A stretch of DNA of 64,000 nt, taken from Luteimonas saliphila. Lineage in GTDB: Bacteria; Pseudomonadota; Gammaproteobacteria; Xanthomonadales; Xanthomonadaceae. Positions 1-64,000 of the stretch are shown in pieces (the first letter of the stretch is position 1; every line of letters begins with the position of its first letter). The DNA is taken from the NCBI RefSeq assembly GCF_016774335.1, contig NZ_JAETWA010000010.1:62001-126000 (forward strand). Reading direction: 5' to 3'. The notes under the pieces are model-generated. The model saw only the letters and a program-made list of their open reading frames with translations. It made no database searches and was not told where the DNA came from. The translations under genes and the position numbers were made by a program.

Positions 1-890
1 CGCTGTTCCGGGGTGCGGCCGAGTTCTTCGCCGCCACCCTGGTCGAGGATCCCCACAACGGGGCGATGGTGACGGCGCCGTCGATCTCGCCGGAGAACGT
101 GCATCCCTTCGGCGCCGCGCTGTGCGCCGGACCCTCGATGGACGCGCAGTTGCTGCGCGACCTGTTCGGCCAATGTATCGAGGCGGCCGCGTTGCTGGGT
201 GTGGACGAGACGTTCGCGCGGCGGCTCGGAGCGTTGCGCGAGCGCCTGCCGCCGCACCGCATCGGCCAGGCCGGGCAATTGCAGGAATGGCAGGACGACT
301 GGGACATGGACGTACCAGAGATCCACCACCGCCACGTCTCGCACCTGTACGCGCTGCATCCGTCGAGCCAGATCAACCTGCGCGACACGCCGCAACTGGC
401 GGCCGCGGCGCGCCGCTCGCTCGAGATCCGCGGCGACGACGCCACCGGCTGGGGCATCGGCTGGCGCCTGAACCTGTGGGCGCGGCTGCGCGACGGCGCG
501 CATGCGATGCAGATCCTGCGCATGCTGATCAGTCCCTCGCGCACCTATCCCAACCTGTTCGATGCGCATCCGCCGTTCCAGATCGACGGCAATTTCGGCG
601 GCACCGCCGGCATCACCGAGATGCTGCTGCAGAGCTGGGGCGGCACGGTGTTCCTGCTGCCGGCGCTGCCGCGGGACTGGCCGACGGGCGAACTGCGCGG
701 TGTCCGCGTGCGCAACGCGGCCTCCGTGGACCTGGCCTGGCGCGGGGGCGTGCTGGCCAGCGCGGCCCTGCGCAGCGACAAGGGCGGCGAGTACCGCGTG
801 GACTACCGTGGCCGCGAGCTGGTGCTGACCCTGGCGGCTGGCGAGCAGGCGCTGCTCCGACCGGGCCGCGGCGGATTGCAGCGCACATGA
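1..890 (+). CDS. Glycoside hydrolase family 95 (alpha-L-fucosidase-like), C-terminal part
   Basis: The reading frame is open from the window edge, so only the C-terminal ~295 residues of a much longer enzyme (family members are usually 700-800 residues) are present. GH95 enzymes hydrolyse terminal alpha-1,2-linked L-fucose, or in some members L-galactose, from plant or host glycans. Visible family hallmarks are SPENVHPF, LYALHPSSQI, RGDDATGWGIGWRLNLWARL and PFQIDGNFGGTAGITEML. The aspartate in RGDDATGW probably corresponds to the family's base-activating aspartate; this is an inference by motif. The last ~80 residues look like the usual C-terminal beta domain. Two sugar transporters follow on the same strand, so this is likely the end of a carbohydrate-utilisation locus. 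Exact sugar specificity cannot be read from this fragment. Confidence 0.9.
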   Translation, partial: LFRGAAEFFAATLVEDPHNGAMVTAPSISPENVHPFGAALCAGPSMDAQLLRDLFGQCIEAAALLGVDETFARRLGALRERLPPHRIGQAGQLQEWQDDWDMDVPEIHHRHVSHLYALHPSSQINLRDTPQLAAAARRSLEIRGDDATGWGIGWRLNLWARLRDGAHAMQILRMLISPSRTYPNLFDAHPPFQIDGNFGGTAGITEMLLQSWGGTVFLLPALPRDWPTGELRGVRVRNAASVDLAWRGGVLASAALRSDKGGEYRVDYRGRELVLTLAAGEQALLRPGRGGLQRT

Positions 891-1229
891 ATCCGGCAGC
901 GGGGCGAGGCAGCGGACTGGTTTCACGGGACACCGTTCCCTGCGATTGCTGCAATGCAGGAACCGCGACACGCCACTCCGGCTACCCTATGCGTCGGATG
1001 ACAGCGCAGTCATCCGGGGCCGTGACGGACGTGGCCTTGCTGTCGCTCGACGCAGGCATGGTTTCCGCGGCGACGGGTCCTCCGTGATGCCAGGCCGGGT
1101 CCGCTGGCGCGGGACGGACGGCGGCGGTGGATGCGGCGCCCGTGCAACCGGTCGGATCCAGTAGAAGCACCACCAGAACCACCAGTAGAACCACCAGCAG
1201 AAGCAGACGTACATCCCGGGAGGGAATAC
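891..1229. other. Non-coding gap upstream of sugar porter
   Basis: No convincing gene is seen in this 339-bp gap. Two features may be regulatory. An imperfect dyad at 941-958 has ATTGC/GCAAT arms around a single T. A run of ACCACCAG-type direct repeats lies at about 1167-1201, just before the ribosome binding site of the next gene. A GGGA...TCCC dyad is also visible near 926-940. Whether a sugar-responsive repressor binds here is not decidable from the sequence. Confidence 0.4.
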
Positions 1230-2645
1230 ATGAGCAATCCCAACGCGTCAGGCGAGAACACCCGCTTCATCATCCTGATCAGCCTGGTGGCGACGATCGG
1301 CGGTTTCCTGTTCGGTTTCGACAGCGGCGTGATCAACGGCACCGTCGACGGGCTGAAGACGGCGTTCCAGTCGGACGCGGCGGTGACCGGCTTCAACGTC
1401 GCCTCGATGCTGCTGGGCTGCGCGATCGGCGCATGGTTCGCCGGCACCCTGGCCGACCGCTACGGGCGGCGCACGATGCTGCTGTGGGCGGCGGTGTTCT
1501 TCATCGTCTCGGCCTGGGGCTCGGGGATCTCGACCTCGTCGGCCGAATTCGTGGTGTACCGCGTCATCGGCGGCCTGGCGGTGGGCGCGGCGAGCGTGAT
1601 GTCGCCCGCCTACATCAGCGAGGTGTCGCCGGCGCGCTACCGCGGACGCCTGGCGACGATCCAGCAGATCGCGATCATCTCCGGCCTGTTCGCCGCGTTC
1701 CTGAGCAACTACCTGCTGGCCAGGATCGCCACCTCGTCGATGTCGGCGCTGTGGCTGGGCTACGAGGCCTGGCGCTGGATGTTCTGGGCGGAACTGGTCC
1801 CGGCGGCGCTGTTCTTCGTGCTGCTGTTCTTCATCCCCGAAAGCCCGCGCTACCTGGTCGCGCGCGGCCTGCGCGAGCGCGCGGAGCGGGTGCTGGTGCG
1901 GCTGTATGGCGCGGCGCAGGGCGCGCGCAAGCTGGTCGAGATCGACGATTCGCTGGCGGCCGACCACCACCGACCGCGGCTGTCCGACCTGATCAGCAAG
2001 ACCACCGGCAGGATCCGCCCGATCGTGTGGGTGGGCGTGGGCCTGGCGACGTTCCAGCAGTTCGTCGGCATCAACGTGGTGTTCTACTACGGTGCGGTGT
2101 TGTGGCAGGCGGTGGGCTTCTCCGAGAGCGACGCGCTGCTGATCAACGTGATCTCGGGCGCATTGAGCATCGGCGCCTGCATCGTCACCGTGCTGCTGAT
2201 CGACAAGGTCGGCCGCAAGCCGCTGCTGTGGGTCGGCTCGGCGGGCATGGCGGTGACGCTGGGGCTGGTGGCGTTCGCCTTCGCCAGCAGCGCGGACCTG
2301 GACGCCGCCGGCAGGCTGGTGCTGTCCGATTCGATGGGCGTGCTGGCGCTGGTCGCGGCCAACCTCTACGTGATCTTCTTCAACGTCTCCTGGGGCCCGG
2401 TGATGTGGGTGATGCTGGGCGAGATGTTCCCGAACCAGATCCGCGGCTCGGGCCTGGCGGTGGCAGGGCTGGCGCAGTGGTCGGCCAACTTCCTGATCAC
2501 CTGGACCTTCCCCATGCTGCTTGCGGGCATCGGCCTGGCCGGTGCATACGGCATCTACACGGTGGCCGCGGTGCTGTCGGTGTTCTTCGTGCTCAGGTTC
2601 GTGCACGAGACCAAGGGTCGCGAGCTGGAGCAGATGGAGGGCTGA
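1230..2645 (+). CDS. MFS sugar porter (sugar/H+ symporter)
   Basis: This is a 471-residue inner-membrane transporter of the sugar porter family (12 predicted helices), expected to import a monosaccharide with protons. Signature elements are GGFLFGFDSGVING in helix 1, DRYGRR (residues 76-81), PESPRYL at the end of the N-half, QQFVGINVVFYYG in helix 7, and a GPVMWVMLGEMFPNQIRG segment. The start is the ATG at 1230, preceded by a GGGAGGGA ribosome binding site at 1218-1225. The frame is open further upstream, but that stretch translates to low-complexity Pro/Glu sequence and is probably not coding. It lies between a GH95 enzyme and a sodium/sugar symporter, which suggests uptake of the sugars that enzyme releases. 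The substrate (fucose, xylose, glucose or other) is not determinable. Confidence 0.92.
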   Translation: MSNPNASGENTRFIILISLVATIGGFLFGFDSGVINGTVDGLKTAFQSDAAVTGFNVASMLLGCAIGAWFAGTLADRYGRRTMLLWAAVFFIVSAWGSGISTSSAEFVVYRVIGGLAVGAASVMSPAYISEVSPARYRGRLATIQQIAIISGLFAAFLSNYLLARIATSSMSALWLGYEAWRWMFWAELVPAALFFVLLFFIPESPRYLVARGLRERAERVLVRLYGAAQGARKLVEIDDSLAADHHRPRLSDLISKTTGRIRPIVWVGVGLATFQQFVGINVVFYYGAVLWQAVGFSESDALLINVISGALSIGACIVTVLLIDKVGRKPLLWVGSAGMAVTLGLVAFAFASSADLDAAGRLVLSDSMGVLALVAANLYVIFFNVSWGPVMWVMLGEMFPNQIRGSGLAVAGLAQWSANFLITWTFPMLLAGIGLAGAYGIYTVAAVLSVFFVLRFVHETKGRELEQMEG

Positions 2646-2656
2646 CGGGCTCGGTG

Positions 2657-2701
2657 CCTTCCACCCGCTTGCGGGGCATTGCGCCTTTCACGGGTGGAAG
2701 G
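2657..2701. repeat. Inverted repeat after sugar porter gene
   Basis: Eleven-base perfect arms CCTTCCACCCG (2657-2667) and CGGGTGGAAGG (2691-2701) flank a 23-base loop, starting 12 bases after the stop codon of the sugar porter gene. No T-tract follows, so it may be a transcript-stabilising hairpin or a Rho-dependent termination context rather than an intrinsic terminator. Confidence 0.5.
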
Positions 2702-2876
2702 TGCCGAAGGCGGATGGGGGGCAGGTCGAAGACGCGTCGCGCGAGGGCAGGCAACCGATCCGGACGTGCATCGCCTCCCTTCGTCGACGACGTGCATCCA
2801 CGCTCCAGGGACCACCGGGAAGCCTGCATGAGGCGCATGCCGCCCCAGCCTTGCCGCAATTCATGAGGAACTGACC

Positions 2877-4436
2877 ATGCAACTGTCGGGCCTGGATATC
2901 GCGATCGTGCTGGCGTATCTCGCCGGCGTGTTCGTGCTGGCGCAATGGGTCTCGCGCGAGAAGGCGGGGCATGCCAAGGACGCCGACGACTACTTCCTGG
3001 CCAGCAAGTCGCTGCCGTGGTGGGCGATCGGCGCCTCGCTGATCGCGGCCAACATCTCGGCCGAGCAGATCATCGGCATGTCCGGCTCGGGCTTCGCCAT
3101 CGGCCTGGCGATCGCCTCCTACGAATGGATGGCGGCGGCGACGCTGCTGATCGTCGGCAAGTGGTTCCTGCCGGTGTTCCTGCGCAACCGCATCTACACC
3201 ATGCCGCAGTTCCTGGAGCGTCGCTACGGCACACGCATCCGCACGGTGATGGCGGTGTTCTGGCTGGGGCTGTACGTGTTCGTCAACCTCACCTCGATCC
3301 TGTGGCTGGGTTCGCTGGCGATCGCGCACGTGGCGGGCATCGACCAGATGGCGGCGCTGCTGGGACTGGCGGTGTTCGCGCTCGCCTTCCAGCTGTACGG
3401 CGGGCTCAAGGCGGTGGCGCTGACCGACATCGTGCAGGTGGTGCTGCTGGTGGCCGGCGGCCTGCTGCTGGCGGGCATCTCGCTCGACCGCATCGGCGAG
3501 GGCGCCGGGATCTGGGCCGGGTTCGAGCGCCTGCGCGCTGAGGTGCCCGGGCATTTCCACATGATCCTGTCGCCCGACAATCCGTTCTACAAGGACCTGC
3601 CCGGCATCAGCGTGCTGATCGGCGGCATGTGGATCATGAATCTGAGCTACTGGGGCTTCAACCAGTACATCATCCAGCGCGCGCTGGCGGCGAAGGACCT
3701 GGCCGAGGCGCAGAAGGGCGTGCTGTTCGCTGCCTTCCTCAAGCTGCTGATGCCGGTGATCGTGGTGGTGCCGGGCCTGGCCGCGGTACTGCTGGCACCG
3801 GACATCGGCCGCCCGGATGCGGCCTACCCGGCGATGATGTCGCTGCTGCCGGCGGGCATCCTCGGCGTCGTGTTCGCGGCGCTGATTGCGGCGATCGTCT
3901 CGTCGCTGGCGTCGATGACCAACTCGATCTCGACCATCTTCACCCTCGACCTGTACCGGCCACGCGAGCAGGGCGACCAGCGCCGCCTGGTGCGCACCGG
4001 CCGCATCGTCACGGTGGTGGCGATGGCGCTGGCGGTGCTCGCCGCGCGCCCGCTGCTGGGCAGCTTCGACCAGGCCTTCCAGTACATCCAGGAATACACC
4101 GGCTTCTTCACCCCGGGTATCGTGGTGATCTTCGTGCTCGGCCTGTTCTGGAAGCGCGCCAACGAGGCCGGCGCGCTGGCCGCGGCGATCGGTTCGTTCG
4201 TACTGTCGATCGTGCTCAAGCTGGCGTGGCCGGCGTTGCCGTTCATCGATCGCGTCGGGCTGGTGTTCTTGTCGGCGCTGGCGCTGGCCGTCGTCGTCTC
4301 GCTGGCGACCCGAGGCGCGCCGGAGAAGGACGTCATCCGCACCGACGATGTCGACTATCGCACCGGTACTTCGTTCAATGCCGGCGCCGTGGCCGTGCTC
4401 GCGATCCTGGCGGCGCTGTACGCCGTGTTCTGGTGA
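2877..4436 (+). CDS. Sodium/solute symporter (SSS family, SGLT-like)
   Basis: This 519-residue integral membrane protein belongs to the solute:sodium symporter family and resembles bacterial sodium/sugar cotransporters of the vSGLT type. Visible marks are DYFLASKSLPWWAIGASLIAA with NISAEQIIGMSGSG in the first helices, PQFLERRYGTR, and the helix 8 region IVSSLASMTNSISTIFTLDLY, whose Ser/Thr residues resemble the conserved sodium-2 site. The ATG at 2877 has a GAGG ribosome binding site at 2865-2868. It follows the MFS porter by 231 bases and may be co-transcribed with it. The sugar is not determinable; fucose, galactose or glucose are typical. Its last 62 bases are overlapped on the opposite strand by a degraded reading frame. 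Confidence 0.92.
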   Translation: MQLSGLDIAIVLAYLAGVFVLAQWVSREKAGHAKDADDYFLASKSLPWWAIGASLIAANISAEQIIGMSGSGFAIGLAIASYEWMAAATLLIVGKWFLPVFLRNRIYTMPQFLERRYGTRIRTVMAVFWLGLYVFVNLTSILWLGSLAIAHVAGIDQMAALLGLAVFALAFQLYGGLKAVALTDIVQVVLLVAGGLLLAGISLDRIGEGAGIWAGFERLRAEVPGHFHMILSPDNPFYKDLPGISVLIGGMWIMNLSYWGFNQYIIQRALAAKDLAEAQKGVLFAAFLKLLMPVIVVVPGLAAVLLAPDIGRPDAAYPAMMSLLPAGILGVVFAALIAAIVSSLASMTNSISTIFTLDLYRPREQGDQRRLVRTGRIVTVVAMALAVLAARPLLGSFDQAFQYIQEYTGFFTPGIVVIFVLGLFWKRANEAGALAAAIGSFVLSIVLKLAWPALPFIDRVGLVFLSALALAVVVSLATRGAPEKDVIRTDDVDYRTGTSFNAGAVAVLAILAALYAVFW

Positions 4437-5178
4437 TCGGCGCCAGTCGCGCTGGCCGAACCGGAACGGGCGCAGGGCGGCGAGGTTCCGACGTTGAAGT
4501 CCAAGTGGAACGCTCTTCCTTCGGCTTGTCCAATTTGAATCCTACGTGGACGTCGCCTATCTTTACGGAGAACGAATCTGGATTCTTCCGGCGTTGGGCC
4601 GATGGCGTCATGCCCAAGCGCGACGTTGCATTGAAGATGGCGTCCAAGAGCTTCAGTCGCCGCTGCTCGTACGGCGCGATGAAGAACGGCTGGTCGTAGC
4701 TCGACGGATAGGAAGATTGGCGCCATTTCCCGCGTCGCTCGTCGTCGACTTCCAGCAGTTTGGCGATTTCGCGATGAGGAGACTTTAGATTACGGCTTTG
4801 TGGCACGCGTTCGACCAGTTTCTCGATGCGAATAAGCACATCGGACAGCGGTTCGATGAACTCCGGAGGCGGAGGAACATCCTCTGCCGTCAAGGCTTGC
4901 CTCGCGGCGTCGGTTTCATTCCACGGTGTGTGGCCGATAGTGATCGTCTCCTCGACTCCCAGACCACGAGGTGGCAGCGGGAACTGTGGAGACGGCTTGC
5001 CGGCTTTGAGTTTGGCCCAATGGCTGCGTCCGGGAATCGGAATGCCGTGGCGCTTGCAGGTCTTGGCCAGCGCTACATCGGACATGCCGAATCTGGGCGC
5101 AAGCTTGGCGAGTGGCTCGGACCAGACCAGATCGTGGAGTTCTCGGCGCCGGAAACGTTGTTCCATGGGGCGCTCCAC
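4375..5178 (-). pseudogene. 3'-truncated HTH-like protein of mobile-region type
   Basis: The N-terminal ~225 residues read like a real protein. They begin with a helix-turn-helix-like segment (FRRRELHDLVWSEPLAKLAP, then FGMSDVALAKTCKRHGIPIP and WAKLKAGK), a start I recognise from uncharacterised proteins often found in genomic islands. A later region includes DSFSVKIGDVHVGFKLDKPK. After about residue 228 the sequence becomes Arg/Pro/Thr-rich and overlaps the end of the symporter gene antisense, which is how read-through into foreign sequence looks. I infer that the original C-terminus was lost at an island boundary near 4437-4490. The start could be GTG at 5178 or ATG at 5166. It lies 93 bases downstream of hipA on the same strand. 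Function is unknown. Confidence 0.6.
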
Positions 5179-5271
5179 GCAGCGAGTGGTAGTTCGGAGA
5201 TGTTAGATGAGGCGGAACAGGGGCTTGCTCAGGTGCACGTCCTCGTCGCCGCGGGGATGCGAGTCGATGAG

Positions 5272-6555
5272 TCAGCCTCTCCCGGGGTGGGTGATCTTTC
5301 CGAGCATCCGGAGAGCATTGTTCATGATGATATCCGTCGCATGCTGCACGCGCGTTTCGTTACCGCCATGCGTCACGATGTCGGCGCCCACGGATGGTAG
5401 ATGGGCGAGGAGGCTGTCGGCCAACTCCGCGATTCGGCCGAGAACGAAGCGAGGCGCGTAGCCCGTTTGGCGGGCAAACATGCGCCAGTCGTCAGCACTG
5501 ATGTCGTCGATGCGTTGCGTGGTGCCGATACGCAGCGCAGGCGCGCGGTCAATCAGGCTCTCCGGCAGGACGAGAGTCGGTACCAGGTCGTAGAGCGGCG
5601 CCAGCCGGCGACGTCCCTTATGGTCGCAGAGCAGCGCCAAGTTCTTGGCGTGGGCATCGGCGTTACCAATCAGCGCATTGAACACCACCCAATCCAGCAG
5701 ACCCTGCACCGCAACCGGCCCAAGTCCTAGTCGCCGTACGAGTTGGGAGCACGCGACCAGGCCGGGGCCGCCCTGACCCTCGTATTTGAGTTCGCCCGGG
5801 TAGCCCAGCGCTTGGCAGAAATCCTCCTGGTGCAGGCGCAGTGTGGCGCCGTCGGCGCCGCTCGTCCGGTCGTAGCGTTCGATCAGAAGCGCCGGGTGGT
5901 TCGCCACCTCGACCGGGCGGGCGTGAGCTGCATCGAGGCCGATCGCGCGGGCGAGCGCCAATCCCAGGGCCTCGAGATCGCGCAGTCCGCGAAACCGGCG
6001 GCTATCCGGTTTCAGGATGTGCGTACTGGACTCGTCGGATCGCGGCAGGCACAGGCGGCCGCCCGGTTCCGCGATCACGGCGATCTTGTCCTGCGCGCCG
6101 GCCAGCGACAGGCGCAGCGGCGTGCCGACCAGCGCCCAGGACCCTTCGCCAGCGTCGCTACCCTGCAAGTAGAGCAGGGTTTCCAAATCGGTTTCCTCGT
6201 CCTGCCGCTGGATGGGGGCGGTGTCAGGAGCGCGGATGCTGACCGCGCCCGCGCACTCGCCCCCGATCGCGGCGAGCAGGGCGAAATCGTCGCGGTCGGG
6301 GATCCGCAATCGAGCGGAGACCGCTTCGCGCACCGCGCCTTCCGGGAGCAGGTTGCAGAACCAATTGCGCACCGATGCGCCGGCGTAGGGCGCCGCGCGG
6401 AGCGGGAGGGAGACCGAGAGCGCCACCGGCGTGTCCGAGGCGAGGTAGTCCTCGCGGTAGGCGAACGTCCAGTCCTCGGGACTGCGCAGCGGGCCGGAAA
6501 TCGCGAGCTCCCCCACCGGCCGGTCGAAGAGTTCAACCTCGAGCCGGTCGTTCAC
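5272..6555 (-). CDS. hipA: HipA-family serine/threonine kinase toxin
   Basis: This 427-residue protein (E. coli HipA has 440) is the kinase toxin of a type II toxin-antitoxin pair; E. coli HipA phosphorylates glutamyl-tRNA synthetase and induces dormancy. Visible elements are the N-terminal HipA domain (LFDRPVGEL, PVALSVSLPLR), a phosphate-binding loop SLAGAQDKIA with a serine at residue 150, STHILKPD, the catalytic loop GNADAHAKN (D300) and the metal-binding PLYDL (D323). All key kinase residues appear intact, so it should be active. The start is a GTG whose GTGA overlaps the stop codon of the antitoxin gene, indicating translational coupling. The actual target in this organism is unknown. 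Confidence 0.93.
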   Translation of the reverse strand: MNDRLEVELFDRPVGELAISGPLRSPEDWTFAYREDYLASDTPVALSVSLPLRAAPYAGASVRNWFCNLLPEGAVREAVSARLRIPDRDDFALLAAIGGECAGAVSIRAPDTAPIQRQDEETDLETLLYLQGSDAGEGSWALVGTPLRLSLAGAQDKIAVIAEPGGRLCLPRSDESSTHILKPDSRRFRGLRDLEALGLALARAIGLDAAHARPVEVANHPALLIERYDRTSGADGATLRLHQEDFCQALGYPGELKYEGQGGPGLVACSQLVRRLGLGPVAVQGLLDWVVFNALIGNADAHAKNLALLCDHKGRRRLAPLYDLVPTLVLPESLIDRAPALRIGTTQRIDDISADDWRMFARQTGYAPRFVLGRIAELADSLLAHLPSVGADIVTHGGNETRVQHATDIIMNNALRMLGKITHPGRG

Positions 6556-6800
6556 GATTCGGCCTCGACGGCCTGCAGCCGCAGGCCGAGTACCGCCAGC
6601 ACGGCCAGCACCTTGTCCAGGGCCACATTCGGCTTGCCGCGCTCCAGTTCACTGATGAAGCGCAGGCCGGTACCGGCTAAGCCGGCTAGCTGAGATTGGG
6701 TCAGACCGTAAGCCTTGCGTGCCCGGCGAACGGCGCCGCCGAGCGCCGCGGCATCAGAGGCAGCGGGGGATTGTCCCGGCCGGGAACGAAGGGGAGTCAT
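6552..6800 (-). CDS. hipB: HipB-like XRE-family antitoxin
   Basis: This 82-residue DNA-binding antitoxin is expected to neutralise the HipA kinase and repress the operon. A Cro/C1-type helix-turn-helix spans about residues 25-70 (AVRRARKAYGLTQSQLAGLAG, then FISELERGKPNVAL). It overlaps hipA by four bases (GTGA). The ATG at 6800 lacks a purine-rich ribosome binding site. A TAGTAT -10 box lies only 8 bases upstream, so the mRNA may have almost no leader. Several GGGA/TCCC half-sites lie just upstream and are good candidates for its operators. Confidence 0.9.
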   Translation of the reverse strand: MTPLRSRPGQSPAASDAAALGGAVRRARKAYGLTQSQLAGLAGTGLRFISELERGKPNVALDKVLAVLAVLGLRLQAVEAES

Positions 6801-6808
6801 AGGGTCGA

Positions 6809-6901
6809 ATACTAGCGTATTTTACCGGTCGGGATAATTCCCTGACTATTTGGTATTCAGGAATGAATTGTTCCCGTGCGGGAATTTCAATAATAATTCC
6901 C
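6809..6901 (-). promoter_or_regulatory. hipBA promoter and probable HipB operators
   Basis: On the minus strand a TAGTAT box (6809-6814) lies 8 bases before the hipB start; a second AT-rich box, TAAAAT, is at 6819-6824. Upstream are GGGATAATTCCC (6831-6842), the near-perfect dyad TTCCCGTGCGGGAA (6871-6884), and GGGAAT (6880-6885) paired with ATTCCC (6896-6901). Repeated GGGA/TCCC half-sites next to an XRE antitoxin fit autoregulation, as known for E. coli HipB. The binding itself is inferred. Confidence 0.55.
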
Positions 6902-7253
6902 AAAGCCACCGGCAAGCAGTTGACATCCGCGGTCTGCAGGGAGGATGGGGTGCGATCCGAAATCCTCCTTGATCGGGCCACCCTGCATGGCTACGGACCC
7001 CAGCGTGCGACGCCTCCCATGCTCCAGGTGACGCCCCAGGCTTTATGCCCGCTGCTGGGCTGCACCCGCGCAGGAGGAGGCCGCGTACCTGCGCTCATAG
7101 GCGCGATCCCTGGGCTGGGCTGCGCGACTACGCGCTTGGCGAGGGTGGTGACCGACATTCGGGCTGCTTCCGTGGTTGGCGTAAGCCAACGACAGGAAGG
7201 GCCGGAGGTTCATGAGTGGATGCGGATCGTCCGCACCTGGCCGCAGCTTGACG
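6902..7253. other. Gap between hipB operator and unknown gene, with one hairpin
   Basis: No gene is recognised here. Open frames exist on both strands, but their translations lack any domain-like sequence. A hairpin with perfect arms GTTGGC (7175-7180) and GCCAAC (7185-7190) around GTAA is enclosed by CTTCC (7167-7171) and GGAAG (7195-7199). It may be a terminator or a mobile-element remnant. Confidence 0.35.
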
Positions 7254-8096
7254 CTAGGGAACGTACATCGCCATGCTCTTCAACGTCATGCCGACTGTGA
7301 GGCGGACGGGGAAGAACGTGGTTGGTCCTGGCATGCGGTCGATAGGCGGATCGGGCGACTTAAACCTCTCCGTCGTAATGGCAGTGCGAACGCAAAGTTG
7401 TAGCAGACGATGAAGCCTTGACAGGTGATAGTCCGTGAACGCTCCTACCGCCCGTAGTTCCTCCTGTCTGGAGGCCTGTTCTTTGGTCAGCTTCAACGCA
7501 CGTGGGATAGGCAGGGGGCCTAAGTCCTGTGCGGGGAAGTGTCGAACAATTGACGGAGCTTCACGATGTACCCACTCATCGCGAGTCGTGAACGCACTTG
7601 TAGTGCGAGCTGCGTCCTTGTCAAGCCATTCGGCGTTAGCAGCGAAGAACGCCGCCGCCTCGGGAATCATGGATGCCACTCGCTCACGAAACTTGACCCA
7701 CTTGAAGTCGGCGCCCTGATTCTTCTCTTCGAACTGAAAAAAAGCATTCAGAAACAGTGCAAGTGCATCGAGCGTTGCTTTCGCGTAGCTCGAGAACTCC
7801 GTCAGGTTGCGCTCGTACTCGGCGTGCGCCGAGAAATCGTTGTGGACCTTTCCTTCCGCATGCCCACCGTCGTGGCTTGTAAAATACTGATTGACGCCAT
7901 TTAGTTGGCGCGCAGCAAGAACCGACCAGGCAAACTTGCGCACTGCTTCCCGCAGTCCGTCATAGGTATGGACGTTTCCGTTCGCTCTCGCGAGTTGGCT
8001 TATCTCTTCGAAGCTCCGGTAGTCGGCCTCAGGAAACAGGCCCATATCGACCTGAGTGAAAAAGTGAGGTGCTTGCTGAGGAATGTCCCCGTGCAT
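7254..8096 (-). CDS. Unknown protein in accessory block
   Basis: I do not recognise this 280-residue protein. It looks soluble and mostly helical, with no signal peptide or membrane span. Its middle, with HNDFSAHAEYERNLTEFSSY followed by ATLDALALFLNAFFQFEE, resembles a helical bundle. The frame stays open to 8177, but the extra 27 residues (Arg/Pro/Ser-rich) look non-coding, so the ATG at 8096 is preferred; a further ATG at 8045 is possible. Base composition seems less GC-rich than the flanking core genes. It lies between the hipBA block and a tRNA gene, suggesting acquired DNA. A defence or phage-related role would be speculation. Confidence 0.6.
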   Translation of the reverse strand: MHGDIPQQAPHFFTQVDMGLFPEADYRSFEEISQLARANGNVHTYDGLREAVRKFAWSVLAARQLNGVNQYFTSHDGGHAEGKVHNDFSAHAEYERNLTEFSSYAKATLDALALFLNAFFQFEEKNQGADFKWVKFRERVASMIPEAAAFFAANAEWLDKDAARTTSAFTTRDEWVHREAPSIVRHFPAQDLGPLPIPRALKLTKEQASRQEELRAVGAFTDYHLSRLHRLLQLCVRTAITTERFKSPDPPIDRMPGPTTFFPVRLTVGMTLKSMAMYVP

Positions 8097-8248
8097 ACAT
8101 TCACCATCTGCGCCGGGAGGGGTGCGTTGCCTTGATGGATGGGCTCGGCTCGACCGGCCGCAAGGGCTGTGCCTCATCGGCTCCTGTTTCCCCTAAGCCG
8201 CCCCTACGCCGGCCTGAATCCCTCCCAGCTTCCCGGACCCACACCAAC

Positions 8249-8270
8249 AAAAAACCCGCCTCGCGGCAGG
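8249..8270 (-). terminator. Intrinsic terminator of tRNA-Met
   Basis: On the minus strand a CCTGCC-GCGA-GGCGGG hairpin (one G-T pair) is followed immediately by six T residues. It sits 34 bases beyond the CCA end of the tRNA-Met gene, a textbook Rho-independent terminator for that transcript. Confidence 0.85.
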
Positions 8271-8303
8271 TTCTCTTCAACGCGTTGATTCCGCTGGGGA
8301 ATC

Positions 8304-8380
8304 TGGTGGCTATGGGTGGACTCGAACCACCGACCCCAGCATTATGAGTGCTGTGCTCTAACCGGCTGAGCTACATAGCC
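8304..8380 (-). tRNA. tRNA-Met (CAT anticodon, elongator type)
   Basis: This is a 77-base tRNA including an encoded CCA. The acceptor stem pairs GGCTATG with CATAGCC, the D-arm is GCTC/GAGC, and the anticodon stem CAGCA/TGCTG holds the loop CTCATAA with anticodon CAT. The T-arm pairs GGTGG with CCACC around TTCGAGT. The sequence resembles elongator methionine tRNA. The initiator is excluded because there are not three consecutive G-C pairs at the base of the anticodon stem. A CAT-anticodon tRNA-Ile2 is the alternative but less likely. Confidence 0.93.
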
Positions 8381-8519
8381 AATATCGATCGCGCGCGCAG
8401 GGCGGCGAGCCGCGTATTGTCGGGGCGCCGTGGGCCGGCGTCAACGCCGTGGCGCCCGGGTTGGCACTTTCGCGGCGGTCGTGGCAGAGTCGGGGACAGT
8501 AGATCTTGGAGTCCGCATC

Positions 8520-9101
8520 GTGATCGATCCGGACGGGTATCGGCCCAATGTCGGCATCGTCCTGATGCACACCGACGGTCGCGTCTTCTGGGCGCGGCGG
8601 GTGCGGCGCGATGGCTGGCAGTTCCCGCAGGGCGGGATGAACAGCGACGAGACGCCGATCGAGGCGATGTATCGCGAACTGCGCGAGGAAACCGGGCTGC
8701 TGCCCGAGCATGTCGCGGTCCTCGGCGTCACCCCCGGCTGGCTGCGCTACCGGCTGCCGCACAACGCGATCCGTCGCAACGACCGCATGGTGTGCATCGG
8801 CCAGAAGCAGGTCTGGTTCCTGCTGCAGCTCACCGGTCAGGAGAGCGACCTGCAGCTGGACCTGACCCCCAAGCCCGAGTTCGACCACTGGCGCTGGGTG
8901 GATTTCTGGTATCCGGTCGATCACGTGGTGATGTTCAAGCGCGGGGTCTATGCCAGCGCACTGCGCCATCTGGCTCCGTTCGCGCGCCAGATCGCCCCGA
9001 ACGCGATCCCGGCGGCCAGCATCGAGCGGGAGCGGGTGCGTCGCCGCCCGCGGTCCCGCGGCGGGGCCCTGCGGCAGCCCTCGAGCGGCGAGCGGGACTA
9101 G
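8520..9101 (+). CDS. rppH: RNA pyrophosphohydrolase RppH
   Basis: RppH removes pyrophosphate from the 5' end of triphosphorylated mRNAs, triggering RNase E-dependent decay. The 193-residue protein begins with the family-typical [14 protein letters not shown]. The Nudix box (about residues 39-61) starts GGMNSDE and ends [27 protein letters not shown] and [17 protein letters not shown] are also typical. The start is GTG at 8520 with a GGAG ribosome binding site (8508-8511); the open frame upstream is not conserved-looking. The Arg-rich tail ([12 protein letters not shown]) may contact RNA. Confidence 0.95.
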
Positions 9102-9142
9102 CCCGCCCGCCACGCACCGCGTGAATACGAGCCCTAGCGGCA

Positions 9143-9172
9143 TTGACACTCATTCTCATGTGTGGCGGAATA
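9143..9172 (+). promoter_or_regulatory. bfd promoter with probable Fur box
   Basis: A perfect TTGACA -35 box (9143-9148) is followed 17 bases later by a weak -10 (CGGAAT, 9166-9171). The spacer contains CTCATTCTCATGTG, which resembles half of the Fur consensus (AATGATAATCATT-like). A Fur dimer here would block the polymerase, giving iron-repressed bfd. The transcript would start near 9178, about 25 bases before the TTG start of bfd, which supports that start choice. Confidence 0.55.
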
Positions 9173-9202
9173 GGCGTCCATCCCGCGAACCGGTCGCGCG
9201 CC

Positions 9203-9418
9203 TTGTACGTCTGCATCTGCAACGGGGTCACCGAACTCGACATCCGCCGCGCGGCCGAAGCCGGCTGCGGCTCCCTGCCGGAGTTGACCATGCGCACCGG
9301 CGTCGGCGCCTGCTGCGGCACCTGCGTCGAGACCGCCAGCGCGCTGCTCGAGCAGTCGCGCCCCATTACGGCCGCTTGTGGTCTGGTGGCTTTGCCGGTC
9401 CTCTCGCGCGCGGCCTGA
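9203..9418 (+). CDS. bfd: Bacterioferritin-associated ferredoxin
   Basis: This 71-residue [2Fe-2S] protein donates electrons to bacterioferritin so that stored ferric iron can be mobilised. With a TTG start at 9203 the protein begins MYVCICNG. The four cluster cysteines then fall at positions 4, 6, 38 and 41 (VCICNG and CCGTC), exactly the E. coli Bfd numbering. TTG is therefore preferred over the more upstream ATG at 9158, which would overlap the promoter. bfr follows on the same strand. No strong ribosome binding site is visible. Confidence 0.88.
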   Translation: MYVCICNGVTELDIRRAAEAGCGSLPELTMRTGVGACCGTCVETASALLEQSRPITAACGLVALPVLSRAA

Positions 9419-9532
9419 CGCCATACCCGCCGCCGGAACCGGCGCGGATACAAATGCGCCCTATTCGTGTTCCGCCATTTGCGCGCCGGGGACGGTAGAG
9501 TTCCCGCGTCTTCGCTCCACGGAACCCCGGCA

Positions 9533-10003
9533 ATGAAGGGCGACACGCAGGTCATCCGCTATCTCAACCAGGCGCTCTACAACGAGCTGACCGCGATCAA
9601 CCAGTACTTCCTGCACGCCAAGATGCTGAAGAACTGGGGCCTGGAGGAGCTCGCCAAGCACGAGTACGCCGAGTCCATCGACGAGATGAAGCACGCGGAC
9701 CTGCTGTCCGAGCGCATCCTGTTCCTCGAGGGGCTGCCGAACTTCCAGGCGCTGGGCAAGCTCAGGATCGGCGAGAACCCGGTCGAGATCCTGCGCTGCG
9801 ACCTGGCGCTGGAAATGGAGGGGATCCCGCTGCTGCGCGAGGCGATCGCCTACTGCGAAAGCGCCAACGACTTCGTCAGCCGCAAGCTCTTCGCCGACAT
9901 CCTCGAGAACGAGGAAGGGCACGTCGACTGGCTCGAGACCCAGCTCGACCTGGTCGCGCGCATCGGCGAACAGAACTACCTGCAGAGCAAGATCGACGAC
10001 TGA
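9533..10003 (+). CDS. bfr: Bacterioferritin
   Basis: This 156-residue subunit is expected to form a 24-mer haem-containing iron-storage cage. The dinuclear ferroxidase ligands are visible: E18, E51 and H54 (DEMKH), and the second-half ENEEGHVDW. The haem-ligand methionine is M52. The start ATG at 9533 gives the standard N-terminus [12 protein letters not shown]; the upstream extension is not conserved-looking. A TAGAGT box at 9494-9499 may give it its own promoter besides read-through from bfd, the partner ferredoxin. Confidence 0.96.
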
Positions 10004-10013
10004 GCGAAGAAGT

Positions 10014-10032
10014 CGGGGTGTTCCTCACCCCG
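10014..10032 (+). terminator. Hairpin after bfr
   Basis: A perfect 7-bp stem, CGGGGTG/CACCCCG, with a TTCCT loop lies 11 bases after the bfr stop codon. There is no T-tract, so termination would have to be weak or Rho-assisted. It could also serve the convergent kinase gene ending at 10177. Confidence 0.45.
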
Positions 10033-10176
10033 CTTGGGTAGCTCTCAGCCCGCGGCGCGGACGCGGGCCCCCGCAGGGGGGGCGGGTGGCCGTGGTGGCG
10101 GGTGTCGCGGCATATACCGCATCGATGACGCCCGCTTGCTTGAGCCAGGCGTGGGGACCGCGCCCGCCGCAGGCGA

Positions 10177-12879
<2,703 letters not shown>

Positions 12880-12888
12880 CGGCGGGCC

Positions 12889-14724
12889 CTACAGCACCGA
12901 GCTCTGGAAGTCGAATTCGAGTTCGCCGGCCGGGCGCTGCACCAGGTTGCCCTGGATGAAGTCGACGCCCGTCATCCACAGCGTGGCCGCCGACTGCGCA
13001 TCCTCGACCTGCTGGCCGATCACCTGCAGGCCGAGTCGGTGCGCGAAGTCGATCGCGCTGCGCATCTCGTCGCGCACGGCCGGTTCGTGCAGCTGGCTGG
13101 AATAGCGCGCGGCCAGCCGCACGTAGCCCAGCGGCAGCTGGCCGAGCAGGGCGTTGGCTTCGGGTCCGAAGTGGTACTGGCTCAGGCACAGCTGCACCCC
13201 GGCCGAGACCATCGCGCTGCAGAATTCCTGCAGCGACAGCGCGTGGACCAGGGCGTCTTCCTGGCGCACGTCCACCACCAGCGACGCACCGTCCACGCCG
13301 GCCTCCGCCAGCGACTGCAGCAGCCACTGCGCGTGGCCATCGTGCGACAGGGTCGACGGCGACTGGGTCACGAACAGGCGTAGCGCGCGGTTCTCCGTCC
13401 GCTGCCGGCGCAGCGCGCCGATCGCGATCTCCAGCACGCGACGGTCGACCTCGACGGTCGCGCCGATACGCGAGGCCGCCGCCAGCACCTGGCCGGCGGC
13501 ATGCACCTCGCCGCTGGCGTCGCGCAGCCGCAGCAGGACCTGGTACTGGGCATCGTTGCCGCCGGCGACCGCGACGATCGGCTGGAACGCGACCTGCAGT
13601 TCGCCCGACGCGAGGGACTCGCGCAGGGTTCGTGCCAGCTCGGACTGGGCCTGGTCTTCGACCGATACCGGCCGCTCCCAGGCGGCGACGCCGTGGGTAT
13701 GGCCGCGGGCGGCGCGCAGCGCCTCCTCCGCGGCGGACAGGGCGGCGCCCGGATCCTCGAAGCCCAGCGCCAGCTCGGCGTAGCCGACCACCGCCCGCAG
13801 GCGCACGCGCTCCCCGCCCACGGTGAAGGGGTGTTCGCCGAGCCCGTCGCGCAGCTGTCGCGCGAAAGGCGGCAGCGCGTCGGCCGCCAGCCCGGTCGCG
13901 AGGACCAGGAAGGTGTTGTCGTTCAGGCGTGCCGCGGCATGGTCGTCCGCGACTTCCCCGAGCCGGCGCCCGGCGTCGGTGAGCAGCGTTTCCAGCGCGG
14001 CATAGCCGAAGCGGTCGCGCAGCGCGGCCGAGCCTGCGATCTCGACGAAGAACGTGGCGCCGTCGCGGGCGCCAGGCACCGTGGACGACAGCAGCTGGAG
14101 CATCTGCGGGCGGGTGTGCAGGCCGGTCGCCGGGTGCCGGTGCGCGGCGGCGGCCGGCCCCTGCAACGCGCGCGCGCGCACGATCCGGTTCTGCACCGCG
14201 GAGATCAGATGCTTGGGGCGCACCGGCTTGCGCAGGAAGTCGTCGGCTCCGAGGTCGAGCGCCTCGAAGCGGCGCTCCGGGTCCTCGTCGCCGGTGAGGA
14301 ACACCACCGGTGTGAGCGCGAAGTCGGCGTGCGCGCGGATCATTCCGGTCAGCTCCGCGCCATCCAGGCCGGGCATGTGCAGGTCCATCAGCACCAGGTC
14401 GGGGCGCAACTGTTCCATCGCGGCCATCACCTCGCTGGTGACGGACACCACCTGGGCCTGCATGCCGGCGCCGTGCAGCACGCTCTCGGCGAACAGGGCC
14501 TGGCTGGGATCGTCCTCGACGATCAGCACGCGCCAGGGCGCGGCGTCCTCGCCAGGCTGCGACGGCGACGGGCTGGTGGGCTGCACCGGCTGCGGCGCAA
14601 GCGCTTCCGCGTCCGCGGCCGGTTCCGCGCGCGGCATGACCGCCGCCGCCGCGTCCTCGCACCAGCGGCGCCAGAAACCGGTGGGCGGAAATTCCGCGCG
14701 TTGGCGATTGTCGGCGTCAGACAC
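12889..14724 (-). CDS. Response regulator with degenerate GGDEF and EAL domains
   Basis: This 611-residue protein has a short N-terminal tail, a receiver domain (WRVLIVEDDP, phospho-acceptor LVLMDLHMPG, about D114, KPV), a GGDEF-type domain and an EAL-type domain. The GGDEF signature is replaced by LNDNTF, and the EAL motif in AFQPIV...YQVLLRLRD by VLL. Neither cyclase nor phosphodiesterase activity is therefore expected. FimX-type proteins show that such domains can instead bind c-di-GMP or partner proteins; that role here is inferred. The GTG at 14724 (with AAGG upstream) is chosen because residues before it are Arg/Pro-rich and unlike protein. It is co-transcribed with the downstream hybrid kinase. 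Confidence 0.88.
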   Translation of the reverse strand: MSDADNRQRAEFPPTGFWRRWCEDAAAAVMPRAEPAADAEALAPQPVQPTSPSPSQPGEDAAPWRVLIVEDDPSQALFAESVLHGAGMQAQVVSVTSEVMAAMEQLRPDLVLMDLHMPGLDGAELTGMIRAHADFALTPVVFLTGDEDPERRFEALDLGADDFLRKPVRPKHLISAVQNRIVRARALQGPAAAAHRHPATGLHTRPQMLQLLSSTVPGARDGATFFVEIAGSAALRDRFGYAALETLLTDAGRRLGEVADDHAAARLNDNTFLVLATGLAADALPPFARQLRDGLGEHPFTVGGERVRLRAVVGYAELALGFEDPGAALSAAEEALRAARGHTHGVAAWERPVSVEDQAQSELARTLRESLASGELQVAFQPIVAVAGGNDAQYQVLLRLRDASGEVHAAGQVLAAASRIGATVEVDRRVLEIAIGALRRQRTENRALRLFVTQSPSTLSHDGHAQWLLQSLAEAGVDGASLVVDVRQEDALVHALSLQEFCSAMVSAGVQLCLSQYHFGPEANALLGQLPLGYVRLAARYSSQLHEPAVRDEMRSAIDFAHRLGLQVIGQQVEDAQSAATLWMTGVDFIQGNLVQRPAGELEFDFQSSVL

Positions 14725-14999
14725 CGCAGGAACCTTGCCGGAAAGCGGCGGCACGGGCAACCGCTCGCGCGCTCGTGGGCGCGGCGTGCCGCGCGTACGC
14801 GGCAACACACCGCCGTCGCGGCGACAACAGCCGAAAGAGCGAGGAGCCTGCCTGCGCAGCCACGCGGTCCATTCCAATCCCCCTGAGGCCGGCATTATGT
14901 CGACAATGCGGCAGTGCGACTATTGCACGGCAAATACTCCGGCGCGCGGCCAGACGGAGGAGGTCACGGGGCGGCGAGGGCGGAAGTGTGACCGTGCGC

Positions 15000-15581
15000 T
15001 CAGCCTGTGGCGGGGCGGGGCGCGCGGCGGAACAACCGGCGCCAGACCCACCACAGCACCAGCAGCAGGCCGACGCCGATCGCCACCACGAGCCCCAGGA
15101 TCGCCCAGGGATACGACCACGCCAGCCCGAGCGCGCCCACCACCACCACGTCCTCGGCGCTGGACGCGGTCCAGTTGCTGAATGGCTCGGGCGAAGTATT
15201 GAGCAACGCGCGCGATCCGGCCTTGACCGCATGGCTGGTCAGGGCCACGCCGGCGCCGGCGGCAAGCATGCCGGCGCCCAGTTCCCCGTCGGGGGAGAGC
15301 GCCGCAGCGGCCAGGAACGCGCCGGCGGGCACCCTCGCCAGGGTCTGCAGCAGGTCCCAGGCCGAATCCACGCCGGGGATCTTGTCGGCGAAGAACTCGG
15401 CAACCGCCAGCACGCCGGACACGCCCAGCACCCAGGGCGAGGTGGTCGCCTCCAGCGCCGGCGGCAGGTCCAGCCAGCCCATGGCCCCGGCCAGGCCGAC
15501 GCCGAACACGGTCAGGTAGGCGCGGATCCCCGCCAGCCATGCCAGCAGCACGCCGACGGCGAACAGGTGGGCTTCGGTCAT
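15000..15581 (-). CDS. DUF4126 membrane protein
   Basis: This 193-residue hydrophobic protein has about five transmembrane segments. Its sequence, with LLAWLAGIRAYLTVFGVGLAG, FADKIPGVDSAWDLLQT, FLAAAAL and SHAVKAGSRALLNTSPEPFS, is recognisable as DUF4126, a family of unknown function. The start ATG at 15581 is preceded by GAGGAG, a strong ribosome binding site. It is divergent from the DUF6776 gene. No functional prediction is supported. Confidence 0.85.
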   Translation of the reverse strand: MTEAHLFAVGVLLAWLAGIRAYLTVFGVGLAGAMGWLDLPPALEATTSPWVLGVSGVLAVAEFFADKIPGVDSAWDLLQTLARVPAGAFLAAAALSPDGELGAGMLAAGAGVALTSHAVKAGSRALLNTSPEPFSNWTASSAEDVVVVGALGLAWSYPWAILGLVVAIGVGLLLVLWWVWRRLFRRAPRPATG

Positions 15582-15665
15582 GGCGGCACTCCTCGCAAGC
15601 CGGACGGCGGCTGAACGTTGCGACAGGCCTCGGCCTGCGCCCCGGGAGTATAGGTGGCATCCGCC

Positions 15666-15695
15666 TTGACGCCGGCGCGGCCGCGTCGCTATACC
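15666..15695 (+). promoter_or_regulatory. Promoter of DUF6776 gene, leaderless type
   Basis: TTGACG (15666-15671) and TATACC (15690-15695) are separated by 18 bases. The -10 ends exactly 6 bases before the ATG at 15702 and there is no ribosome binding site, so transcription probably starts at or within a base of the start codon. Confidence 0.5.
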
Positions 15696-15701
15696 GGTGC
15701 G

Positions 15702-16427
15702 ATGACCGATCCCGTTTCCGCCCAGCCGGAAGACACCGGACCTGCGGCGGTCCCCGCCCCGCCCCCCGTCCGGGCGACCTACGTGGTCCTGGGCTTGTTC
15801 GTCGCGTCGTTGCTGTTCGGCCTGTGGGGCGTCTGGAGGACGGTTGCGGGCCCGGGCGGTGCGTCGGGCGCGGAACTGGCGGCCGGGCAGGCGCGGATCG
15901 AGTCGCTGGAGCAGCAGGTGGCGACACTGACCCGCTCCGACCAGATCAGTCGCGAGGCCAATCGCGACCTGCAGGGCACCCTGGCCGAGCGCGACGAGGA
16001 AATCTCCGCGTTGCGCGCCGATGTCGCGTTCTACGAGCGCTTCGTCGGCTCCACCGCGCAGCGGCGCGGGCTGGCGGTGCACGAGCTCGTCCTCACGCCA
16101 CAGGCCGGCCAGGCCTGGCATTACACCGTCACCCTCACCCAGAACCTGAACCGCGGCGCGGTGAGCTCCGGACGGCTGGTGCTGGCGGTCGAGGGCACCC
16201 GCGACGGCCAACTGGAGCAACTGGACTGGGCGGCGCTTCGCCAGCAGCCCGACGCATCGGGCGTCGAGTACTCGTTCAAGTACTTCCAGCAGGTCGAGGG
16301 CGAGATCATGCTGCCACCCGGGTTCCAGCCGCTGCGGATCAGCGTGCGGCTGGTGCCGGCATCGGGCGCGCCGGTCGAGCAGACCCTGCCGTGGAGCGAA
16401 GTCGCGCCCCGTGCCGCCGCCGGGTGA
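15702..16427 (+). CDS. DUF6776 single-pass membrane protein
   Basis: This 241-residue protein has a Pro-rich cytoplasmic N-terminus (~24 residues), one membrane segment (about 26-46, YVVLGLFVASLLFGLWGV), and a coiled coil (about 60-105). The C-terminal beta-rich domain includes YTVTLTQNLNRGAVSSGRLV and VEYSFKYFQQVEGEIMLP. This architecture and the segment FKYFQQVEGE match DUF6776, common upstream of erpA in xanthomonads. Function is unknown. The gene appears to be expressed from a leaderless promoter. Confidence 0.8.
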   Translation: MTDPVSAQPEDTGPAAVPAPPPVRATYVVLGLFVASLLFGLWGVWRTVAGPGGASGAELAAGQARIESLEQQVATLTRSDQISREANRDLQGTLAERDEEISALRADVAFYERFVGSTAQRRGLAVHELVLTPQAGQAWHYTVTLTQNLNRGAVSSGRLVLAVEGTRDGQLEQLDWAALRQQPDASGVEYSFKYFQQVEGEIMLPPGFQPLRISVRLVPASGAPVEQTLPWSEVAPRAAAG

Positions 16428-16484
16428 ACGGCCCATCGCGCCGCCGCGCTTGAAGTCGACACCGCGCCCCCCCATCCTGACGGC

Positions 16485-16847
16485 ATGGAACTGCTCGCCC
16501 CCGACTACCAATCGCTCGATCGTCCGCTGGAATTCACCCCGGCCGCGGCGGTCAAGGTGCGCGAACTGATCGCCGAGGAGGGCAACCCGGCGCTGAAGCT
16601 GCGGGTCTACATCCAGGGCGGCGGCTGCTCGGGCTTCCAGTACGGCTTCGAGTTCGACGAACAGCAGGCCGACGAGGATCTCGCGATCACCACCGACGGC
16701 GTGACCCTGGTGGTCGATCCGCTCAGCCTGCAGTACCTGATGGGCGCCTCGGTGGACTACGCCGAGAGCTTGCACGGCGCGCAGTTCACCATCCGCAATC
16801 CGAACGCGAAATCGACCTGCGGCTGCGGGTCGTCGTTCACAGTCTGA
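16485..16847 (+). CDS. erpA: Iron-sulfur cluster insertion protein ErpA
   Basis: This 120-residue A-type Fe-S carrier delivers clusters to apoproteins such as IspG/IspH. The three ligand cysteines are present: C48 in GGGCSG, and C112 and C114 in STCGCGSSF. The residues [23 protein letters not shown] and FTIRNPNA are diagnostic of ErpA rather than IscA. nudC follows after 5 bases and is probably co-transcribed. Confidence 0.96.
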
Positions 16848-16852
16848 GCGTC

Positions 16853-17755
16853 ATGGCCGACGCGGCTTCGCCGTTCGCCTTCATCGACGGCGCGCTGGAC
16901 CGTGCCGAATACCTGCGCAACGAACCCGGACGCCTGGCCGCGCTGTGGCCGCAGGCGCGGCTGCTGCTGCTCGACGGCGAAGGGCGCGCGCGCGGCGACG
17001 CCGACGCCGGACCGCCCGCGATCGCCGGCGCGGCGTACCCCGCACTGCGTGACGACGCCGTGCTGCTGGGGCTCGCGGATGGACAGGCCTGGTTCGCGTC
17101 TCGGGACGACGACGCACAGGCGCCGCGGATCGACCTGCGCAGCGCCGCAGCCGCGTGGCCGGTGCGCGAGGCGACCGCCTTCGCCCAGGCGCGCGCGGTG
17201 CTGCACTGGCGCGCGCGGCATCGCTACTGCGGCGCCTGCGGCGGGGCGCTGCATTACCAGCGCGCCGGCTGGCTGGGCCGCTGCGACGGCTGCGCGCTGG
17301 AACACTATCCGCGCACGGACCCCGCGGTGATCGTGGCGGTGAGCGACGGCGAGCGCCTGCTGCTCGGCCGCCAGGCGAACTGGCCGCCAAGGCGCTATTC
17401 GACGCTGGCCGGTTTCGTCGAGCCGGGTGAAACGCTGGAGCAGACCGTGGCCCGGGAAGTGTTCGAGGAATCGGCGGTGCGCGTGCGCAGCTGCCGCTAT
17501 CTCGCCTCGCAGCCGTGGCCGTTCCCTTCCTCGCTGATGCTGGGTTTCGTCGCGGACGCCGAGCCAGACGAGCCGCATGCGAGCGACGAGGAGCTGGAGG
17601 ACGCGCGCTGGTTCAGTCGCGACGAGGTCGGCGCGGCACTGCGCGGGGAAACGCGCGAGGCCGGGCTGCTGCTTTCGCCGCGGTTGTCGATCTCGCGCTG
17701 GCTGGTCGAGTGCTGGTACGCCGGAGACGGCGCGGCGCAGCGACAGGACGGTTGA
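16853..17755 (+). CDS. nudC: NADH pyrophosphatase / NAD-cap hydrolase NudC
   Basis: This 300-residue Nudix hydrolase cleaves NAD(H) to NMN(H) and AMP and removes NAD caps from RNA. It has an N-terminal NudC domain and a zinc ribbon with cysteines 126, 129, 144 and 147 (CGAC, CDGC). The Nudix box begins GFVEPGETLEQ and ends REVFEESAV. The NudC-specific QPWPFPSSLML follows the box. It starts 5 bases after the erpA stop codon. Confidence 0.94.
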   Translation: MADAASPFAFIDGALDRAEYLRNEPGRLAALWPQARLLLLDGEGRARGDADAGPPAIAGAAYPALRDDAVLLGLADGQAWFASRDDDAQAPRIDLRSAAAAWPVREATAFAQARAVLHWRARHRYCGACGGALHYQRAGWLGRCDGCALEHYPRTDPAVIVAVSDGERLLLGRQANWPPRRYSTLAGFVEPGETLEQTVAREVFEESAVRVRSCRYLASQPWPFPSSLMLGFVADAEPDEPHASDEELEDARWFSRDEVGAALRGETREAGLLLSPRLSISRWLVECWYAGDGAAQRQDG

Positions 17756-17843
17756 GGGAGTCCCCGGTCCCCGATGCGGGCCGTGGTGGCCGTCGTCCGG
17801 CGGGCAAGCGTGCCGGCGGATTCCGCACCCGGGCACCAGCGCC

Positions 17844-17849
17844 TAGAAT
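17844..17849 (+). promoter_or_regulatory. -10 box of ampE-like gene, leaderless type
   Basis: TAGAAT ends 6 bases before the ATG at 17856, with no ribosome binding site between. A leaderless transcript is inferred. The -35 region (TTCCGC, 17821-17826) is weak. Confidence 0.5.
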
Positions 17850-17855
17850 CGGACC

Positions 17856-18773
17856 ATGTTCGCCACCCTGCTCGCGGTCGTCGTCGCCCTGGTGCTGGGC
17901 CATTTCGCGCGGGACGTCACCGCAGCGCTGCGCAGTCACGGCTGGTATCGCGCCTGGCTGCGCTGGCTCGACTCGCGCTTTCCCGAGGACGGCGCCTGGC
18001 ACGGACGCTACGGCATCGCGCTGGCGCTGGTGCCGGTGCTGCTTCTGGTCGCGCTCGTCCAGTGGCTGCTGCACGACGCGCTGTTCGGGCTGCCGTCGCT
18101 GCTGTTCGGCGTGGCCGTGCTGTTCCATGCCTGGGGGCCGCGCGACCTCGACCGCGATGCCGACGCCGTGCTCGATGCCGCCAGCGGCGACGAGCGCCGC
18201 GTCGCGGCGTCGTGGCTTTGGCCTCAAGCGCGCCGCGACGAAACCAGCCTGAATCCGTCCGCACTGGTCTGCGCCGTGTTCGACGCGGCGCTGCGGCGCT
18301 GGTTCGGCGTGCTGTTCTGGTTCCTGCTGCTGGGGCCAGTCGGTGCGCTGGCCTACCGGCTGACGGCGATCGCCGCGGAAGACGGGATTGCGGCGGCGCT
18401 GCCGTCCGGCACCGTTGCCGGCACCCGTCGGCTGCTGGCGCTGCTCGACTGGCCGGTCGCGCAGCTGGCGACGCTGGCGCTCGCGCTGGTGGGGAATTTC
18501 GACGTGGTGGTCGGCGCGTGGAAGGACGCCGGTGGCGCGTCGCCACGGCTCGACACCGGATTCCTGCGCGCGGCGGCGCGCGCGAGCGTGCGCAGCGACA
18601 TCGCCGACGAAGCGGAGGAATACGCCGACGCCGGCGTGCCCACGGGCAGCGCCCTGGTGCACGAACTCGGCCCGCTGCCCGAGTTGCGCGATGCGATGAG
18701 CCTGGTCTGGCGCAGCCTGCTGGTGTGGCTGGCCGTGATCGCCCTGTTCGTCATCGGGGGATGGGTGAGCTGA
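17856..18773 (+). CDS. ampE: AmpE-like regulatory membrane protein
   Basis: This 305-residue polytopic inner-membrane protein resembles AmpE, a CobD/CbiB-related protein linked to beta-lactamase induction in enterobacteria. Evidence is the four membrane segments and the core AVFDAALRRWFGVLFWFLLL followed by GPVGALAYRL, plus FGVAVLFHAWGPRDLDRDADAV. No ampD or ampR gene is in the window, so a link to beta-lactam sensing is only an inference. The stop codon TGA lies inside the left arm of the repeat array that follows. Confidence 0.78.
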   Translation: MFATLLAVVVALVLGHFARDVTAALRSHGWYRAWLRWLDSRFPEDGAWHGRYGIALALVPVLLLVALVQWLLHDALFGLPSLLFGVAVLFHAWGPRDLDRDADAVLDAASGDERRVAASWLWPQARRDETSLNPSALVCAVFDAALRRWFGVLFWFLLLGPVGALAYRLTAIAAEDGIAAALPSGTVAGTRRLLALLDWPVAQLATLALALVGNFDVVVGAWKDAGGASPRLDTGFLRAAARASVRSDIADEAEEYADAGVPTGSALVHELGPLPELRDAMSLVWRSLLVWLAVIALFVIGGWVS

Positions 18774-19437
18774 AGCGAGCTTTGCGCGGCATGCCGCGCA
18801 GCTTCAGCGAACGCCCGCACATGGATGTGCGGGCCGGGGTATCCGGAGCCGAAACGGTTCCGCCATGGACGGCATTCGGATTCCCCGTGGAGCGAACCAC
18901 GCTTGCGAGGCATGCCTCGCGCGTCAGCGAACGCCCGCACATGGATGTGCGGGCCGGGGGTATCCGGAGCCGAAACGGTTCCGCCATGGACGGCACTCGG
19001 ATTCCCCGTGGAGCGAACCACGCTTGCGAGGCATAGCCTCGCGCGTCAGCGAACGCCCGCACATGGATGTGCGGGCCGGGCTATCCGGAGCCGAAACGGT
19101 TCCGCCATGGACGGCACTCGGATTCCCCGTGGAGCGAACCACGCTTGCGAGGCATAGCCTCGCGCGTCAGCGAACGCCCGCACATGGATGTGCGGGCCGG
19201 GCTATCCGGAGCGAAACGGTTGCGCCATGGATGACACTGAAGTGGCGGTTGAGCGAATGCGAGCTCCGCGCGGCATGCCGCGCAGCTTCAGCGAACGCCC
19301 GCACACGGATGTGCGGGCCGGGGTGTCCGAAGCGAAACGGTTGCGCCATGGATGGCGCCCAACTGGTGGTTGAGCGAATGAGCTCTGCGCGTTATGCCGC
19401 GCAGCGTCAGCGAACGCCCGCACATGGACGTGCGGGC
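18769..19437. repeat. Six tandem ~120-bp structured repeats
   Basis: Six units occur with a period of 119-122 bases. Each has two hairpins. Hairpin A is a near-palindrome: GCGCGGCATGCCGCGC at 18784-18799 and 19268-19283, GCGAGGC/GCCTCGC at 18905-18920, 19026-19042 and 19147-19163, and a decayed copy at 19387-19402. Hairpin B is GCCCGCAC/GTGCGGGC with a 6-base loop at 18813-18834, 18933-18954, 19055-19076, 19176-19197, 19297-19318 and 19416-19437. Between units are conserved segments such as GAAACGGTTCCGCCATGG. In unit 1 an outer stem GCTGAAGC (18769-18776)/GCTTCAGC (18801-18808) encloses hairpin A and contains the ampE stop codon. No unique spacers exist, so this is not CRISPR. Confidence 0.9.
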
Positions 19438-19505
19438 CGCGGGTCCGAGGCCGCGATGACTGCGTCATGGACGGGCAGCAAGCCCGGCGCTTGCGCACGC
19501 ACCGC

Positions 19506-21464
19506 TCAGGCCGCGTCGCCCCGCAGTTCCCGCACCTGCGCCTCCAGCTGCTGCGCGGTCACGCCCGGGTCGCGGATCGGCGCCTGCGCCATCACTTGGA
19601 CGTGCGCGCGGAAGCGCCGCGGGACGCGCATCCGGCCGAGGCGGCCGGCGCCGGCAGTCGCGCTGCGGCGACTCCACATGCTGCTCCACATCCCGCGCAG
19701 CGCCATCGGCACCACCGGCACCGGGCGGCCCGCGGCCGCGGCGCGCTCGAGGATCTTCTCGACTCCGGACTTGAACGCCGCGATCTCGCCGTCGCCGGTC
19801 AGCCTGCCCTCGGGGAAGATGCCGACCAGCTGGCCGTCGGCCAGGGCCGCGTCGATCTCGTCGAACGCGCGCTGCATCAGCGCGGCGTCTTCCCTGGGGC
19901 TTGCGATCGGGATCGCCCTGGCGGTGCGGAAGATCCAGCGCATCACCGGGATATCGAAGATCCGATAGTACATGACGAACCGCACCGGACGCGGCACCGT
20001 GGCCGACAGGATCAGGGCGTCCATGTAGCTGACGTGGTTGCAGACCAGCACGGCCGGGCCCTCGTCCGGCACGTGCTTCTCGATGCCGTGCAGTTCCAGC
20101 CGGTAGAGCGTGCGCACCATCAGCCAGCTGACGAAGCGCATGAAGAACTCCGGCACGATGCTGAAGATCCACACCGCGACCAGCGCGTTGGCGATCGCCA
20201 GCGCCAGGAACACCTGCGGGATCGACCAGCCGAGGAAGCGCTGCAGGGCGATGCCGATCACCGCGGCGGCGACGATGAAGGCCGCGTTCTGGATGTTCAT
20301 GCCGGCGATCACCCGCGCCAGTTCGGCCCTGGGCGTGCGGCTCTGGATCAGCGCGAACAACGGCACCACGAAGAACCCGGTGAACAGGCCGATGCCGGTC
20401 AGGTCGAGGATGATCCGCCAGCTGCCGGGCGCGGCGACGAACTGCGACACCGACAGCCCCTCGGCCAGCGCCTGCCCCGGGCGCGCGAAGTACAGGTCGA
20501 GCATGAAGGCGCTGACGCCGAATGCGCCCAGCGGTACCAGGCCGATCTCCACCGTGCGCCCGGAGAGCTTCTCGCACAGCAGCGATCCTGCGCCGACACC
20601 GATCGAGAACAGCGCCAGCGCGAAGATGTACAACGCCTGGGTACCGCCGAGGTTGGTTTCCGCATAGACCGGCAGTTGCGCGGTCAGCACCGTGCCGATG
20701 AACCAGAACCAGGACACGCCGAGCACCGCGTTGCGCACCGCCGGCTGGCGCCGCGTGAGCTGCCAGATGCGCCAGGACTGGCGCGCGATGTTCCAGTCCA
20801 CCCGCAACCCGGGCTCGCCCGCGTCCACGCGCGGGATGCGGCGGGCGACGAGGTTGCCGGCGATCGCGAGCGCGATGATCGACACCGCCGCCACGTAGGG
20901 TCCTGCGGCGCCGGCCAGCAGGAAGATCGAGCCGCCGCAGATCATGCCCAGCAGGATCGCCAGCGAGGTGCCCATCTCGACCAGGCCGTTGCCGCCGGTG
21001 AGCTCCTCGGGCTTGAGTACCGAGGGCAGGATCGAGTACTTCACCGGCCCGAACAGGGTCGACTGCAGGCCGGTGCAGAACAGCGCCACCAGCAGGATCG
21101 TCATCTCCTGCAGCACGAAGCCGATCGCGGCCAGCGACATGATCGCGATCTCCATCGTGGTGGTGATCACGATCAGCCGCTGCTTCTCGAGCTTCTCGGC
21201 GATCTGCCCGGCGGTGGCGGAAAACAGGAAGTAGGGCAGGATGAAGATCGCGGGCGCGAGCTGGGTATAGAGCGCCCGCGTCTCGGGGGCCATCGTGCCG
21301 GCCAGCATCATCGCCCCGAGCAGGCCGATGATCGCCTGGCGATAGACGTTGTCGTTGAACGCGCCCAGCGCCTGCACGGCGAAGTAGGGCAGGAAGCGGC
21401 GCTGGCGCAGCAGGTCGAACTGCGAGTGGTGGTCGGTGACGGGATGCTCGGGGGAACTCGCCAT
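19506..21464 (-). CDS. MFS transporter-acyltransferase (LplT-PlsC fusion)
   Basis: This 652-residue protein fuses an N-terminal MFS domain of the lysophospholipid-transporter type (FAVQALGAFNDNVYRQAI, STLFGPVKYSILP) to a C-terminal PlsC-type acyltransferase. Catalytic NHVSYMD gives H477-x4-D482, and FPEGR is at 550-554. The role is probably uptake or flipping of lysophospholipids and their reacylation at the inner membrane. Related Aas-type proteins carry a third, acyl-CoA/ACP synthetase domain, which is absent here. The ATG at 21464 has a GGAGG ribosome binding site. A TACACT box lies at 21488-21493. Confidence 0.88.
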   Translation of the reverse strand: MASSPEHPVTDHHSQFDLLRQRRFLPYFAVQALGAFNDNVYRQAIIGLLGAMMLAGTMAPETRALYTQLAPAIFILPYFLFSATAGQIAEKLEKQRLIVITTTMEIAIMSLAAIGFVLQEMTILLVALFCTGLQSTLFGPVKYSILPSVLKPEELTGGNGLVEMGTSLAILLGMICGGSIFLLAGAAGPYVAAVSIIALAIAGNLVARRIPRVDAGEPGLRVDWNIARQSWRIWQLTRRQPAVRNAVLGVSWFWFIGTVLTAQLPVYAETNLGGTQALYIFALALFSIGVGAGSLLCEKLSGRTVEIGLVPLGAFGVSAFMLDLYFARPGQALAEGLSVSQFVAAPGSWRIILDLTGIGLFTGFFVVPLFALIQSRTPRAELARVIAGMNIQNAAFIVAAAVIGIALQRFLGWSIPQVFLALAIANALVAVWIFSIVPEFFMRFVSWLMVRTLYRLELHGIEKHVPDEGPAVLVCNHVSYMDALILSATVPRPVRFVMYYRIFDIPVMRWIFRTARAIPIASPREDAALMQRAFDEIDAALADGQLVGIFPEGRLTGDGEIAAFKSGVEKILERAAAAGRPVPVVPMALRGMWSSMWSRRSATAGAGRLGRMRVPRRFRAHVQVMAQAPIRDPGVTAQQLEAQVRELRGDAA

Positions 21465-21682
21465 GCGGCCTCCAACGGTTGGCGGCGAGTGTAGCGGCTG
21501 GCCGCGTCGATTCGTGCGCTGCGCGCGCAGGTGCCGGCCGGGTAGCGCGACCGGCGACCGGCGGTCGCGTCGCGGTTGACGGGCCGGATGGCGACGGATC
21601 GAACGATGCGTGCCGTCGCCATGGCCGTCGCGGCGGCAGGCGGCTGCTAGAGTGCCCGCTTCCGCGTTCCCGGGGACCGAAC

Positions 21683-22546
21683 ATGACGGCACCGTCGCCG
21701 ATGCCCGCCGCCTTCCTCGGCCACGGCAGCCCGATGAACGCACTCGAGCGCAACCGCTACACGGCGGCGTGGCGCGCGTTCGGCGCTTCCGTGCCGCGTC
21801 CGCGCGCGATCCTCGCGGTGTCCGCGCACTGGTACGTCAATGCGCTGGCGGTGACGGCGATGCCGAGGCCGCGCACGATCCACGACTTCTACGGCTTCCC
21901 GCAGGCCCTGTTCGACGTGCAGTACCCGGCGTCCGGCCTGCCCGATCTGGTCGGCGAGATCGCCGAACTGGTGAAGCCCGACCACGTCGGCGCCGACATC
22001 GACGGATGGGGCATCGACCACGGCACCTGGTCGGTGCTGGTGCATGCGTTCCCCGAGGCCGACGTGCCGGTGGTGCAGCTGTCGATCGACGCGCGCAAGG
22101 CGTTCGACTGGCATTTTGCGCTCGGCGCGAAGCTGGCGGCACTACGCGAGCGCGGCGTCCTGGTGCTCGGCAGCGGCAACGTGGTGCACAACCTGCGTGC
22201 GATCGACTGGCAGCAGCCCGACGGCGCATTCGACTGGTCGCGCCGCTTCGACGAGCGCGCGCGCGAACTGATGCTGGAGCGGCCGCACGACGTGCCGTCG
22301 CTGGCCTCGCATCCGGATTACCGGCGGGCGGTACCCACGCCGGATCATTTCCTGCCGCTACTGTACATCGCAGGCCTGGCATCGGTCGCGCAGCGTCCGA
22401 CGCGAACGCTGGTGGACGGATACGCCTACGGTTCGCTGTCGATGACCGCGTTCACGCTGGACGCGCACTGCCCGGACGCCGCGTCGCAGGGCGCGGGCTC
22501 GGCCCCGATCGACACCCGCCTGCCGCCGGAGGATGCGAACGTCTGA
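21683..22546 (+). CDS. ygiD: YgiD/DODA-type extradiol dioxygenase
   Basis: This 287-residue protein belongs to the class III extradiol ring-cleavage family represented by E. coli YgiD, a 4,5-DOPA dioxygenase. Metal-site histidines are visible in LGHGSPMNA (H14), AVSAHWYV (H49) and TPDHFLPLLY, plus the conserved GSGNVVHNLR (H169). IDHGTWSVL is also typical. The physiological substrate in bacteria is uncertain. A TAGAGT box lies at 21648-21653. It is convergent with purD, whose stop codon lies one base beyond its own. Confidence 0.88.
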   Translation: MTAPSPMPAAFLGHGSPMNALERNRYTAAWRAFGASVPRPRAILAVSAHWYVNALAVTAMPRPRTIHDFYGFPQALFDVQYPASGLPDLVGEIAELVKPDHVGADIDGWGIDHGTWSVLVHAFPEADVPVVQLSIDARKAFDWHFALGAKLAALRERGVLVLGSGNVVHNLRAIDWQQPDGAFDWSRRFDERARELMLERPHDVPSLASHPDYRRAVPTPDHFLPLLYIAGLASVAQRPTRTLVDGYAYGSLSMTAFTLDAHCPDAASQGAGSAPIDTRLPPEDANV

Positions 22547-22547
22547 C

Positions 22548-23834
22548 TCAGCCGCGCTCGCGCGCGATCGCGCGCCAGCCGATGTCCCGGCGGTGGAAGG
22601 CGCTCGGCCAGGAGATCGCATCGACGCCGGCATGGGCGTTGCGCTGCGCATCGGCGACCGAATCGCCGAGCGCGGCGACGCACAGCACGCGGCCGCCGGC
22701 GCTCACCACCGTCCCGTCCGCATCGAGCGCAGTACCGGCGTGGAACACCTTGGCGCCTGCGGGCACCGCATCGAGGCCGGAGATCGGCTCGCCGGTCACC
22801 GGCGCCTCCGGGTACGGCCGCGCCGCCATCACCACGCCCAGCGACGGGCGCGGATCCCACTGCGCTTCCACGCCCTCGAGCTTGCCGTCGATCGCCGCCT
22901 CCACCAGGTCGACGAGGTCGGAGCGCAGGCGCAACATCACCGGCTGCGTCTCCGGGTCGCCGAAGCGCACGTTGAACTCGATCACCTTCGGCGCACCGGT
23001 CGCATCGATCATCAGCCCGGCGTACAGGAAGCCGGTGAACGGCACGCCGTCGGCGGCCATGCCGGCGACGGTCGGTTCCACCACCTCGCGCATCACCCGT
23101 GCGTGCACCTCGGCCGTCACGACAGGTGCGGGCGAATACGCGCCCATGCCGCCGGTGTTGGGGCCGGTGTCGCCGTCGCCGACGCGCTTGTGGTCCTGCG
23201 AAGTCGCCATCGGCAGTGCGGTGGTGCCGTCGACCATCGAGATGAAGCTGGCTTCCTCGCCGTCGAGGAACTCCTCGATCACCACCCGCGCGCCGGCTTC
23301 GCCGAACGCATTGCCCGACAGCATGTCGCGCACCGCGGCTTCGGCCTCGGCCAGCGTCGTCGCCACGATCACGCCCTTGCCGGCGGCCAGGCCGTCGGCC
23401 TTGACCACGATCGGCGCGCCCTTGTCGCGCAGGTAGGCCAGTGCCGGCGCGACTTCGGTGAACACGGAATAGAACGCGGTCGGGATGCCGTGGCGCGCGA
23501 GGAAATCCTTGGCGTAGGCCTTGCTGCCCTCGAGCCGGGCCGCGGCGGCGGTCGGACCGAAGATGCGCAGGCCGGCTGCGCGGAAGCGGTCGACCACGCC
23601 GGTCACCAGCGGTAATTCGGGGCCGACCACGGTCAGTGCGACGTCCTCGTCGCGCGCCAGCCGCAGCAGGCCTTCGATGTCCGCGACCTTGACCGATGCG
23701 TTGCGACACTTCGTTTCGGTGGCGGTCCCGGCGTTGCCGGGCGCGACGATCACTTCCTCGACGCGCGGCGACTGCGCCAGCTTCCAGGCCAGGGCGTGCT
23801 CGCGACCGCCGGAACCGATGACGAGGATCTTCAC
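22548..23834 (-). CDS. purD: Phosphoribosylamine-glycine ligase
   Basis: PurD catalyses the second step of purine synthesis, forming GAR from phosphoribosylamine, glycine and ATP. The 428-residue protein has the family start [14 protein letters not shown], the ATP-grasp elements VVKADGLAAGKGV and IEEFLDGEEASF, and GDGDTGPNTGGMGAYSPAP and NVRFGDPETQ. It starts with GTG at 23834, whose GTGA overlaps the stop codon of the antiporter gene, so the two are translationally coupled. Confidence 0.96.
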   Translation of the reverse strand: MKILVIGSGGREHALAWKLAQSPRVEEVIVAPGNAGTATETKCRNASVKVADIEGLLRLARDEDVALTVVGPELPLVTGVVDRFRAAGLRIFGPTAAAARLEGSKAYAKDFLARHGIPTAFYSVFTEVAPALAYLRDKGAPIVVKADGLAAGKGVIVATTLAEAEAAVRDMLSGNAFGEAGARVVIEEFLDGEEASFISMVDGTTALPMATSQDHKRVGDGDTGPNTGGMGAYSPAPVVTAEVHARVMREVVEPTVAGMAADGVPFTGFLYAGLMIDATGAPKVIEFNVRFGDPETQPVMLRLRSDLVDLVEAAIDGKLEGVEAQWDPRPSLGVVMAARPYPEAPVTGEPISGLDAVPAGAKVFHAGTALDADGTVVSAGGRVLCVAALGDSVADAQRNAHAGVDAISWPSAFHRRDIGWRAIARERG

Positions 23835-24931
23835 TGGGGGATGTCCTTGCGTTGGGAAGCTTGGCGACGCGCCTTCAGGCCGTCGAAGGCCACGGCGCCG
23901 AGGGTGATCACCGTCAGCGGAATCACCACGAACACCATGCCGAAGCGGAAGTCCTCGAGTGCGGCATGCCGCGACGCCGCCATCAGCAGGTAGGCGGTGT
24001 ACGCGACGTAGTATCCGACGAACACCGCGCCTTCCCAGCGTGCGATGCAGTGGCCGGTGAAGAAGATCGGCAGGCAGGCGACGGCGACCGCGGTCATCAC
24101 CGGCAAGTCGAAGCGCAGCGCCGAGGGACTGACCGCCACGCCGTCGGCGGCGATCAGCGCGGTCGCGCCCAGCACCAGCAGCAGGTTGAAGATGCTGCTG
24201 CCGACGATGTTGCCGACGGCGAGGTCGCGTTCGCCGCGCAGCGCGAACAGGATCGAGGTGGCGATCTCCGGCAGCGACGTGCCCACCGCGACGACGGTGA
24301 GTCCGATCACGAGTTCGCTCAGGCCGAGCATGGTGGCCATGCCGGTCGCGGCGCGCACCAGCAGCCGCGCGCCGACCACCAGCAGGACCAGGCCCACGGC
24401 GATCAGCGCCGCCTGGCGAAGCACGCCGGATTTCTGCAAGACGCCACCATCCGAAACGCCGGGGCGCTCGGGCACCTGCTCGGGACTGCGACGCGCCAGC
24501 CGGATCAGGAACAGCGTGTAGGTCACCGCACCCGCCAGCAGCAGCGCGCCCTCCCAGCGCGCGATGCGGCCGTCGAGCGCCATCACCAGACACAACACCG
24601 AGGCGCCGATCATGATCGGCACGTCCAACCACACCAGTTGCCGCTGCACCACCAGCGGCGTCACCAGCGCCACCACGCCGAGCACCAGCAGCACGTTGGC
24701 GATGTTGCTGCCGACCACGTTGCCCAGCGCCAGGTCCGGCGAACCGCCCAGCGCGCCGCCGACGCTGATCGCCAGCTCCGGCATGCTGGTGCCGATGGAG
24801 ACCACGGTCAGGCCGACGATGACCGGGGCCAGCCCCAACCCCAACGCCAGCCGCGATGCGCCGCGCACCAGCGCTTCGGCACCCATCAGCAACAGGCCGA
24901 GGCCAGCGGCGAAGAGCAACAGGAGCATCAT
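23831..24931 (-). CDS. Calcium/sodium antiporter (YrbG/CaxA family)
   Basis: This 366-residue membrane protein is built from two inverted repeats of five helices, as in K-independent Na/Ca exchangers. The two alpha-repeat signatures are [19 protein letters not shown] with [16 protein letters not shown], and [20 protein letters not shown] with [16 protein letters not shown]. Two adjacent ATGs (24931, 24928) can start it; the 22 upstream residues are not hydrophobic and are excluded. It sits between purH and purD with a 19-base gap and a 4-base overlap, an odd place for a cation exchanger. Confidence 0.9.
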
Positions 24932-24950
24932 CCGGCGTCGCCGCGCGCAG

Positions 24951-26537
24951 TCAGTGGCGGAAGTGGCGCACGCCGGTGAACACCATCGCGATGCCATGTT
25001 CGTCGGCCGCGGCGATCACCTCGTTGTCGCGCATCGAGCCGCCGGGCTGGATCACCGCCTTGATGCCGGCGTCGGCCGCGGCGTCGATGCCGTCGCGGAA
25101 CGGGAAGAACGCGTCGCTGGCCATCACCGAGCCCTCGACCTGCAGTCCCGCGTCGCCGGCCTTGATCCCGGCGATACGCGCGGAATACACCCGGCTCATC
25201 TGCCCGGCGCCGACGCCGATGGTGCGATTGTCCCTGGCGTAGACGATGGCGTTGGACTTGACGAACTTCGCCACCTTCCACGCGAACAGCAGGTCGGTGA
25301 ACTGCGCATCGGTCGGCGCGAGCTTCGTCGCCACCTTGAGCTCGTCGCGCGTCACCACGCGGTCGTCGGCGGTCTGCATCAGCATGCCGGAGCCGACGCG
25401 CTTGCTGTCGATGAAGCCCTTCGAGGCGGGTGCGAGGGGAATGCGCAGCACGCGCACGTTGGCCTTCTTCCCGGCGACCTCGAGCGCGCCGTCCTCGTAG
25501 TCCGGTGCGATCAGCACCTCGACGAACTGGCGCTCCAGGATCGCCTTCGCGGTCGCCGCGTCGAGCTTGCGGTTGAAGGCGATGATGCCGCCGAAGGCGC
25601 TGGTCGGATCGGTGGCGTACGCCAGCTCGTAGGCATCGCCGCAGGCCGCGCCGACCGCGACCCCGCAGGGATTGGCGTGCTTGACGATCACGCAGGCCGG
25701 CGCGTCGAACTGGCGCACGCATTCCCAGGCAGCGTCGCTGTCGGCGATGTTGTTGTAGCTCAGCTCCTTGCCCTGCAACTGCACGAAGGTCGCCAGCGAG
25801 CCGGGGGCGGGGTACAGGTCCTGGTAGAACGCGGCGCTCTGGTGCGGATTCTCGCCGTAACGCAGGTCCATCACCTTGTGGAAGGTGCCGTTGATCTGTG
25901 CGGGGTACCGGTCGCGCGCCGGGACGGGTCCCGAGGCGTCGTTGATCGACGACAGGTAATTGCTGATCGCGGCGTCGTACTGCGCCACGCGGTTGAACGC
26001 CGCGACCGACAGCGCGAAACGCGTCCGCGACGACAGCGCGCCATCGTTCGCCTCGATTTCGGCCGCCAGACCGGCATATTGCGATGGATCGGTCGCCACC
26101 GCCACGCGTGCGAAGTTCTTCGCCGCCGAGCGCAGCATCGCCGGGCCGCCGATGTCGATGTTCTCGACCGCATCGACCAGCGTGCAGTCCGCCTTCGCGG
26201 TGACCGATTCGAACGGATACAGGTTCAGCACCAGCAGGTCGATCGGCGCGATCGAGTGCTGCGCCATGATCGCGTCGTCGATGCCGGCGCGGCCGAGCAG
26301 TCCCCCGTGGACCACCGGATGCAGGGTCTTGACCCGCCCGTCCATCATCTCCGGGAAGCCGGTGGCCTCCGACACGTCCCGTACCGACAGGCCCGAATCG
26401 CGGATCGCCTTCGCGGTGCCGCCGGTGGACAGCAGTTCGACGCCGCGCGCGGCCAGCGCGGTGGCGAGTTCGATCAGCCCGGTCTTGTCGGACACGGACA
26501 GCAGTGCCCGGCGCACGGGCAGGAGGTCGGAGGTCAT
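24951..26537 (-). CDS. purH: Bifunctional AICAR transformylase / IMP cyclohydrolase
   Basis: PurH performs the last two steps of IMP synthesis. The 528-residue protein shows the N-terminal cyclohydrolase part ([33 protein letters not shown]) and the C-terminal transformylase part ([46 protein letters not shown]). The start ATG at 26537 gives the standard N-terminus. A perfect TATAAT box 30 bases upstream suggests an own promoter, besides read-through from fis. Confidence 0.97.
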
Positions 26538-26567
26538 CGCGGGGACGGGGCTGGAAGCGAAGGCGGA

Positions 26568-26573
26568 ATTATA
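26568..26573 (-). promoter_or_regulatory. Putative purH -10 box
   Basis: The minus strand reads TATAAT 30 bases before the purH ATG, within the short gap after fis. No convincing -35 is seen. It would give a leader of about 23 bases. Confidence 0.45.
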
Positions 26574-26596
26574 GGCCGCCTGCGTGCGGGCACGGC

Positions 26597-26869
26597 TCAG
26601 GCGATGCCGTATTCGCGAAGTTTCTTGCGCAACGTTGCGCGATGGATGCCGAGCATGATGGCCGCGCGGCTCTGGTTGCCGTCGCAATGCTCGAGTACTT
26701 CGAGGAACAGCGGAATCTCCAGCTCGCGCAGCGCGATCTGGTAGAGGTCTGCCGCATCGCTGCCGTTGAGATCGCCGAGGTAGCGGCGCACCGAGTTGGC
26801 GACATGCTCGCGCAGCGGCGCCCGCGGCAGGCTTCGTGGAGTGGCTTCGGTGTGTTCAGCGGTGTTCAA
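26597..26869 (-). CDS. fis: Fis-family DNA-binding protein
   Basis: This ~90-residue nucleoid-associated protein has the C-terminal Fis helix-turn-helix ([20 protein letters not shown] followed by LREYG) and the dimerisation helices [12 protein letters not shown] and [19 protein letters not shown]. No ATG is available in frame; the TTG at 26869 is the most sensible start, giving a typical Fis length, although no clear ribosome binding site precedes it. It lies between a DUF3426 gene and purH. In enterobacteria fis is instead linked to dusB. Confidence 0.85.
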
Positions 26870-27017
26870 TTGGACGCTCGGCGCAGCCTGGCGACGACCG
26901 GCGCGTCGCGGCCGGCCCTCGCGGGCGAACGAGTCTAGCGCCATGCGGTCGCAATGGACAATGCGAATTCGACCCGTCGTGCGCGGCGGGCCCGGATCGT
27001 CGGCGCTCGGGGCCCTG

Positions 27018-28097
27018 CTACCGGACGAATTCGAACGCGAACGAGACCGTGGCGACGGATGGCTCGCGGATGTCCAGTGCGATGTCCGCAGTCTGGCCCG
27101 GCGCGACAAGCGTCGGCGCCGTCTCGCCGAGGTACTCGTCCACGCCGAAGGCGCGCGCGGCCACGGGGCGTCCGTCGACGTCGGAAAGCGTGAGCAGCAG
27201 CGTCGGCCAGGCCTGTGGCCAGCGGGCGTCGTTGCGGAACGTCGCGCGCACGCGCAGCGCGCCGGGAACATCGGGATGCGGGCGGACCTCGCGCGCGACC
27301 AGTACGAATGCGGCCGGCTCGCGCCAGGGCGGAAGGCTGCATCCGAACACGCCGCAGGTCGCGGCGACGAACGGGCGCCAGCGCGCGTCTGCCGCGAGCC
27401 GCGCGCGGTCGGCGAGCAGGACCTGCAGGCCCAGCAGCAGCGCCAGCGCGGCGATCGCGGCCGCACGCCACAGCCGCCGCGCGCGGCCGGCGCTCGTCGC
27501 CGCAGGGGCCGGGCTCGACAGGAATCCCGGGCCGGGCTCCGTTGCCGTCGGGATAGCGGGCGTGTCCCTGCCCGCCGCGTCCGGTGCGTCCGGTGCCGTG
27601 GCCGGGGCGGGCGCCGGCGCGGCGTCCCCGGACGGCGAAGGGTCGATGTCCGCCGGCAGGGGCGGCAGCGGGTCCGCTGCGTCCGGCCCTGCGTCCTTGG
27701 CGGGCGCGGTTTCCGCCGGCGGTGCCGCGGGTGGCGAGGCAATGTCCGCTGGCGCGGTGACCGGCTCGCGGGCGCGGTCCGCGTCGCCGGCTCCCCGTGC
27801 CGGTCTCGTCGCGGGCGGCGAGCCGCCTGCTGGATCCGCCACACTCTTCGCCTCGGACGCCGTCCCGGGTGGCGGCGCGTTCGCAACCGGTGCCGCTGCC
27901 GCGATTGTCGAAGCGGCTGTTGCCGCCTCCACGACGGCAGCCGGTGCGGCCGACGCCTCCCCGGCGGCCATCGACGGCGTTGCGGGCGACTCGGGACGCC
28001 GCAGTACCCCCGCGCACCGCGGACAGCGTTCCGGCGGCAGGTCGGTCGCCGGATCGGTGGCGACCAGGGCATTGCAATGCCGGCAGTTGATGAACAT
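27018..28097 (-). CDS. DUF3426 zinc-ribbon membrane protein
   Basis: This 359-residue protein has an N-terminal zinc ribbon (cysteines 5, 8, 25 and 28; CRHC and CPRC). A very long Ala/Pro-rich low-complexity stretch spans about residues 35-205. One membrane helix ([20 protein letters not shown]) follows, and then a C-terminal extracytoplasmic DUF3426 domain ([30 protein letters not shown]). DUF3426 proteins are commonly encoded next to prmA in gammaproteobacteria, as here. Function is unknown. The ATG at 28097 begins directly before the zinc ribbon. Confidence 0.85.
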
Positions 28098-28142
28098 GGC
28101 GCTATTCAATCACGCGCGACCGCGGCCCCGCCGTGCCGCGCG

Positions 28143-29060
28143 TCACCGGCGGAGGCCGTCGATGCGCACCCAGTCGCCTTCGTGTGCGACCGACAGCGCA
28201 TCGAACCATCGCCCATAGCGCTGGAGCAGCGGTTCCTGCTGCCCGTCCAGGATCCCCGACAGCGCGATGCGGCCGCCCGGCGCGGTATGCGCGGCCAGCA
28301 CCTCGGCGAGCGCGTCGAGTGCGGAGGCCAGGATGTTGGCGACGACGACCGGATAGGGGCCGGCGGGTGCCACGGCCGGTTCGAACACCGAGAGTGCGTC
28401 GCCCACGCCGTTGCGCGCCGCGTTGTCGCCGGTCGCCAGCAGCGCCTGCGGATCGTTGTCGACGCCGTCGGCGCGCGCCGCGCCGAGCTTGAGCGCCGCG
28501 AGCGCGAGGATGCCGCTGCCGCAGCCGAAGTCCAGTACCGTCGCGTCGCGCAGCAGCCCGTCCGCAGCCAGCGCGTCGAGCCATTGCAGGCACAGCGACG
28601 TGGTCGGGTGCGTGCCCGAGCCGAAGGCGAGCCCAGGGTCGAGCCGGACCACGGCCGCACCGGGCGCCTCCGCTTCCGGCGGGAGCGCGTGGTTCCACGG
28701 CACGATCCAGGTGCGCGCGCCGAACCGCAGTGGCCGGTACTGGTCCATCCAGGCGCGCTCCCAATCCTGGTCGGCGACGTGGCGGAACGTCGCCGCGGTC
28801 CAGTTCAGCGCCGGGTCGAACGCATCGAGTGCGGCCAGCAGCAGCAGCGCATCCGCATCGTGCGGGAACAGCGCGGTGAGCGCGATCGAATCCCACAGCG
28901 GGGTCTCGCCCACCCCCGGCTCCAGGATCGCCTGTTCGTCGTCGGTATCCGCGGCGGCGTCGAGCATGGTCACCGCCAGCGCGCCGATATCCTCCAGCGC
29001 ATGTTCGCGGCGCGGCTGTTCGTCCACGCGGCAGCGGATGGTCAGTTCGAGGAAGGGCAT
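28143..29060 (-). CDS. prmA: Ribosomal protein L11 methyltransferase
   Basis: PrmA trimethylates ribosomal protein L11. The 305-residue enzyme has the N-terminal L11-recognition domain (ending near [20 protein letters not shown]) and a class I SAM-dependent domain with [33 protein letters not shown] and the catalytic-region VVANILA. A TAGACT box ends exactly 6 bases before the ATG, so a leaderless mRNA is likely. The order prmA, DUF3426, fis continues downstream. Confidence 0.95.
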
Positions 29061-29066
29061 GGCGAC

Positions 29067-29072
29067 AGTCTA
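29067..29072 (-). promoter_or_regulatory. -10 box of prmA, leaderless type
   Basis: The minus strand reads TAGACT, followed by 6 bases (GTCGCC) and the prmA ATG at 29060. No ribosome binding site is present. Confidence 0.45.
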
Positions 29073-29111
29073 GCCGCCACCGCCCCCAGGCTCGGTGGAG
29101 AGGCCCTCCCG

Positions 29112-29117
29112 TATAAT
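29112..29117 (+). promoter_or_regulatory. -10 box for glycosyltransferase gene
   Basis: A perfect TATAAT lies 47 bases before the ATG at 29165, in the divergent gap to prmA. The expected -35 position has no good match, as often in GC-rich genomes. Confidence 0.45.
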
Positions 29118-29164
29118 GCGCCATCGCGTCGGGCCCGGCCCCCAGGCACCGCGCCCTCACGACG

Positions 29165-31903
29165 ATGATCTCCCAGATGCGAGAGCACGCCCCGCTGCCG
29201 GCAGGCCAGCCCCGATGGTTAGAGTCCGGTTGGTACCGGATCGCGACGACATGGCCCGGGGACGCCGGTCCGGCTCCCCGGATCCTGCTGGCGCGCGAGG
29301 GGGACGGCGAAGGCGAAGGGGTGTATCCAATGGGCCTCGTCGCGGGAACGGCCGAGGGGATCGTCGCGATCGCGCAGGGGCACTACCGACTGCGGCTGGC
29401 GCCGCCTGCCGGCGACGTGGTGATCGAGCCCATCGGGCGAACGGCGGCACTGCGTGCGATGTGGAGGGCAGCGTCCGCGCCGGCTGACGACGCACGCGGG
29501 CCACGCTGGCCCACCGGCGTGCTGCGGCTCATGTCGGGCCTTCGGCGTGGCCCCCGCGGCCTGACCAATGCGCTGGTCGAGGCGTATCGCCGGCGCCTGT
29601 TCCTGCGCGGACACGCGCTACTCGGTCGCGCCACGGCCAGCTACCGGCCCGCGCCGTGGCCTGCACTCTCCGAAGACGCGTTGCTGGTGCCGCCGGTGCG
29701 GGATGCGGGACGGCTCGCGGACGTTCCACGACACGGAGATGACGCGGGCGGCGGCCTGATGCTGCAACGCGCGCTGCCTTGGCTGCCCATCGAAGCCGGC
29801 TGGTACCTGCTGCGCCTGTCGTGCCGCGGCGTCGATGGCGATCCGCAGCCCCTGCTGCTCCAGCCCGATCACGGTCACGGCCCGGTACCCGACCGTGGCG
29901 TGTTCCTCTCAGCCGACGCGCAGGCCGAAGGCGGTCAGCTCCTGGTGATGTTCGACAGCCCGGCCCTGTCGTTGTGGCTGAGGACCGCATGGCGGCATGC
30001 GGAACTGGCGGTCGAATCGATGCAATTGATCCGTATCGGCCGCCTGCGCGCGCTGTGGGAAATGTTGCGGGGAAGCGTTCCGGGCACCGGCACCCTGCCC
30101 GGGGAAACGCTGCGCTTCCTGCGTGAATCCAGGACAGCGGGATTGTCGGCCGCAGCCGATGCCCTGTTGCGACGGTACAACCGCCTGCACGACATCGGCC
30201 CGGAACCCTACGCCGCGTGGACCCTGTGCTTCGATACGCTGCGCGGATCCGATCTGGCGCAGTTGCGCCTGCGGGCGGCGGCATTCGGGCAGGGGCCGGA
30301 GTTTTCGGTCCTGGTGCCGGTCTACAACACGCCCGAACCGTGGCTGCGCCGCTGTATCGACAGCGTGCTCGCGCAGGTGTACCCGCGCTGGCAGCTGTGC
30401 ATCGCCGACGACGCCTCCAGCGATCCCGCCGTATCCCGCGTGCTGGAGGAATATGCGGCGAAGGATCCGCGCATCCGCGTCGTCCGGCGCGAGAGCAACG
30501 GGCATATCGCCCGCGCATCGAACACCGCGTTGGAGATGGCGACCGGCGCCTATGTCGCGTTGCTGGATCATGACGACGAGTTGCGGCCGCACGCGCTGCT
30601 CGAGATGGCGCAGGCGATCGTGGACGACCCGACCCTGGATCTGCTCTACTCCGACGAGGACAAGATCGACGGCGAGGGCCGTCGTTTCGATCCGTACTTC
30701 AAGCCGGACTGGAACCCGGACCTGCTGCGCAGCCAGAACTATGTCTGCCACCTGAGCGTGATCCGCACCTCGCTCGTGCGCGCGGTCGGCGGATTCCGGC
30801 CCGGCTTCGAGGGCAGCCAGGACCACGATCTCGTCCTGCGCTGCAGCGAGCGCGTCGAGCCGTCCCGCATACGCCACATCCCGAAGGTGCTGTACCACTG
30901 GCGGGCGATCGAGGGCTCGACCGCGCTCAGCCGCGATGCCAAGGACTATGCCGCCGCGGCCGGCGTGCGCGCGGTGGACGAACATCTGGCCCGCTGCTAC
31001 CCGGGCGCACGGGCGGAGGAACTCTCCCACGGCCACTACCGCGTACGCTGGCCGTTGCCCACGCCAGCCCCCAGGGTCAGCCTGCTGGTCCCGACACGCG
31101 ACCGCGCCTGCCTGCTCAGGACCTGCGTCGAAAGCGTCTTCGAGCGCACCGACTACCCCGATTTCGAGGTGGTGGTGATCGACAACCAGTCGAGCGAACC
31201 GGACGCGCTGGCCTATCTGGATGAGCTGCGCCTGCGGGCGCGCGTGCGCGTGCTGCGCTTCGATGCGCCGTTCAACTACTCGGCGATCAACAACCGGGCC
31301 GCCGGGCAGTGCGATGGCGAGATCCTGGGGCTGGTCAACAACGACATCGAGGTTGTGTCGCCCGACTGGCTGCGGGAAATGGTCTCGCATGCCGTGCGGC
31401 CCGAGGTCGGCGCGGTCGGCGCGATGCTGTACTACCCGGACGACACCATCCAGCACGCCGGCGTGGTGCTCGGCATCCACGGCGTCGCCGCGCACGTCTA
31501 CTGCGGCATGCCGCGCGGCTATCCGGGACACGGCGGACGCGTGCGCGTCGCGCAGCAGCTGTCCGCCGTCACCGGCGCTTGCCTGATGGTGCGCCGCAGC
31601 GTGTTCGAGGAAGTCGGAGGCCTGGACGAGTCGTTGCGGGTCGCTTTCAACGACATCGACTTCTGCCTGCGCGTGCGCGCGGCAGGCTACCGCAATCTCT
31701 GGACCCCGTTCGCGGAGCTGTACCACCATGAGTCGGCTTCGCGCGGCTCGGAGGACACCGAGGAAAAGCGCGCGCGCTTCGTCGGCGAGGTCGAGGCGAT
31801 GCTGCAGCGCTGGGGGCCGCAGTTGCTCAGCGACCCCGCCTACAACCAGAACCTGTCGCTTTCCAGCCTCAATTCCGAGTACGCGTTCCCGCCGCGCGGT
31901 TGA
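29165..31903 (+). CDS. Two-domain family 2 glycosyltransferase with N-terminal accessory region
   Basis: This 912-residue protein has no membrane span. Two GT-A family 2 domains fill the C-terminal 530 residues. The first begins near residue 380 (FSVLVPVYNTPEPW, ADDASSD, ALLDHDDEL, SDEDKID). The second begins near 637 (VSLLVPTRDRACLL, VVIDNQSSEPD, LGLVNNDIEV, FNDIDFCLRVRAAGYRNLW) and resembles WbbL-like rhamnosyltransferases. Such tandem enzymes usually build O-antigen or exopolysaccharide. The first ~370 residues match nothing I know but contain two similar beta-type segments, near residues 19-30 (LESGWYRIATTW) and 209-220 (IEAGWYLLRLSC), suggesting an internal duplication. No other sugar-polymer genes are adjacent. 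Confidence 0.88.
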   Translation: MISQMREHAPLPAGQPRWLESGWYRIATTWPGDAGPAPRILLAREGDGEGEGVYPMGLVAGTAEGIVAIAQGHYRLRLAPPAGDVVIEPIGRTAALRAMWRAASAPADDARGPRWPTGVLRLMSGLRRGPRGLTNALVEAYRRRLFLRGHALLGRATASYRPAPWPALSEDALLVPPVRDAGRLADVPRHGDDAGGGLMLQRALPWLPIEAGWYLLRLSCRGVDGDPQPLLLQPDHGHGPVPDRGVFLSADAQAEGGQLLVMFDSPALSLWLRTAWRHAELAVESMQLIRIGRLRALWEMLRGSVPGTGTLPGETLRFLRESRTAGLSAAADALLRRYNRLHDIGPEPYAAWTLCFDTLRGSDLAQLRLRAAAFGQGPEFSVLVPVYNTPEPWLRRCIDSVLAQVYPRWQLCIADDASSDPAVSRVLEEYAAKDPRIRVVRRESNGHIARASNTALEMATGAYVALLDHDDELRPHALLEMAQAIVDDPTLDLLYSDEDKIDGEGRRFDPYFKPDWNPDLLRSQNYVCHLSVIRTSLVRAVGGFRPGFEGSQDHDLVLRCSERVEPSRIRHIPKVLYHWRAIEGSTALSRDAKDYAAAAGVRAVDEHLARCYPGARAEELSHGHYRVRWPLPTPAPRVSLLVPTRDRACLLRTCVESVFERTDYPDFEVVVIDNQSSEPDALAYLDELRLRARVRVLRFDAPFNYSAINNRAAGQCDGEILGLVNNDIEVVSPDWLREMVSHAVRPEVGAVGAMLYYPDDTIQHAGVVLGIHGVAAHVYCGMPRGYPGHGGRVRVAQQLSAVTGACLMVRRSVFEEVGGLDESLRVAFNDIDFCLRVRAAGYRNLWTPFAELYHHESASRGSEDTEEKRARFVGEVEAMLQRWGPQLLSDPAYNQNLSLSSLNSEYAFPPRG

Positions 31904-31920
31904 GGCGTTCGCTCCGTGAC

Positions 31921-33714
31921 TCACCGCACTTTCAGCGCCTTGCCGCTGTCGCAGGCCTCGGCGCGGCCTTTGCGATACCCCACCAGCCGGATTCGATATT
32001 CGCCCGGTTCGACGTTCGCGAGCTCGAAGCCGAGCGTGTACCCGCTGGCTTCCATCGAGGGCTTGCCGAAGGCCTGCGCCACATCCGGGCGCGCGCGCGT
32101 GGGCGCGCCTTCGCCGAGGTAGCTGCCCGAGGCGCCCTGCAACACGACCGCGAGCCAGTCCGCGGCTTCGCCCCGCGCGGGATTGCCGATCCAGCCGCTG
32201 AACAGCGCGGAATCGCCCGACCGGAACGTCGTGGTCGCGCGCCCCGTGCCGTCTCCCAGTGCGTCCAGCGCGCATCCGGCGCCTCGTGCGCGGGCACCAA
32301 GCAGCGCATCGGCTTCGCCCGGCACCATCGGCTGCATTCTGCGGGTGACGCCCCAGTGCAGGGACACGTCGGCGGATTCCGGCGCGGCAAGTCCGCGCCG
32401 ACCCGGCTCGCGGCCCGCGGGACCCACCAACGGCTGCACCCAGGCCTGCTCGAACTGCAGCGGCTGCGAGGGCCTCGGGTGGCGGCGGCTGGCGGTGACC
32501 CGGGCACGCACATACAGGTCGTCGGCCTGGAAGCGGTACACGGCGCGGGTGGCCGCATGCTCGGCGAACACTTCGCCAATCGCGTCGTGGTGCCGTCGAC
32601 TGGCGTAGAGCGGCCGCCCGGTCGCGGACGTCGCCGGCGCCGACGCCACGTCGAACCGGGATCGGGTGCCGATGAACTCGATGCGGTAGTCGATGCCGGG
32701 CTCGGCGTCGACCTCGACTTCCATGCGGTCGCCGGTGGCGACGATCCGACGCAGGCGGACACCGGTCGAGGCGTAAAACCGACCCTCGCGCATCGCGCCG
32801 AACAGCGATGCCGGCTCCAGTGCATCGGCCAGCACCATGATCCAGCCGCGGCCGGGAGGCGCATCGCCACCGGCCGGATCGCTGTGGCTGTCGTCGGTGG
32901 CCGTGGCGTAGAGCGGCGGCAGGCCGAGCACGTCCAGTCGCCATGCGAGGGCGATGTCCCACATCCGCTCGACCGAAGGACGCAGGCCGTCGTTGAGGTT
33001 GTCGGACAACGGGTGGCCGTTGTAGACCTCGAAGAATGGACTGCCACGCAGATCCATCAGCTGTTCGGCGGTCACTGAATGGGTGAAGTTCGGGTGGTTG
33101 AGCTGCAGCAGCACGTCCTGTCCCGCCGCGCGACCGGCGCTTGCCGCGGCGTCGAAATCCGCCTCGATCGTCCCGTTCACGTCACTGCCCCTCGCCGGCG
33201 ACACGCGCGTCGGCAGATTCACCGCGTTGACGTGGATCGAAACCGGACCGACGTTGTCCGAGATCTCCTCGGCCTGCAGCAGCAGGAACTGTCCCGGCTG
33301 CGCGTAGCGCGCCTCGAGTTCGTCCTGGCGGCGGAGCCTGACCTCGCGACGACCGTCCTGTTCGCGCAGGCCGTCGCCGTCCGCGTACACCTGCGGCAAG
33401 GCGGTGTGCGCGCCAGCGGGCAACTGGTCGACGGCGATCCAGCGGTCGCCTTCCGGCAACAGGTCATGCTCGGACAGCGCGAGGAACTGGTAGCCGTTCC
33501 CGCGATACCAGGCGACGACCGTGTCCGGCAGGGCCTGGCCGTCGCTCCACAGCGTATGCGTGTGCAGGTTGCCGCGATACCACGTCAGTCCGTTGCCGGC
33601 GGCGATGATCTGCGTTGGCGTGGGCGGCGGATCTGTCGGCGTGCAGGCGGCAACGCCGCCCAGCGCGACACAGGCGGCGACGATGGCTGGGCGGAGGGTC
33701 GCGAAAAGGGGCAT
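31921..33714 (-). CDS. PHP/CehA-type metallohydrolase lipoprotein
   Basis: This 597-residue exported protein has a lipoprotein signal peptide (lipobox GVAAC, C24). A polymerase-and-histidinol-phosphatase (PHP) fold domain follows, with the metal motifs [11 protein letters not shown] (H51, H53), LSEHD (H83), LQLNHPNF and ATDDSHSD. The C-terminal half contains beta-type segments ending in [20 protein letters not shown]. Similar CehA/McbA-type proteins hydrolyse phosphoesters or carbamates; the substrate here is unknown. The ATG at 33714 is the only start placed directly before the signal peptide. It is convergent with the glycosyltransferase gene (17-base gap) and divergent from sodA. Confidence 0.8.
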
Positions 33715-33922
33715 GGATGCGGGCTCGGTCGGCGCGCACCGTGGGCGTCCGGGGCGCACGTCGGGTTTCGACGCCGGCATCATGCCGTACCTGCGGCTGC
33801 GAGAGTCGATCGTCGAGCGCACTCGAGGTTCGCCGGAATGCAGCATTGCGGACCGGTTGATCCCGTTTTTACCCTGCACGCGGCACAATGGGGTCCGAAT
33901 CCCGACCGAACGGAGATCCCCC

Positions 33923-34549
33923 GTGGCCTTCACCCTCCCCAAGCTGCCGTATGCCTACGACGCGCTCGAGCCGCACATCGATGCGCAGACGATGGAGATC
34001 CACCACACCAAACACCACCAGACCTACATCAACAACGCCAATGCCGCGCTGGAAGGCACCCAGTGGGCGGACAAGTCGGCCGAGGAGATCATCGCCGACC
34101 TCGACGCGCTGCCCGAGGACAAGCGCGGCCCGCTGCGCAACAACGCCGGCGGCCATGCCAACCACTCCCTGTTCTGGACGGTGATGTCGCCCAAGGGCGG
34201 CGGCCAGCCGACCGGCGACGTCGCCAAGCGAATCGAAAGCGACCTCGGCGGCTTCGACGCCTTCAAGGAAGCCTTCACCAAGGCCGCGCTGACCCGCTTC
34301 GGCAGCGGCTGGGCGTGGCTGTCGGTCGACAAGTCCGGCAAGCTCTCGGTCGAGAGCAGCGCCAACCAGGACAACCCGCTGATGAAGGGGATCGGTTCCG
34401 GAAACACGCCGATCCTGGGCCTGGACGTGTGGGAACACGCCTACTACCTGAAGTACCAGAATCGCCGCCCGGACTACATCGCCGCGTTCTACAACGTGGT
34501 CGACTGGAACGAAGTCGAACGGCGCTACCAGGAAGCGGTGAAGGGCTGA
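33923..34549 (+). CDS. sodA: Superoxide dismutase, manganese type
   Basis: This 208-residue cytoplasmic enzyme dismutates superoxide. Metal ligands are H27 (IHHTKHH region), H81 ([10 protein letters not shown]), D168 and H172 ([18 protein letters not shown]). The Gly-Gly in NNAGGHANH and glutamine Q149 in SSANQDNP are features of the manganese rather than the iron enzyme. It starts with GTG at 33923 after CGGAG. A strong hairpin follows 23 bases after the stop codon. Confidence 0.95.
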
Positions 34550-34572
34550 TCCAGGCCCGTCGTCCCGCTTCG

Positions 34573-34598
34573 ATTCCGGCCGCGCGAGCGGCCGGAAT
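34573..34598 (+). terminator. Hairpin after sodA
   Basis: A perfect 11-bp stem, ATTCCGGCCGC/GCGGCCGGAAT, has a GCGA loop, which would be a stable GNRA tetraloop in RNA. There is no T-tract, so it may protect the 3' end or assist Rho-dependent termination. Confidence 0.55.
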
Positions 34599-35029
34599 GC
34601 GTTGCGGGGCGTGGTCTTTCGCCGTCCTCCCGCTCAGCGCGTCGCGAGGGCCGGCGATTCCGCAAGGGCGACCGCCATGACGGCTTGCCCGTTCGGCGCC
34701 TGGCCGCCGCAGCCGGGCCGCGTCGTGACCGGTGGCGTCCAGCGGGGTGACATCACGCAGACATCCGCTTGCGGGCCGATGCCGGAGGAGATTCGCCGCG
34801 TAATGCCTCCCGGCCTCGGCGGGCCCGTCACATCGCGAAGAGTGGCCCAGAGGCGATGGCGCGAGTAATCCGTGTCCGCCGTCGACGGAATACGGCCCCG
34901 CGGATGGGCGAAGAGTTTGAGTTTCACTGCAGACGATGGCGACTGGCTTGCGACCCCGGGACCGCACCGGGTTGCCCCGGGTCGGGGGTCCGCGCCAACA
35001 TGCAGGCTCCGCGCATCACGGGCTTCGCC
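34599..35029. other. Non-coding gap between sodA and FKBP gene
   Basis: No gene is recognised in this 431-bp stretch. Short open frames exist but have no domain-like sequence. An alternative in-frame start for the FKBP gene lies at 35000. No promoter can be singled out with confidence. Confidence 0.4.
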
Positions 35030-35488
35030 ATGGAAATCGCAGACCGCCGCATCGCTACCGTCCACTTCACGCTGCAGGACGAGCAGGGCCAGGCCATCAC
35101 GTCCACCCACGGCCATGCGCCGCTGGTGTACATGCACGGCACCGGCAGCATCATGCCGGGACTGGAGCAGGCGCTGGCCGGCAAGGCGCCGGGCGACACC
35201 TTCCGGGTGACGATCGCGCCGGAAGCCGGTTTCGGCCCGCGCCACGATGCGCTGGTGCAGACGCTTTCGCGCGGCAAGCTGCAGGCCTCGGTGGAACCGG
35301 CGGTCGGCGCGAAGCTGACCGCGCAGACCGCGCGCGGGCCGCTGGACGTGGTGGTGACCGCGGTCGACGGCGATGCGATCACCGTCGACGGCAACCACCC
35401 GCTGGCCGGGCGCACGGTCGAGGCGCTGGTGGAGGTGGTGGACGTGCGCCTGGCCACGCCCGAGGAACAACAGTTCGGCCTCGGCTGA
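35030..35488 (+). CDS. SlyD-like FKBP peptidyl-prolyl isomerase
   Basis: This 152-residue cytoplasmic protein combines an FKBP fold with the insert-in-flap chaperone domain, as in SlyD and FkpB. Visible elements are PLVYMHGTGSIMPGLEQALAGK, GDTFRVTIAPEAGFGPRH, and the returning NHPLAGRTVEALVEVVDVRLAT. It lacks the His/Cys-rich metal-binding tail of E. coli SlyD. The ATG at 35030 gives the usual start MEIADRRI; the ATG at 35000 adds ten residues and cannot be excluded. Confidence 0.88.
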   Translation: MEIADRRIATVHFTLQDEQGQAITSTHGHAPLVYMHGTGSIMPGLEQALAGKAPGDTFRVTIAPEAGFGPRHDALVQTLSRGKLQASVEPAVGAKLTAQTARGPLDVVVTAVDGDAITVDGNHPLAGRTVEALVEVVDVRLATPEEQQFGLG

Positions 35489-35529
35489 ACACCTGCCCGG
35501 CCGGCGGCGCGCGGCCGCGGCGCAAGGCC

Positions 35530-35535
35530 TAGAAT
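35530..35535 (+). promoter_or_regulatory. -10 box of algH, leaderless type
   Basis: TAGAAT ends exactly 6 bases before the ATG at 35542 and no ribosome binding site lies between them. Confidence 0.5.
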
Positions 35536-35541
35536 GCCCCC

Positions 35542-36108
35542 ATGCCCGCGCTCTCGTCCTCCTTCGCGAACCAGCTGCTGATCGCCCTGCCGACGCTGGC
35601 GGATCCCGGCTTCGCGCGCACGGTCGCGCTGATCTGCCAGCACGACGACGACGGCGCGATGGGCGTGGTGGTCAACCGCGCCTCCGACTTCACCCTGGGC
35701 GAGGTGCTGCGGCAGATGGGCATCGCGTCGGACGATCCGGAGCTGGTGGAGCAGCGCGTGCTCGCGGGCGGCCCGGTGCATCCGGAGCGCGGCTTCGTGC
35801 TGCACGACGGCGCACGTACCTGGGATTCCACGCTCGCCGTCGCCGCGGACCTGTCGGTGACCACCTCGCGCGACATCCTCGAGGCGATCGCATCCGGCGA
35901 AGGGCCGGCGAACGCCACGGTCGCGCTCGGCTGCGCCGGCTGGGGCGCGGGCCAGCTGGAGTTCGAGCTGACCGAGAACAGCTGGCTGACCGCGCCGGTG
36001 CGACAGGAGATCCTGTTCTCGCTGCCGCTGGACCAACGCTGGCAGGCGGCGGCCGGCGAGATCGGCGTCGACCTGATGCGGATCGCAGGGCACGTGGGGC
36101 ACGCATGA
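35542..36108 (+). CDS. algH: YqgE/AlgH family protein
   Basis: This 188-residue protein belongs to UPF0301, named after Pseudomonas AlgH (alginate regulation) and E. coli YqgE; its biochemical role is unclear. Diagnostic segments are [55 protein letters not shown] and [16 protein letters not shown]. Its stop codon overlaps the ruvX start (ATGA). The order algH-ruvX-pyrB is conserved in pseudomonads and xanthomonads. Confidence 0.94.
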
Positions 36109-36566
36109 GCGCGGACACGATCCGCGCCGACGGCACGGTGCTGGGCTTCGACGTGGGCGCGCGCCGGATCGGGGTGGCGGTCGGCAGCGCCTACGGCCAC
36201 GGCGCGCGCGCGCTGGCGGTGATCGACGTCCATGGCGAGCAGGTGGACTGGGCGGCGATCGACCGGCTGCACAGGGAATGGCGCCCGGACGGCCTGGTGG
36301 TGGGCGACCCGATGACCCTCGACGGCGGCGACCAGCCGATCCGCGACCGCGCGCGCGCCTTCGCCGGCGAGTTGAAGGCGCGTTACCGTCTGCCGGTGGT
36401 GCTGATGGACGAACGCGCCAGCTCGGTCGAGGCCGCCCAGCGCTTCGCGCTGGACCGTGCGCAGGGCCGACGCCGGCGTCGCGACGCGGCGGCGCTCGAT
36501 GCGGTGGCGGCTGCGGTGATCGTCGAGCGCTGGGTCGCCGCGCCCGGCGACGCCACCCCTTTGTAG
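36105..36566 (+). CDS. ruvX: Holliday junction resolvase-like RuvX (YqgF)
   Basis: This 153-residue RNase H-fold nuclease (YqgF) is implicated in 16S rRNA 5' maturation and in resolving DNA junctions. Motifs are [15 protein letters not shown] with the catalytic aspartate, [13 protein letters not shown], and [13 protein letters not shown]. It overlaps algH by 4 bases. The final codon (TTG) and the stop codon (TAG) are supplied by the left arm of the REP pair that follows. Confidence 0.93.
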
Positions 36567-36634
36567 GAGCGCCTTCAGGCGCGACAAGCCAGCCCCCCCG
36601 TGAATGCCGGTCGCGCCTGAAGGCGCTCCTACAA
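36561..36634. repeat. GTAG-type REP pair after ruvX
   Basis: Two perfectly inverted 24-base arms (36561-36584 and 36611-36634) are separated by 26 bases. Each arm begins with TTGTAGGA and contains the mini-hairpin GCGCC-TTCA-GGCGC. The GTAG foot plus hairpin is the hallmark of REP elements mobilised by RAYT transposases. The same element recurs at 40458-40538. The left arm overlaps the ruvX stop codon. Confidence 0.88.
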
Positions 36635-36650
36635 CACCGGCGATTTACCC

Positions 36651-36656
36651 GACAAT
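36651..36656 (+). promoter_or_regulatory. -10 box of pyrB, leaderless type
   Basis: GACAAT ends exactly 6 bases before the pyrB ATG at 36663, without a ribosome binding site, 17 bases beyond the REP pair. Confidence 0.4.
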
Positions 36657-36662
36657 ACGGCC

Positions 36663-37598
36663 ATGACCGACCAGATCGATGCCGACGGCCGCCTCCGCCA
36701 CCTCCTGACCCTCGAGGGCCTGCCGCGCACGACCCTGTGCGCGCTGCTCGACCGCGCCAGCGGCTTCGCCGAGGGCGCCGACGCGCGCGGCGCACTGGCC
36801 GGCAGCGCGGTGTGCACCCTGTTCTTCGAACCGTCCACGCGCACCCGCCTGAGTTTCCAGCGCGCCAGCCAGCGGCTCGGCGCGGACGTGCTCGGTTTCG
36901 ATGCCGCGACCTCGTCGACCACCAAGGGCGAGACCGCGCGCGACACCCTGAAGAACATCGAGGCGATGGGCGTGCGCGGCTTCGTGGTGCGTCACGCCGC
37001 CGACGGCGCGGTCGCGGAGCTCGCCGCGGCGGCCAATCCCGGCACCGCGCTGGTCAACGCCGGCGACGGCCGCAGCGCGCATCCGACCCAGGGCCTGCTC
37101 GACATGCTGACCCTGCGCCAGGCACTGGGCGAGGATTTTTCCGCGCGTCGCTTCCTGATCGTCGGTGACGTGCGCCACTCGCGGGTCGCGCGCTCGGACC
37201 TGCATGCGCTGCGCACGCTCGGTGCCGGCGAGATCCGCGTCTGCGGCCCGGCCGCGCTGCTGCCCGCCGGCGCCACGCTGGACGGCTGCATCGTCGGCCA
37301 CGACCTGGATGCGGCGCTCGACGGCGTCGACGCGGTGATGATGCTGCGCCTGCAGCGCGAGCGGATGGAGGAAGGCCTGGTCGCCTCGCTCGACGACTAC
37401 CATCGCGACTACGGCCTGACCCGCGAACGCCTGCGACGCGCTTCGCCCGCCGCGGTGGTGCTGCATCCGGGGCCGATGAACCGCGGCGTCGAGATCACCG
37501 ACGAGGTCGCCGACGGCGCGCAGTCGCTGGTCCTGCGTCAGGTGGCGAACGGCGTGGCGGTGCGGATGGCGGTACTGGAGGCGCTGCTGGTGCGCTAA
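36663..37598 (+). CDS. pyrB: Aspartate carbamoyltransferase catalytic subunit
   Basis: PyrB condenses carbamoyl phosphate and aspartate in pyrimidine synthesis. The 311-residue protein carries the carbamoyl-phosphate motif FFEPSTRTRLSFQ, the 80s-loop region SSTTKGETARDT, GDGRSAHPTQGLLD, VMMLRLQRERM and HPGPMNRGVEI. No regulatory subunit gene (pyrI) and no pyrC-like gene follow. Confidence 0.96.
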   Translation: MTDQIDADGRLRHLLTLEGLPRTTLCALLDRASGFAEGADARGALAGSAVCTLFFEPSTRTRLSFQRASQRLGADVLGFDAATSSTTKGETARDTLKNIEAMGVRGFVVRHAADGAVAELAAAANPGTALVNAGDGRSAHPTQGLLDMLTLRQALGEDFSARRFLIVGDVRHSRVARSDLHALRTLGAGEIRVCGPAALLPAGATLDGCIVGHDLDAALDGVDAVMMLRLQRERMEEGLVASLDDYHRDYGLTRERLRRASPAAVVLHPGPMNRGVEITDEVADGAQSLVLRQVANGVAVRMAVLEALLVR

Positions 37599-37600
37599 CG

Positions 37601-38077
37601 CTAGCGCTCGATGAAATGCCGGCGCACGAAGGCGGCGGCGTCGGGCTGGTCGACGCAGGGCGTACAGAACGTGCCGCGACCGTCCACCGGGCCTTCGTAC
37701 TGCCAGTCGAAGACCTTGTCGTATCGACCGTCGCGGCTGCGCACGCGCAGGCTGTCGCCCTGGGGGACCACGTCGAGCACCAGGCCATTGCGGAAGCGCA
37801 GGGCGAAGCCCTCGCCCGTCGCGGCGGGGCCGAGCACTTCCAGCGACAACTCCCTGGCGTCGGCGCCCCAGGCATAGCGCACGCGGGTGCCGCCGGCCTC
37901 GTCCGCCCACAGGCGCAGTGCCTCATAGCCGGCGCCGGGGAATTCTTCGCCGCGAACGGCGTAGTTGGCCACCCGCGCGCGCTGATCGAACGCGTCCGGG
38001 CCAGCGGCGGAGGCGGTCGGAACCGCCGACAGTGCCAGTGCGATCACGGCGGTGGCGAGGAACGGAAATCTGGGCAT
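37601..38077 (-). CDS. Small secreted protein of unknown function
   Basis: This 158-residue protein begins with a cleavable signal peptide (residues 1 to about 25, ending ASA-A). Its mature part is beta-rich (RVRYAWGADARELSLEVLG, GFALRFRNGLVLDVV, YDKVFDWQYEG). The CXXC pair in FCTPCVDQPDA near the C-terminus may form a disulfide or bind a metal. I do not recognise the family. It is convergent with pyrB, with only two bases between their stop codons. Confidence 0.75.
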   Translation of the reverse strand: MPRFPFLATAVIALALSAVPTASAAGPDAFDQRARVANYAVRGEEFPGAGYEALRLWADEAGGTRVRYAWGADARELSLEVLGPAATGEGFALRFRNGLVLDVVPQGDSLRVRSRDGRYDKVFDWQYEGPVDGRGTFCTPCVDQPDAAAFVRRHFIER

Positions 38078-38164
38078 GGTCGGGAATCCTGCGGAACCGG
38101 GGCACCGTATCGTCGCCAGCCCGCCATGAATCCCGGATTCACGAGCGACGATGCGGGGGTGCCG

Positions 38165-38968
38165 TCACTGCTGCCGGAAGGCGTCGAGCTGGCGCTGCGC
38201 GAACAGCCAGGTCCACAGCTCCGGCGTGGCGTAGGCAGGGTCCCAGCTGTTGTGGTTGGCATCGGGGAATTCGGTGTAGCGCACGTTGCGCGCGCCGGCG
38301 GCGCGGAACGCGGCGTCGAGCCGTCGCGAATACTCCGGCGACACCAGGTCGTCCTGCGCGCCGTGGAAGATCCAGACCGGCATCGCGCGCAGCCGCTGCG
38401 CGACCGCGGCGTAGGGATCGGCTTCGTCGGCCAGCCCGGTGACCGCCATCGACGGCCGTCGCGGATGCACCAGCCCACCGCAGACGGGTACCACTGCAGC
38501 GAACCGGTAGGACTGCCGCAACGCCAGCTCCCAGGCGCCGTAGCCGCCCATCGACAGGCCTGTGAGGTAAGTGCGGTCGGGGTCGCCGCCGAACTCGCGC
38601 GTGGCCGCGTCCAACTGCGCGAACGCGACGTCGGCGAGCTGGTTCCACTCGCTGCCTTCGGGGGCCTGCGGAAACACGACGATCGCCGGGAAATCGTCGG
38701 TCCGGGACCGCACGTACGGTCCCAGCCCGACCGCGACCTGGCGCCGGTTGTCGTCGCCGCGCTCGCCGGATCCGTGCAGGAACAGGACCACCGGCGCCTT
38801 GCCCGGCGCGGCCGCGCGTGCGGGCACGAAGACCTGGTAGCGATGCACGCGGCCGTCGACCGCCAGTTCGCGCTCGAAAAATTCGCCCCTCTCTCCGCGC
38901 TGTGGCGCAGAAGCGCAGCCGGCGAGCATGGCGGCCAGCATCAGACCTCCGAGGGAACCCAGGCGCAT
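38165..38968 (-). CDS. Alpha/beta-hydrolase lipoprotein (esterase-like)
   Basis: This 267-residue exported hydrolase has a lipobox LAGC (C18). The catalytic serine is S139 in GLSMGGYG, with acid D206 in HGAQDDLVSP, base H239 in DANHNSWD and oxyanion-hole region FLHGSGERGDD. The pattern matches putative phospholipase/carboxylesterase or feruloyl-esterase-like proteins of the prolyl-oligopeptidase clan. The substrate is not determinable. It lies between a small secreted protein and mgtE on the same strand. Confidence 0.85.
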   Translation of the reverse strand: MRLGSLGGLMLAAMLAGCASAPQRGERGEFFERELAVDGRVHRYQVFVPARAAAPGKAPVVLFLHGSGERGDDNRRQVAVGLGPYVRSRTDDFPAIVVFPQAPEGSEWNQLADVAFAQLDAATREFGGDPDRTYLTGLSMGGYGAWELALRQSYRFAAVVPVCGGLVHPRRPSMAVTGLADEADPYAAVAQRLRAMPVWIFHGAQDDLVSPEYSRRLDAAFRAAGARNVRYTEFPDANHNSWDPAYATPELWTWLFAQRQLDAFRQQ

Positions 38969-38987
38969 GGGCGTGCTCCGGTTGGCA

Positions 38988-40349
38988 TCAGTGCAGCAGG
39001 ATAACCGTGGCCAGCCCGAGGAAGCTGAAGAATCCGATCACGTCGGTGACTGCCGTCACCACCACCGTGCCGGCGACCGCCGGGTCGACGTGCATGCGCT
39101 TGAGCAGCAGCGGCAGCAGCACCCCGGCCAGCGCGGCCGAGCAGAAGTTGATCACCAGCGCCGCGGCGATCACCAGAGACAGCGGCCAGGAGCGGAACCA
39201 CACCAGGGCCACCACGCCGACCAGACCACCGATCAGCAGTCCGTTGATCAGCGCCACGCGCAGCTCCTTCCACAGCAGGATGCTGGCGTTGCTGGCGCCG
39301 ACCTGGCCCAGCGCGATACCGCGCACCATCAGCGTCAGCACCTGCACCGCCGCGTTGCCGCCGATGCCGGCGACGATCGGCATCAGCACCGCGAGCGCGA
39401 CGATCTGCTCGATGGTGGCGTCGAACTGGCCGATCACGCCGGCGGCCAGGAACGCGGTCAGCAGGTTGATGCCCAGCCACACCACGCGGCCGCGGACCGC
39501 GCGCCGGATCGGCGAGAACAGGTCCTCGTCCTCGTCCAGGCCGGCGGCGCCCAGCGCCTGGTGCTCGGCCTGCTCGCGGATGATGTCGACCACGTCGTCG
39601 ACGGTGATGCGGCCGAGCAGCACGTTGCCGTCGTCGACCACCGGCGCGGAGACCCAGTCGTTGTCGGAGAACTGGCGCGCGACCTGTTCGGCCGAGGCGT
39701 CGACGTGCAGCGATTCGAGCTCGTCGTCCATCAGCCGGTTGATCGGCGTGCCCGGGTCGCGGGTGACCAGGTCCTGCAGCGCAACCCAGCCGATCAGCTG
39801 GTGGCGGCGGTTGACCACGTACAGGTGGTCGGTGTGCTCGGGCAGTTCGCCGCGCAGGCGCAGGAAGCGCAGCACCACGTCGACCGTGGTGTCGGCGCGC
39901 ACCGTCACCACGTCCGGATTCATCAGGCGGCCGGCGGTGTCCTCGGGGTAGGACAGCACCTGCTCGAGGCGCTCGCGGTTGTCGCGGTCCATCGAGCGCA
40001 GCAGCTCGTCGATCACCGCGTCGGGCAGGTCCTCGACCAGGTCGGCGAGGTCGTCGATGTCGAGGTCCGACGCCGCGGCGACCAGTTCGTCCTGGTCCAT
40101 GTCCGCGATCAGGCTTTCGCGCACCTCGTCGCCGACGTGCACCAGCACCTCGCCGTCGTCCTCGGGATCGACCAGCCCCCACACGACCATGCGCTTGTCG
40201 GGCGGCAGCGATTCGAGCAGGTTGCCGATCTCGGCCGGCGCCAGGGTGTTGACCAGGCGTCGCACGGGACCGAGGCGGCCGCTGTCGAGCGCGTCCGACA
40301 GCAGGCGCAGCTGGCGCGCGGTCTTGTCGTGGCGGACGGCTTCGGCCAT
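38988..40349 (-). CDS. mgtE: Magnesium transporter MgtE
   Basis: This 453-residue Mg2+ channel has the cytoplasmic N domain (LLESLPPDKRMVVWGLVDP), two CBS domains (MNPDVVTVRADTTVDVVLR; INRLMDDELESLHVDA) and a C-terminal five-helix pore (VVWLGINLLTAFLAAGVIG, MPIVAGIGGNAAVQVLTLM, AVTDVIGFFSFLGLATV). All domains are present. In characterised MgtE, magnesium binding to the acidic N/CBS region closes the pore. Confidence 0.95.
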   Translation of the reverse strand: MAEAVRHDKTARQLRLLSDALDSGRLGPVRRLVNTLAPAEIGNLLESLPPDKRMVVWGLVDPEDDGEVLVHVGDEVRESLIADMDQDELVAAASDLDIDDLADLVEDLPDAVIDELLRSMDRDNRERLEQVLSYPEDTAGRLMNPDVVTVRADTTVDVVLRFLRLRGELPEHTDHLYVVNRRHQLIGWVALQDLVTRDPGTPINRLMDDELESLHVDASAEQVARQFSDNDWVSAPVVDDGNVLLGRITVDDVVDIIREQAEHQALGAAGLDEDEDLFSPIRRAVRGRVVWLGINLLTAFLAAGVIGQFDATIEQIVALAVLMPIVAGIGGNAAVQVLTLMVRGIALGQVGASNASILLWKELRVALINGLLIGGLVGVVALVWFRSWPLSLVIAAALVINFCSAALAGVLLPLLLKRMHVDPAVAGTVVVTAVTDVIGFFSFLGLATVILLH

Positions 40350-40457
40350 GCGCGCGGCTCCGGTGGGCGAAGGGCTGCCGCGCCGGAAGACGCGGCGGAT
40401 CAGGCGTTCATGGCGGCATTATCGCCCGGCGCTTCCCGGTTGCCCACCCCGTCCTCA

Positions 40458-40538
40458 CGTAGGAGCGCCTTCAGGCGCGACCGCTTTGGCGCGCCGCCAT
40501 CTTCCGGGCAAGGCATCGCGCCTGAAGGCGCTCCTACG
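40458..40538. repeat. GTAG-type REP pair at the ptsI end
   Basis: Two perfectly inverted 23-base arms (40458-40480 and 40516-40538) lie 35 bases apart, nearly identical to the arms after ruvX. Each contains CGTAGGA and the hairpin GCGCC-TTCA-GGCGC. The right arm, read on the minus strand, supplies the TAG stop codon of ptsI (40534-40536). Confidence 0.88.
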
Positions 40539-42258
40539 CGGCTGCCGGCGTACGCTGCAGCCAACGCTCGATCGCGTCGCGGTCGCGGCAGCGCAGCAGC
40601 GCCGGTGCCGACGCACGCAACGCGTCGAGCCGCTGTGCGCGCACGGCGCGCCTTACCTCCAGCATCGTCGCCGGGTGCAGGCTGAATTCCTCGAGCCCCA
40701 GCGCCAGCAGCAGCGGTGTGAGCATCGCGTCGCCGGCCATCTCGCCGCACACCGCGACCGGCTTGGCCCGCGACCGCGCGGTGCGGATCACCTGGTGCAG
40801 CAGCCGGAGCATCGCCGGGTGCAGCGGCGAGTAGAGCTCGCCCAGGGCGTCGTTGCCGCGGTCGGCGGCGAGCAGGTACTGGGTCAGGTCGTTGGTGCCG
40901 ATGGAGATGAAATCGACGTCGGCGATGAAACAGGGCAGCGCCAGCGCGGCGGCGGGAACCTCGATCATCGCGCCGAACGGAACGTGCTCGGCGATCTCGT
41001 GGCCTTCGCTGCGCAGGTCTCGGGCGATGCGCCTGAGCAGGGAGGCCACCGCAAGCACCTCCTCGCGGCCGCTGATCATCGGCACCAGCACCCGCAGCGG
41101 TCCGTAGCCCGAGGCTCGCAGGATCGCGCGCAACTGGGTCTCGAACACGTCCGCGCGCGCCAGCGACAGGCGCACGCCGCGCAGGCCGAGCGCGGGATTG
41201 GGTTCGTCGCTCAGCGCCAGGCCGGTGCGATCCGCCTTGTCGGCACCGATGTCCATGGTGCGGATGGTCACCGCGCGCCCGGTCATGCCCAGCACCACGT
41301 CGCGGTAGGCGCGGAACTGTTCCTCCTCGTCCGGCAGCTCGCTGCGCTGCAGGAACAGGAACTCGGTCCGGTACAGGCCGACGCCGGCGGCGCCGAGCGC
41401 GTGTGCGCCGGTGACGTCCTCGCGCGACTCGGCATTGGCCCAGAGCCGGATGTCGACCCCGTCGAGCGTGCGCGAGGGCTCCCTGCGCAGCCGGTGCAGC
41501 TGCTTGCGTTCGCGCTTCTCGTCGCGCAGCCGCGCACGGTAGTCGCGCAGGTCGGCGGCATTGGGTTCGACGATGATCTGGCCGCTGCTGCCGTCGACCA
41601 GCAGCACGTCGCCATCGTTGACCTGCTGCAGGGCGAGCGGGGCGCCGACCACCAGCGGCAGGTGCAGGCTGCGGGCGAGGATGGCGCTGTGCGACAGCGC
41701 GCTGCCGCCCGCGGTGACCACCGCCATCACCCCTTGCGCCTGCAGCTGGCTCAGCTCGGCAGGCGCGATCGCGTCGGTGACCAGGATCTCGCCGGCCACG
41801 CCCTGCAGGTCCGCGTCGCGCTTGTGCAGCATGGCGTGCACGCGGCCGACCACGTGGTCGATGTCCTCGACGCGGCTGCGGAAGTAGGGATCGTCCATGC
41901 CTTCGAACACGGCCGCCAGCCGGTCGCGCTGCAGGCGCAGGGCGTAGTCGGCGCCGTATCGCCCCTTGCGCACCAGGTCGTCCAGGCCCTGCAGCAGTTC
42001 CGGGTCGTCGAGCAGCAGGCTGTGCAGGTCGAGGAATTCGCCGACTTCGTGGGCGAGCGCGCCGTGCAGGCGCTCGCGCATGTTGCGCATTTCCACGCGC
42101 ACCGCGTCGATCGCGGTGTGCAACCGCCGCAGTTCCGCCTCGACCGCTTCGGCGGCGACATGCTCCTCTGCGACCTCGAGGGCGTGCGGCAGGCGGACCC
42201 GGGCGCGTCCGAGGGCGTTGCCCCGCGACGCGCCATGGCCGGCGAGCGCGTGACGCAT
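40534..42258 (-). CDS. ptsI: PTS enzyme I
   Basis: Enzyme I autophosphorylates with phosphoenolpyruvate and passes the phosphate to HPr. The 574-residue protein has the active histidine H190 in TAGGSALSHSAILAR, GLYRTEFLFLQR, TIRTMDIGADK, IGTNDLTQYLLAADR and the C-terminal CGEMAGD. No sugar-specific EIIB/EIIC gene is nearby, so it likely feeds a regulatory phosphorelay through HPr, EIIA(Man) and PtsN. The ATG has no ribosome binding site and directly follows the stop codon of a 43-codon open frame. Its own stop codon lies within a REP element. Confidence 0.95.
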   Translation of the reverse strand: MRHALAGHGASRGNALGRARVRLPHALEVAEEHVAAEAVEAELRRLHTAIDAVRVEMRNMRERLHGALAHEVGEFLDLHSLLLDDPELLQGLDDLVRKGRYGADYALRLQRDRLAAVFEGMDDPYFRSRVEDIDHVVGRVHAMLHKRDADLQGVAGEILVTDAIAPAELSQLQAQGVMAVVTAGGSALSHSAILARSLHLPLVVGAPLALQQVNDGDVLLVDGSSGQIIVEPNAADLRDYRARLRDEKRERKQLHRLRREPSRTLDGVDIRLWANAESREDVTGAHALGAAGVGLYRTEFLFLQRSELPDEEEQFRAYRDVVLGMTGRAVTIRTMDIGADKADRTGLALSDEPNPALGLRGVRLSLARADVFETQLRAILRASGYGPLRVLVPMISGREEVLAVASLLRRIARDLRSEGHEIAEHVPFGAMIEVPAAALALPCFIADVDFISIGTNDLTQYLLAADRGNDALGELYSPLHPAMLRLLHQVIRTARSRAKPVAVCGEMAGDAMLTPLLLALGLEEFSLHPATMLEVRRAVRAQRLDALRASAPALLRCRDRDAIERWLQRTPAAA

Positions 42259-42390
42259 CTAGCGCCGACCGTCGGTGCCGGGACGGGCCATGTTTCCGGG
42301 CCCGGCTGCCGGGCGTCCGGACGCGGCAAGCCGGCCGGATGCAGCCGGACGTAGGTGGAACCGCGTCGTCATTCGGGCATGTTGCGACAT
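42259..42390 (-). other. Possible leader ORF before ptsI
   Basis: An ATG at 42390, preceded by GTGAGGA, opens a 43-codon frame that ends in TAG directly before the ptsI ATG (TAGATG) and in the same frame. The peptide is Arg/Ala/Gly-rich with no recognisable family. It may couple translation into ptsI, which lacks its own ribosome binding site, or be chance. The rest of the ptsH-ptsI gap (to 42461) holds nothing recognisable. Confidence 0.25.
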
Positions 42391-42461
42391 ACGTTCCTCA
42401 CTCTTCCTTGTCCACCCACGTCCGGTCGTGGCGTGGCCGGTGCCGATGGCGGCGGCAGTCC

Positions 42462-42731
42462 CTAGCCGCCCTCGTCGAACTTGCGTTCGAACAGCGCGGC
42501 GGCCGCCTCCATCGCGGCGGCCTCGTCCTCGCCCTCGATGCGCAGCACCACGCTGGTGCCGTACCCGGCGGCGAGCAGCATCACCCCCATGATGCTCTTG
42601 GCGTTGACCTCGCGACCCTTGGCGACCAGGGTCGCGTTGCTGCGGTAGCCGGACAGCACCTGGACCAGCTTGGCGGTCGCGCGCGCGTGCAGGCCGAGCT
42701 TGTTGGCGATGAGCAGTTCGCGTTCGGTCAT
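42462..42731 (-). CDS. ptsH: Phosphocarrier protein HPr
   Basis: This 89-residue HPr receives phosphate from enzyme I at H15 (LGLHARATAKLV) and has the regulatory serine S46 (NAKSIMGVM), the target of HPr kinase, which is also encoded in this cluster. It lies 8 bases after the EIIA(Man) gene and 203 bases before ptsI. Confidence 0.96.
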   Translation of the reverse strand: MTERELLIANKLGLHARATAKLVQVLSGYRSNATLVAKGREVNAKSIMGVMLLAAGYGTSVVLRIEGEDEAAAMEAAAALFERKFDEGG

Positions 42732-42739
42732 CGTCGGCC

Positions 42740-43135
42740 TCAGGCGTCGTCGAGGATCACCCCGTTGCGCGCGCCCGCGGCGGCGACGGCGGGGAGTTCC
42801 TCAAGGGGGAGTTCAGCATAATTCATCACCCGCAGCAGCATCGGCAAGCTCAGCGCCGAGACCCGGCGTGACGGTGTGCCCAGTCTGGACAGACGCGCGG
42901 CGAGGTTGCTCGGGCTGGCGCCGTAGAGGTCGGTCAGGATCAGCACGCCGTCGCCGCCGTCGACCCGGCGCATCGCCGCGCTCGCCTGCGGCAGCAGCGC
43001 CTCGGGATCCGCCTCGAACGGCACCTCGAACGATTCGAGCCGCAGCGGCAGGTTGCCGCGCAGCATGCCGGTGGCGACCGCGACGATCGCGCTGCCGATG
43101 CCGGAGTGGGTGAGAAGGAGGATGCCGACGGCCAT
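42740..43135 (-). CDS. PTS EIIA component, mannose family
   Basis: This 131-residue protein has the phospho-accepting H10 in ILLLTHSGIG and the family segments GDGVLILTDLYGASPSNLA and LPMLLRVMNY. Without EIIB/C/D partners nearby it is probably a regulatory phosphate acceptor rather than part of a transporter. It lies between rapZ and ptsH. Confidence 0.92.
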   Translation of the reverse strand: MAVGILLLTHSGIGSAIVAVATGMLRGNLPLRLESFEVPFEADPEALLPQASAAMRRVDGGDGVLILTDLYGASPSNLAARLSRLGTPSRRVSALSLPMLLRVMNYAELPLEELPAVAAAGARNGVILDDA

Positions 43136-43267
43136 GCCGCCAACTTAGCAGACGGCGGCGACCCCCGTTGGCGGCGAAGGTCGGACGTTGCGTACCGGCG
43201 TCATCCGCGCGGCCGTTCCCGTGTCGGTCGACCTGCCGTGCCGGGATGGTGCCGGCCTGCGGCGGAT

Positions 43268-44173
43268 TCAGTCCAGCTCGCGGTGGAACGTGGCGACCTC
43301 GGTCCAGCCGCGTTCGCGCGCGTGCTCGGCGAGGGTTTCGGCGAGGTACACCGACCGGTGCCGGCCCCCGGTGCAGCCGAAGGCGACGGTCACGTAGCTG
43401 CGCGTACCGGACTGCATCCGCGGCAGCCAGGTGTCGAGGAACGCCGATACCTGGGCGACGTACTCGTTGACCTCGGCCCGCGCCTCCAGGTATGCGCGCA
43501 CCGATGCGTCTCGGCCCGACAGCGGCTTGAGCCGCGGGTCCCAGTGCGGGTTGGGCAGGCTGCGCGCGTCGAACACGAAGTCGGCGTCGGCGGGCAGGCC
43601 GCGCCGGTAGGCGAAGGACTCGAACAGCAGCGACAGCGACGAGTCGTGGCCCAGCCCCAGTTCGGTGATCACCCGGTGCCGCAGCTGGTGGACGTTGAGC
43701 TCGCTGGTGTCGACGACCATGTCGGCCAGCGCGCGCAGCGGCTTGAGCGCCTGGCGTTCGAGCGCGATCGCATCGGCCAGCGCCAGCCCGAGATGGGTCA
43801 GCGGGTGGCGCCGGCGGGTCTCGGCGTAACGCTTGAGCAGGATCGCGTCGGCGGCGTCGAAGAACACCAGTTGCGGCTCCAGCCCCATCGCGCCCACCGC
43901 CGACAGCCATTCGGGCAGGCTGGCCAGGTCGCCGCGGTTGCGCATGTCGATGCCGACCGCGAGTTTCTGTTCGGCGCGATCGGGATGGCTCGCGGCGCGC
44001 ACGAACTCGGGCAGCAGCTCCGCCGGGAGGTTGTCGACGCAATAGAAGCCGAGATCCTCGAAGGTGTTGAGCGCGACCGTCTTGCCTCCGCCGGACATGC
44101 CGGTGACGATCAGCAGCGAGGCGGCGGGCCGGTCGCTGGCGTCGTTGGCCGAAGGCTGCGCGCGGGCGTTCAT
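43268..44173 (-). CDS. rapZ: RNase adapter protein RapZ
   Basis: This 301-residue P-loop protein is the homologue of E. coli RapZ (YvcJ family), which binds nucleotides and small RNAs and controls amino-sugar synthesis in enterobacteria. Motifs are the Walker A GMSGGGKT (25-32), [34 protein letters not shown] and the C-terminal [17 protein letters not shown]. It overlaps hprK by 4 bases (ATGA). Whether GlmZ-like RNAs exist here is unknown. Confidence 0.94.
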
Positions 44174-45138
44174 GGCGCCGTGGACTCCTCGCCGCTTTCG
44201 AGGAAGTGAGAGTGGCGCGCGAGGAACGCCGCGGCCGGGTCGATGCCCTTGGCGCGCAGGATGTGGGTGCGCGTGGCGGCTTCGGTCAGCACCGCCAAGT
44301 TGCGGCCGGGCATAACCGGCAGGGTGATCATCGGCACGTCCAGGTCGAGCACGCGGCGCAGGCCGAGGTCGCCGGTCAGGCGCACCATACCGTCCTCGTG
44401 CAGCTGCGGCTCGGCGTTGGGCCGGCTCAGGTGCACGATCAGGCGCAGGTACTTGTTCCGCTTGACCGCGGTGTCGCCGAACATCTGGCGGATGTTGAGC
44501 ACGCCCAGGCCGCGCAGCTCCAGCAGGTCCTGCAGCAGGTCGGGACAGGTGCCGTCGAGCACGTCGGGCGCGATCTGGGTGAACTCGGGCGCGTCGTCGG
44601 CCACCAGGCGGTGGCCGCGGGTGATCAGTTCCAGCGCCAGCTCGCTCTTGCCCGAACCCGACTCGCCGGTGATCAACACGCCGATCGAGTAGACCTCCAT
44701 GAACACGCCATGCAGGGTCACCCGCGGCGCCAGCGCGCGCGCGAGGTGGTATTGCAGATGGTTGAGCAGTTCGTGGCCGCGCTTGGGCGAAGTCCACAGC
44801 GGCGTCTGGGTCTCCTCGGCGGCCTGGCGCAGATCCTCCGGGCAGGACTGGTTCTTGCTGATCACCAGCGCCAGCGGCCGGTACTGGATCATGCGCTCGA
44901 TCGTCTCCCAGCGCAGGCGGGAGTCGAGCCCGTCGAGCCAGTGCAGTTCCTCGGTGCCGAGGATCTGCACCTTGTTGGGATAGATGATGTTGAGGTAGCC
45001 GGCCAGCGACGGCCGCCGGGCATTGGTCTCCACCGACTCGAGCATCCGCGACTGCCCCTGCTGGCCGGCCAGCCAGCGCAGATGCAGGCGTTCGTGCTGC
45101 TGTTCGAACAGGTCGAGGGCGGTCAGGCTCTGGTTCAT
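44170..45138 (-). CDS. hprK: HPr kinase/phosphorylase
   Basis: This 322-residue bifunctional enzyme phosphorylates HPr at S46 and can reverse the reaction. The P-loop GESGSGKS (158-165), the following LVADDAPEF, the signature [15 protein letters not shown] and VTLPV-like [11 protein letters not shown] are present. Together with HPr, enzyme I, EIIA(Man) and PtsN it forms a complete regulatory phosphorelay without a permease. It overlaps rapZ by four bases. Confidence 0.95.
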
Positions 45139-45148
45139 CGGTGAAGGC

Positions 45149-45616
45149 TCAGGCGGCGCTCGCGGTCGGCGCGGGCGCCAGCAGCACCCGGCGCAGTCGC
45201 TCCAGGCTGCGCGCCATGCGCAGGCGGTCGCGGAACTCGGCGTCGGCGAAGCGCTCGGCGACGCCGGCCAGGTGCTGCAGGTGCTGCTCGGGCATGGCGT
45301 CGGTGGCGCTCATCGCGAACACCAGGTCCACCGGCTCGCCGTCGCGCGCGCCGAAGTCGATCGGCCGCCCGAGCCGCAGGAACGCGCCGCGCGGCGCATG
45401 GAACGCCGCGCTGCGCGCGTGCGGGATCGCCACGCCGTGGCCGATGCCGGTGCTGCCGAGCCGCTCGCGTCGGCGCAGGGCGTCGGCGAGGGCGCGGGTC
45501 GAGGCCGGCGAGCCGTCCGAGAGCAGGCGCGCGGCGGCATCGAGCACCCGCGCCGGCGTGCCCGGGTCGACCAGCATCACGATGCGGTCCGCGCTCAGCA
45601 GGTCGGTCCAGGGCAT
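45149..45616 (-). CDS. ptsN: Nitrogen-regulatory EIIA (PtsN)
   Basis: This 155-residue EIIA(Ntr) has the active histidine H66 in [11 protein letters not shown] and [16 protein letters not shown]. It is the output of the nitrogen PTS and in other bacteria affects potassium transport and sigma-54-related functions. Its place after rpoN and hpf is the classic gammaproteobacterial order. Confidence 0.94.
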
Positions 45617-45634
45617 GGAGTGGGCGCCTCGCGG

Positions 45635-45961
45635 TCAGCCGAAGCTGCCGTCGCGCGCCGCGTTCTCGCCGCGATGGTGGTCGACCTGCTTCTTGCGGTG
45701 CTTGATCAGCAGGCGGTCGAGCTTGTCGGTCAGCAGGTCGATCGCGGCGTACATGTCGATCGCGCTGGCATCGGCGTGCAGCGCCTTGCCGGCCAGGGTG
45801 AGGTTGGCCTCGGCCTTGTGGTTGGGCTTGTCCAGGCTGAGCTGCACGCGCACCTCGAACGGACGGTCGAGGTGCCGCGACAGGCGCTGCAGCTTGCTGT
45901 CCACGTACTCGCGCAGGGCGGGTGTCACGTCGATGTCGTGGCCGTAGGTTTCGATCTGCAT
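45635..45961 (-). CDS. hpf: Ribosome hibernation promoting factor (short HPF)
   Basis: This 108-residue protein binds the 30S subunit and promotes 100S or 70S hibernation in stationary phase. It shows the S30AE fold: IDVTPALREYVDSKLQRLSRH, FEVRVQLSLDKPNHKAEANL and MYAAIDLLTDKLDRLLIKHR. The ATG at 45961 has a perfect AGGAGG ribosome binding site. It lies 126 bases after rpoN. Confidence 0.95.
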   Translation of the reverse strand: MQIETYGHDIDVTPALREYVDSKLQRLSRHLDRPFEVRVQLSLDKPNHKAEANLTLAGKALHADASAIDMYAAIDLLTDKLDRLLIKHRKKQVDHHRGENAARDGSFG

Positions 45962-46087
45962 GCGCTGCCTCCTGTCTGGGGACTCCAGCATCGCCCGAAA
46001 CGGGTCGCTGCGGGTTGAAAACAGGTTAACGCAGGGATACGGGGCCGGCGAGCGCCCGGATCATGGACAGGTCGCATGAAAAGGCGT

Positions 46088-47545
46088 TCAATCGATTCTT
46101 ATGCGTTCGTGCGACGCGGCGATGTGCAGGGCCTCGCGGTACTTGGCCACGGTCCGCCGCGCCACCGGCACCCCGGAGGCCTTCAGCGACTCGGCCAGGC
46201 GCGCGTCGGACAGCGGCTTGCGCGGGTCCTCGGCCTCGATCAGGCTGCGGATCATCTGCTGGATCGCGACGCTCGAGGCTTCGCCGCCGCCGTCGGTGTC
46301 GATGCCCGAGGCGAAGAAGTCGCGCAGCGCCAGCGTGCCGCGCGGGGTGTGCACGTGCTTGCGCGCCACCGCGCGCGAAACGGTCGATTCGTGCATGCCG
46401 ATCTCGGCCGCGACCTCGCGCAGGGTCAGCGGTCGCAGTGCGCGCGCACCGAACTCGAGGAAGCCCGACTGCTGCCGGATCAGGCAGCGCACCACCTTGA
46501 GCAGGGTCTCGCCGCGCGCCTCCAGGTTCTTCAGCAGCCAGCGCGCCTCCTGCAGGCGACCCTTGAGATACCCGGCATCGTCGCCGGCGGTGTGCTGGAT
46601 CATGCGCTCGTACGCCTGGTGGATGGTCAGCTTCGGCAGCGAGCTGGTGGCCAGCATCGCCTGCCAGACGCCGTTGCGCCGGACGATCACGCAGTCCGGC
46701 ACGACGTAGCTGTCCGCCGGCACGTCGCCGACCTGTGAACCCGGGCGCGGATCCATCGAGCGCAGCAGGTGCAGCGCGGTATCCGCCTCGTCGGCGCTGC
46801 AACCGAGCTGGTCGCACACGCCGCGCGCGCCGAGCTTGGGCAGGCGGTCGATCAGGGTGGTGGCGATGGTCAGTGCCAGCGCGCGGCCGGGGGTGTCGGG
46901 CGGCAGGGTGTCGAGCTGGATCCACAGGCATTCGGACAGGTCGCGGGCGCCGACGCCGACCGGGTCCATGCGCTGGATCTGGCGCAGCACGGCGAGGACC
47001 TCGTCGTCGCCCGGCGCAGGCTCGGGGTCGAGCGCCGCGGCGATCTCGCTGAAGGGCACCCGCAGGTAGCCGTCGTCCTCGATCGCGTCGATCAGGGCGG
47101 CGCCGATCCGGCGGTCGCGCGGCGACAGGTGGCCCAGATGCAATTGCCAGCTCAGATGGTCTCGCAGGGTCTCCGACTGCACCATGCGGTTGGCCGGGTC
47201 GCTCTCGTCGTCATCGCCCCGGCCGCCGGATCCGGCGTACTCGAAGCCCCCGCCGTCCTGCCAGCCGTCCTCCCGCCGCTCCCAGTCGTCGCCGTTGCCG
47301 CGGTCGTCCCCGGCGCTCTCCCGGTCCCGGTCTGCCTCGGCATTCGATTCGCCCGCCGCCGGCTTGCCGTCGAGTGCGATCGCCGGCGCGTCCTCCGCCC
47401 AGTCCAGCAGCGGATTGCTTTCGACCGCCGCGGCGATCTCGGCCTCCAGCTCGATCGCCGGCAGTTGCAACAGGTGCAGCGCCTGGCGCAGCTGCGGCGT
47501 CAGGACGAGGTGTTGACCCAGCGATGTCTGGAGGCGTGGCTTCAT
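46088..47545 (-). CDS. rpoN: RNA polymerase sigma-54 factor
   Basis: This 485-residue sigma-54 factor directs polymerase to -24/-12 promoters. Region I is the Gln/Leu-rich start (LGQHLVLTPQLRQALHLLQL, ESNPLLDW). An acidic Asp/Gly/Glu-rich linker spans about 55-110. The core-binding and DNA-binding regions include MHESTVSRAVARKHVHTPRG, and the RpoN box is ARRTVAKYRE. The upstream gene is lptB, 32 bases away. Confidence 0.97.
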   Translation of the reverse strand: MKPRLQTSLGQHLVLTPQLRQALHLLQLPAIELEAEIAAAVESNPLLDWAEDAPAIALDGKPAAGESNAEADRDRESAGDDRGNGDDWERREDGWQDGGGFEYAGSGGRGDDDESDPANRMVQSETLRDHLSWQLHLGHLSPRDRRIGAALIDAIEDDGYLRVPFSEIAAALDPEPAPGDDEVLAVLRQIQRMDPVGVGARDLSECLWIQLDTLPPDTPGRALALTIATTLIDRLPKLGARGVCDQLGCSADEADTALHLLRSMDPRPGSQVGDVPADSYVVPDCVIVRRNGVWQAMLATSSLPKLTIHQAYERMIQHTAGDDAGYLKGRLQEARWLLKNLEARGETLLKVVRCLIRQQSGFLEFGARALRPLTLREVAAEIGMHESTVSRAVARKHVHTPRGTLALRDFFASGIDTDGGGEASSVAIQQMIRSLIEAEDPRKPLSDARLAESLKASGVPVARRTVAKYREALHIAASHERIRID

Positions 47546-47577
47546 CGTCCCGCGGATCCCCTGGACGACGTGCACGG

Positions 47578-48296
<719 letters not shown>

Positions 48297-48297
<1 letters not shown>

Positions 48298-48830
48298 CAG
48301 TCCTGCTCTTCCTTGTCGGTCTCGGCCGCCGGCGCCCGGTTGCGCGGCTCGAACTGCAGGGTCACGCGCCCGCCGTCGGTGCCGCCGCCGCCCTGCACCT
48401 GCCCGGTGCGCATGTTGTAGACGATGCGCTCGCCGGCGATGCTGCCGCGACCGGGCTGCTGGACCACCGCGCCGCCGATGAACACCACGGTGTCCTGCTG
48501 CAGGTCGTAATCGACCTGGGCGGCGGTGGCGTTCATGGTTCCGCCGTTGTCCATCTGCTGCTTCAGTCGCACCGGCGAGCCGCTCAGCTTCGCGCTCTGG
48601 ATGTCGCCGTCGCCCTGGCGGATGTCGGCGCGCGCGGCGTCGATCACCAGCGTGCCCTGCACGATGTGGACGTTGCCGGTCAGCACGCAGGGACCGGATT
48701 CGGTGACCGTGCAGTCGCTCTTGTTGGCCTGCACCCGCATCGTCTGCTGGCGGTCGGAGGATTTGGCCATCGCGGTGCCTGCGCAGCAGATGGCGGCGAT
48801 CGCCAGGACGAGCTCAGCGTTTCGGGTCAT
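48297..48830 (-). CDS. lptA: LPS transport periplasmic protein LptA
   Basis: This 177-residue periplasmic bridge protein begins with a signal peptide (about 1-22, ending AMA-K). Its OstA-type beta-jellyroll includes [40 protein letters not shown] and [11 protein letters not shown]. The start overlaps lptC by 17 bases. The acidic, Lys/Glu/Asp-rich tail is short. Confidence 0.94.
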
Positions 48831-49371
48831 TGGTCAGGCTCACGTTGGACAGGAGCTGGATGCGCTTGCCGGCCAGATCGGCCTCCATCCCGGTACCGCG
48901 CATTGTAGTGCCGGGGCTGGTGATGGTCACGGCGGCCGCGGACGTGGCGCGGTCGTCGTCGGGGTGGATGTCGAGCTGCTCGGTCCGCAGCACGGTGGGC
49001 CGGCTGGCGCCCATCGGGCTGTCGGCGACGACATCGCCGTGCAGCTTGACCAGGGTGCTCTTCTCGTTCACCCAGCCGGTGCGCGAGCGGACCTCCCAGC
49101 GGCTGCCGTGCTCGTCGGGCATCAGGAACAGCGGCGTCACCAGCTCCAGCGTGCGCGCGCCGGGCGTCTGCCGCAGCTCGGGCGCGCGCAGCGAGAACGA
49201 CTCCTGGCCGTCGCTGTCCAGGGTCACCACCTCGAAGTCGCGCAGGATGAAGTCCGAGCGCGCCTCGGCCGCCGTCTCCGGCGCGTCGGGCTGGTGCGCG
49301 CGCCAGGCGAACCAGCCGCTCAGCAGGGCGCCGGCGAACAGGACGAGGATGAGCGCGAGGCGCCAGTTCAT
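48814..49371 (-). CDS. lptC: LPS export protein LptC
   Basis: This 185-residue bitopic protein has one N-terminal membrane anchor (LALILVLFAGALLSGWFAW) and a periplasmic beta-jellyroll. It links LptBFG to LptA. Family-like segments are DFILRDFEVVTLDSDGQESF, LVTPLFLMPDEHGSRWEV, LHGDVVAD and the final [12 protein letters not shown]. The start overlaps the kdsC stop codon by four bases. Confidence 0.93.
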   Translation of the reverse strand: MNWRLALILVLFAGALLSGWFAWRAHQPDAPETAAEARSDFILRDFEVVTLDSDGQESFSLRAPELRQTPGARTLELVTPLFLMPDEHGSRWEVRSRTGWVNEKSTLVKLHGDVVADSPMGASRPTVLRTEQLDIHPDDDRATSAAAVTITSPGTTMRGTGMEADLAGKRIQLLSNVSLTNDPKR

Positions 49372-49961
49372 CGACGGCCCCCGGCAAGCAGTGCCTCGAC
49401 GCGGCCCTGGGCGTGCAGGATCAGGTCGCACAGTTCGCGCGCCGCGCCTTCGCCGCCGCGCGACGGGGTGACCCAGTGCACTTCCCCGCGCAGCCAGTGG
49501 TGCACGTTCGCCGGCGCGACGGCGAAGCCGACCCCGCGCAGCACCTCCAGGTCGGGCAGGTCGTCGCCCATGAACGCGACCTCGTCCATCGTCAGCCCCA
49601 TGCGCGCGGCGATCGCGCCCAGGCAGGCGACCTTGTCCTTGCAGTCGACGTGCGGCTCGGCGCCGAGTTCGCGTGCGCGGTTGGCGGCGACGGTGCTGTT
49701 GCGCGCGGTGACGAAGGCCACGGCGACCCCGGCCTTGCGCAACTGCACCAGGCCCTGGCCGTCGAGCACCTGGAACGCCTTGGACTCGCGCCCGTCCTCG
49801 TCGAACCACAGCCGCCCGTCGGTGAGCGTGCCGTCGACGTCGAAGCCGACCAGCCGGATCTTCGCGGCGCGGGCGACCAGCTCGTCGGAATAGGCGGGGG
49901 AGGCGTGGGGCACGTGAGGAGTGTCCGGATGGGAGAAGGCGGCAGAGGCAGGAAACCGCAT
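49368..49961 (-). CDS. kdsC: KDO-8-phosphate phosphatase KdsC
   Basis: This 197-residue HAD-family phosphatase makes Kdo from Kdo-8-phosphate. Motif I is FDVDGTLTDG (D41, D43), motif II lies in VTARNS, and motif IV is GDDLPDLEVL. There is no cap domain, as in tetrameric KdsC. The ATG at 49961 follows AAAGGCAGG; a GTG at 49913 would shorten it by 16 residues and is closer to the usual family start, so the N-terminus is uncertain. Confidence 0.94.
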   Translation of the reverse strand: MRFPASAAFSHPDTPHVPHASPAYSDELVARAAKIRLVGFDVDGTLTDGRLWFDEDGRESKAFQVLDGQGLVQLRKAGVAVAFVTARNSTVAANRARELGAEPHVDCKDKVACLGAIAARMGLTMDEVAFMGDDLPDLEVLRGVGFAVAPANVHHWLRGEVHWVTPSRGGEGAARELCDLILHAQGRVEALLAGGRR

Positions 49962-50008
49962 CCTGCCTTTACCTGCGGCGAATCAGGCATCGTCGCCCGG
50001 GGAGCGGG

Positions 50009-51019
50009 TCATACCACCCGCGCCCGCAGCAGGTCGTGGACGTTGAGCGCGCCGACCACGCGGCGGTCGGCGTCCAGCACCAGCAGGGCGTTGATCTTGC
50101 GGGTTTCCATCAACCGCGCGGCTTCGACCGCGAGCGCGTCGCTGCCGATGGTGACCGGGTCGCGGGTCATCACGTCGCGGATCGGCGTGGCATGCACGTC
50201 GACCCGGCGGTCGCCGAGGGTGCGGCGCAGGTCTCCGTCCGTGTACAGGCCGAGCAGAGCGCCCTGCGCGTCGACCACCGCCGTCACGCCCAGTCGCTTG
50301 CGGCTCATCTCGAGCAGCGCCTCGCCCAGCGAGGCGTCGCCGGATACCCGCGGCACGTCCTCGCCGGTGTGCATCACGTCGGCGATGTGCAGCAGCAGGC
50401 GCCGGCCGAGCGCGCCGGCCGGGTGCGAGCGCGCGAAATCGTCGGCGGTGAAGCCGCGCGCCTCCAGCAGCGCGACCGCCAGCGCGTCGCCCATCGCCAT
50501 CGCCGCGGTGGTGCTGGCGGTCGGCGCGAGATGCAGCGGGCAGGCTTCCTCGGGCACGCTGATGTCGAGGTGCGTGTCGGCGGCCCTGGCCAGCGTCGAC
50601 TGCGGCCGGCCGGTCATCGCCAGCAGCGCGTTGCCCTGGCGCTTGAGCACCGGCAGCAGCATCAGGATCTCGTCGGACTCGCCCGAGTACGACACCGCCA
50701 GCACGATGTCGGCGTCGGTGACCATGCCGAGGTCGCCGTGACCGGCCTCGCCCGGGTGCATGTAGAACGCCGGGGTGCCGGTCGAGGCGAGCGTGGCCGA
50801 GATCTTGCGCGCGACGTGGCCGGACTTGCCCATGCCGGTACAGACCACGCGCCCCTGGGTGGCGAGGATCCGCTCGCAGGCCCGCGAGAACGCGCCGTCC
50901 AGCCGTGCGGCCACCGCCTGCAGACCGCGCGCCTCGACCTCGAACACGCGCCGACCGCTGGCGGCGAGGGCCGGTGCTCCGGCGGGTGCTTCGCGGGACG
51001 ATGTCGCTTGCGTGGCCAT
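50009..51019 (-). CDS. kdsD: Arabinose-5-phosphate isomerase KdsD
   Basis: KdsD makes D-arabinose 5-phosphate, the precursor of Kdo. The 336-residue protein has a SIS domain (VVCTGMGKSGHVARKISATL, VSYSGESDEI, PTASTTAAMAMGDALAV) and two C-terminal CBS motifs. FYMHPGEAGHGDLGM carries the active-site region. It is the first gene of the long minus-strand envelope cluster and is divergent from ibaG; TAAAAT at 51057-51062 on the minus strand is a candidate -10 box. Confidence 0.96.
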   Translation of the reverse strand: MATQATSSREAPAGAPALAASGRRVFEVEARGLQAVAARLDGAFSRACERILATQGRVVCTGMGKSGHVARKISATLASTGTPAFYMHPGEAGHGDLGMVTDADIVLAVSYSGESDEILMLLPVLKRQGNALLAMTGRPQSTLARAADTHLDISVPEEACPLHLAPTASTTAAMAMGDALAVALLEARGFTADDFARSHPAGALGRRLLLHIADVMHTGEDVPRVSGDASLGEALLEMSRKRLGVTAVVDAQGALLGLYTDGDLRRTLGDRRVDVHATPIRDVMTRDPVTIGSDALAVEAARLMETRKINALLVLDADRRVVGALNVHDLLRARVV

Positions 51020-51044
51020 ATCCGGTGGGCAGGCTTTCCGTTAA

Positions 51045-52637
<1,593 letters not shown>

Positions 52638-52647
52638 GGCGCCGCGC

Positions 52648-52971
52648 GTGAGCACCGCGAGGCCGCGATTCTCGCCCAGGCGCAAGGCGTTGCTGGCGTT
52701 CGTGGTGCTGCTGCTGGCCGCGATGCTGGTTCTGCGCCTGCTGGGCATCGCCGGCTTCAACGGCACCGCGCCCGAAGGCATGGACTGGAACGACGACGGC
52801 GTGGCCAGCCGCGCCGAAATCGTGCAGGGCTACACGGTCATCGCGGTCGACGAGACGCGCGAAGGTCCGCGCAGCTGCCGCCGCTACGTGCACCTGCGCG
52901 ATCGCGAGACGCCGTTCCGGGTGGAATGCCGGGTCGAGTTCGCGAACGACGGGGATGGGCAGGCGCAGTAG
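52648..52971 (+). CDS. Small membrane-anchored EF-hand protein
   Basis: This 107-residue protein starts with GTG at 52648, just after murA. It has one membrane helix (ALLAFVVLLLAAMLVLRLLG) and then a perfect 12-residue EF-hand loop, DWNDDGVASRAE, with Asp, Asn, Asp and Glu in the calcium-binding positions. The rest (GPRSCRRYVHLRDRETPFRV and ECRVEF) contains two cysteines that may form a disulfide. I do not recognise the family. Calcium binding outside the cytoplasm is an inference from the loop. Confidence 0.72.
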   Translation: MSTARPRFSPRRKALLAFVVLLLAAMLVLRLLGIAGFNGTAPEGMDWNDDGVASRAEIVQGYTVIAVDETREGPRSCRRYVHLRDRETPFRVECRVEFANDGDGQAQ

Positions 52972-52989
52972 CCAGGTACCCGCCGGAGG

Positions 52990-53670
52990 CTATTTCCAGG
53001 AGGTCAGCCGCAGGCTGACGGTTTCGCTGCCACCTTCGGCCTGGACCAGCCGCACCGGCACCGGGACACCCGCGGCGATCCAGACGCTGGTGGTCTTGCC
53101 GTTCGAAGAAGACACGACCCTGGTCGCCTGCATGGTGCGACCGTTGACGGTCACGGCCTCGATGCCGACGCGACGGAAGCGCATCGGCCTTGCCTTGCCG
53201 TTCTCGACCACCCGATAGTCCAGCGGCTTGCCCGCGGCCACGTCGCGCGCGAGCGCCAGCTGCAACAGCAGGCCGTCGACGTCTCCTGCACGGATCGCGA
53301 CCGGCCCGCGCCGGGCACGCTTGGCATCGCCGCTCCAGCTGGCCTGCATCGACTTCCAGTCGAACTTCGCCGGCACGCTCTTGCGCTGGCCAACGTAGCT
53401 GGTCCTGTCGGCGCCACCCAGCGGCATCAGCATTCCGCTGCGCGACTCGGTGAAAAACGTCGCCTGGCTCATCGACGCCGCCACGTTCTCGAGGCTCATC
53501 GCCAGCGCCCACTGGCTTCCGCGGGGCGCGAGCACCATCACGCCGCTGGCGGGAACGCCCTTGTACTTCGCCGAGTACTGCGCGGTGAACGGCTTGAGCG
53601 CGGCGTCGGCCGGTGCCGCGAATACAGCCCCGCAGACGGCGAGCAGGAGCGCGGCGAGTCGATTGCGCAT
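52990..53670 (-). CDS. DUF3108 periplasmic protein, copy 3
   Basis: This 226-residue exported protein has a signal peptide (1 to about 23) and a DUF3108 domain (KPFTAQYSAKYKGVPASG, RGPVAIRAGDVDGLLLQLAL, PLDYRVVENGKARPMRFR, TTSVWIAAGVPVPVRLVQ). The family is predicted to be beta-rich and periplasmic; its function is unknown. It is the most distal of three related genes after purN and is followed convergently by the EF-hand gene. Confidence 0.88.
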   Translation of the reverse strand: MRNRLAALLLAVCGAVFAAPADAALKPFTAQYSAKYKGVPASGVMVLAPRGSQWALAMSLENVAASMSQATFFTESRSGMLMPLGGADRTSYVGQRKSVPAKFDWKSMQASWSGDAKRARRGPVAIRAGDVDGLLLQLALARDVAAGKPLDYRVVENGKARPMRFRRVGIEAVTVNGRTMQATRVVSSSNGKTTSVWIAAGVPVPVRLVQAEGGSETVSLRLTSWK

Positions 53671-53702
53671 GGCAGGACCGTTGCAGTGATCCACGTGGGA
53701 AA

Positions 53703-54404
53703 TCAGCGCAGCGATTTGAGCTGCAGGTCGATATGGTCGCGACCATCCCGTTGCTGCAGGATGCGCGCGGGCACGGGCAGGCCGTCGACGATCCACGCGG
53801 TGATGCTGCGGTCGTCGTCCTTCCAGGTGACCTTGGTCGCCTTCCGGGTCTTGCCGGCGACCGAGATCTCTTCGGTGCCCGCCGGCCGGAACGCCTGGCG
53901 TTTGACCCGCCCGTCCTCGACCAGGCGGTAGTTCAACGGCTTGCCGGCCTTGAAATCGCGCACCAGCGCGAGGTTCATGAGCATGCCGTCGAGGTCGCCG
54001 GCCTGCAGCTTCACCGGACCGCGGCGGTCGGGTTTGACGTCCCCGTCCCAGGTGGCCTGGCCGCTGTCCCAGTCGTAGGTGGCGTTGACCGAGCGCTTCT
54101 TGACCAGCATCGCCGCGAGTCCCGATTCGCCGCCTTGCGAGTCGTTCCCGGACAGCGGGCGCCACTGGCCGCCGTCTGCCTCGAACACGGTGCTCTGCGC
54201 CAGGCGCGCGCCGGCGCCGGTGACTTCGAGGCTGTATTTCCAGCGGTTGCCGCCCTCGGGTGCCAAGGTCATGCGGCCGTTGGCCTGCATGCCCATGTAG
54301 TGGGCGCCGTAATCGGCGGTAAACGGCTCGACCGCAGCCAGCGGCGCACTGGCGAGTGCGAACACGGCGGCGATCGCGGCGCTGCGGAAAGGGGATCGGA
54401 ACAT
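53703..54404 (-). CDS. DUF3108 periplasmic protein, copy 2
   Basis: This 233-residue exported protein is a paralogue of its neighbours. It has a signal peptide (1 to about 24) and EPFTADYGAHYMGMQANGRM, KPDRRGPVKLQAGDLDGML, PLNYRLVEDGRVKRQAFR and ITAWIVDGLPVPARILQQ. The ATG at 54404, after a GAGGA site, is preferred over an ATG at 54425 that overlaps the preceding stop codon (ATGA) and would extend the peptide by seven residues. Confidence 0.87.
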   Translation of the reverse strand: MFRSPFRSAAIAAVFALASAPLAAVEPFTADYGAHYMGMQANGRMTLAPEGGNRWKYSLEVTGAGARLAQSTVFEADGGQWRPLSGNDSQGGESGLAAMLVKKRSVNATYDWDSGQATWDGDVKPDRRGPVKLQAGDLDGMLMNLALVRDFKAGKPLNYRLVEDGRVKRQAFRPAGTEEISVAGKTRKATKVTWKDDDRSITAWIVDGLPVPARILQQRDGRDHIDLQLKSLR

Positions 54405-54421
54405 CGGCAGGGTCCTCGTTG

Positions 54422-55216
54422 TCATTGCACGGCCTGGTATTCGACCAGGCGCAGGTCGACGGCGTCCTCGCCGTCCTCGCGTTGCAGGATGCGCACCGGC
54501 GTCGGCACGCCGTCGGCGATCCAGAAGATCGTCTCGTCGTTGCCGCCATTGGTGCGCTCCACCCGCAGCGCCTCGTAGTTCAGCTCGGCCACGGTCACCG
54601 GTTCGGTCTGCGCCGCGACCTGGTAGGCATAATCGCGCACCCGGCCGCCGTCGACGAAACGATATTGCAGGCGTCTGCCCGGCTGCGCATCGCGGATCAC
54701 CGCCAGGTTGATCAGCAGCCCGCTCATGTCGCCGTAGCGGATCGGCACCGGCGCGCGCCGGTCCTTGGCGAGGTCGCCCGTCCACTGCGCATTGTTCGCG
54801 TGCCAGTCGTAGGTGCCGGTGACCTTGCGGTTGAAGAACAGCGCCGCCTTGCGCACGGTGCTCTGCGACAGCGGCCGGTAGATGCCGTTGGCCTCGTCGA
54901 ACACGGTGCTCTGCTCCAGGTTCAGGCCGGCGATCCCGGCCAGCCCGCGGTCGCCGCGGATGCCCAGGTCGATGCGCCAGCGCGACGCCGCGTCGTCGCG
55001 GACCACCTGCATGGTCGCGTTGCCGGCGGGCTTGCCGCCGTACCACGCCTCGTACGTGGCGACGAAAGGCTGCAGGACCGCGGCGCGAGGGGCAGCGGCC
55101 GTTGCGGACGCATCCGCGGCCTGCGGCGCCAGCGCGCGCGCAGGCACGGCAACGCCCGCGGCCACGACGGCCAGGGCGGCGATGCATGCGGAGAGCAGGG
55201 AAGGGGTCGGGCGCAT
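54422..55216 (-). CDS. DUF3108 periplasmic protein, copy 1
   Basis: This 264-residue exported protein carries a signal peptide and an extra Ala-rich linker (about 30-48) before the DUF3108 domain (QPFVATYEAWYGGKPAGNAT, RRAPVPIRYGDMSGLLINLA, RLQYRFVDGGRVRDYAYQ, TIFWIADGVPTPVRILQR). Its ATG at 55216 is 10 bases after the purN stop codon. It is probably expressed with purM-purN, as a DUF3108 gene often follows purMN in proteobacteria. Confidence 0.88.
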   Translation of the reverse strand: MRPTPSLLSACIAALAVVAAGVAVPARALAPQAADASATAAAPRAAVLQPFVATYEAWYGGKPAGNATMQVVRDDAASRWRIDLGIRGDRGLAGIAGLNLEQSTVFDEANGIYRPLSQSTVRKAALFFNRKVTGTYDWHANNAQWTGDLAKDRRAPVPIRYGDMSGLLINLAVIRDAQPGRRLQYRFVDGGRVRDYAYQVAAQTEPVTVAELNYEALRVERTNGGNDETIFWIADGVPTPVRILQREDGEDAVDLRLVEYQAVQ

Positions 55217-55226
55217 AGGCCGGACA

Positions 55227-55988
55227 TCATGCAAAGGCGTCGTTGCACGACAGCTGAAGCGCAGCGGTCAGCGCGTGTGCATCCACGTGAACGCCGTCTT
55301 CATCCAGCGTCACGCGCGCCGCGGCGAACAGGCGCAGGCTCGCGACCAGCAGCGGATGCTCGCGGGCCAGCACCCGGGCGGCAAGGCTCGCTTCGCTGTC
55401 GCAGGGTTCGACCGGGACGCGGACCTGCGCGATCAACGGGCCGCCATCGAGGTCCGGAGTGACGAAATGCACGCTCGCACCGTGTTCACGGACGCCCGCC
55501 CGCAGCGCCTGGCGATGCGTGTGCAGGCCCTTGAACGCCGGCAGCAGGGACGGGTGGATGTTGATGATGCGCCCGGCGCGCGGCGCGAGCGCGGTCGCGT
55601 CGATCAGGCGCATGTAGCCGGCGCAGACGATCAGGTCCGGCGCCACCGCATCGATCCGGGCGAACAGCGCCTGGTCGAACGCGGCGCGCGAAGGGAAGTC
55701 CCTGGGCGACAGCGCTTCGGCGTGCACCCCGGCCGCGCGTGCGCGTTGCAGCGCTTGCGCCTCGGCCCGGTCGGAGAACACGCCGACGACGATCGCGTGC
55801 AGCGTGCCCGCCGCGATCGCGTCGAGGATCGCCTGCAGGTTGCTGCCGCGGCCCGAAACGAGGACGGCGAGGCGGTAGGGTCGGCACCCCGCTCCCGGGG
55901 CCGGGAGATCGCTGGATTCACGGGCGCCGGTACCGCGCGGGCGCACGGGCGCATCGCACGTCCCCGTTCCCGATTTCCGCTTCCCCAT
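55227..55988 (-). CDS. purN: Phosphoribosylglycinamide formyltransferase
   Basis: PurN formylates GAR using 10-formyl-tetrahydrofolate. The enzyme core shows LAVLVSGRGSNLQAIL, DLIVCAGYMRLI, the catalytic NIHPSLLPAFKG and TPDLDGGPLIAQ. The ATG at 55988, with a GGG-rich ribosome binding site, gives 253 residues, about 37 more than the family norm. The extra N-terminus (MGKRKSGTGTCD...) appears to be translated from a G-rich intergenic repeat. No start codon lies near the conserved beginning, so the extension may be real. Confidence 0.92.
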   Translation of the reverse strand: MGKRKSGTGTCDAPVRPRGTGARESSDLPAPGAGCRPYRLAVLVSGRGSNLQAILDAIAAGTLHAIVVGVFSDRAEAQALQRARAAGVHAEALSPRDFPSRAAFDQALFARIDAVAPDLIVCAGYMRLIDATALAPRAGRIINIHPSLLPAFKGLHTHRQALRAGVREHGASVHFVTPDLDGGPLIAQVRVPVEPCDSEASLAARVLAREHPLLVASLRLFAAARVTLDEDGVHVDAHALTAALQLSCNDAFA

Positions 55989-55999
55989 TCCCGGCCCTT

Positions 56000-57055
56000 T
56001 CAGCCGATGCGCACGCGCTCGCCGTCGCGCGCGGCGACGACTTCGCCGATCCGCCAGTGGGCGAGGCCGAGTCGCGCGAGTTCGCCGCCGAGCCCGGCGA
56101 CCGCGTCGCGGTCGGCCAGCAGCACGAAGCCGATGCCGCAGTTGAACGTGCGCCACATCTCCTCGCGCGCGACGTTGCCCTCGCGCTGCAGCCATTCGAA
56201 CACCGGCGGCAGCCGCCACGACGACGCATCGATGTTCAGACCAAGGCCGTCGGGCACCACGCGGACGATGTTCTCGGTCAGGCCGCCGCCGGTGATGTGG
56301 GCCATGCCGTGGATCGCCGGGCCGTGCGCGCCGTGCAGCAGTTCCAGGATCGGCCTGACGTACAGGCGCGTCGGCGCCATCACCGCGTCGGCCAGCGGCA
56401 CACCGCCGACGTCGAGGTCGGCCGGGCGGCCGGCGCGGTCGTAGATCCGGCGGATCAGCGAGTAACCATTGGAATGCGGGCCGCTGGAGGCGATGCCGAC
56501 CAGCACGTCGCCCTCGCGCACGGCGCTGCCGTCGCGCAGTTCCGACTTCTCCACGCCGGCCACGCAGAAGCCGGCCAGGTCGTACTCGCCCGGCGGGTAC
56601 ATGTCGGGCATTTCCGCGGTCTCGCCGCCGATCAGCGCGCAGCCGGACAGTTCGCAACCCCGGGCGATCCCGGCGACCACCGCCACGGTGGTCTCGACGT
56701 CGAGCCTGCCGGTGGCGAAATAGTCGAGGAAGAACAGCGGCTCTGCGCCCTGCACCAGCACGTCGTTCACGCACATCGCGACCAGGTCGATGCCGATGGT
56801 GTCGTGGCGTCCGAGCTGCTGGGCGAGCTTGAGCTTGGTGCCGACGCCATCGGTGCCCGAGACCAGCACCGGTTCGCGGTACTTGCCGGACAGGTCGAAC
56901 AGGGCGCCGAAGCCGCCGAGTCCGCCCATCACCTCCGGGCGCAGGCTGCGCCTGACCAGTGGCTTGATGCGTTCGACCACCTCGTTGCCCGCGTCGATGT
57001 CGACGCCGGCGTCGCGATAGGTCAGGCCGGTCGGGCCGGGAGAGGGGGTGGTCAC
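56000..57055 (-). CDS. purM: Phosphoribosylformylglycinamidine cyclo-ligase (AIR synthetase)
   Basis: PurM closes the imidazole ring to give AIR. The 351-residue protein has [35 protein letters not shown], the Mg/ATP loop [30 protein letters not shown] and [13 protein letters not shown]. It starts with GTG at 57055. purN follows after 11 bases. A TAGAAT box lies 30 bases upstream. Confidence 0.97.
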
Positions 57056-57085
57056 GGGTGCTCGCGGAAGGCCGGTCGGCCCGCG

Positions 57086-57091
57086 ATTCTA
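57086..57091 (-). promoter_or_regulatory. Putative purM -10 box
   Basis: The minus strand reads TAGAAT 30 bases before the purM GTG, giving a leader of about 23 bases. It lies in the divergent gap to the DUF2066 gene. No PurR-type operator is recognised. Confidence 0.4.
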
Positions 57092-57209
57092 GCAGCCGGC
57101 CGGCGCCCGGCCGCGGGGCGGTCACACCTGCGGCGGTGGTGGCGTCAGGAACCGCGAAGAGGCTTTGTGGCACCATTTCGCACGGTTCGCTGCTGGAAAA
57201 GGATATCGG

Positions 57210-58289
57210 ATGCGCTTGGCTGTTCGAGGGGCCCGGGTGATCGGGTGGGCGCTAGCAGCGCTGCTGCTGGCAGCGCCGGCGGCCGCGCAGCGCGTCGAGG
57301 GCGATCGTGCGTCGGCGCAGGGCGTGTACGAGGCCGAGGTGCCGGTGCGCAGCCAGGCCGAGTCCGAGCGCGAGACCGCGTTTGCGCGCGCGCTGGCGCA
57401 GGTGTTCGCGAAACTGTCGGGCGACCGCGCCATCGCCAGCCGTCCCGGGGTCGGCCAGGAACTGCGCCGTGCCCGCCAGTACGTGGACGGGTTCGACTAC
57501 CGCCAGGACGAGAGCGTGGGTGCCAGCGGCGCGCCGAGTTTCAGTACCACCCTCGTGGTGCGGTTCAAGCCTGACGACATCGATGCCCTGGTCGGCGCGC
57601 TGGGCCTGCCGGTGTGGCCGCAGCCGCGGCCCAAGCCGGTGGTGTGGCTGGCGATCGACGACGGCAAGGGCCCGCGCCTGGTCGGCCTGCAGCACAACTC
57701 CGTGGCGCGTCCGCTGCTGCAGCGGGCGACCGAGCGCGGCTATCGGCTGGGCCTGCCCAATGGCAGTGCCGCGGAACAGGCCGCGGTCGGCGCGATCTGG
57801 CGCGGCGATACCGGCGCGATCGCGCGCCTGTCCGCGCGCTACAGCCCGCCGATGCAGCTGATCGGCAAGCTCTATCGCGGCGACGCCGGTTGGAAGGCCG
57901 ACTGGATCTTCGTCGACAACGGCCGGGTGCTGTCGCGCTGGTCGGAAGAGGGCGGCGATGCGCGCAGCGTGCTGGCGGCCGGTGCCGATGGCGGCGCGGA
58001 CGCGCTGATCCAGCGCTACGCCAAGGCCACCGCGCCGTCGCAGCCGGTCGCGCAGCGCATCGTCTTCAGCGGCGTGCGCAGTGGCGGCGACTACCTGCGC
58101 CTGGCCGCCGCGCTGCAGCGCATGTCGGTGGTGCGCGCGATCCGTCCGCTGCGCGCATCGAACGACCGCCTCGAACTCGAACTCGACCTGCTGACCGGGC
58201 TTCCGGGCTTCCGCCGCATGGCCGACGAGGCGGTGCTGCTGGAAGTCGATGGCAGCGACGAGCTCGCGCCGATCTACCTGCTGCGCTGA
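57210..58289 (+). CDS. DUF2066 exported protein
   Basis: This 359-residue protein has a signal peptide (residues 1 to about 26, ending AAA-Q) and a DUF2066 domain: VYEAEVPVRSQAESERETAF, LSGDRAIASR, TTLVVRFKPDDIDALVG and KPVVWLAIDDGKGPRLVG. DUF2066 proteins are of unknown function and are commonly encoded between purM and the perM-hda genes, as here. The ATG at 57210 has an AAGGA ribosome binding site. Confidence 0.87.
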   Translation: MRLAVRGARVIGWALAALLLAAPAAAQRVEGDRASAQGVYEAEVPVRSQAESERETAFARALAQVFAKLSGDRAIASRPGVGQELRRARQYVDGFDYRQDESVGASGAPSFSTTLVVRFKPDDIDALVGALGLPVWPQPRPKPVVWLAIDDGKGPRLVGLQHNSVARPLLQRATERGYRLGLPNGSAAEQAAVGAIWRGDTGAIARLSARYSPPMQLIGKLYRGDAGWKADWIFVDNGRVLSRWSEEGGDARSVLAAGADGGADALIQRYAKATAPSQPVAQRIVFSGVRSGGDYLRLAAALQRMSVVRAIRPLRASNDRLELELDLLTGLPGFRRMADEAVLLEVDGSDELAPIYLLR

Positions 58290-58309
58290 CCGCCCGGAGC
58301 CGCGAGCGC

Positions 58310-59506
58310 ATGGACGACACCCCCACGACCGCGAACGCCGACATCGCGCGCTTCCTCAGACGGCTGCAGTGGGGACTGGTCGCGTTCGCCGCGCTGTGGC
58401 TGATCGCGCTGCTCGGCCCGATCCTGACGCCGTTCGTACTGGCGGCGCTGCTGGGCTGGCTCGGCGATCCGCTGGTCGACCGGCTGGAGCGATCCGGCCG
58501 CTCGCGCCCGGTCGCGGTGACCCTGGTGTTCGTGCTGATGGTGATGCTGCTGGTGCTGGTGGTGCTGATCCTGGTGCCGATGGTCGAGCGCCAGGTGGTC
58601 ACCCTGGTCGAGGCGCTGCCCCAGTACCGCGCGTGGTTCATGGACACCGCGCTGCCCTGGGTGGAGGCACGGACCGGCATCGAGATCACGAACTGGCTCG
58701 ACCCGCAGCGGCTGATCGAACTGACGCGCGCGCACTGGGAGCAGGCCGGCGGCGTGGCCGCGACCGTGTTCGGCTACCTGTCCAGCTCCGGCTTCGCGTT
58801 CCTGACGTGGATCGTGAACATCGTGCTGGTGCCGATCCTCACGTTCTACTTCCTGCGCGACTGGGACCTGCTGGTCGAACGCGTCGCGGCGATGATCCCG
58901 CGCGACCACATCGGCACCGTCTCGCGCCTGGCGAAGGAATCGGACGAGGTGCTCGGCGCGTTCCTGCGCGGCCAGTTCATCGTGATGCTGGCGCTGGGCG
59001 CGATCTACGCGCTCGGGTTGACGATCGGCGGGCTCAAGCTCGGCCTGCTGATCGGGATCGTCGCCGGCCTGATCAGTTTCGTGCCCTACCTGGGCGCGAC
59101 CACCGGCATCGTCCTGGCGGTGCTCGCCGCGCTGGTGCAGGCGCAGGGCTTCGACCTCAAGCTGCTGATCCTGGTGGGCGTGGTGTTCACCGTCGGCCAG
59201 CTGATCGAGAGCTACATCCTCACCCCGCGCATCGTCGGCGACCGCATCGGACTGCATCCGGTGGCGGTGATCTTCGCGATCATGGCCGGCGGCCAGCTGT
59301 TCGGCTTCGTCGGCATGCTGATCGCGCTGCCGGTCGCGGCGGTGGGCAACGTGCTGCTGCGCTTCGCCCACGAGCGCTATACGCAGAGCCGCCTGTATGC
59401 GGGCGAACGGCCGAAGATCGTGCTCGACGGCCATCGCAGCCATGGCGGGATCGTGCTCGACGACGATATCGGCGAGGCCAGCGAAGACCGTCGCGACGAT
59501 CACTGA
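58310..59506 (+). CDS. AI-2E family permease (PerM-like)
   Basis: This 398-residue polytopic membrane protein belongs to the AI-2E/PerM transporter family. Evidence is the N-terminal ILTPFVLAALLGWLGDPLVD, the repeated helices, ILTFYFLRDWDLLVE, and the family signature GLLIGIVAGLISFVPYLGAT with ESYILTPRIVGDRIGLHP. Members include Na+/H+ antiporters and suggested autoinducer-2 exporters; the substrate here is unknown. The C-terminal tail is hydrophilic and acidic. hda follows 5 bases later. Confidence 0.9.
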   Translation: MDDTPTTANADIARFLRRLQWGLVAFAALWLIALLGPILTPFVLAALLGWLGDPLVDRLERSGRSRPVAVTLVFVLMVMLLVLVVLILVPMVERQVVTLVEALPQYRAWFMDTALPWVEARTGIEITNWLDPQRLIELTRAHWEQAGGVAATVFGYLSSSGFAFLTWIVNIVLVPILTFYFLRDWDLLVERVAAMIPRDHIGTVSRLAKESDEVLGAFLRGQFIVMLALGAIYALGLTIGGLKLGLLIGIVAGLISFVPYLGATTGIVLAVLAALVQAQGFDLKLLILVGVVFTVGQLIESYILTPRIVGDRIGLHPVAVIFAIMAGGQLFGFVGMLIALPVAAVGNVLLRFAHERYTQSRLYAGERPKIVLDGHRSHGGIVLDDDIGEASEDRRDDH

Positions 59507-59511
59507 GCCCG

Positions 59512-60222
59512 ATGCCGACCTCCTCGCCGCAACTGCCGCTGGCGTTGCGCTACCCACCCGACCAGCGCCTGGACACCTTCGCCGGCGATCCGGCGCTGGC
59601 GGCGCAACTGCGGGCGTTCGCGACCGGCGCCGGCGGCGACCGCGCACTGCTGCTGGTGGGGCCGGCGGGCACCGGCAAGAGCCACCTCGCGCTGGCCGCG
59701 TGCGCCGAGGCAGACGCGGCCGGGCATCGGGTCGGCTACCTGCCCCTGGCCAGCATGGCGGGACGGCTGCGCGAGGCGCTGGAGGCGATGCACGCCTTCG
59801 ACCTGGTGGCGCTCGACGGCGTGGAGGCGGTGGCAGGCGAACATGCGGACGAGCTGGCGTTGTTCGACTTCCACAACCGCATGCACGACGCCGGGCGCCG
59901 GCTGCTGTACACCGCCCGCGCCACGCCCGACGCGCTGCCGCTGCTGCTTCCGGACCTGCGCTCGCGGCTGTCGCAGTGCACGCGGCTGGTGCTCGAGCGG
60001 CTCGACGACGCCGGCCGCGGCGAGGTGCTGCGCCTGCGCGCGCGGCGTCGGGGGCTGCAGATCGACGATGCGGCGATCGACTGGCTGCTGCGTCGCGCAG
60101 GGCGCGACCTCTCGGGCCTGGCCGCAATGCTCGACCGCCTCGACGCGGCCTCGCTCGCCGCGCAGCGGCGCATCACCGTGCCGTTCCTGCGCGAGGTGCT
60201 GGGGACGCACGTGTCGCGGTGA
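59512..60222 (+). CDS. hda: DnaA regulatory inactivator Hda
   Basis: This 236-residue AAA+ protein is related to DnaA domain III and, with the sliding clamp, promotes hydrolysis of DnaA-bound ATP. The N-terminal QLPLAL (7-12) fits the clamp-binding motif. The Walker A is GPAGTGKS (50-57), and the sensor region includes TARATPDALPLLLPDLRSRL. The start ATG follows the permease stop codon by five bases. Confidence 0.92.
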   Translation: MPTSSPQLPLALRYPPDQRLDTFAGDPALAAQLRAFATGAGGDRALLLVGPAGTGKSHLALAACAEADAAGHRVGYLPLASMAGRLREALEAMHAFDLVALDGVEAVAGEHADELALFDFHNRMHDAGRRLLYTARATPDALPLLLPDLRSRLSQCTRLVLERLDDAGRGEVLRLRARRRGLQIDDAAIDWLLRRAGRDLSGLAAMLDRLDAASLAAQRRITVPFLREVLGTHVSR

Positions 60223-60283
60223 AGGCCCCGTTGTCGCGGAGCGATGGCCGTGTGGCGCGGCCCTCGGGATGACAGCGGAAAGG

Positions 60284-62050
60284 CTATGCCGCGCGCGGTG
60301 TGCCCGCGCGCCGCTTCAGGCGGATCACCAGGTTGTCCGGGCGCATGGTGAACACCAGCTTCTCCTCGACCGGGCCGCTGCCGGCGCGTTCGAGCTCGAA
60401 GTTGCGGCACAGCATCGAGATCACGCCCTTGATCTCCAGCAGCGCGAGGAAGCGGCCCGGGCAGAAGCGCGGACCGGCGCCGAACGGGAAGAACGCCTTC
60501 GCCGACGTGGCGTCGAGCGTGGAACCGTCGGCCTTGATCCAGCGCTCGATGTCGAAGGCTGCGGCCCCGGTCGCGGCCTGCGCGCGGATCGTGGCATGGC
60601 GGGTGAGCAGGAACACCGGTGTGCGCGCCGGCACCTCGACGTCGCCGAGCACGGTGTCGTGCAGCGCCTCCAGGCGCAGTACCGGCGCGGCCGGCTTGAG
60701 CCGCATCGCCTCGAGCGCGGCGGCCTCGATCCGCACCATGCGCGGGTGGGTGGCGAAGTCCTGCAACAGTTCGTCGTCGCCGAGCAGGGCGTCGGATTCC
60801 GTGCGCAGCGTGTCGCGCAGGTCGGGACGCCCGCACATGAAGTGGATCAGCCAGGCCAACGCGCGCGCGGTGGTTTCCTCGCCGGCCAGCATCAGCGTCA
60901 TCACGTTGCCGGTGACGTCCTCGTCGCTGAAGCCGCCGCCGTCGGACTGCGCCACCAGCGCCTCGATGTAGTTGCCCGGGCGCGCGGCGAGCCCGGGGTC
61001 CTCGGCAAGGCGGCGCCGCGCGTCGGTGATCAGCCGCCCGAGCGTGTCGTGGATGCCGACCAGGGCGCGGTCAAGCGCGCGGTCCGCCGGCAGCTTCACG
61101 TAGTTCCAGTAAGGCACCAGCGCGGTCACGCGCCGCGACAGGGCCTTCGGGATCTCGCCGATCTGCTGTTCCAGCGCGCCTTCGTGGCCTTCGATGGTGT
61201 TGAGGTCCTGGCCGAATGCGAAGGTCGAGGTGACGTCGATGGTGAAGCGGGTGAGGTCGTCGAGCAGATCGATCTCGCGACCCTCGTCGGCGGCCTGTTC
61301 CCAGCGCCGCTGCAGCCGCCCGACGATGCGCATCATGGTCGGGAAGAAGTGCTTGAGGTGGCCGTGGGTCAGCGCCTGCACCACCACCTTGCGCTGCCGC
61401 CGCCACTCGTCGCCCTCGGCGGTGAACACGCCGGCGGCCTTGAGCCCGCGGGCGATGCCCTCCACGGTGCTCATGCGCCGGAAGGTGTCGGGCCGGCGCT
61501 TGAACGCGTCCTCGACCAGGGCCGGGTCGGCCACCATCAGGATCCGGTAGGCGCCGAGCCGGATCCGGTACATCGAGCCGTATTCGTCGGCCCAGTCCTC
61601 CATCACCAGGTGCTGGTCGGTCTCGCGCAGCTGGAACAGGTTGCCCACCAGCGGCAGGCCCTGCGGGCCCGGCAGCGAGTCGAACCGGCGCGTGGGCGTC
61701 GCACTGCCGGTTGCCTGCGCGCGGAAGGCCTGCAATTCGCCCGCATCGATCGCGATATCGTCGTCGACCACGTGGGTGGTGAAGCGGTGCAGGCAGGCGC
61801 GCGAACCGGCGTCGCGGCGGCCGCTGGCGCAGTCGAAGCGCCAGCCGTGGCCCGGGCAGACCAGGTGTCCGTCGACCACCTCGCCGTCGGCGAGCAGGCT
61901 GCCCTGGTGCGGGCACAGGCCATGGAACACGGACACCTGCCCGCGATGGCGCACCACCACCAGCGGCGTGCCGTCCACGCTCGCGGCCACCGGAACATCC
62001 TCGACCAGCGCAGGCGCGCGGGCGACCAGAAGCAATGACGAGGTCGTCAT
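60284..62050 (-). CDS. Rieske [2Fe-2S] ferredoxin-cytochrome P450 fusion
   Basis: This 588-residue soluble protein joins two redox modules. Residues 1-110 are a Rieske-type ferredoxin with the cluster ligands C46 and H48 (LCPHQGSLL) and C65 and H68 (CPGHGWRFD). From about residue 126 (LPGPQGLPLVGN) a complete P450 follows: I-helix AGEETT (389-394), K-helix E447-A-M-R450, and the haem loop FPFGAGPRFCPG with C530. All catalytic and ligand residues are intact. The ATG at 62050 has a GGAG ribosome binding site. The Rieske domain probably delivers electrons to the haem, replacing a separate ferredoxin; its reductase and substrate are unknown. The P450 part resembles fatty-acid or steroid-type enzymes only in general form. 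Confidence 0.92.
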   Translation of the reverse strand: MTTSSLLLVARAPALVEDVPVAASVDGTPLVVVRHRGQVSVFHGLCPHQGSLLADGEVVDGHLVCPGHGWRFDCASGRRDAGSRACLHRFTTHVVDDDIAIDAGELQAFRAQATGSATPTRRFDSLPGPQGLPLVGNLFQLRETDQHLVMEDWADEYGSMYRIRLGAYRILMVADPALVEDAFKRRPDTFRRMSTVEGIARGLKAAGVFTAEGDEWRRQRKVVVQALTHGHLKHFFPTMMRIVGRLQRRWEQAADEGREIDLLDDLTRFTIDVTSTFAFGQDLNTIEGHEGALEQQIGEIPKALSRRVTALVPYWNYVKLPADRALDRALVGIHDTLGRLITDARRRLAEDPGLAARPGNYIEALVAQSDGGGFSDEDVTGNVMTLMLAGEETTARALAWLIHFMCGRPDLRDTLRTESDALLGDDELLQDFATHPRMVRIEAAALEAMRLKPAAPVLRLEALHDTVLGDVEVPARTPVFLLTRHATIRAQAATGAAAFDIERWIKADGSTLDATSAKAFFPFGAGPRFCPGRFLALLEIKGVISMLCRNFELERAGSGPVEEKLVFTMRPDNLVIRLKRRAGTPRAA

Positions 62051-62180
62051 CCAGTTCTCCAGCAGCCGGTCCCGGGGGGACGGGACGCAGTGGGCGTCCC
62101 GCGCGACCGAATTGATCTCGACAGTCGGGCCGGGGGACCCGCGGGGCTGGGATCGCGCCGGAATGCGCGCGGTCCGGGAC

Positions 62181-62903
62181 CTATCTTGCGCCGTGGAGCG
62201 GACCCGCGTCGAGCGCGCGGTCCAGTTCTTCCAGCCGCTGCGGCGTGCCGACGTCGGTCCAGGCGCCGGCGTGGCGCTCGCCGGTGACCGCGTCGCGCCG
62301 CATCGCCGCGCGCAGCAGCGGGGCGAGACGGAAGCGTGGCGGCGTCTCGTCCGCGCCGGACGCATCGCCGATCACCGCGCGCCAGTCGCGGAACAGGCCC
62401 GGGCGGTAGACGCCGATGCCGGAGAAGGTCAGCTTCGGTTCGCCTTCGTCCAGCACGCGGCCGTCGGGCTGCAGCATGAAGTCGCCCGGCGGGTGGTGCG
62501 CGGGATTGTCGACCAGCACCAGGTGCGCGTCGCCGTCGGGTTCGCGCGGCAGGCGGACGAAGTCGTAGTCGGTCCAGATGTCGCCGTTGACGGCGATGAA
62601 GGGATCGTCGCCGAGCAGTTCCCGCGCATGCCACATGCCGCCGCCGGTCTCCAGCGGCACCTCGCCTTCGTGCGAGTAGCTGATGCGCAGGCCGAAGGCA
62701 CGGCCGACACCGAGCGTAGCCGGGAACTGTTCGGCCAGCCACGAGGTGTTGATCACCACTTCCTGCACGCCGATCGCGGCCAGCCGCTCCAGGTGCCAGG
62801 CGATCAGCGGCCTGCCGCCGGCATACAGCAACGGTTTTGGCGTGGCGTCGGTCAGCGGCCGCATGCGCTCGCCGAGGCCGGCGGCGAAGATCAGGGCCTT
62901 CAT
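62181..62903 (-). CDS. murU: N-acetylmuramate 1-phosphate uridylyltransferase MurU
   Basis: This 240-residue nucleotidyltransferase makes UDP-MurNAc from MurNAc-1-phosphate. The signature AAGLGERMRPLTDATPKPLL, the metal-binding NGDIWTDYDF and FSGIGVYRPGLF are visible. It follows amgK by 10 bases. The pair forms the peptidoglycan-recycling bypass of MurA/MurB known from Pseudomonas, which gives intrinsic fosfomycin tolerance. Confidence 0.93.
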   Translation of the reverse strand: MKALIFAAGLGERMRPLTDATPKPLLYAGGRPLIAWHLERLAAIGVQEVVINTSWLAEQFPATLGVGRAFGLRISYSHEGEVPLETGGGMWHARELLGDDPFIAVNGDIWTDYDFVRLPREPDGDAHLVLVDNPAHHPPGDFMLQPDGRVLDEGEPKLTFSGIGVYRPGLFRDWRAVIGDASGADETPPRFRLAPLLRAAMRRDAVTGERHAGAWTDVGTPQRLEELDRALDAGPLHGAR

Positions 62904-62913
62904 ATGCGCGCCA

Positions 62914-63930
62914 TCATGCGTCGACTGGGGCGAGCGCGTCCATCGCCGGCCGCACGCGCGCCTCGATCAGCGCCGCCAGCGGCCGCAGCTCCGGGTGCCG
63001 CGGCAGTACCGCGTCGAGGTAGGCGATGAACCGGGGCGCGTCGGCGACGTACTTCGGCTTGCCGTCGCGATGCCTGAGCCGCGCGAAGATGCCGAGCACC
63101 TTGAGGTGGCGGTGCACGCCGATCAGGTCGAGGTCGCGGCGCAGGCGCTGCAACGGCGGCACCGGCAGGCCGGCCTGCGTCGCCAGCGCATGGTAGCGCG
63201 CGTGCCAGTCGGCCACGCGCTCCTCCGGCCAGCTCAGGAATGCGTCCTTGAACAGGCAGGCGGGGTCGTAGCCGATCGGCCCGCGCACCGCGTCCTGGAA
63301 ATCGAGGATCGCGACCTCGTCGCCGCAGGGCATGAGGTTGCGCGGCATGTAGTCGCGGTGCACCAGCACCTGCGGCTGCGCGAGCGCGGCTTCGACCAGG
63401 ACGCGGTAGACCGCGGCCAGCGACGCGCGCTCCTGTGCATCGAGCGAAATGCCCAGGTGGGTGCCGAGGAACCATTGGTCGAACAGTTGCAGTTCGCGCA
63501 ACAGCAGCGATTCGTCGTAGTCGGGCAGGCCGGGCGGCACCGGGATCGACTGCAGCTTGACGAGTCGCACGAGCGCGGTGTCGAACAGCGCATCGGCGTT
63601 GCCCGCGTCGATCACGTGCAGGTAGGTGTGGACGCCGAGATCCTCGAGCAGCAGGAAGCCCTGATCGGGATCCTGCGCCACCACGTCCGGTACGCGCAGT
63701 CCGCCGGCTTGCAGCAGTTCGCGAATCGCCAGCCATGGGCGCGTGTCCATCAGGTCCGGCGGCGCGTCCATCAGCACCAGGCTCGGGCGGCGGCCGGTAG
63801 TGCGCCAGTAGCTGCGGAAGTCGGCGTCGAAGGACGCGCGCTCCAGGCCGGTCTCCGGCTCGGACAGCACGGTGCGGATCCATGCCAGGCGCTGCTGGTC
63901 GCGGGTCTGCGGGGCGGTGGACTGAACCAT
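62914..63930 (-). CDS. amgK: Anomeric MurNAc/GlcNAc kinase AmgK
   Basis: AmgK phosphorylates recycled MurNAc and GlcNAc at the anomeric hydroxyl, feeding MurU. The 338-residue aminoglycoside-phosphotransferase-fold enzyme shows GFLLLEDLGVHTYLHVI, the catalytic loop VHRDYMPRNLM (H191-R-D193) and the metal-binding LDFQDAVRGPIGYDPA (D210). The ATG at 63930 follows GGGAGAG; the upstream in-frame residues look non-coding. In pseudomonads amgK is divergent from lptD, and the window ends before that can be seen. Confidence 0.93.
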   Translation of the reverse strand: MVQSTAPQTRDQQRLAWIRTVLSEPETGLERASFDADFRSYWRTTGRRPSLVLMDAPPDLMDTRPWLAIRELLQAGGLRVPDVVAQDPDQGFLLLEDLGVHTYLHVIDAGNADALFDTALVRLVKLQSIPVPPGLPDYDESLLLRELQLFDQWFLGTHLGISLDAQERASLAAVYRVLVEAALAQPQVLVHRDYMPRNLMPCGDEVAILDFQDAVRGPIGYDPACLFKDAFLSWPEERVADWHARYHALATQAGLPVPPLQRLRRDLDLIGVHRHLKVLGIFARLRHRDGKPKYVADAPRFIAYLDAVLPRHPELRPLAALIEARVRPAMDALAPVDA

Positions 63931-64000
63931 GGACTCTCCCGCCGGCGGTCGCCGGACGGGCAAAGGGTAAACTGCCGCGCAATTCCCGGCGAGAGAGGCG

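Follow-up and report, generated by a model that had tools for sequence, protein, structure and literature searches.

Can a Rieske ferredoxin and a cytochrome P450 form a single natural enzyme, and if so, how would its heme receive electrons? A gene at positions 60284–62050 (minus strand) of a 64,000-nucleotide stretch of the Luteimonas saliphila genome (hereafter, the window) raises this question. Translation of the window gives one uninterrupted frame of 588 residues, with 0 internal stops, from an ATG at 62048–62050 to a stop codon at 60284–60286. A GGAG at 62057–62060, spotted by eye six bases upstream of the ATG, is likely the ribosome-binding site. We prefer this start to an upstream ATG at 62365 because the longer frame overlaps murU and Pfam finds no family in its extra residues at E ≤ 0.001. 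A plus-strand reading of the same interval was also rejected as a gene. Scanning positions 60000–62400 returned 0 promoters and 0 terminators. Third-position GC stays at 0.88–1.0 in all 18 overlapping 60-codon steps of the gene, thus giving no hint of a frameshift where the Rieske and P450 parts join. Both GC content (0.711) and third-position GC (0.935) are similar to those of murU and amgK, so the gene bears no mark of recent arrival. The initial annotation had described a Rieske domain fused in frame to a P450, and we find both domains complete within the single frame. The residues it named (C46, H48, C65, H68, AGEETT at 389, E447-x-x-R450, and C530) are all where it placed them.

The N-terminal half has the motif and fold of a soluble Rieske ferredoxin. 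The domain spans residues 1–102 (61745–62050, minus strand), as supported by Pfam, phmmer, and an AF2 model. Its Pfam Rieske match covers residues 9–78 (E 5e-15; 56 bits vs a cut-off of 20.3). The cluster ligands lie in C46-P-H48 (61907–61915, minus strand) and C65-P-G-H68 (61847–61858, minus strand). All four ligands are invariant in the 7 rows of alignment A1 and, together with W70, F72, and G77, in the 12 rows of alignment A3, whose rows from outside the genus are 39–44% identical to the window protein. The same seven residues are present in a Persicobacter row at 28% identity. By sequence, the best solved relative of this half is T4moC (phmmer E 1.9e-9). The AF2 model of residues 1–115 (pLDDT 94.1) has as its top structural matches the naphthalene-dioxygenase, Sphingomonas, toluene-4-monooxygenase, carbazole-dioxygenase, and biphenyl-dioxygenase ferredoxins. 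Rieske-oxygenase domains and a nitrite-reductase small subunit also match, with slightly weaker E-values, so the fold by itself does not prove a ferredoxin role. Thirteen plasmid records carry relatives of the Rieske half, and five of the seven examined sit in toluene-monooxygenase-type operons. A plasmid of Sphingomonas parapaucimobilis (L103:2441-3952) encodes another single chain, in which a Rieske domain is fused to an FAD-dependent oxidoreductase (Pyr_redox_2).

The C-terminal half is a cytochrome P450. Residues 127–571 (60338–61672, minus strand) match Pfam p450 (PF00067) with an E-value of 3.2e-72 (244 bits vs a cut-off of 22.8). The characteristic elements of the superfamily are present on the minus strand: the I-helix oxygen-activation motif AGEETT with its acid-Thr pair (residues 389–394; 60869–60886), the K-helix ExxR (E447–R450; 60701–60712), and the heme-binding loop FGAGPRFCPG (60455–60484), whose thiolate ligand, C530, is the same in all 12 rows of A3. 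Among solved structures, the closest by sequence are CYP97 (E 1.6e-38) and then CYP102-type enzymes. The whole-chain model (pLDDT 83.8, pTM 0.83) matches CYP97C1 with a TM-score of 0.89 by target length. No PDB structure spans both domains among the best 50 of 1,724 matches (E ≤ 0.001), which cover at most 481 columns and targets of 439–466 residues. No NCBIfam family matches the protein above its cut-off, the best being the albaflavenone monooxygenase model at 148 bits vs a cut-off of 700.

Pfam finds Rieske and p450 alone in the protein at E ≤ 0.001. It is thus not a Rieske non-heme iron oxygenase, as only p450 follows the Rieske domain. The fused flavin reductase domain of self-sufficient P450s (classes VII and VIII) is likewise absent, and the fusion should therefore not be self-sufficient. 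An N-terminal Rieske carrier without a flavin domain agrees with the distinct electron-transfer layout that the initial annotation had proposed.

Among genus orthologues, substitution patterns indicate purifying selection on both halves. Comparing the window protein with four orthologues gives dN/dS values of 0.10–0.18 for the P450 half and 0.11–0.52 for the Rieske half. In three of the four comparisons the Rieske value is about 0.5, so the Rieske half may be less constrained than the P450 half. The two are joined by residues 103–125 (61676–61744, minus strand), a segment with a predicted helix at 103–113 followed by a low-confidence loop. Its length differs between fusions, with the longest inserts at the methylotroph loci L026 and L027, and its dN/dS of 0.11–0.70 indicates weak constraint in three of the four comparisons. 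These properties do not bear out the earlier suggestion of a short linker that implies tight domain packing. Nor does the pTM of the model prove docking, because the P450 half makes up most of the chain. In the CYP51-ferredoxin fusion of Methylococcus capsulatus, the available text of PMC9519919 describes a ferredoxin that adopts various orientations and makes transient contacts. By analogy, the variable segment seen here fits such transient contacts, against tight packing.

Within Luteimonas, a few species carry the fusion, at a single chromosomal site. Six of 52 genomes match the protein at E ≤ 1e-30, five of them at full length with 85–100% identity (the window's own included). The match in one of these, G025, continues through the TAG that ends its 585-codon frame. 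In the sixth, G019, the match is limited to residues 492–588, and a longer stretch of this genome retains only residues 473–583. This decayed remnant (L067; G019:C17:66001-84000, positions 9106–9414), roughly the final fifth of the protein, lies near hda and ~2.35 kb past murU. The remaining 46 genomes have no match at E ≤ 1e-30. The initial annotation had considered that close relatives might instead carry two separate genes; the genus gives no support for this, as the other 47 genomes comprise one with the C-terminal remnant and 46 without a match.

The insertion site is marked by murU (62181–62903, minus strand; NCBIfam NF045761, 285 bits vs a cut-off of 250) on one side and the convergent hda (59512–60222, plus strand; Pfam Hda_lid, 82 bits, over cut-off) on the other. 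We matched murU in 51 of the 52 genomes and examined its flank in 30 of these 51. The fusion adjoins murU in all five full-length genomes, and hda comes next in four; in G025, no hda lies within the flank examined. Among the other 25 flanks, 14 contain hda; the gap between the aligned murU and hda segments, calculated by hand, is 28–207 bases in 13 of these and 510 in one. The other 11, G019 included, show no hda within the stretch examined. The five fusion genomes are also those with the five highest murU identities to the window (83–100%). Most simply, one Luteimonas lineage would have gained the gene at a single site, with later decay in G019; alternatively, the other Luteimonas genomes may have lost it. 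Elsewhere in the window (52990–55234, minus strand), consecutive genes for similar secreted-like proteins apparently form a tandem family, two of them being DUF3108 by Pfam (54425–55234 and 53706–54458) and a third, downstream, similar by eye.

Beyond the genus, the fusion is rare and patchy. Our screens of evenly drawn samples scored only the top three or four candidates in each genome and therefore give lower bounds. At E ≤ 1e-60, the family sample (297 genomes) contains two with the fusion, both Luteimonas and one of them the window's own. The class sample (369 genomes) and the phylum sample (398 genomes) contain one each, in both cases the window's own. Two other genomes in the class sample and three in the phylum sample match the P450 half alone. 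At E ≤ 1e-80, 5 of 329 genomes from the phylum of Labilithrix carry the fusion, Labilithrix included, with one of the five (G1382) running off its contig end; six others match only the P450. Two Rieske-motif patterns, run against contigs from 84,980 species, yield 15 relatives. Eleven of them match both halves: a genus MAG (LUTEI1, counted once with G041), an Anaerolineae MAG, Cupriavidus numazuensis, Methylobacterium sp. R2-1, Kofleriaceae, Labilithrix, Nannocystaceae, two Myxococcales, Methylopila jiangsuensis, and Methylosinus. The other four match within residues 19–128 only. On plasmids, 148 records match, and the 12 examined include two fusions, in Methylorubrum extorquens AM1 (megaplasmid) and Persicobacter sp. 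JZB09; the other ten are stand-alone P450s, seven by frame and three, haloarchaeal, by annotation.

In total, 19 genomes carry the fusion, one of them truncated. The same architecture recurs at 28–44% identity in methylotrophic Alphaproteobacteria, Cupriavidus, Myxococcota, an Anaerolineae MAG, and Persicobacter. The initial annotation was thus right to call the layout uncommon, and its spread covers Pseudomonadota, Myxococcota, Chloroflexota, and Bacteroidota. An archaeal fusion was considered and rejected: the haloarchaeal plasmid matches extend into the Rieske half of the query, and the three examined are annotated as stand-alone P450s. A viral scan found 0 relatives among 114 candidate stretches. 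Phage origin was rejected as well, the two phage records both being Mycobacterium phage Adler and matching the P450 half alone at 23.7%. The initial annotation had also named a frameshift or assembly error as a possible source of the fusion. We give such an artefact practically no weight, because the full-length fusion occurs in five Luteimonas genomes and in many distant ones. The fusion is therefore real, and it is conserved.

Separate P450s of the same subfamily also exist. They are 33–44% identical to the P450 half, and most of their frames have 467–541 codons. A narrow motif search around 19 of them found no other Rieske frame in flanks of ~0.7–1.5 kb (12 P450s) or ~7 kb (7 P450s), a scope that Rieske genes farther away or with other motif spacing would escape. 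In the P450 tree, fusions fall into four groups scattered among the stand-alone P450s: Luteimonas; Myxococcota; methylotrophs with Cupriavidus and Anaerolineae; and Persicobacter. This arrangement needs at least three changes of state. A single fusion clade is rejected with 18 fusion and 19 stand-alone rows (p-AU 0.0006). It is not rejected once five rows, namely both from Persicobacter and three stand-alone P450s on long branches, are removed (17 vs 15 rows, p-AU 0.074). In the Rieske tree, which has many long branches, one fusion clade is not rejected either (18 vs 11 rows, p-AU 0.385). The trees exclude the truncated L096 and the duplicates L092–L094. The Persicobacter fusion pairs with a stand-alone Persicobacter P450 (100/99), and this pairing apparently drives the rejection. 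More than one gain or loss thus rests mainly on the Persicobacter pair, as neither the reduced P450 tree nor the Rieske tree rejects one clade. Either repeated fusion or repeated loss may have occurred within the P450 subfamily, since the trees do not separate gain from loss.

Taken as a whole, the fusion is probably a Rieske ferredoxin-P450 monooxygenase that is not self-sufficient. The N-terminal domain, of the toluene-4-monooxygenase/aromatic-dioxygenase ferredoxin type, would carry a [2Fe-2S] cluster held by two Cys and two His. Electrons would reach this cluster singly from a separate flavoprotein that uses NAD(P)H and is probably FNR-type, and the tethered cluster would pass them to the P450 heme through transient docking. 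The reduced heme would then activate O2 and hydroxylate a lipophilic molecule, for example an intermediate of polyketide, acyl, or terpenoid type. The step from Rieske cluster to P450 has an experimental precedent in separate proteins: the Rieske-type SpFdx4, with SpFdR3, is reported in the available text of PMC12979805 as the natural redox partner of the P450 DoxA. Counting against this account are the 19 stand-alone rows of the subfamily, which work without a fused Rieske domain.

Which reductase would serve the fusion? The initial annotation saw no reductase gene nearby, and matches to the two families searched, Reductase_C and FAD_binding_6, indeed lie on contigs C33, C36, C43, and C44, while the window lies on C8. 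At the loci inspected, mostly by eye, no reductase gene stands beside the fusion. FAD_binding_6 (FNR-type, PF00970) has 2–3 matches in each of the nine fusion or remnant genomes searched, including all five full-length genomes of the genus. FNR-type reductases are also common in controls (8 of 14 genomes), so their presence is weak evidence and indicates what is available, not what is used. The window genome has three FNR-type matches. We compared two with NCBIfam, where both fall below cut-off; the first is nearest to ferredoxin-NADP reductase (E 6.5e-41) and the second to BenC (E 1.5e-28).

We consider it unlikely that the Rieske domain, while still the electron partner, is fed instead by a reductase of the PdR/BphA4 type (Reductase_C), the arrangement of biphenyl dioxygenase. 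BphA4 is among the known donors of Rieske ferredoxins (PMC12979805 and PMC10992505, in their available text), and strong Reductase_C matches occur in Cupriavidus and Methylobacterium sp. R2-1. In the window genome itself, the one Reductase_C gene lies on C33, where a second P450 and a Fer2 ferredoxin are close by. However, only one of the five full-length-fusion genomes of the genus has a match, and the Kofleriaceae, Labilithrix, and Methylopila genomes have none, although MAGs may be incomplete. Methylosinus and one Myxococcales MAG have weak matches (E 1e-6 to 1e-7, over cut-off). Overall, Reductase_C matches 7 of 52 genus genomes (6 over cut-off). Outside the genus, it matches four of the eight fusion genomes or records searched, strongly in two and weakly in two (for AM1, the search covered the megaplasmid). 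Near the window genome's second P450, Fer2 ferredoxin, and sole Reductase_C match, we also observe coenzyme F420 genes (L066; G000:C33:22001-40000, positions 11546–16423), which by Pfam encode CofD, F420 ligase, F420_oxidored, and a CofH-type radical SAM protein. F420 synthesis seems unusual in Xanthomonadaceae.

It is equally improbable that the Rieske domain is a structural or redox-sensing regulatory remnant, with the P450 fed by a separate ferredoxin or flavodoxin. The higher Rieske dN/dS in three of four pairs would suit such a remnant, as would the existence of stand-alone P450 relatives. Yet the value is still below 1, the seven residues that include the four ligands are invariant in A3 and kept in Persicobacter, and fusions make up four groups in the P450 tree. 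Still less likely, and in our judgment very improbable, is that the gene yields two products, the full-length fusion and a free P450 released by an internal start or by cleavage within residues 103–125. The weak constraint and low-confidence loop of this segment would allow it, and most stand-alone relatives are about the size of the P450 half. We retain the non-self-sufficient monooxygenase served by a separate reductase as our preferred account.

Neighboring genes give some clues to the substrate. At the four methylotroph loci (L016, L021, L026, and L027, from AM1, R2-1, Methylopila, and Methylosinus), collinear genes for a ketosynthase (KS), an acyltransferase (AT), an AMP ligase, a thioesterase, and a DUF3047 protein are followed by the fusion in every case, with the AM1 ketosynthase cut by the edge of the stretch. 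We compared eight further fusion loci, some of them short stretches, and none of these five genes appears there. The methylotroph ketosynthase has a RhiE-like linker, a feature consistent with a trans-AT-like synthase. Toblerols come from methylobacteria, M. extorquens AM1 being the producer, and the methylotroph genes may or may not belong to the toblerol cluster. In Persicobacter, an Aminotran_1_2 gene, by eye an alpha-oxoamine synthase, and a short-chain dehydrogenase lie upstream of the fusion. The window locus has no neighbor that points to a substrate. A lipophilic biosynthetic substrate is our best guess for the P450.

Among the papers listed in searches of the open-access literature, we found no description of a natural Rieske-P450 fusion, which does not by itself prove priority. 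The sources seen in part treat separate Rieske and P450 proteins or are reviews of the field (PMC12105684, PMC10992505, PMC12445004, and PMC13304987). A P450 review distinguishes ten classes of electron supply, and the word "Rieske" is absent from its main text (PMC11173547). As P450s are sorted by electron supply, a Rieske-P450 chain occurring in nature would extend this scheme by one layout and offer a compact module for P450 engineering. It would also make Rieske-driven P450 catalysis in cis directly testable, soon after the work on DoxA and its separate Rieske ferredoxin (PMC12979805, in part). A bolder reading, which we find conceivable and somewhat short of probable, is that these fusions are an undescribed redox class of at least four phyla. 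A tethered Rieske cluster fed by a housekeeping FNR-type reductase would replace the usual ferredoxin, the Rieske module would have been gained or lost more than once in one subfamily, and the methylotroph enzyme would perform an oxidation in a trans-AT-like polyketide pathway.

Several known systems share parts of this layout. T4moC and the ferredoxins of aromatic dioxygenases have the same domain fold, 2Cys-2His motif, and length as the Rieske half. They are separate small proteins serving di-iron or Rieske oxygenases, not P450s, whereas the Rieske domain here is covalently joined to a P450. DoxA with SpFdx4 and SpFdR3 from Streptomyces peucetius is alike in having a Rieske-type donor to a P450; there, the three are separate proteins (PMC12979805, available text). 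CYP102 (P450 BM3) and CYP116B also have fused redox partners, and the P450 half is nearest to CYP97 and CYP102. In these enzymes, however, reductase domains follow the P450 (PMC11173547, as seen in part), while the fusion has Rieske and p450 alone.

The closest parallel in organization is the class V CYP51-ferredoxin of Methylococcus capsulatus, in which a P450 and an iron-sulfur carrier share one chain (PMC11173547 and PMC9519919, as seen in part). Like the fusion, it would appear to have no fused flavin domain and to need a separate reductase. In CYP51-ferredoxin, the carrier is C-terminal and is compared with the adrenodoxin/putidaredoxin type in the available text of PMC9519919; here, it is N-terminal and Rieske-type. 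Furthermore, no search named the P450 of the fusion as a CYP51, and no CYP51 model is among its NCBIfam matches, all of which fall below cut-off. Thus, the fusion resembles class V in joining a P450 and a ferredoxin in one chain without a reductase domain, and it works like a class V P450-ferredoxin, yet it is not a member of that class, as its carrier type and domain order differ.
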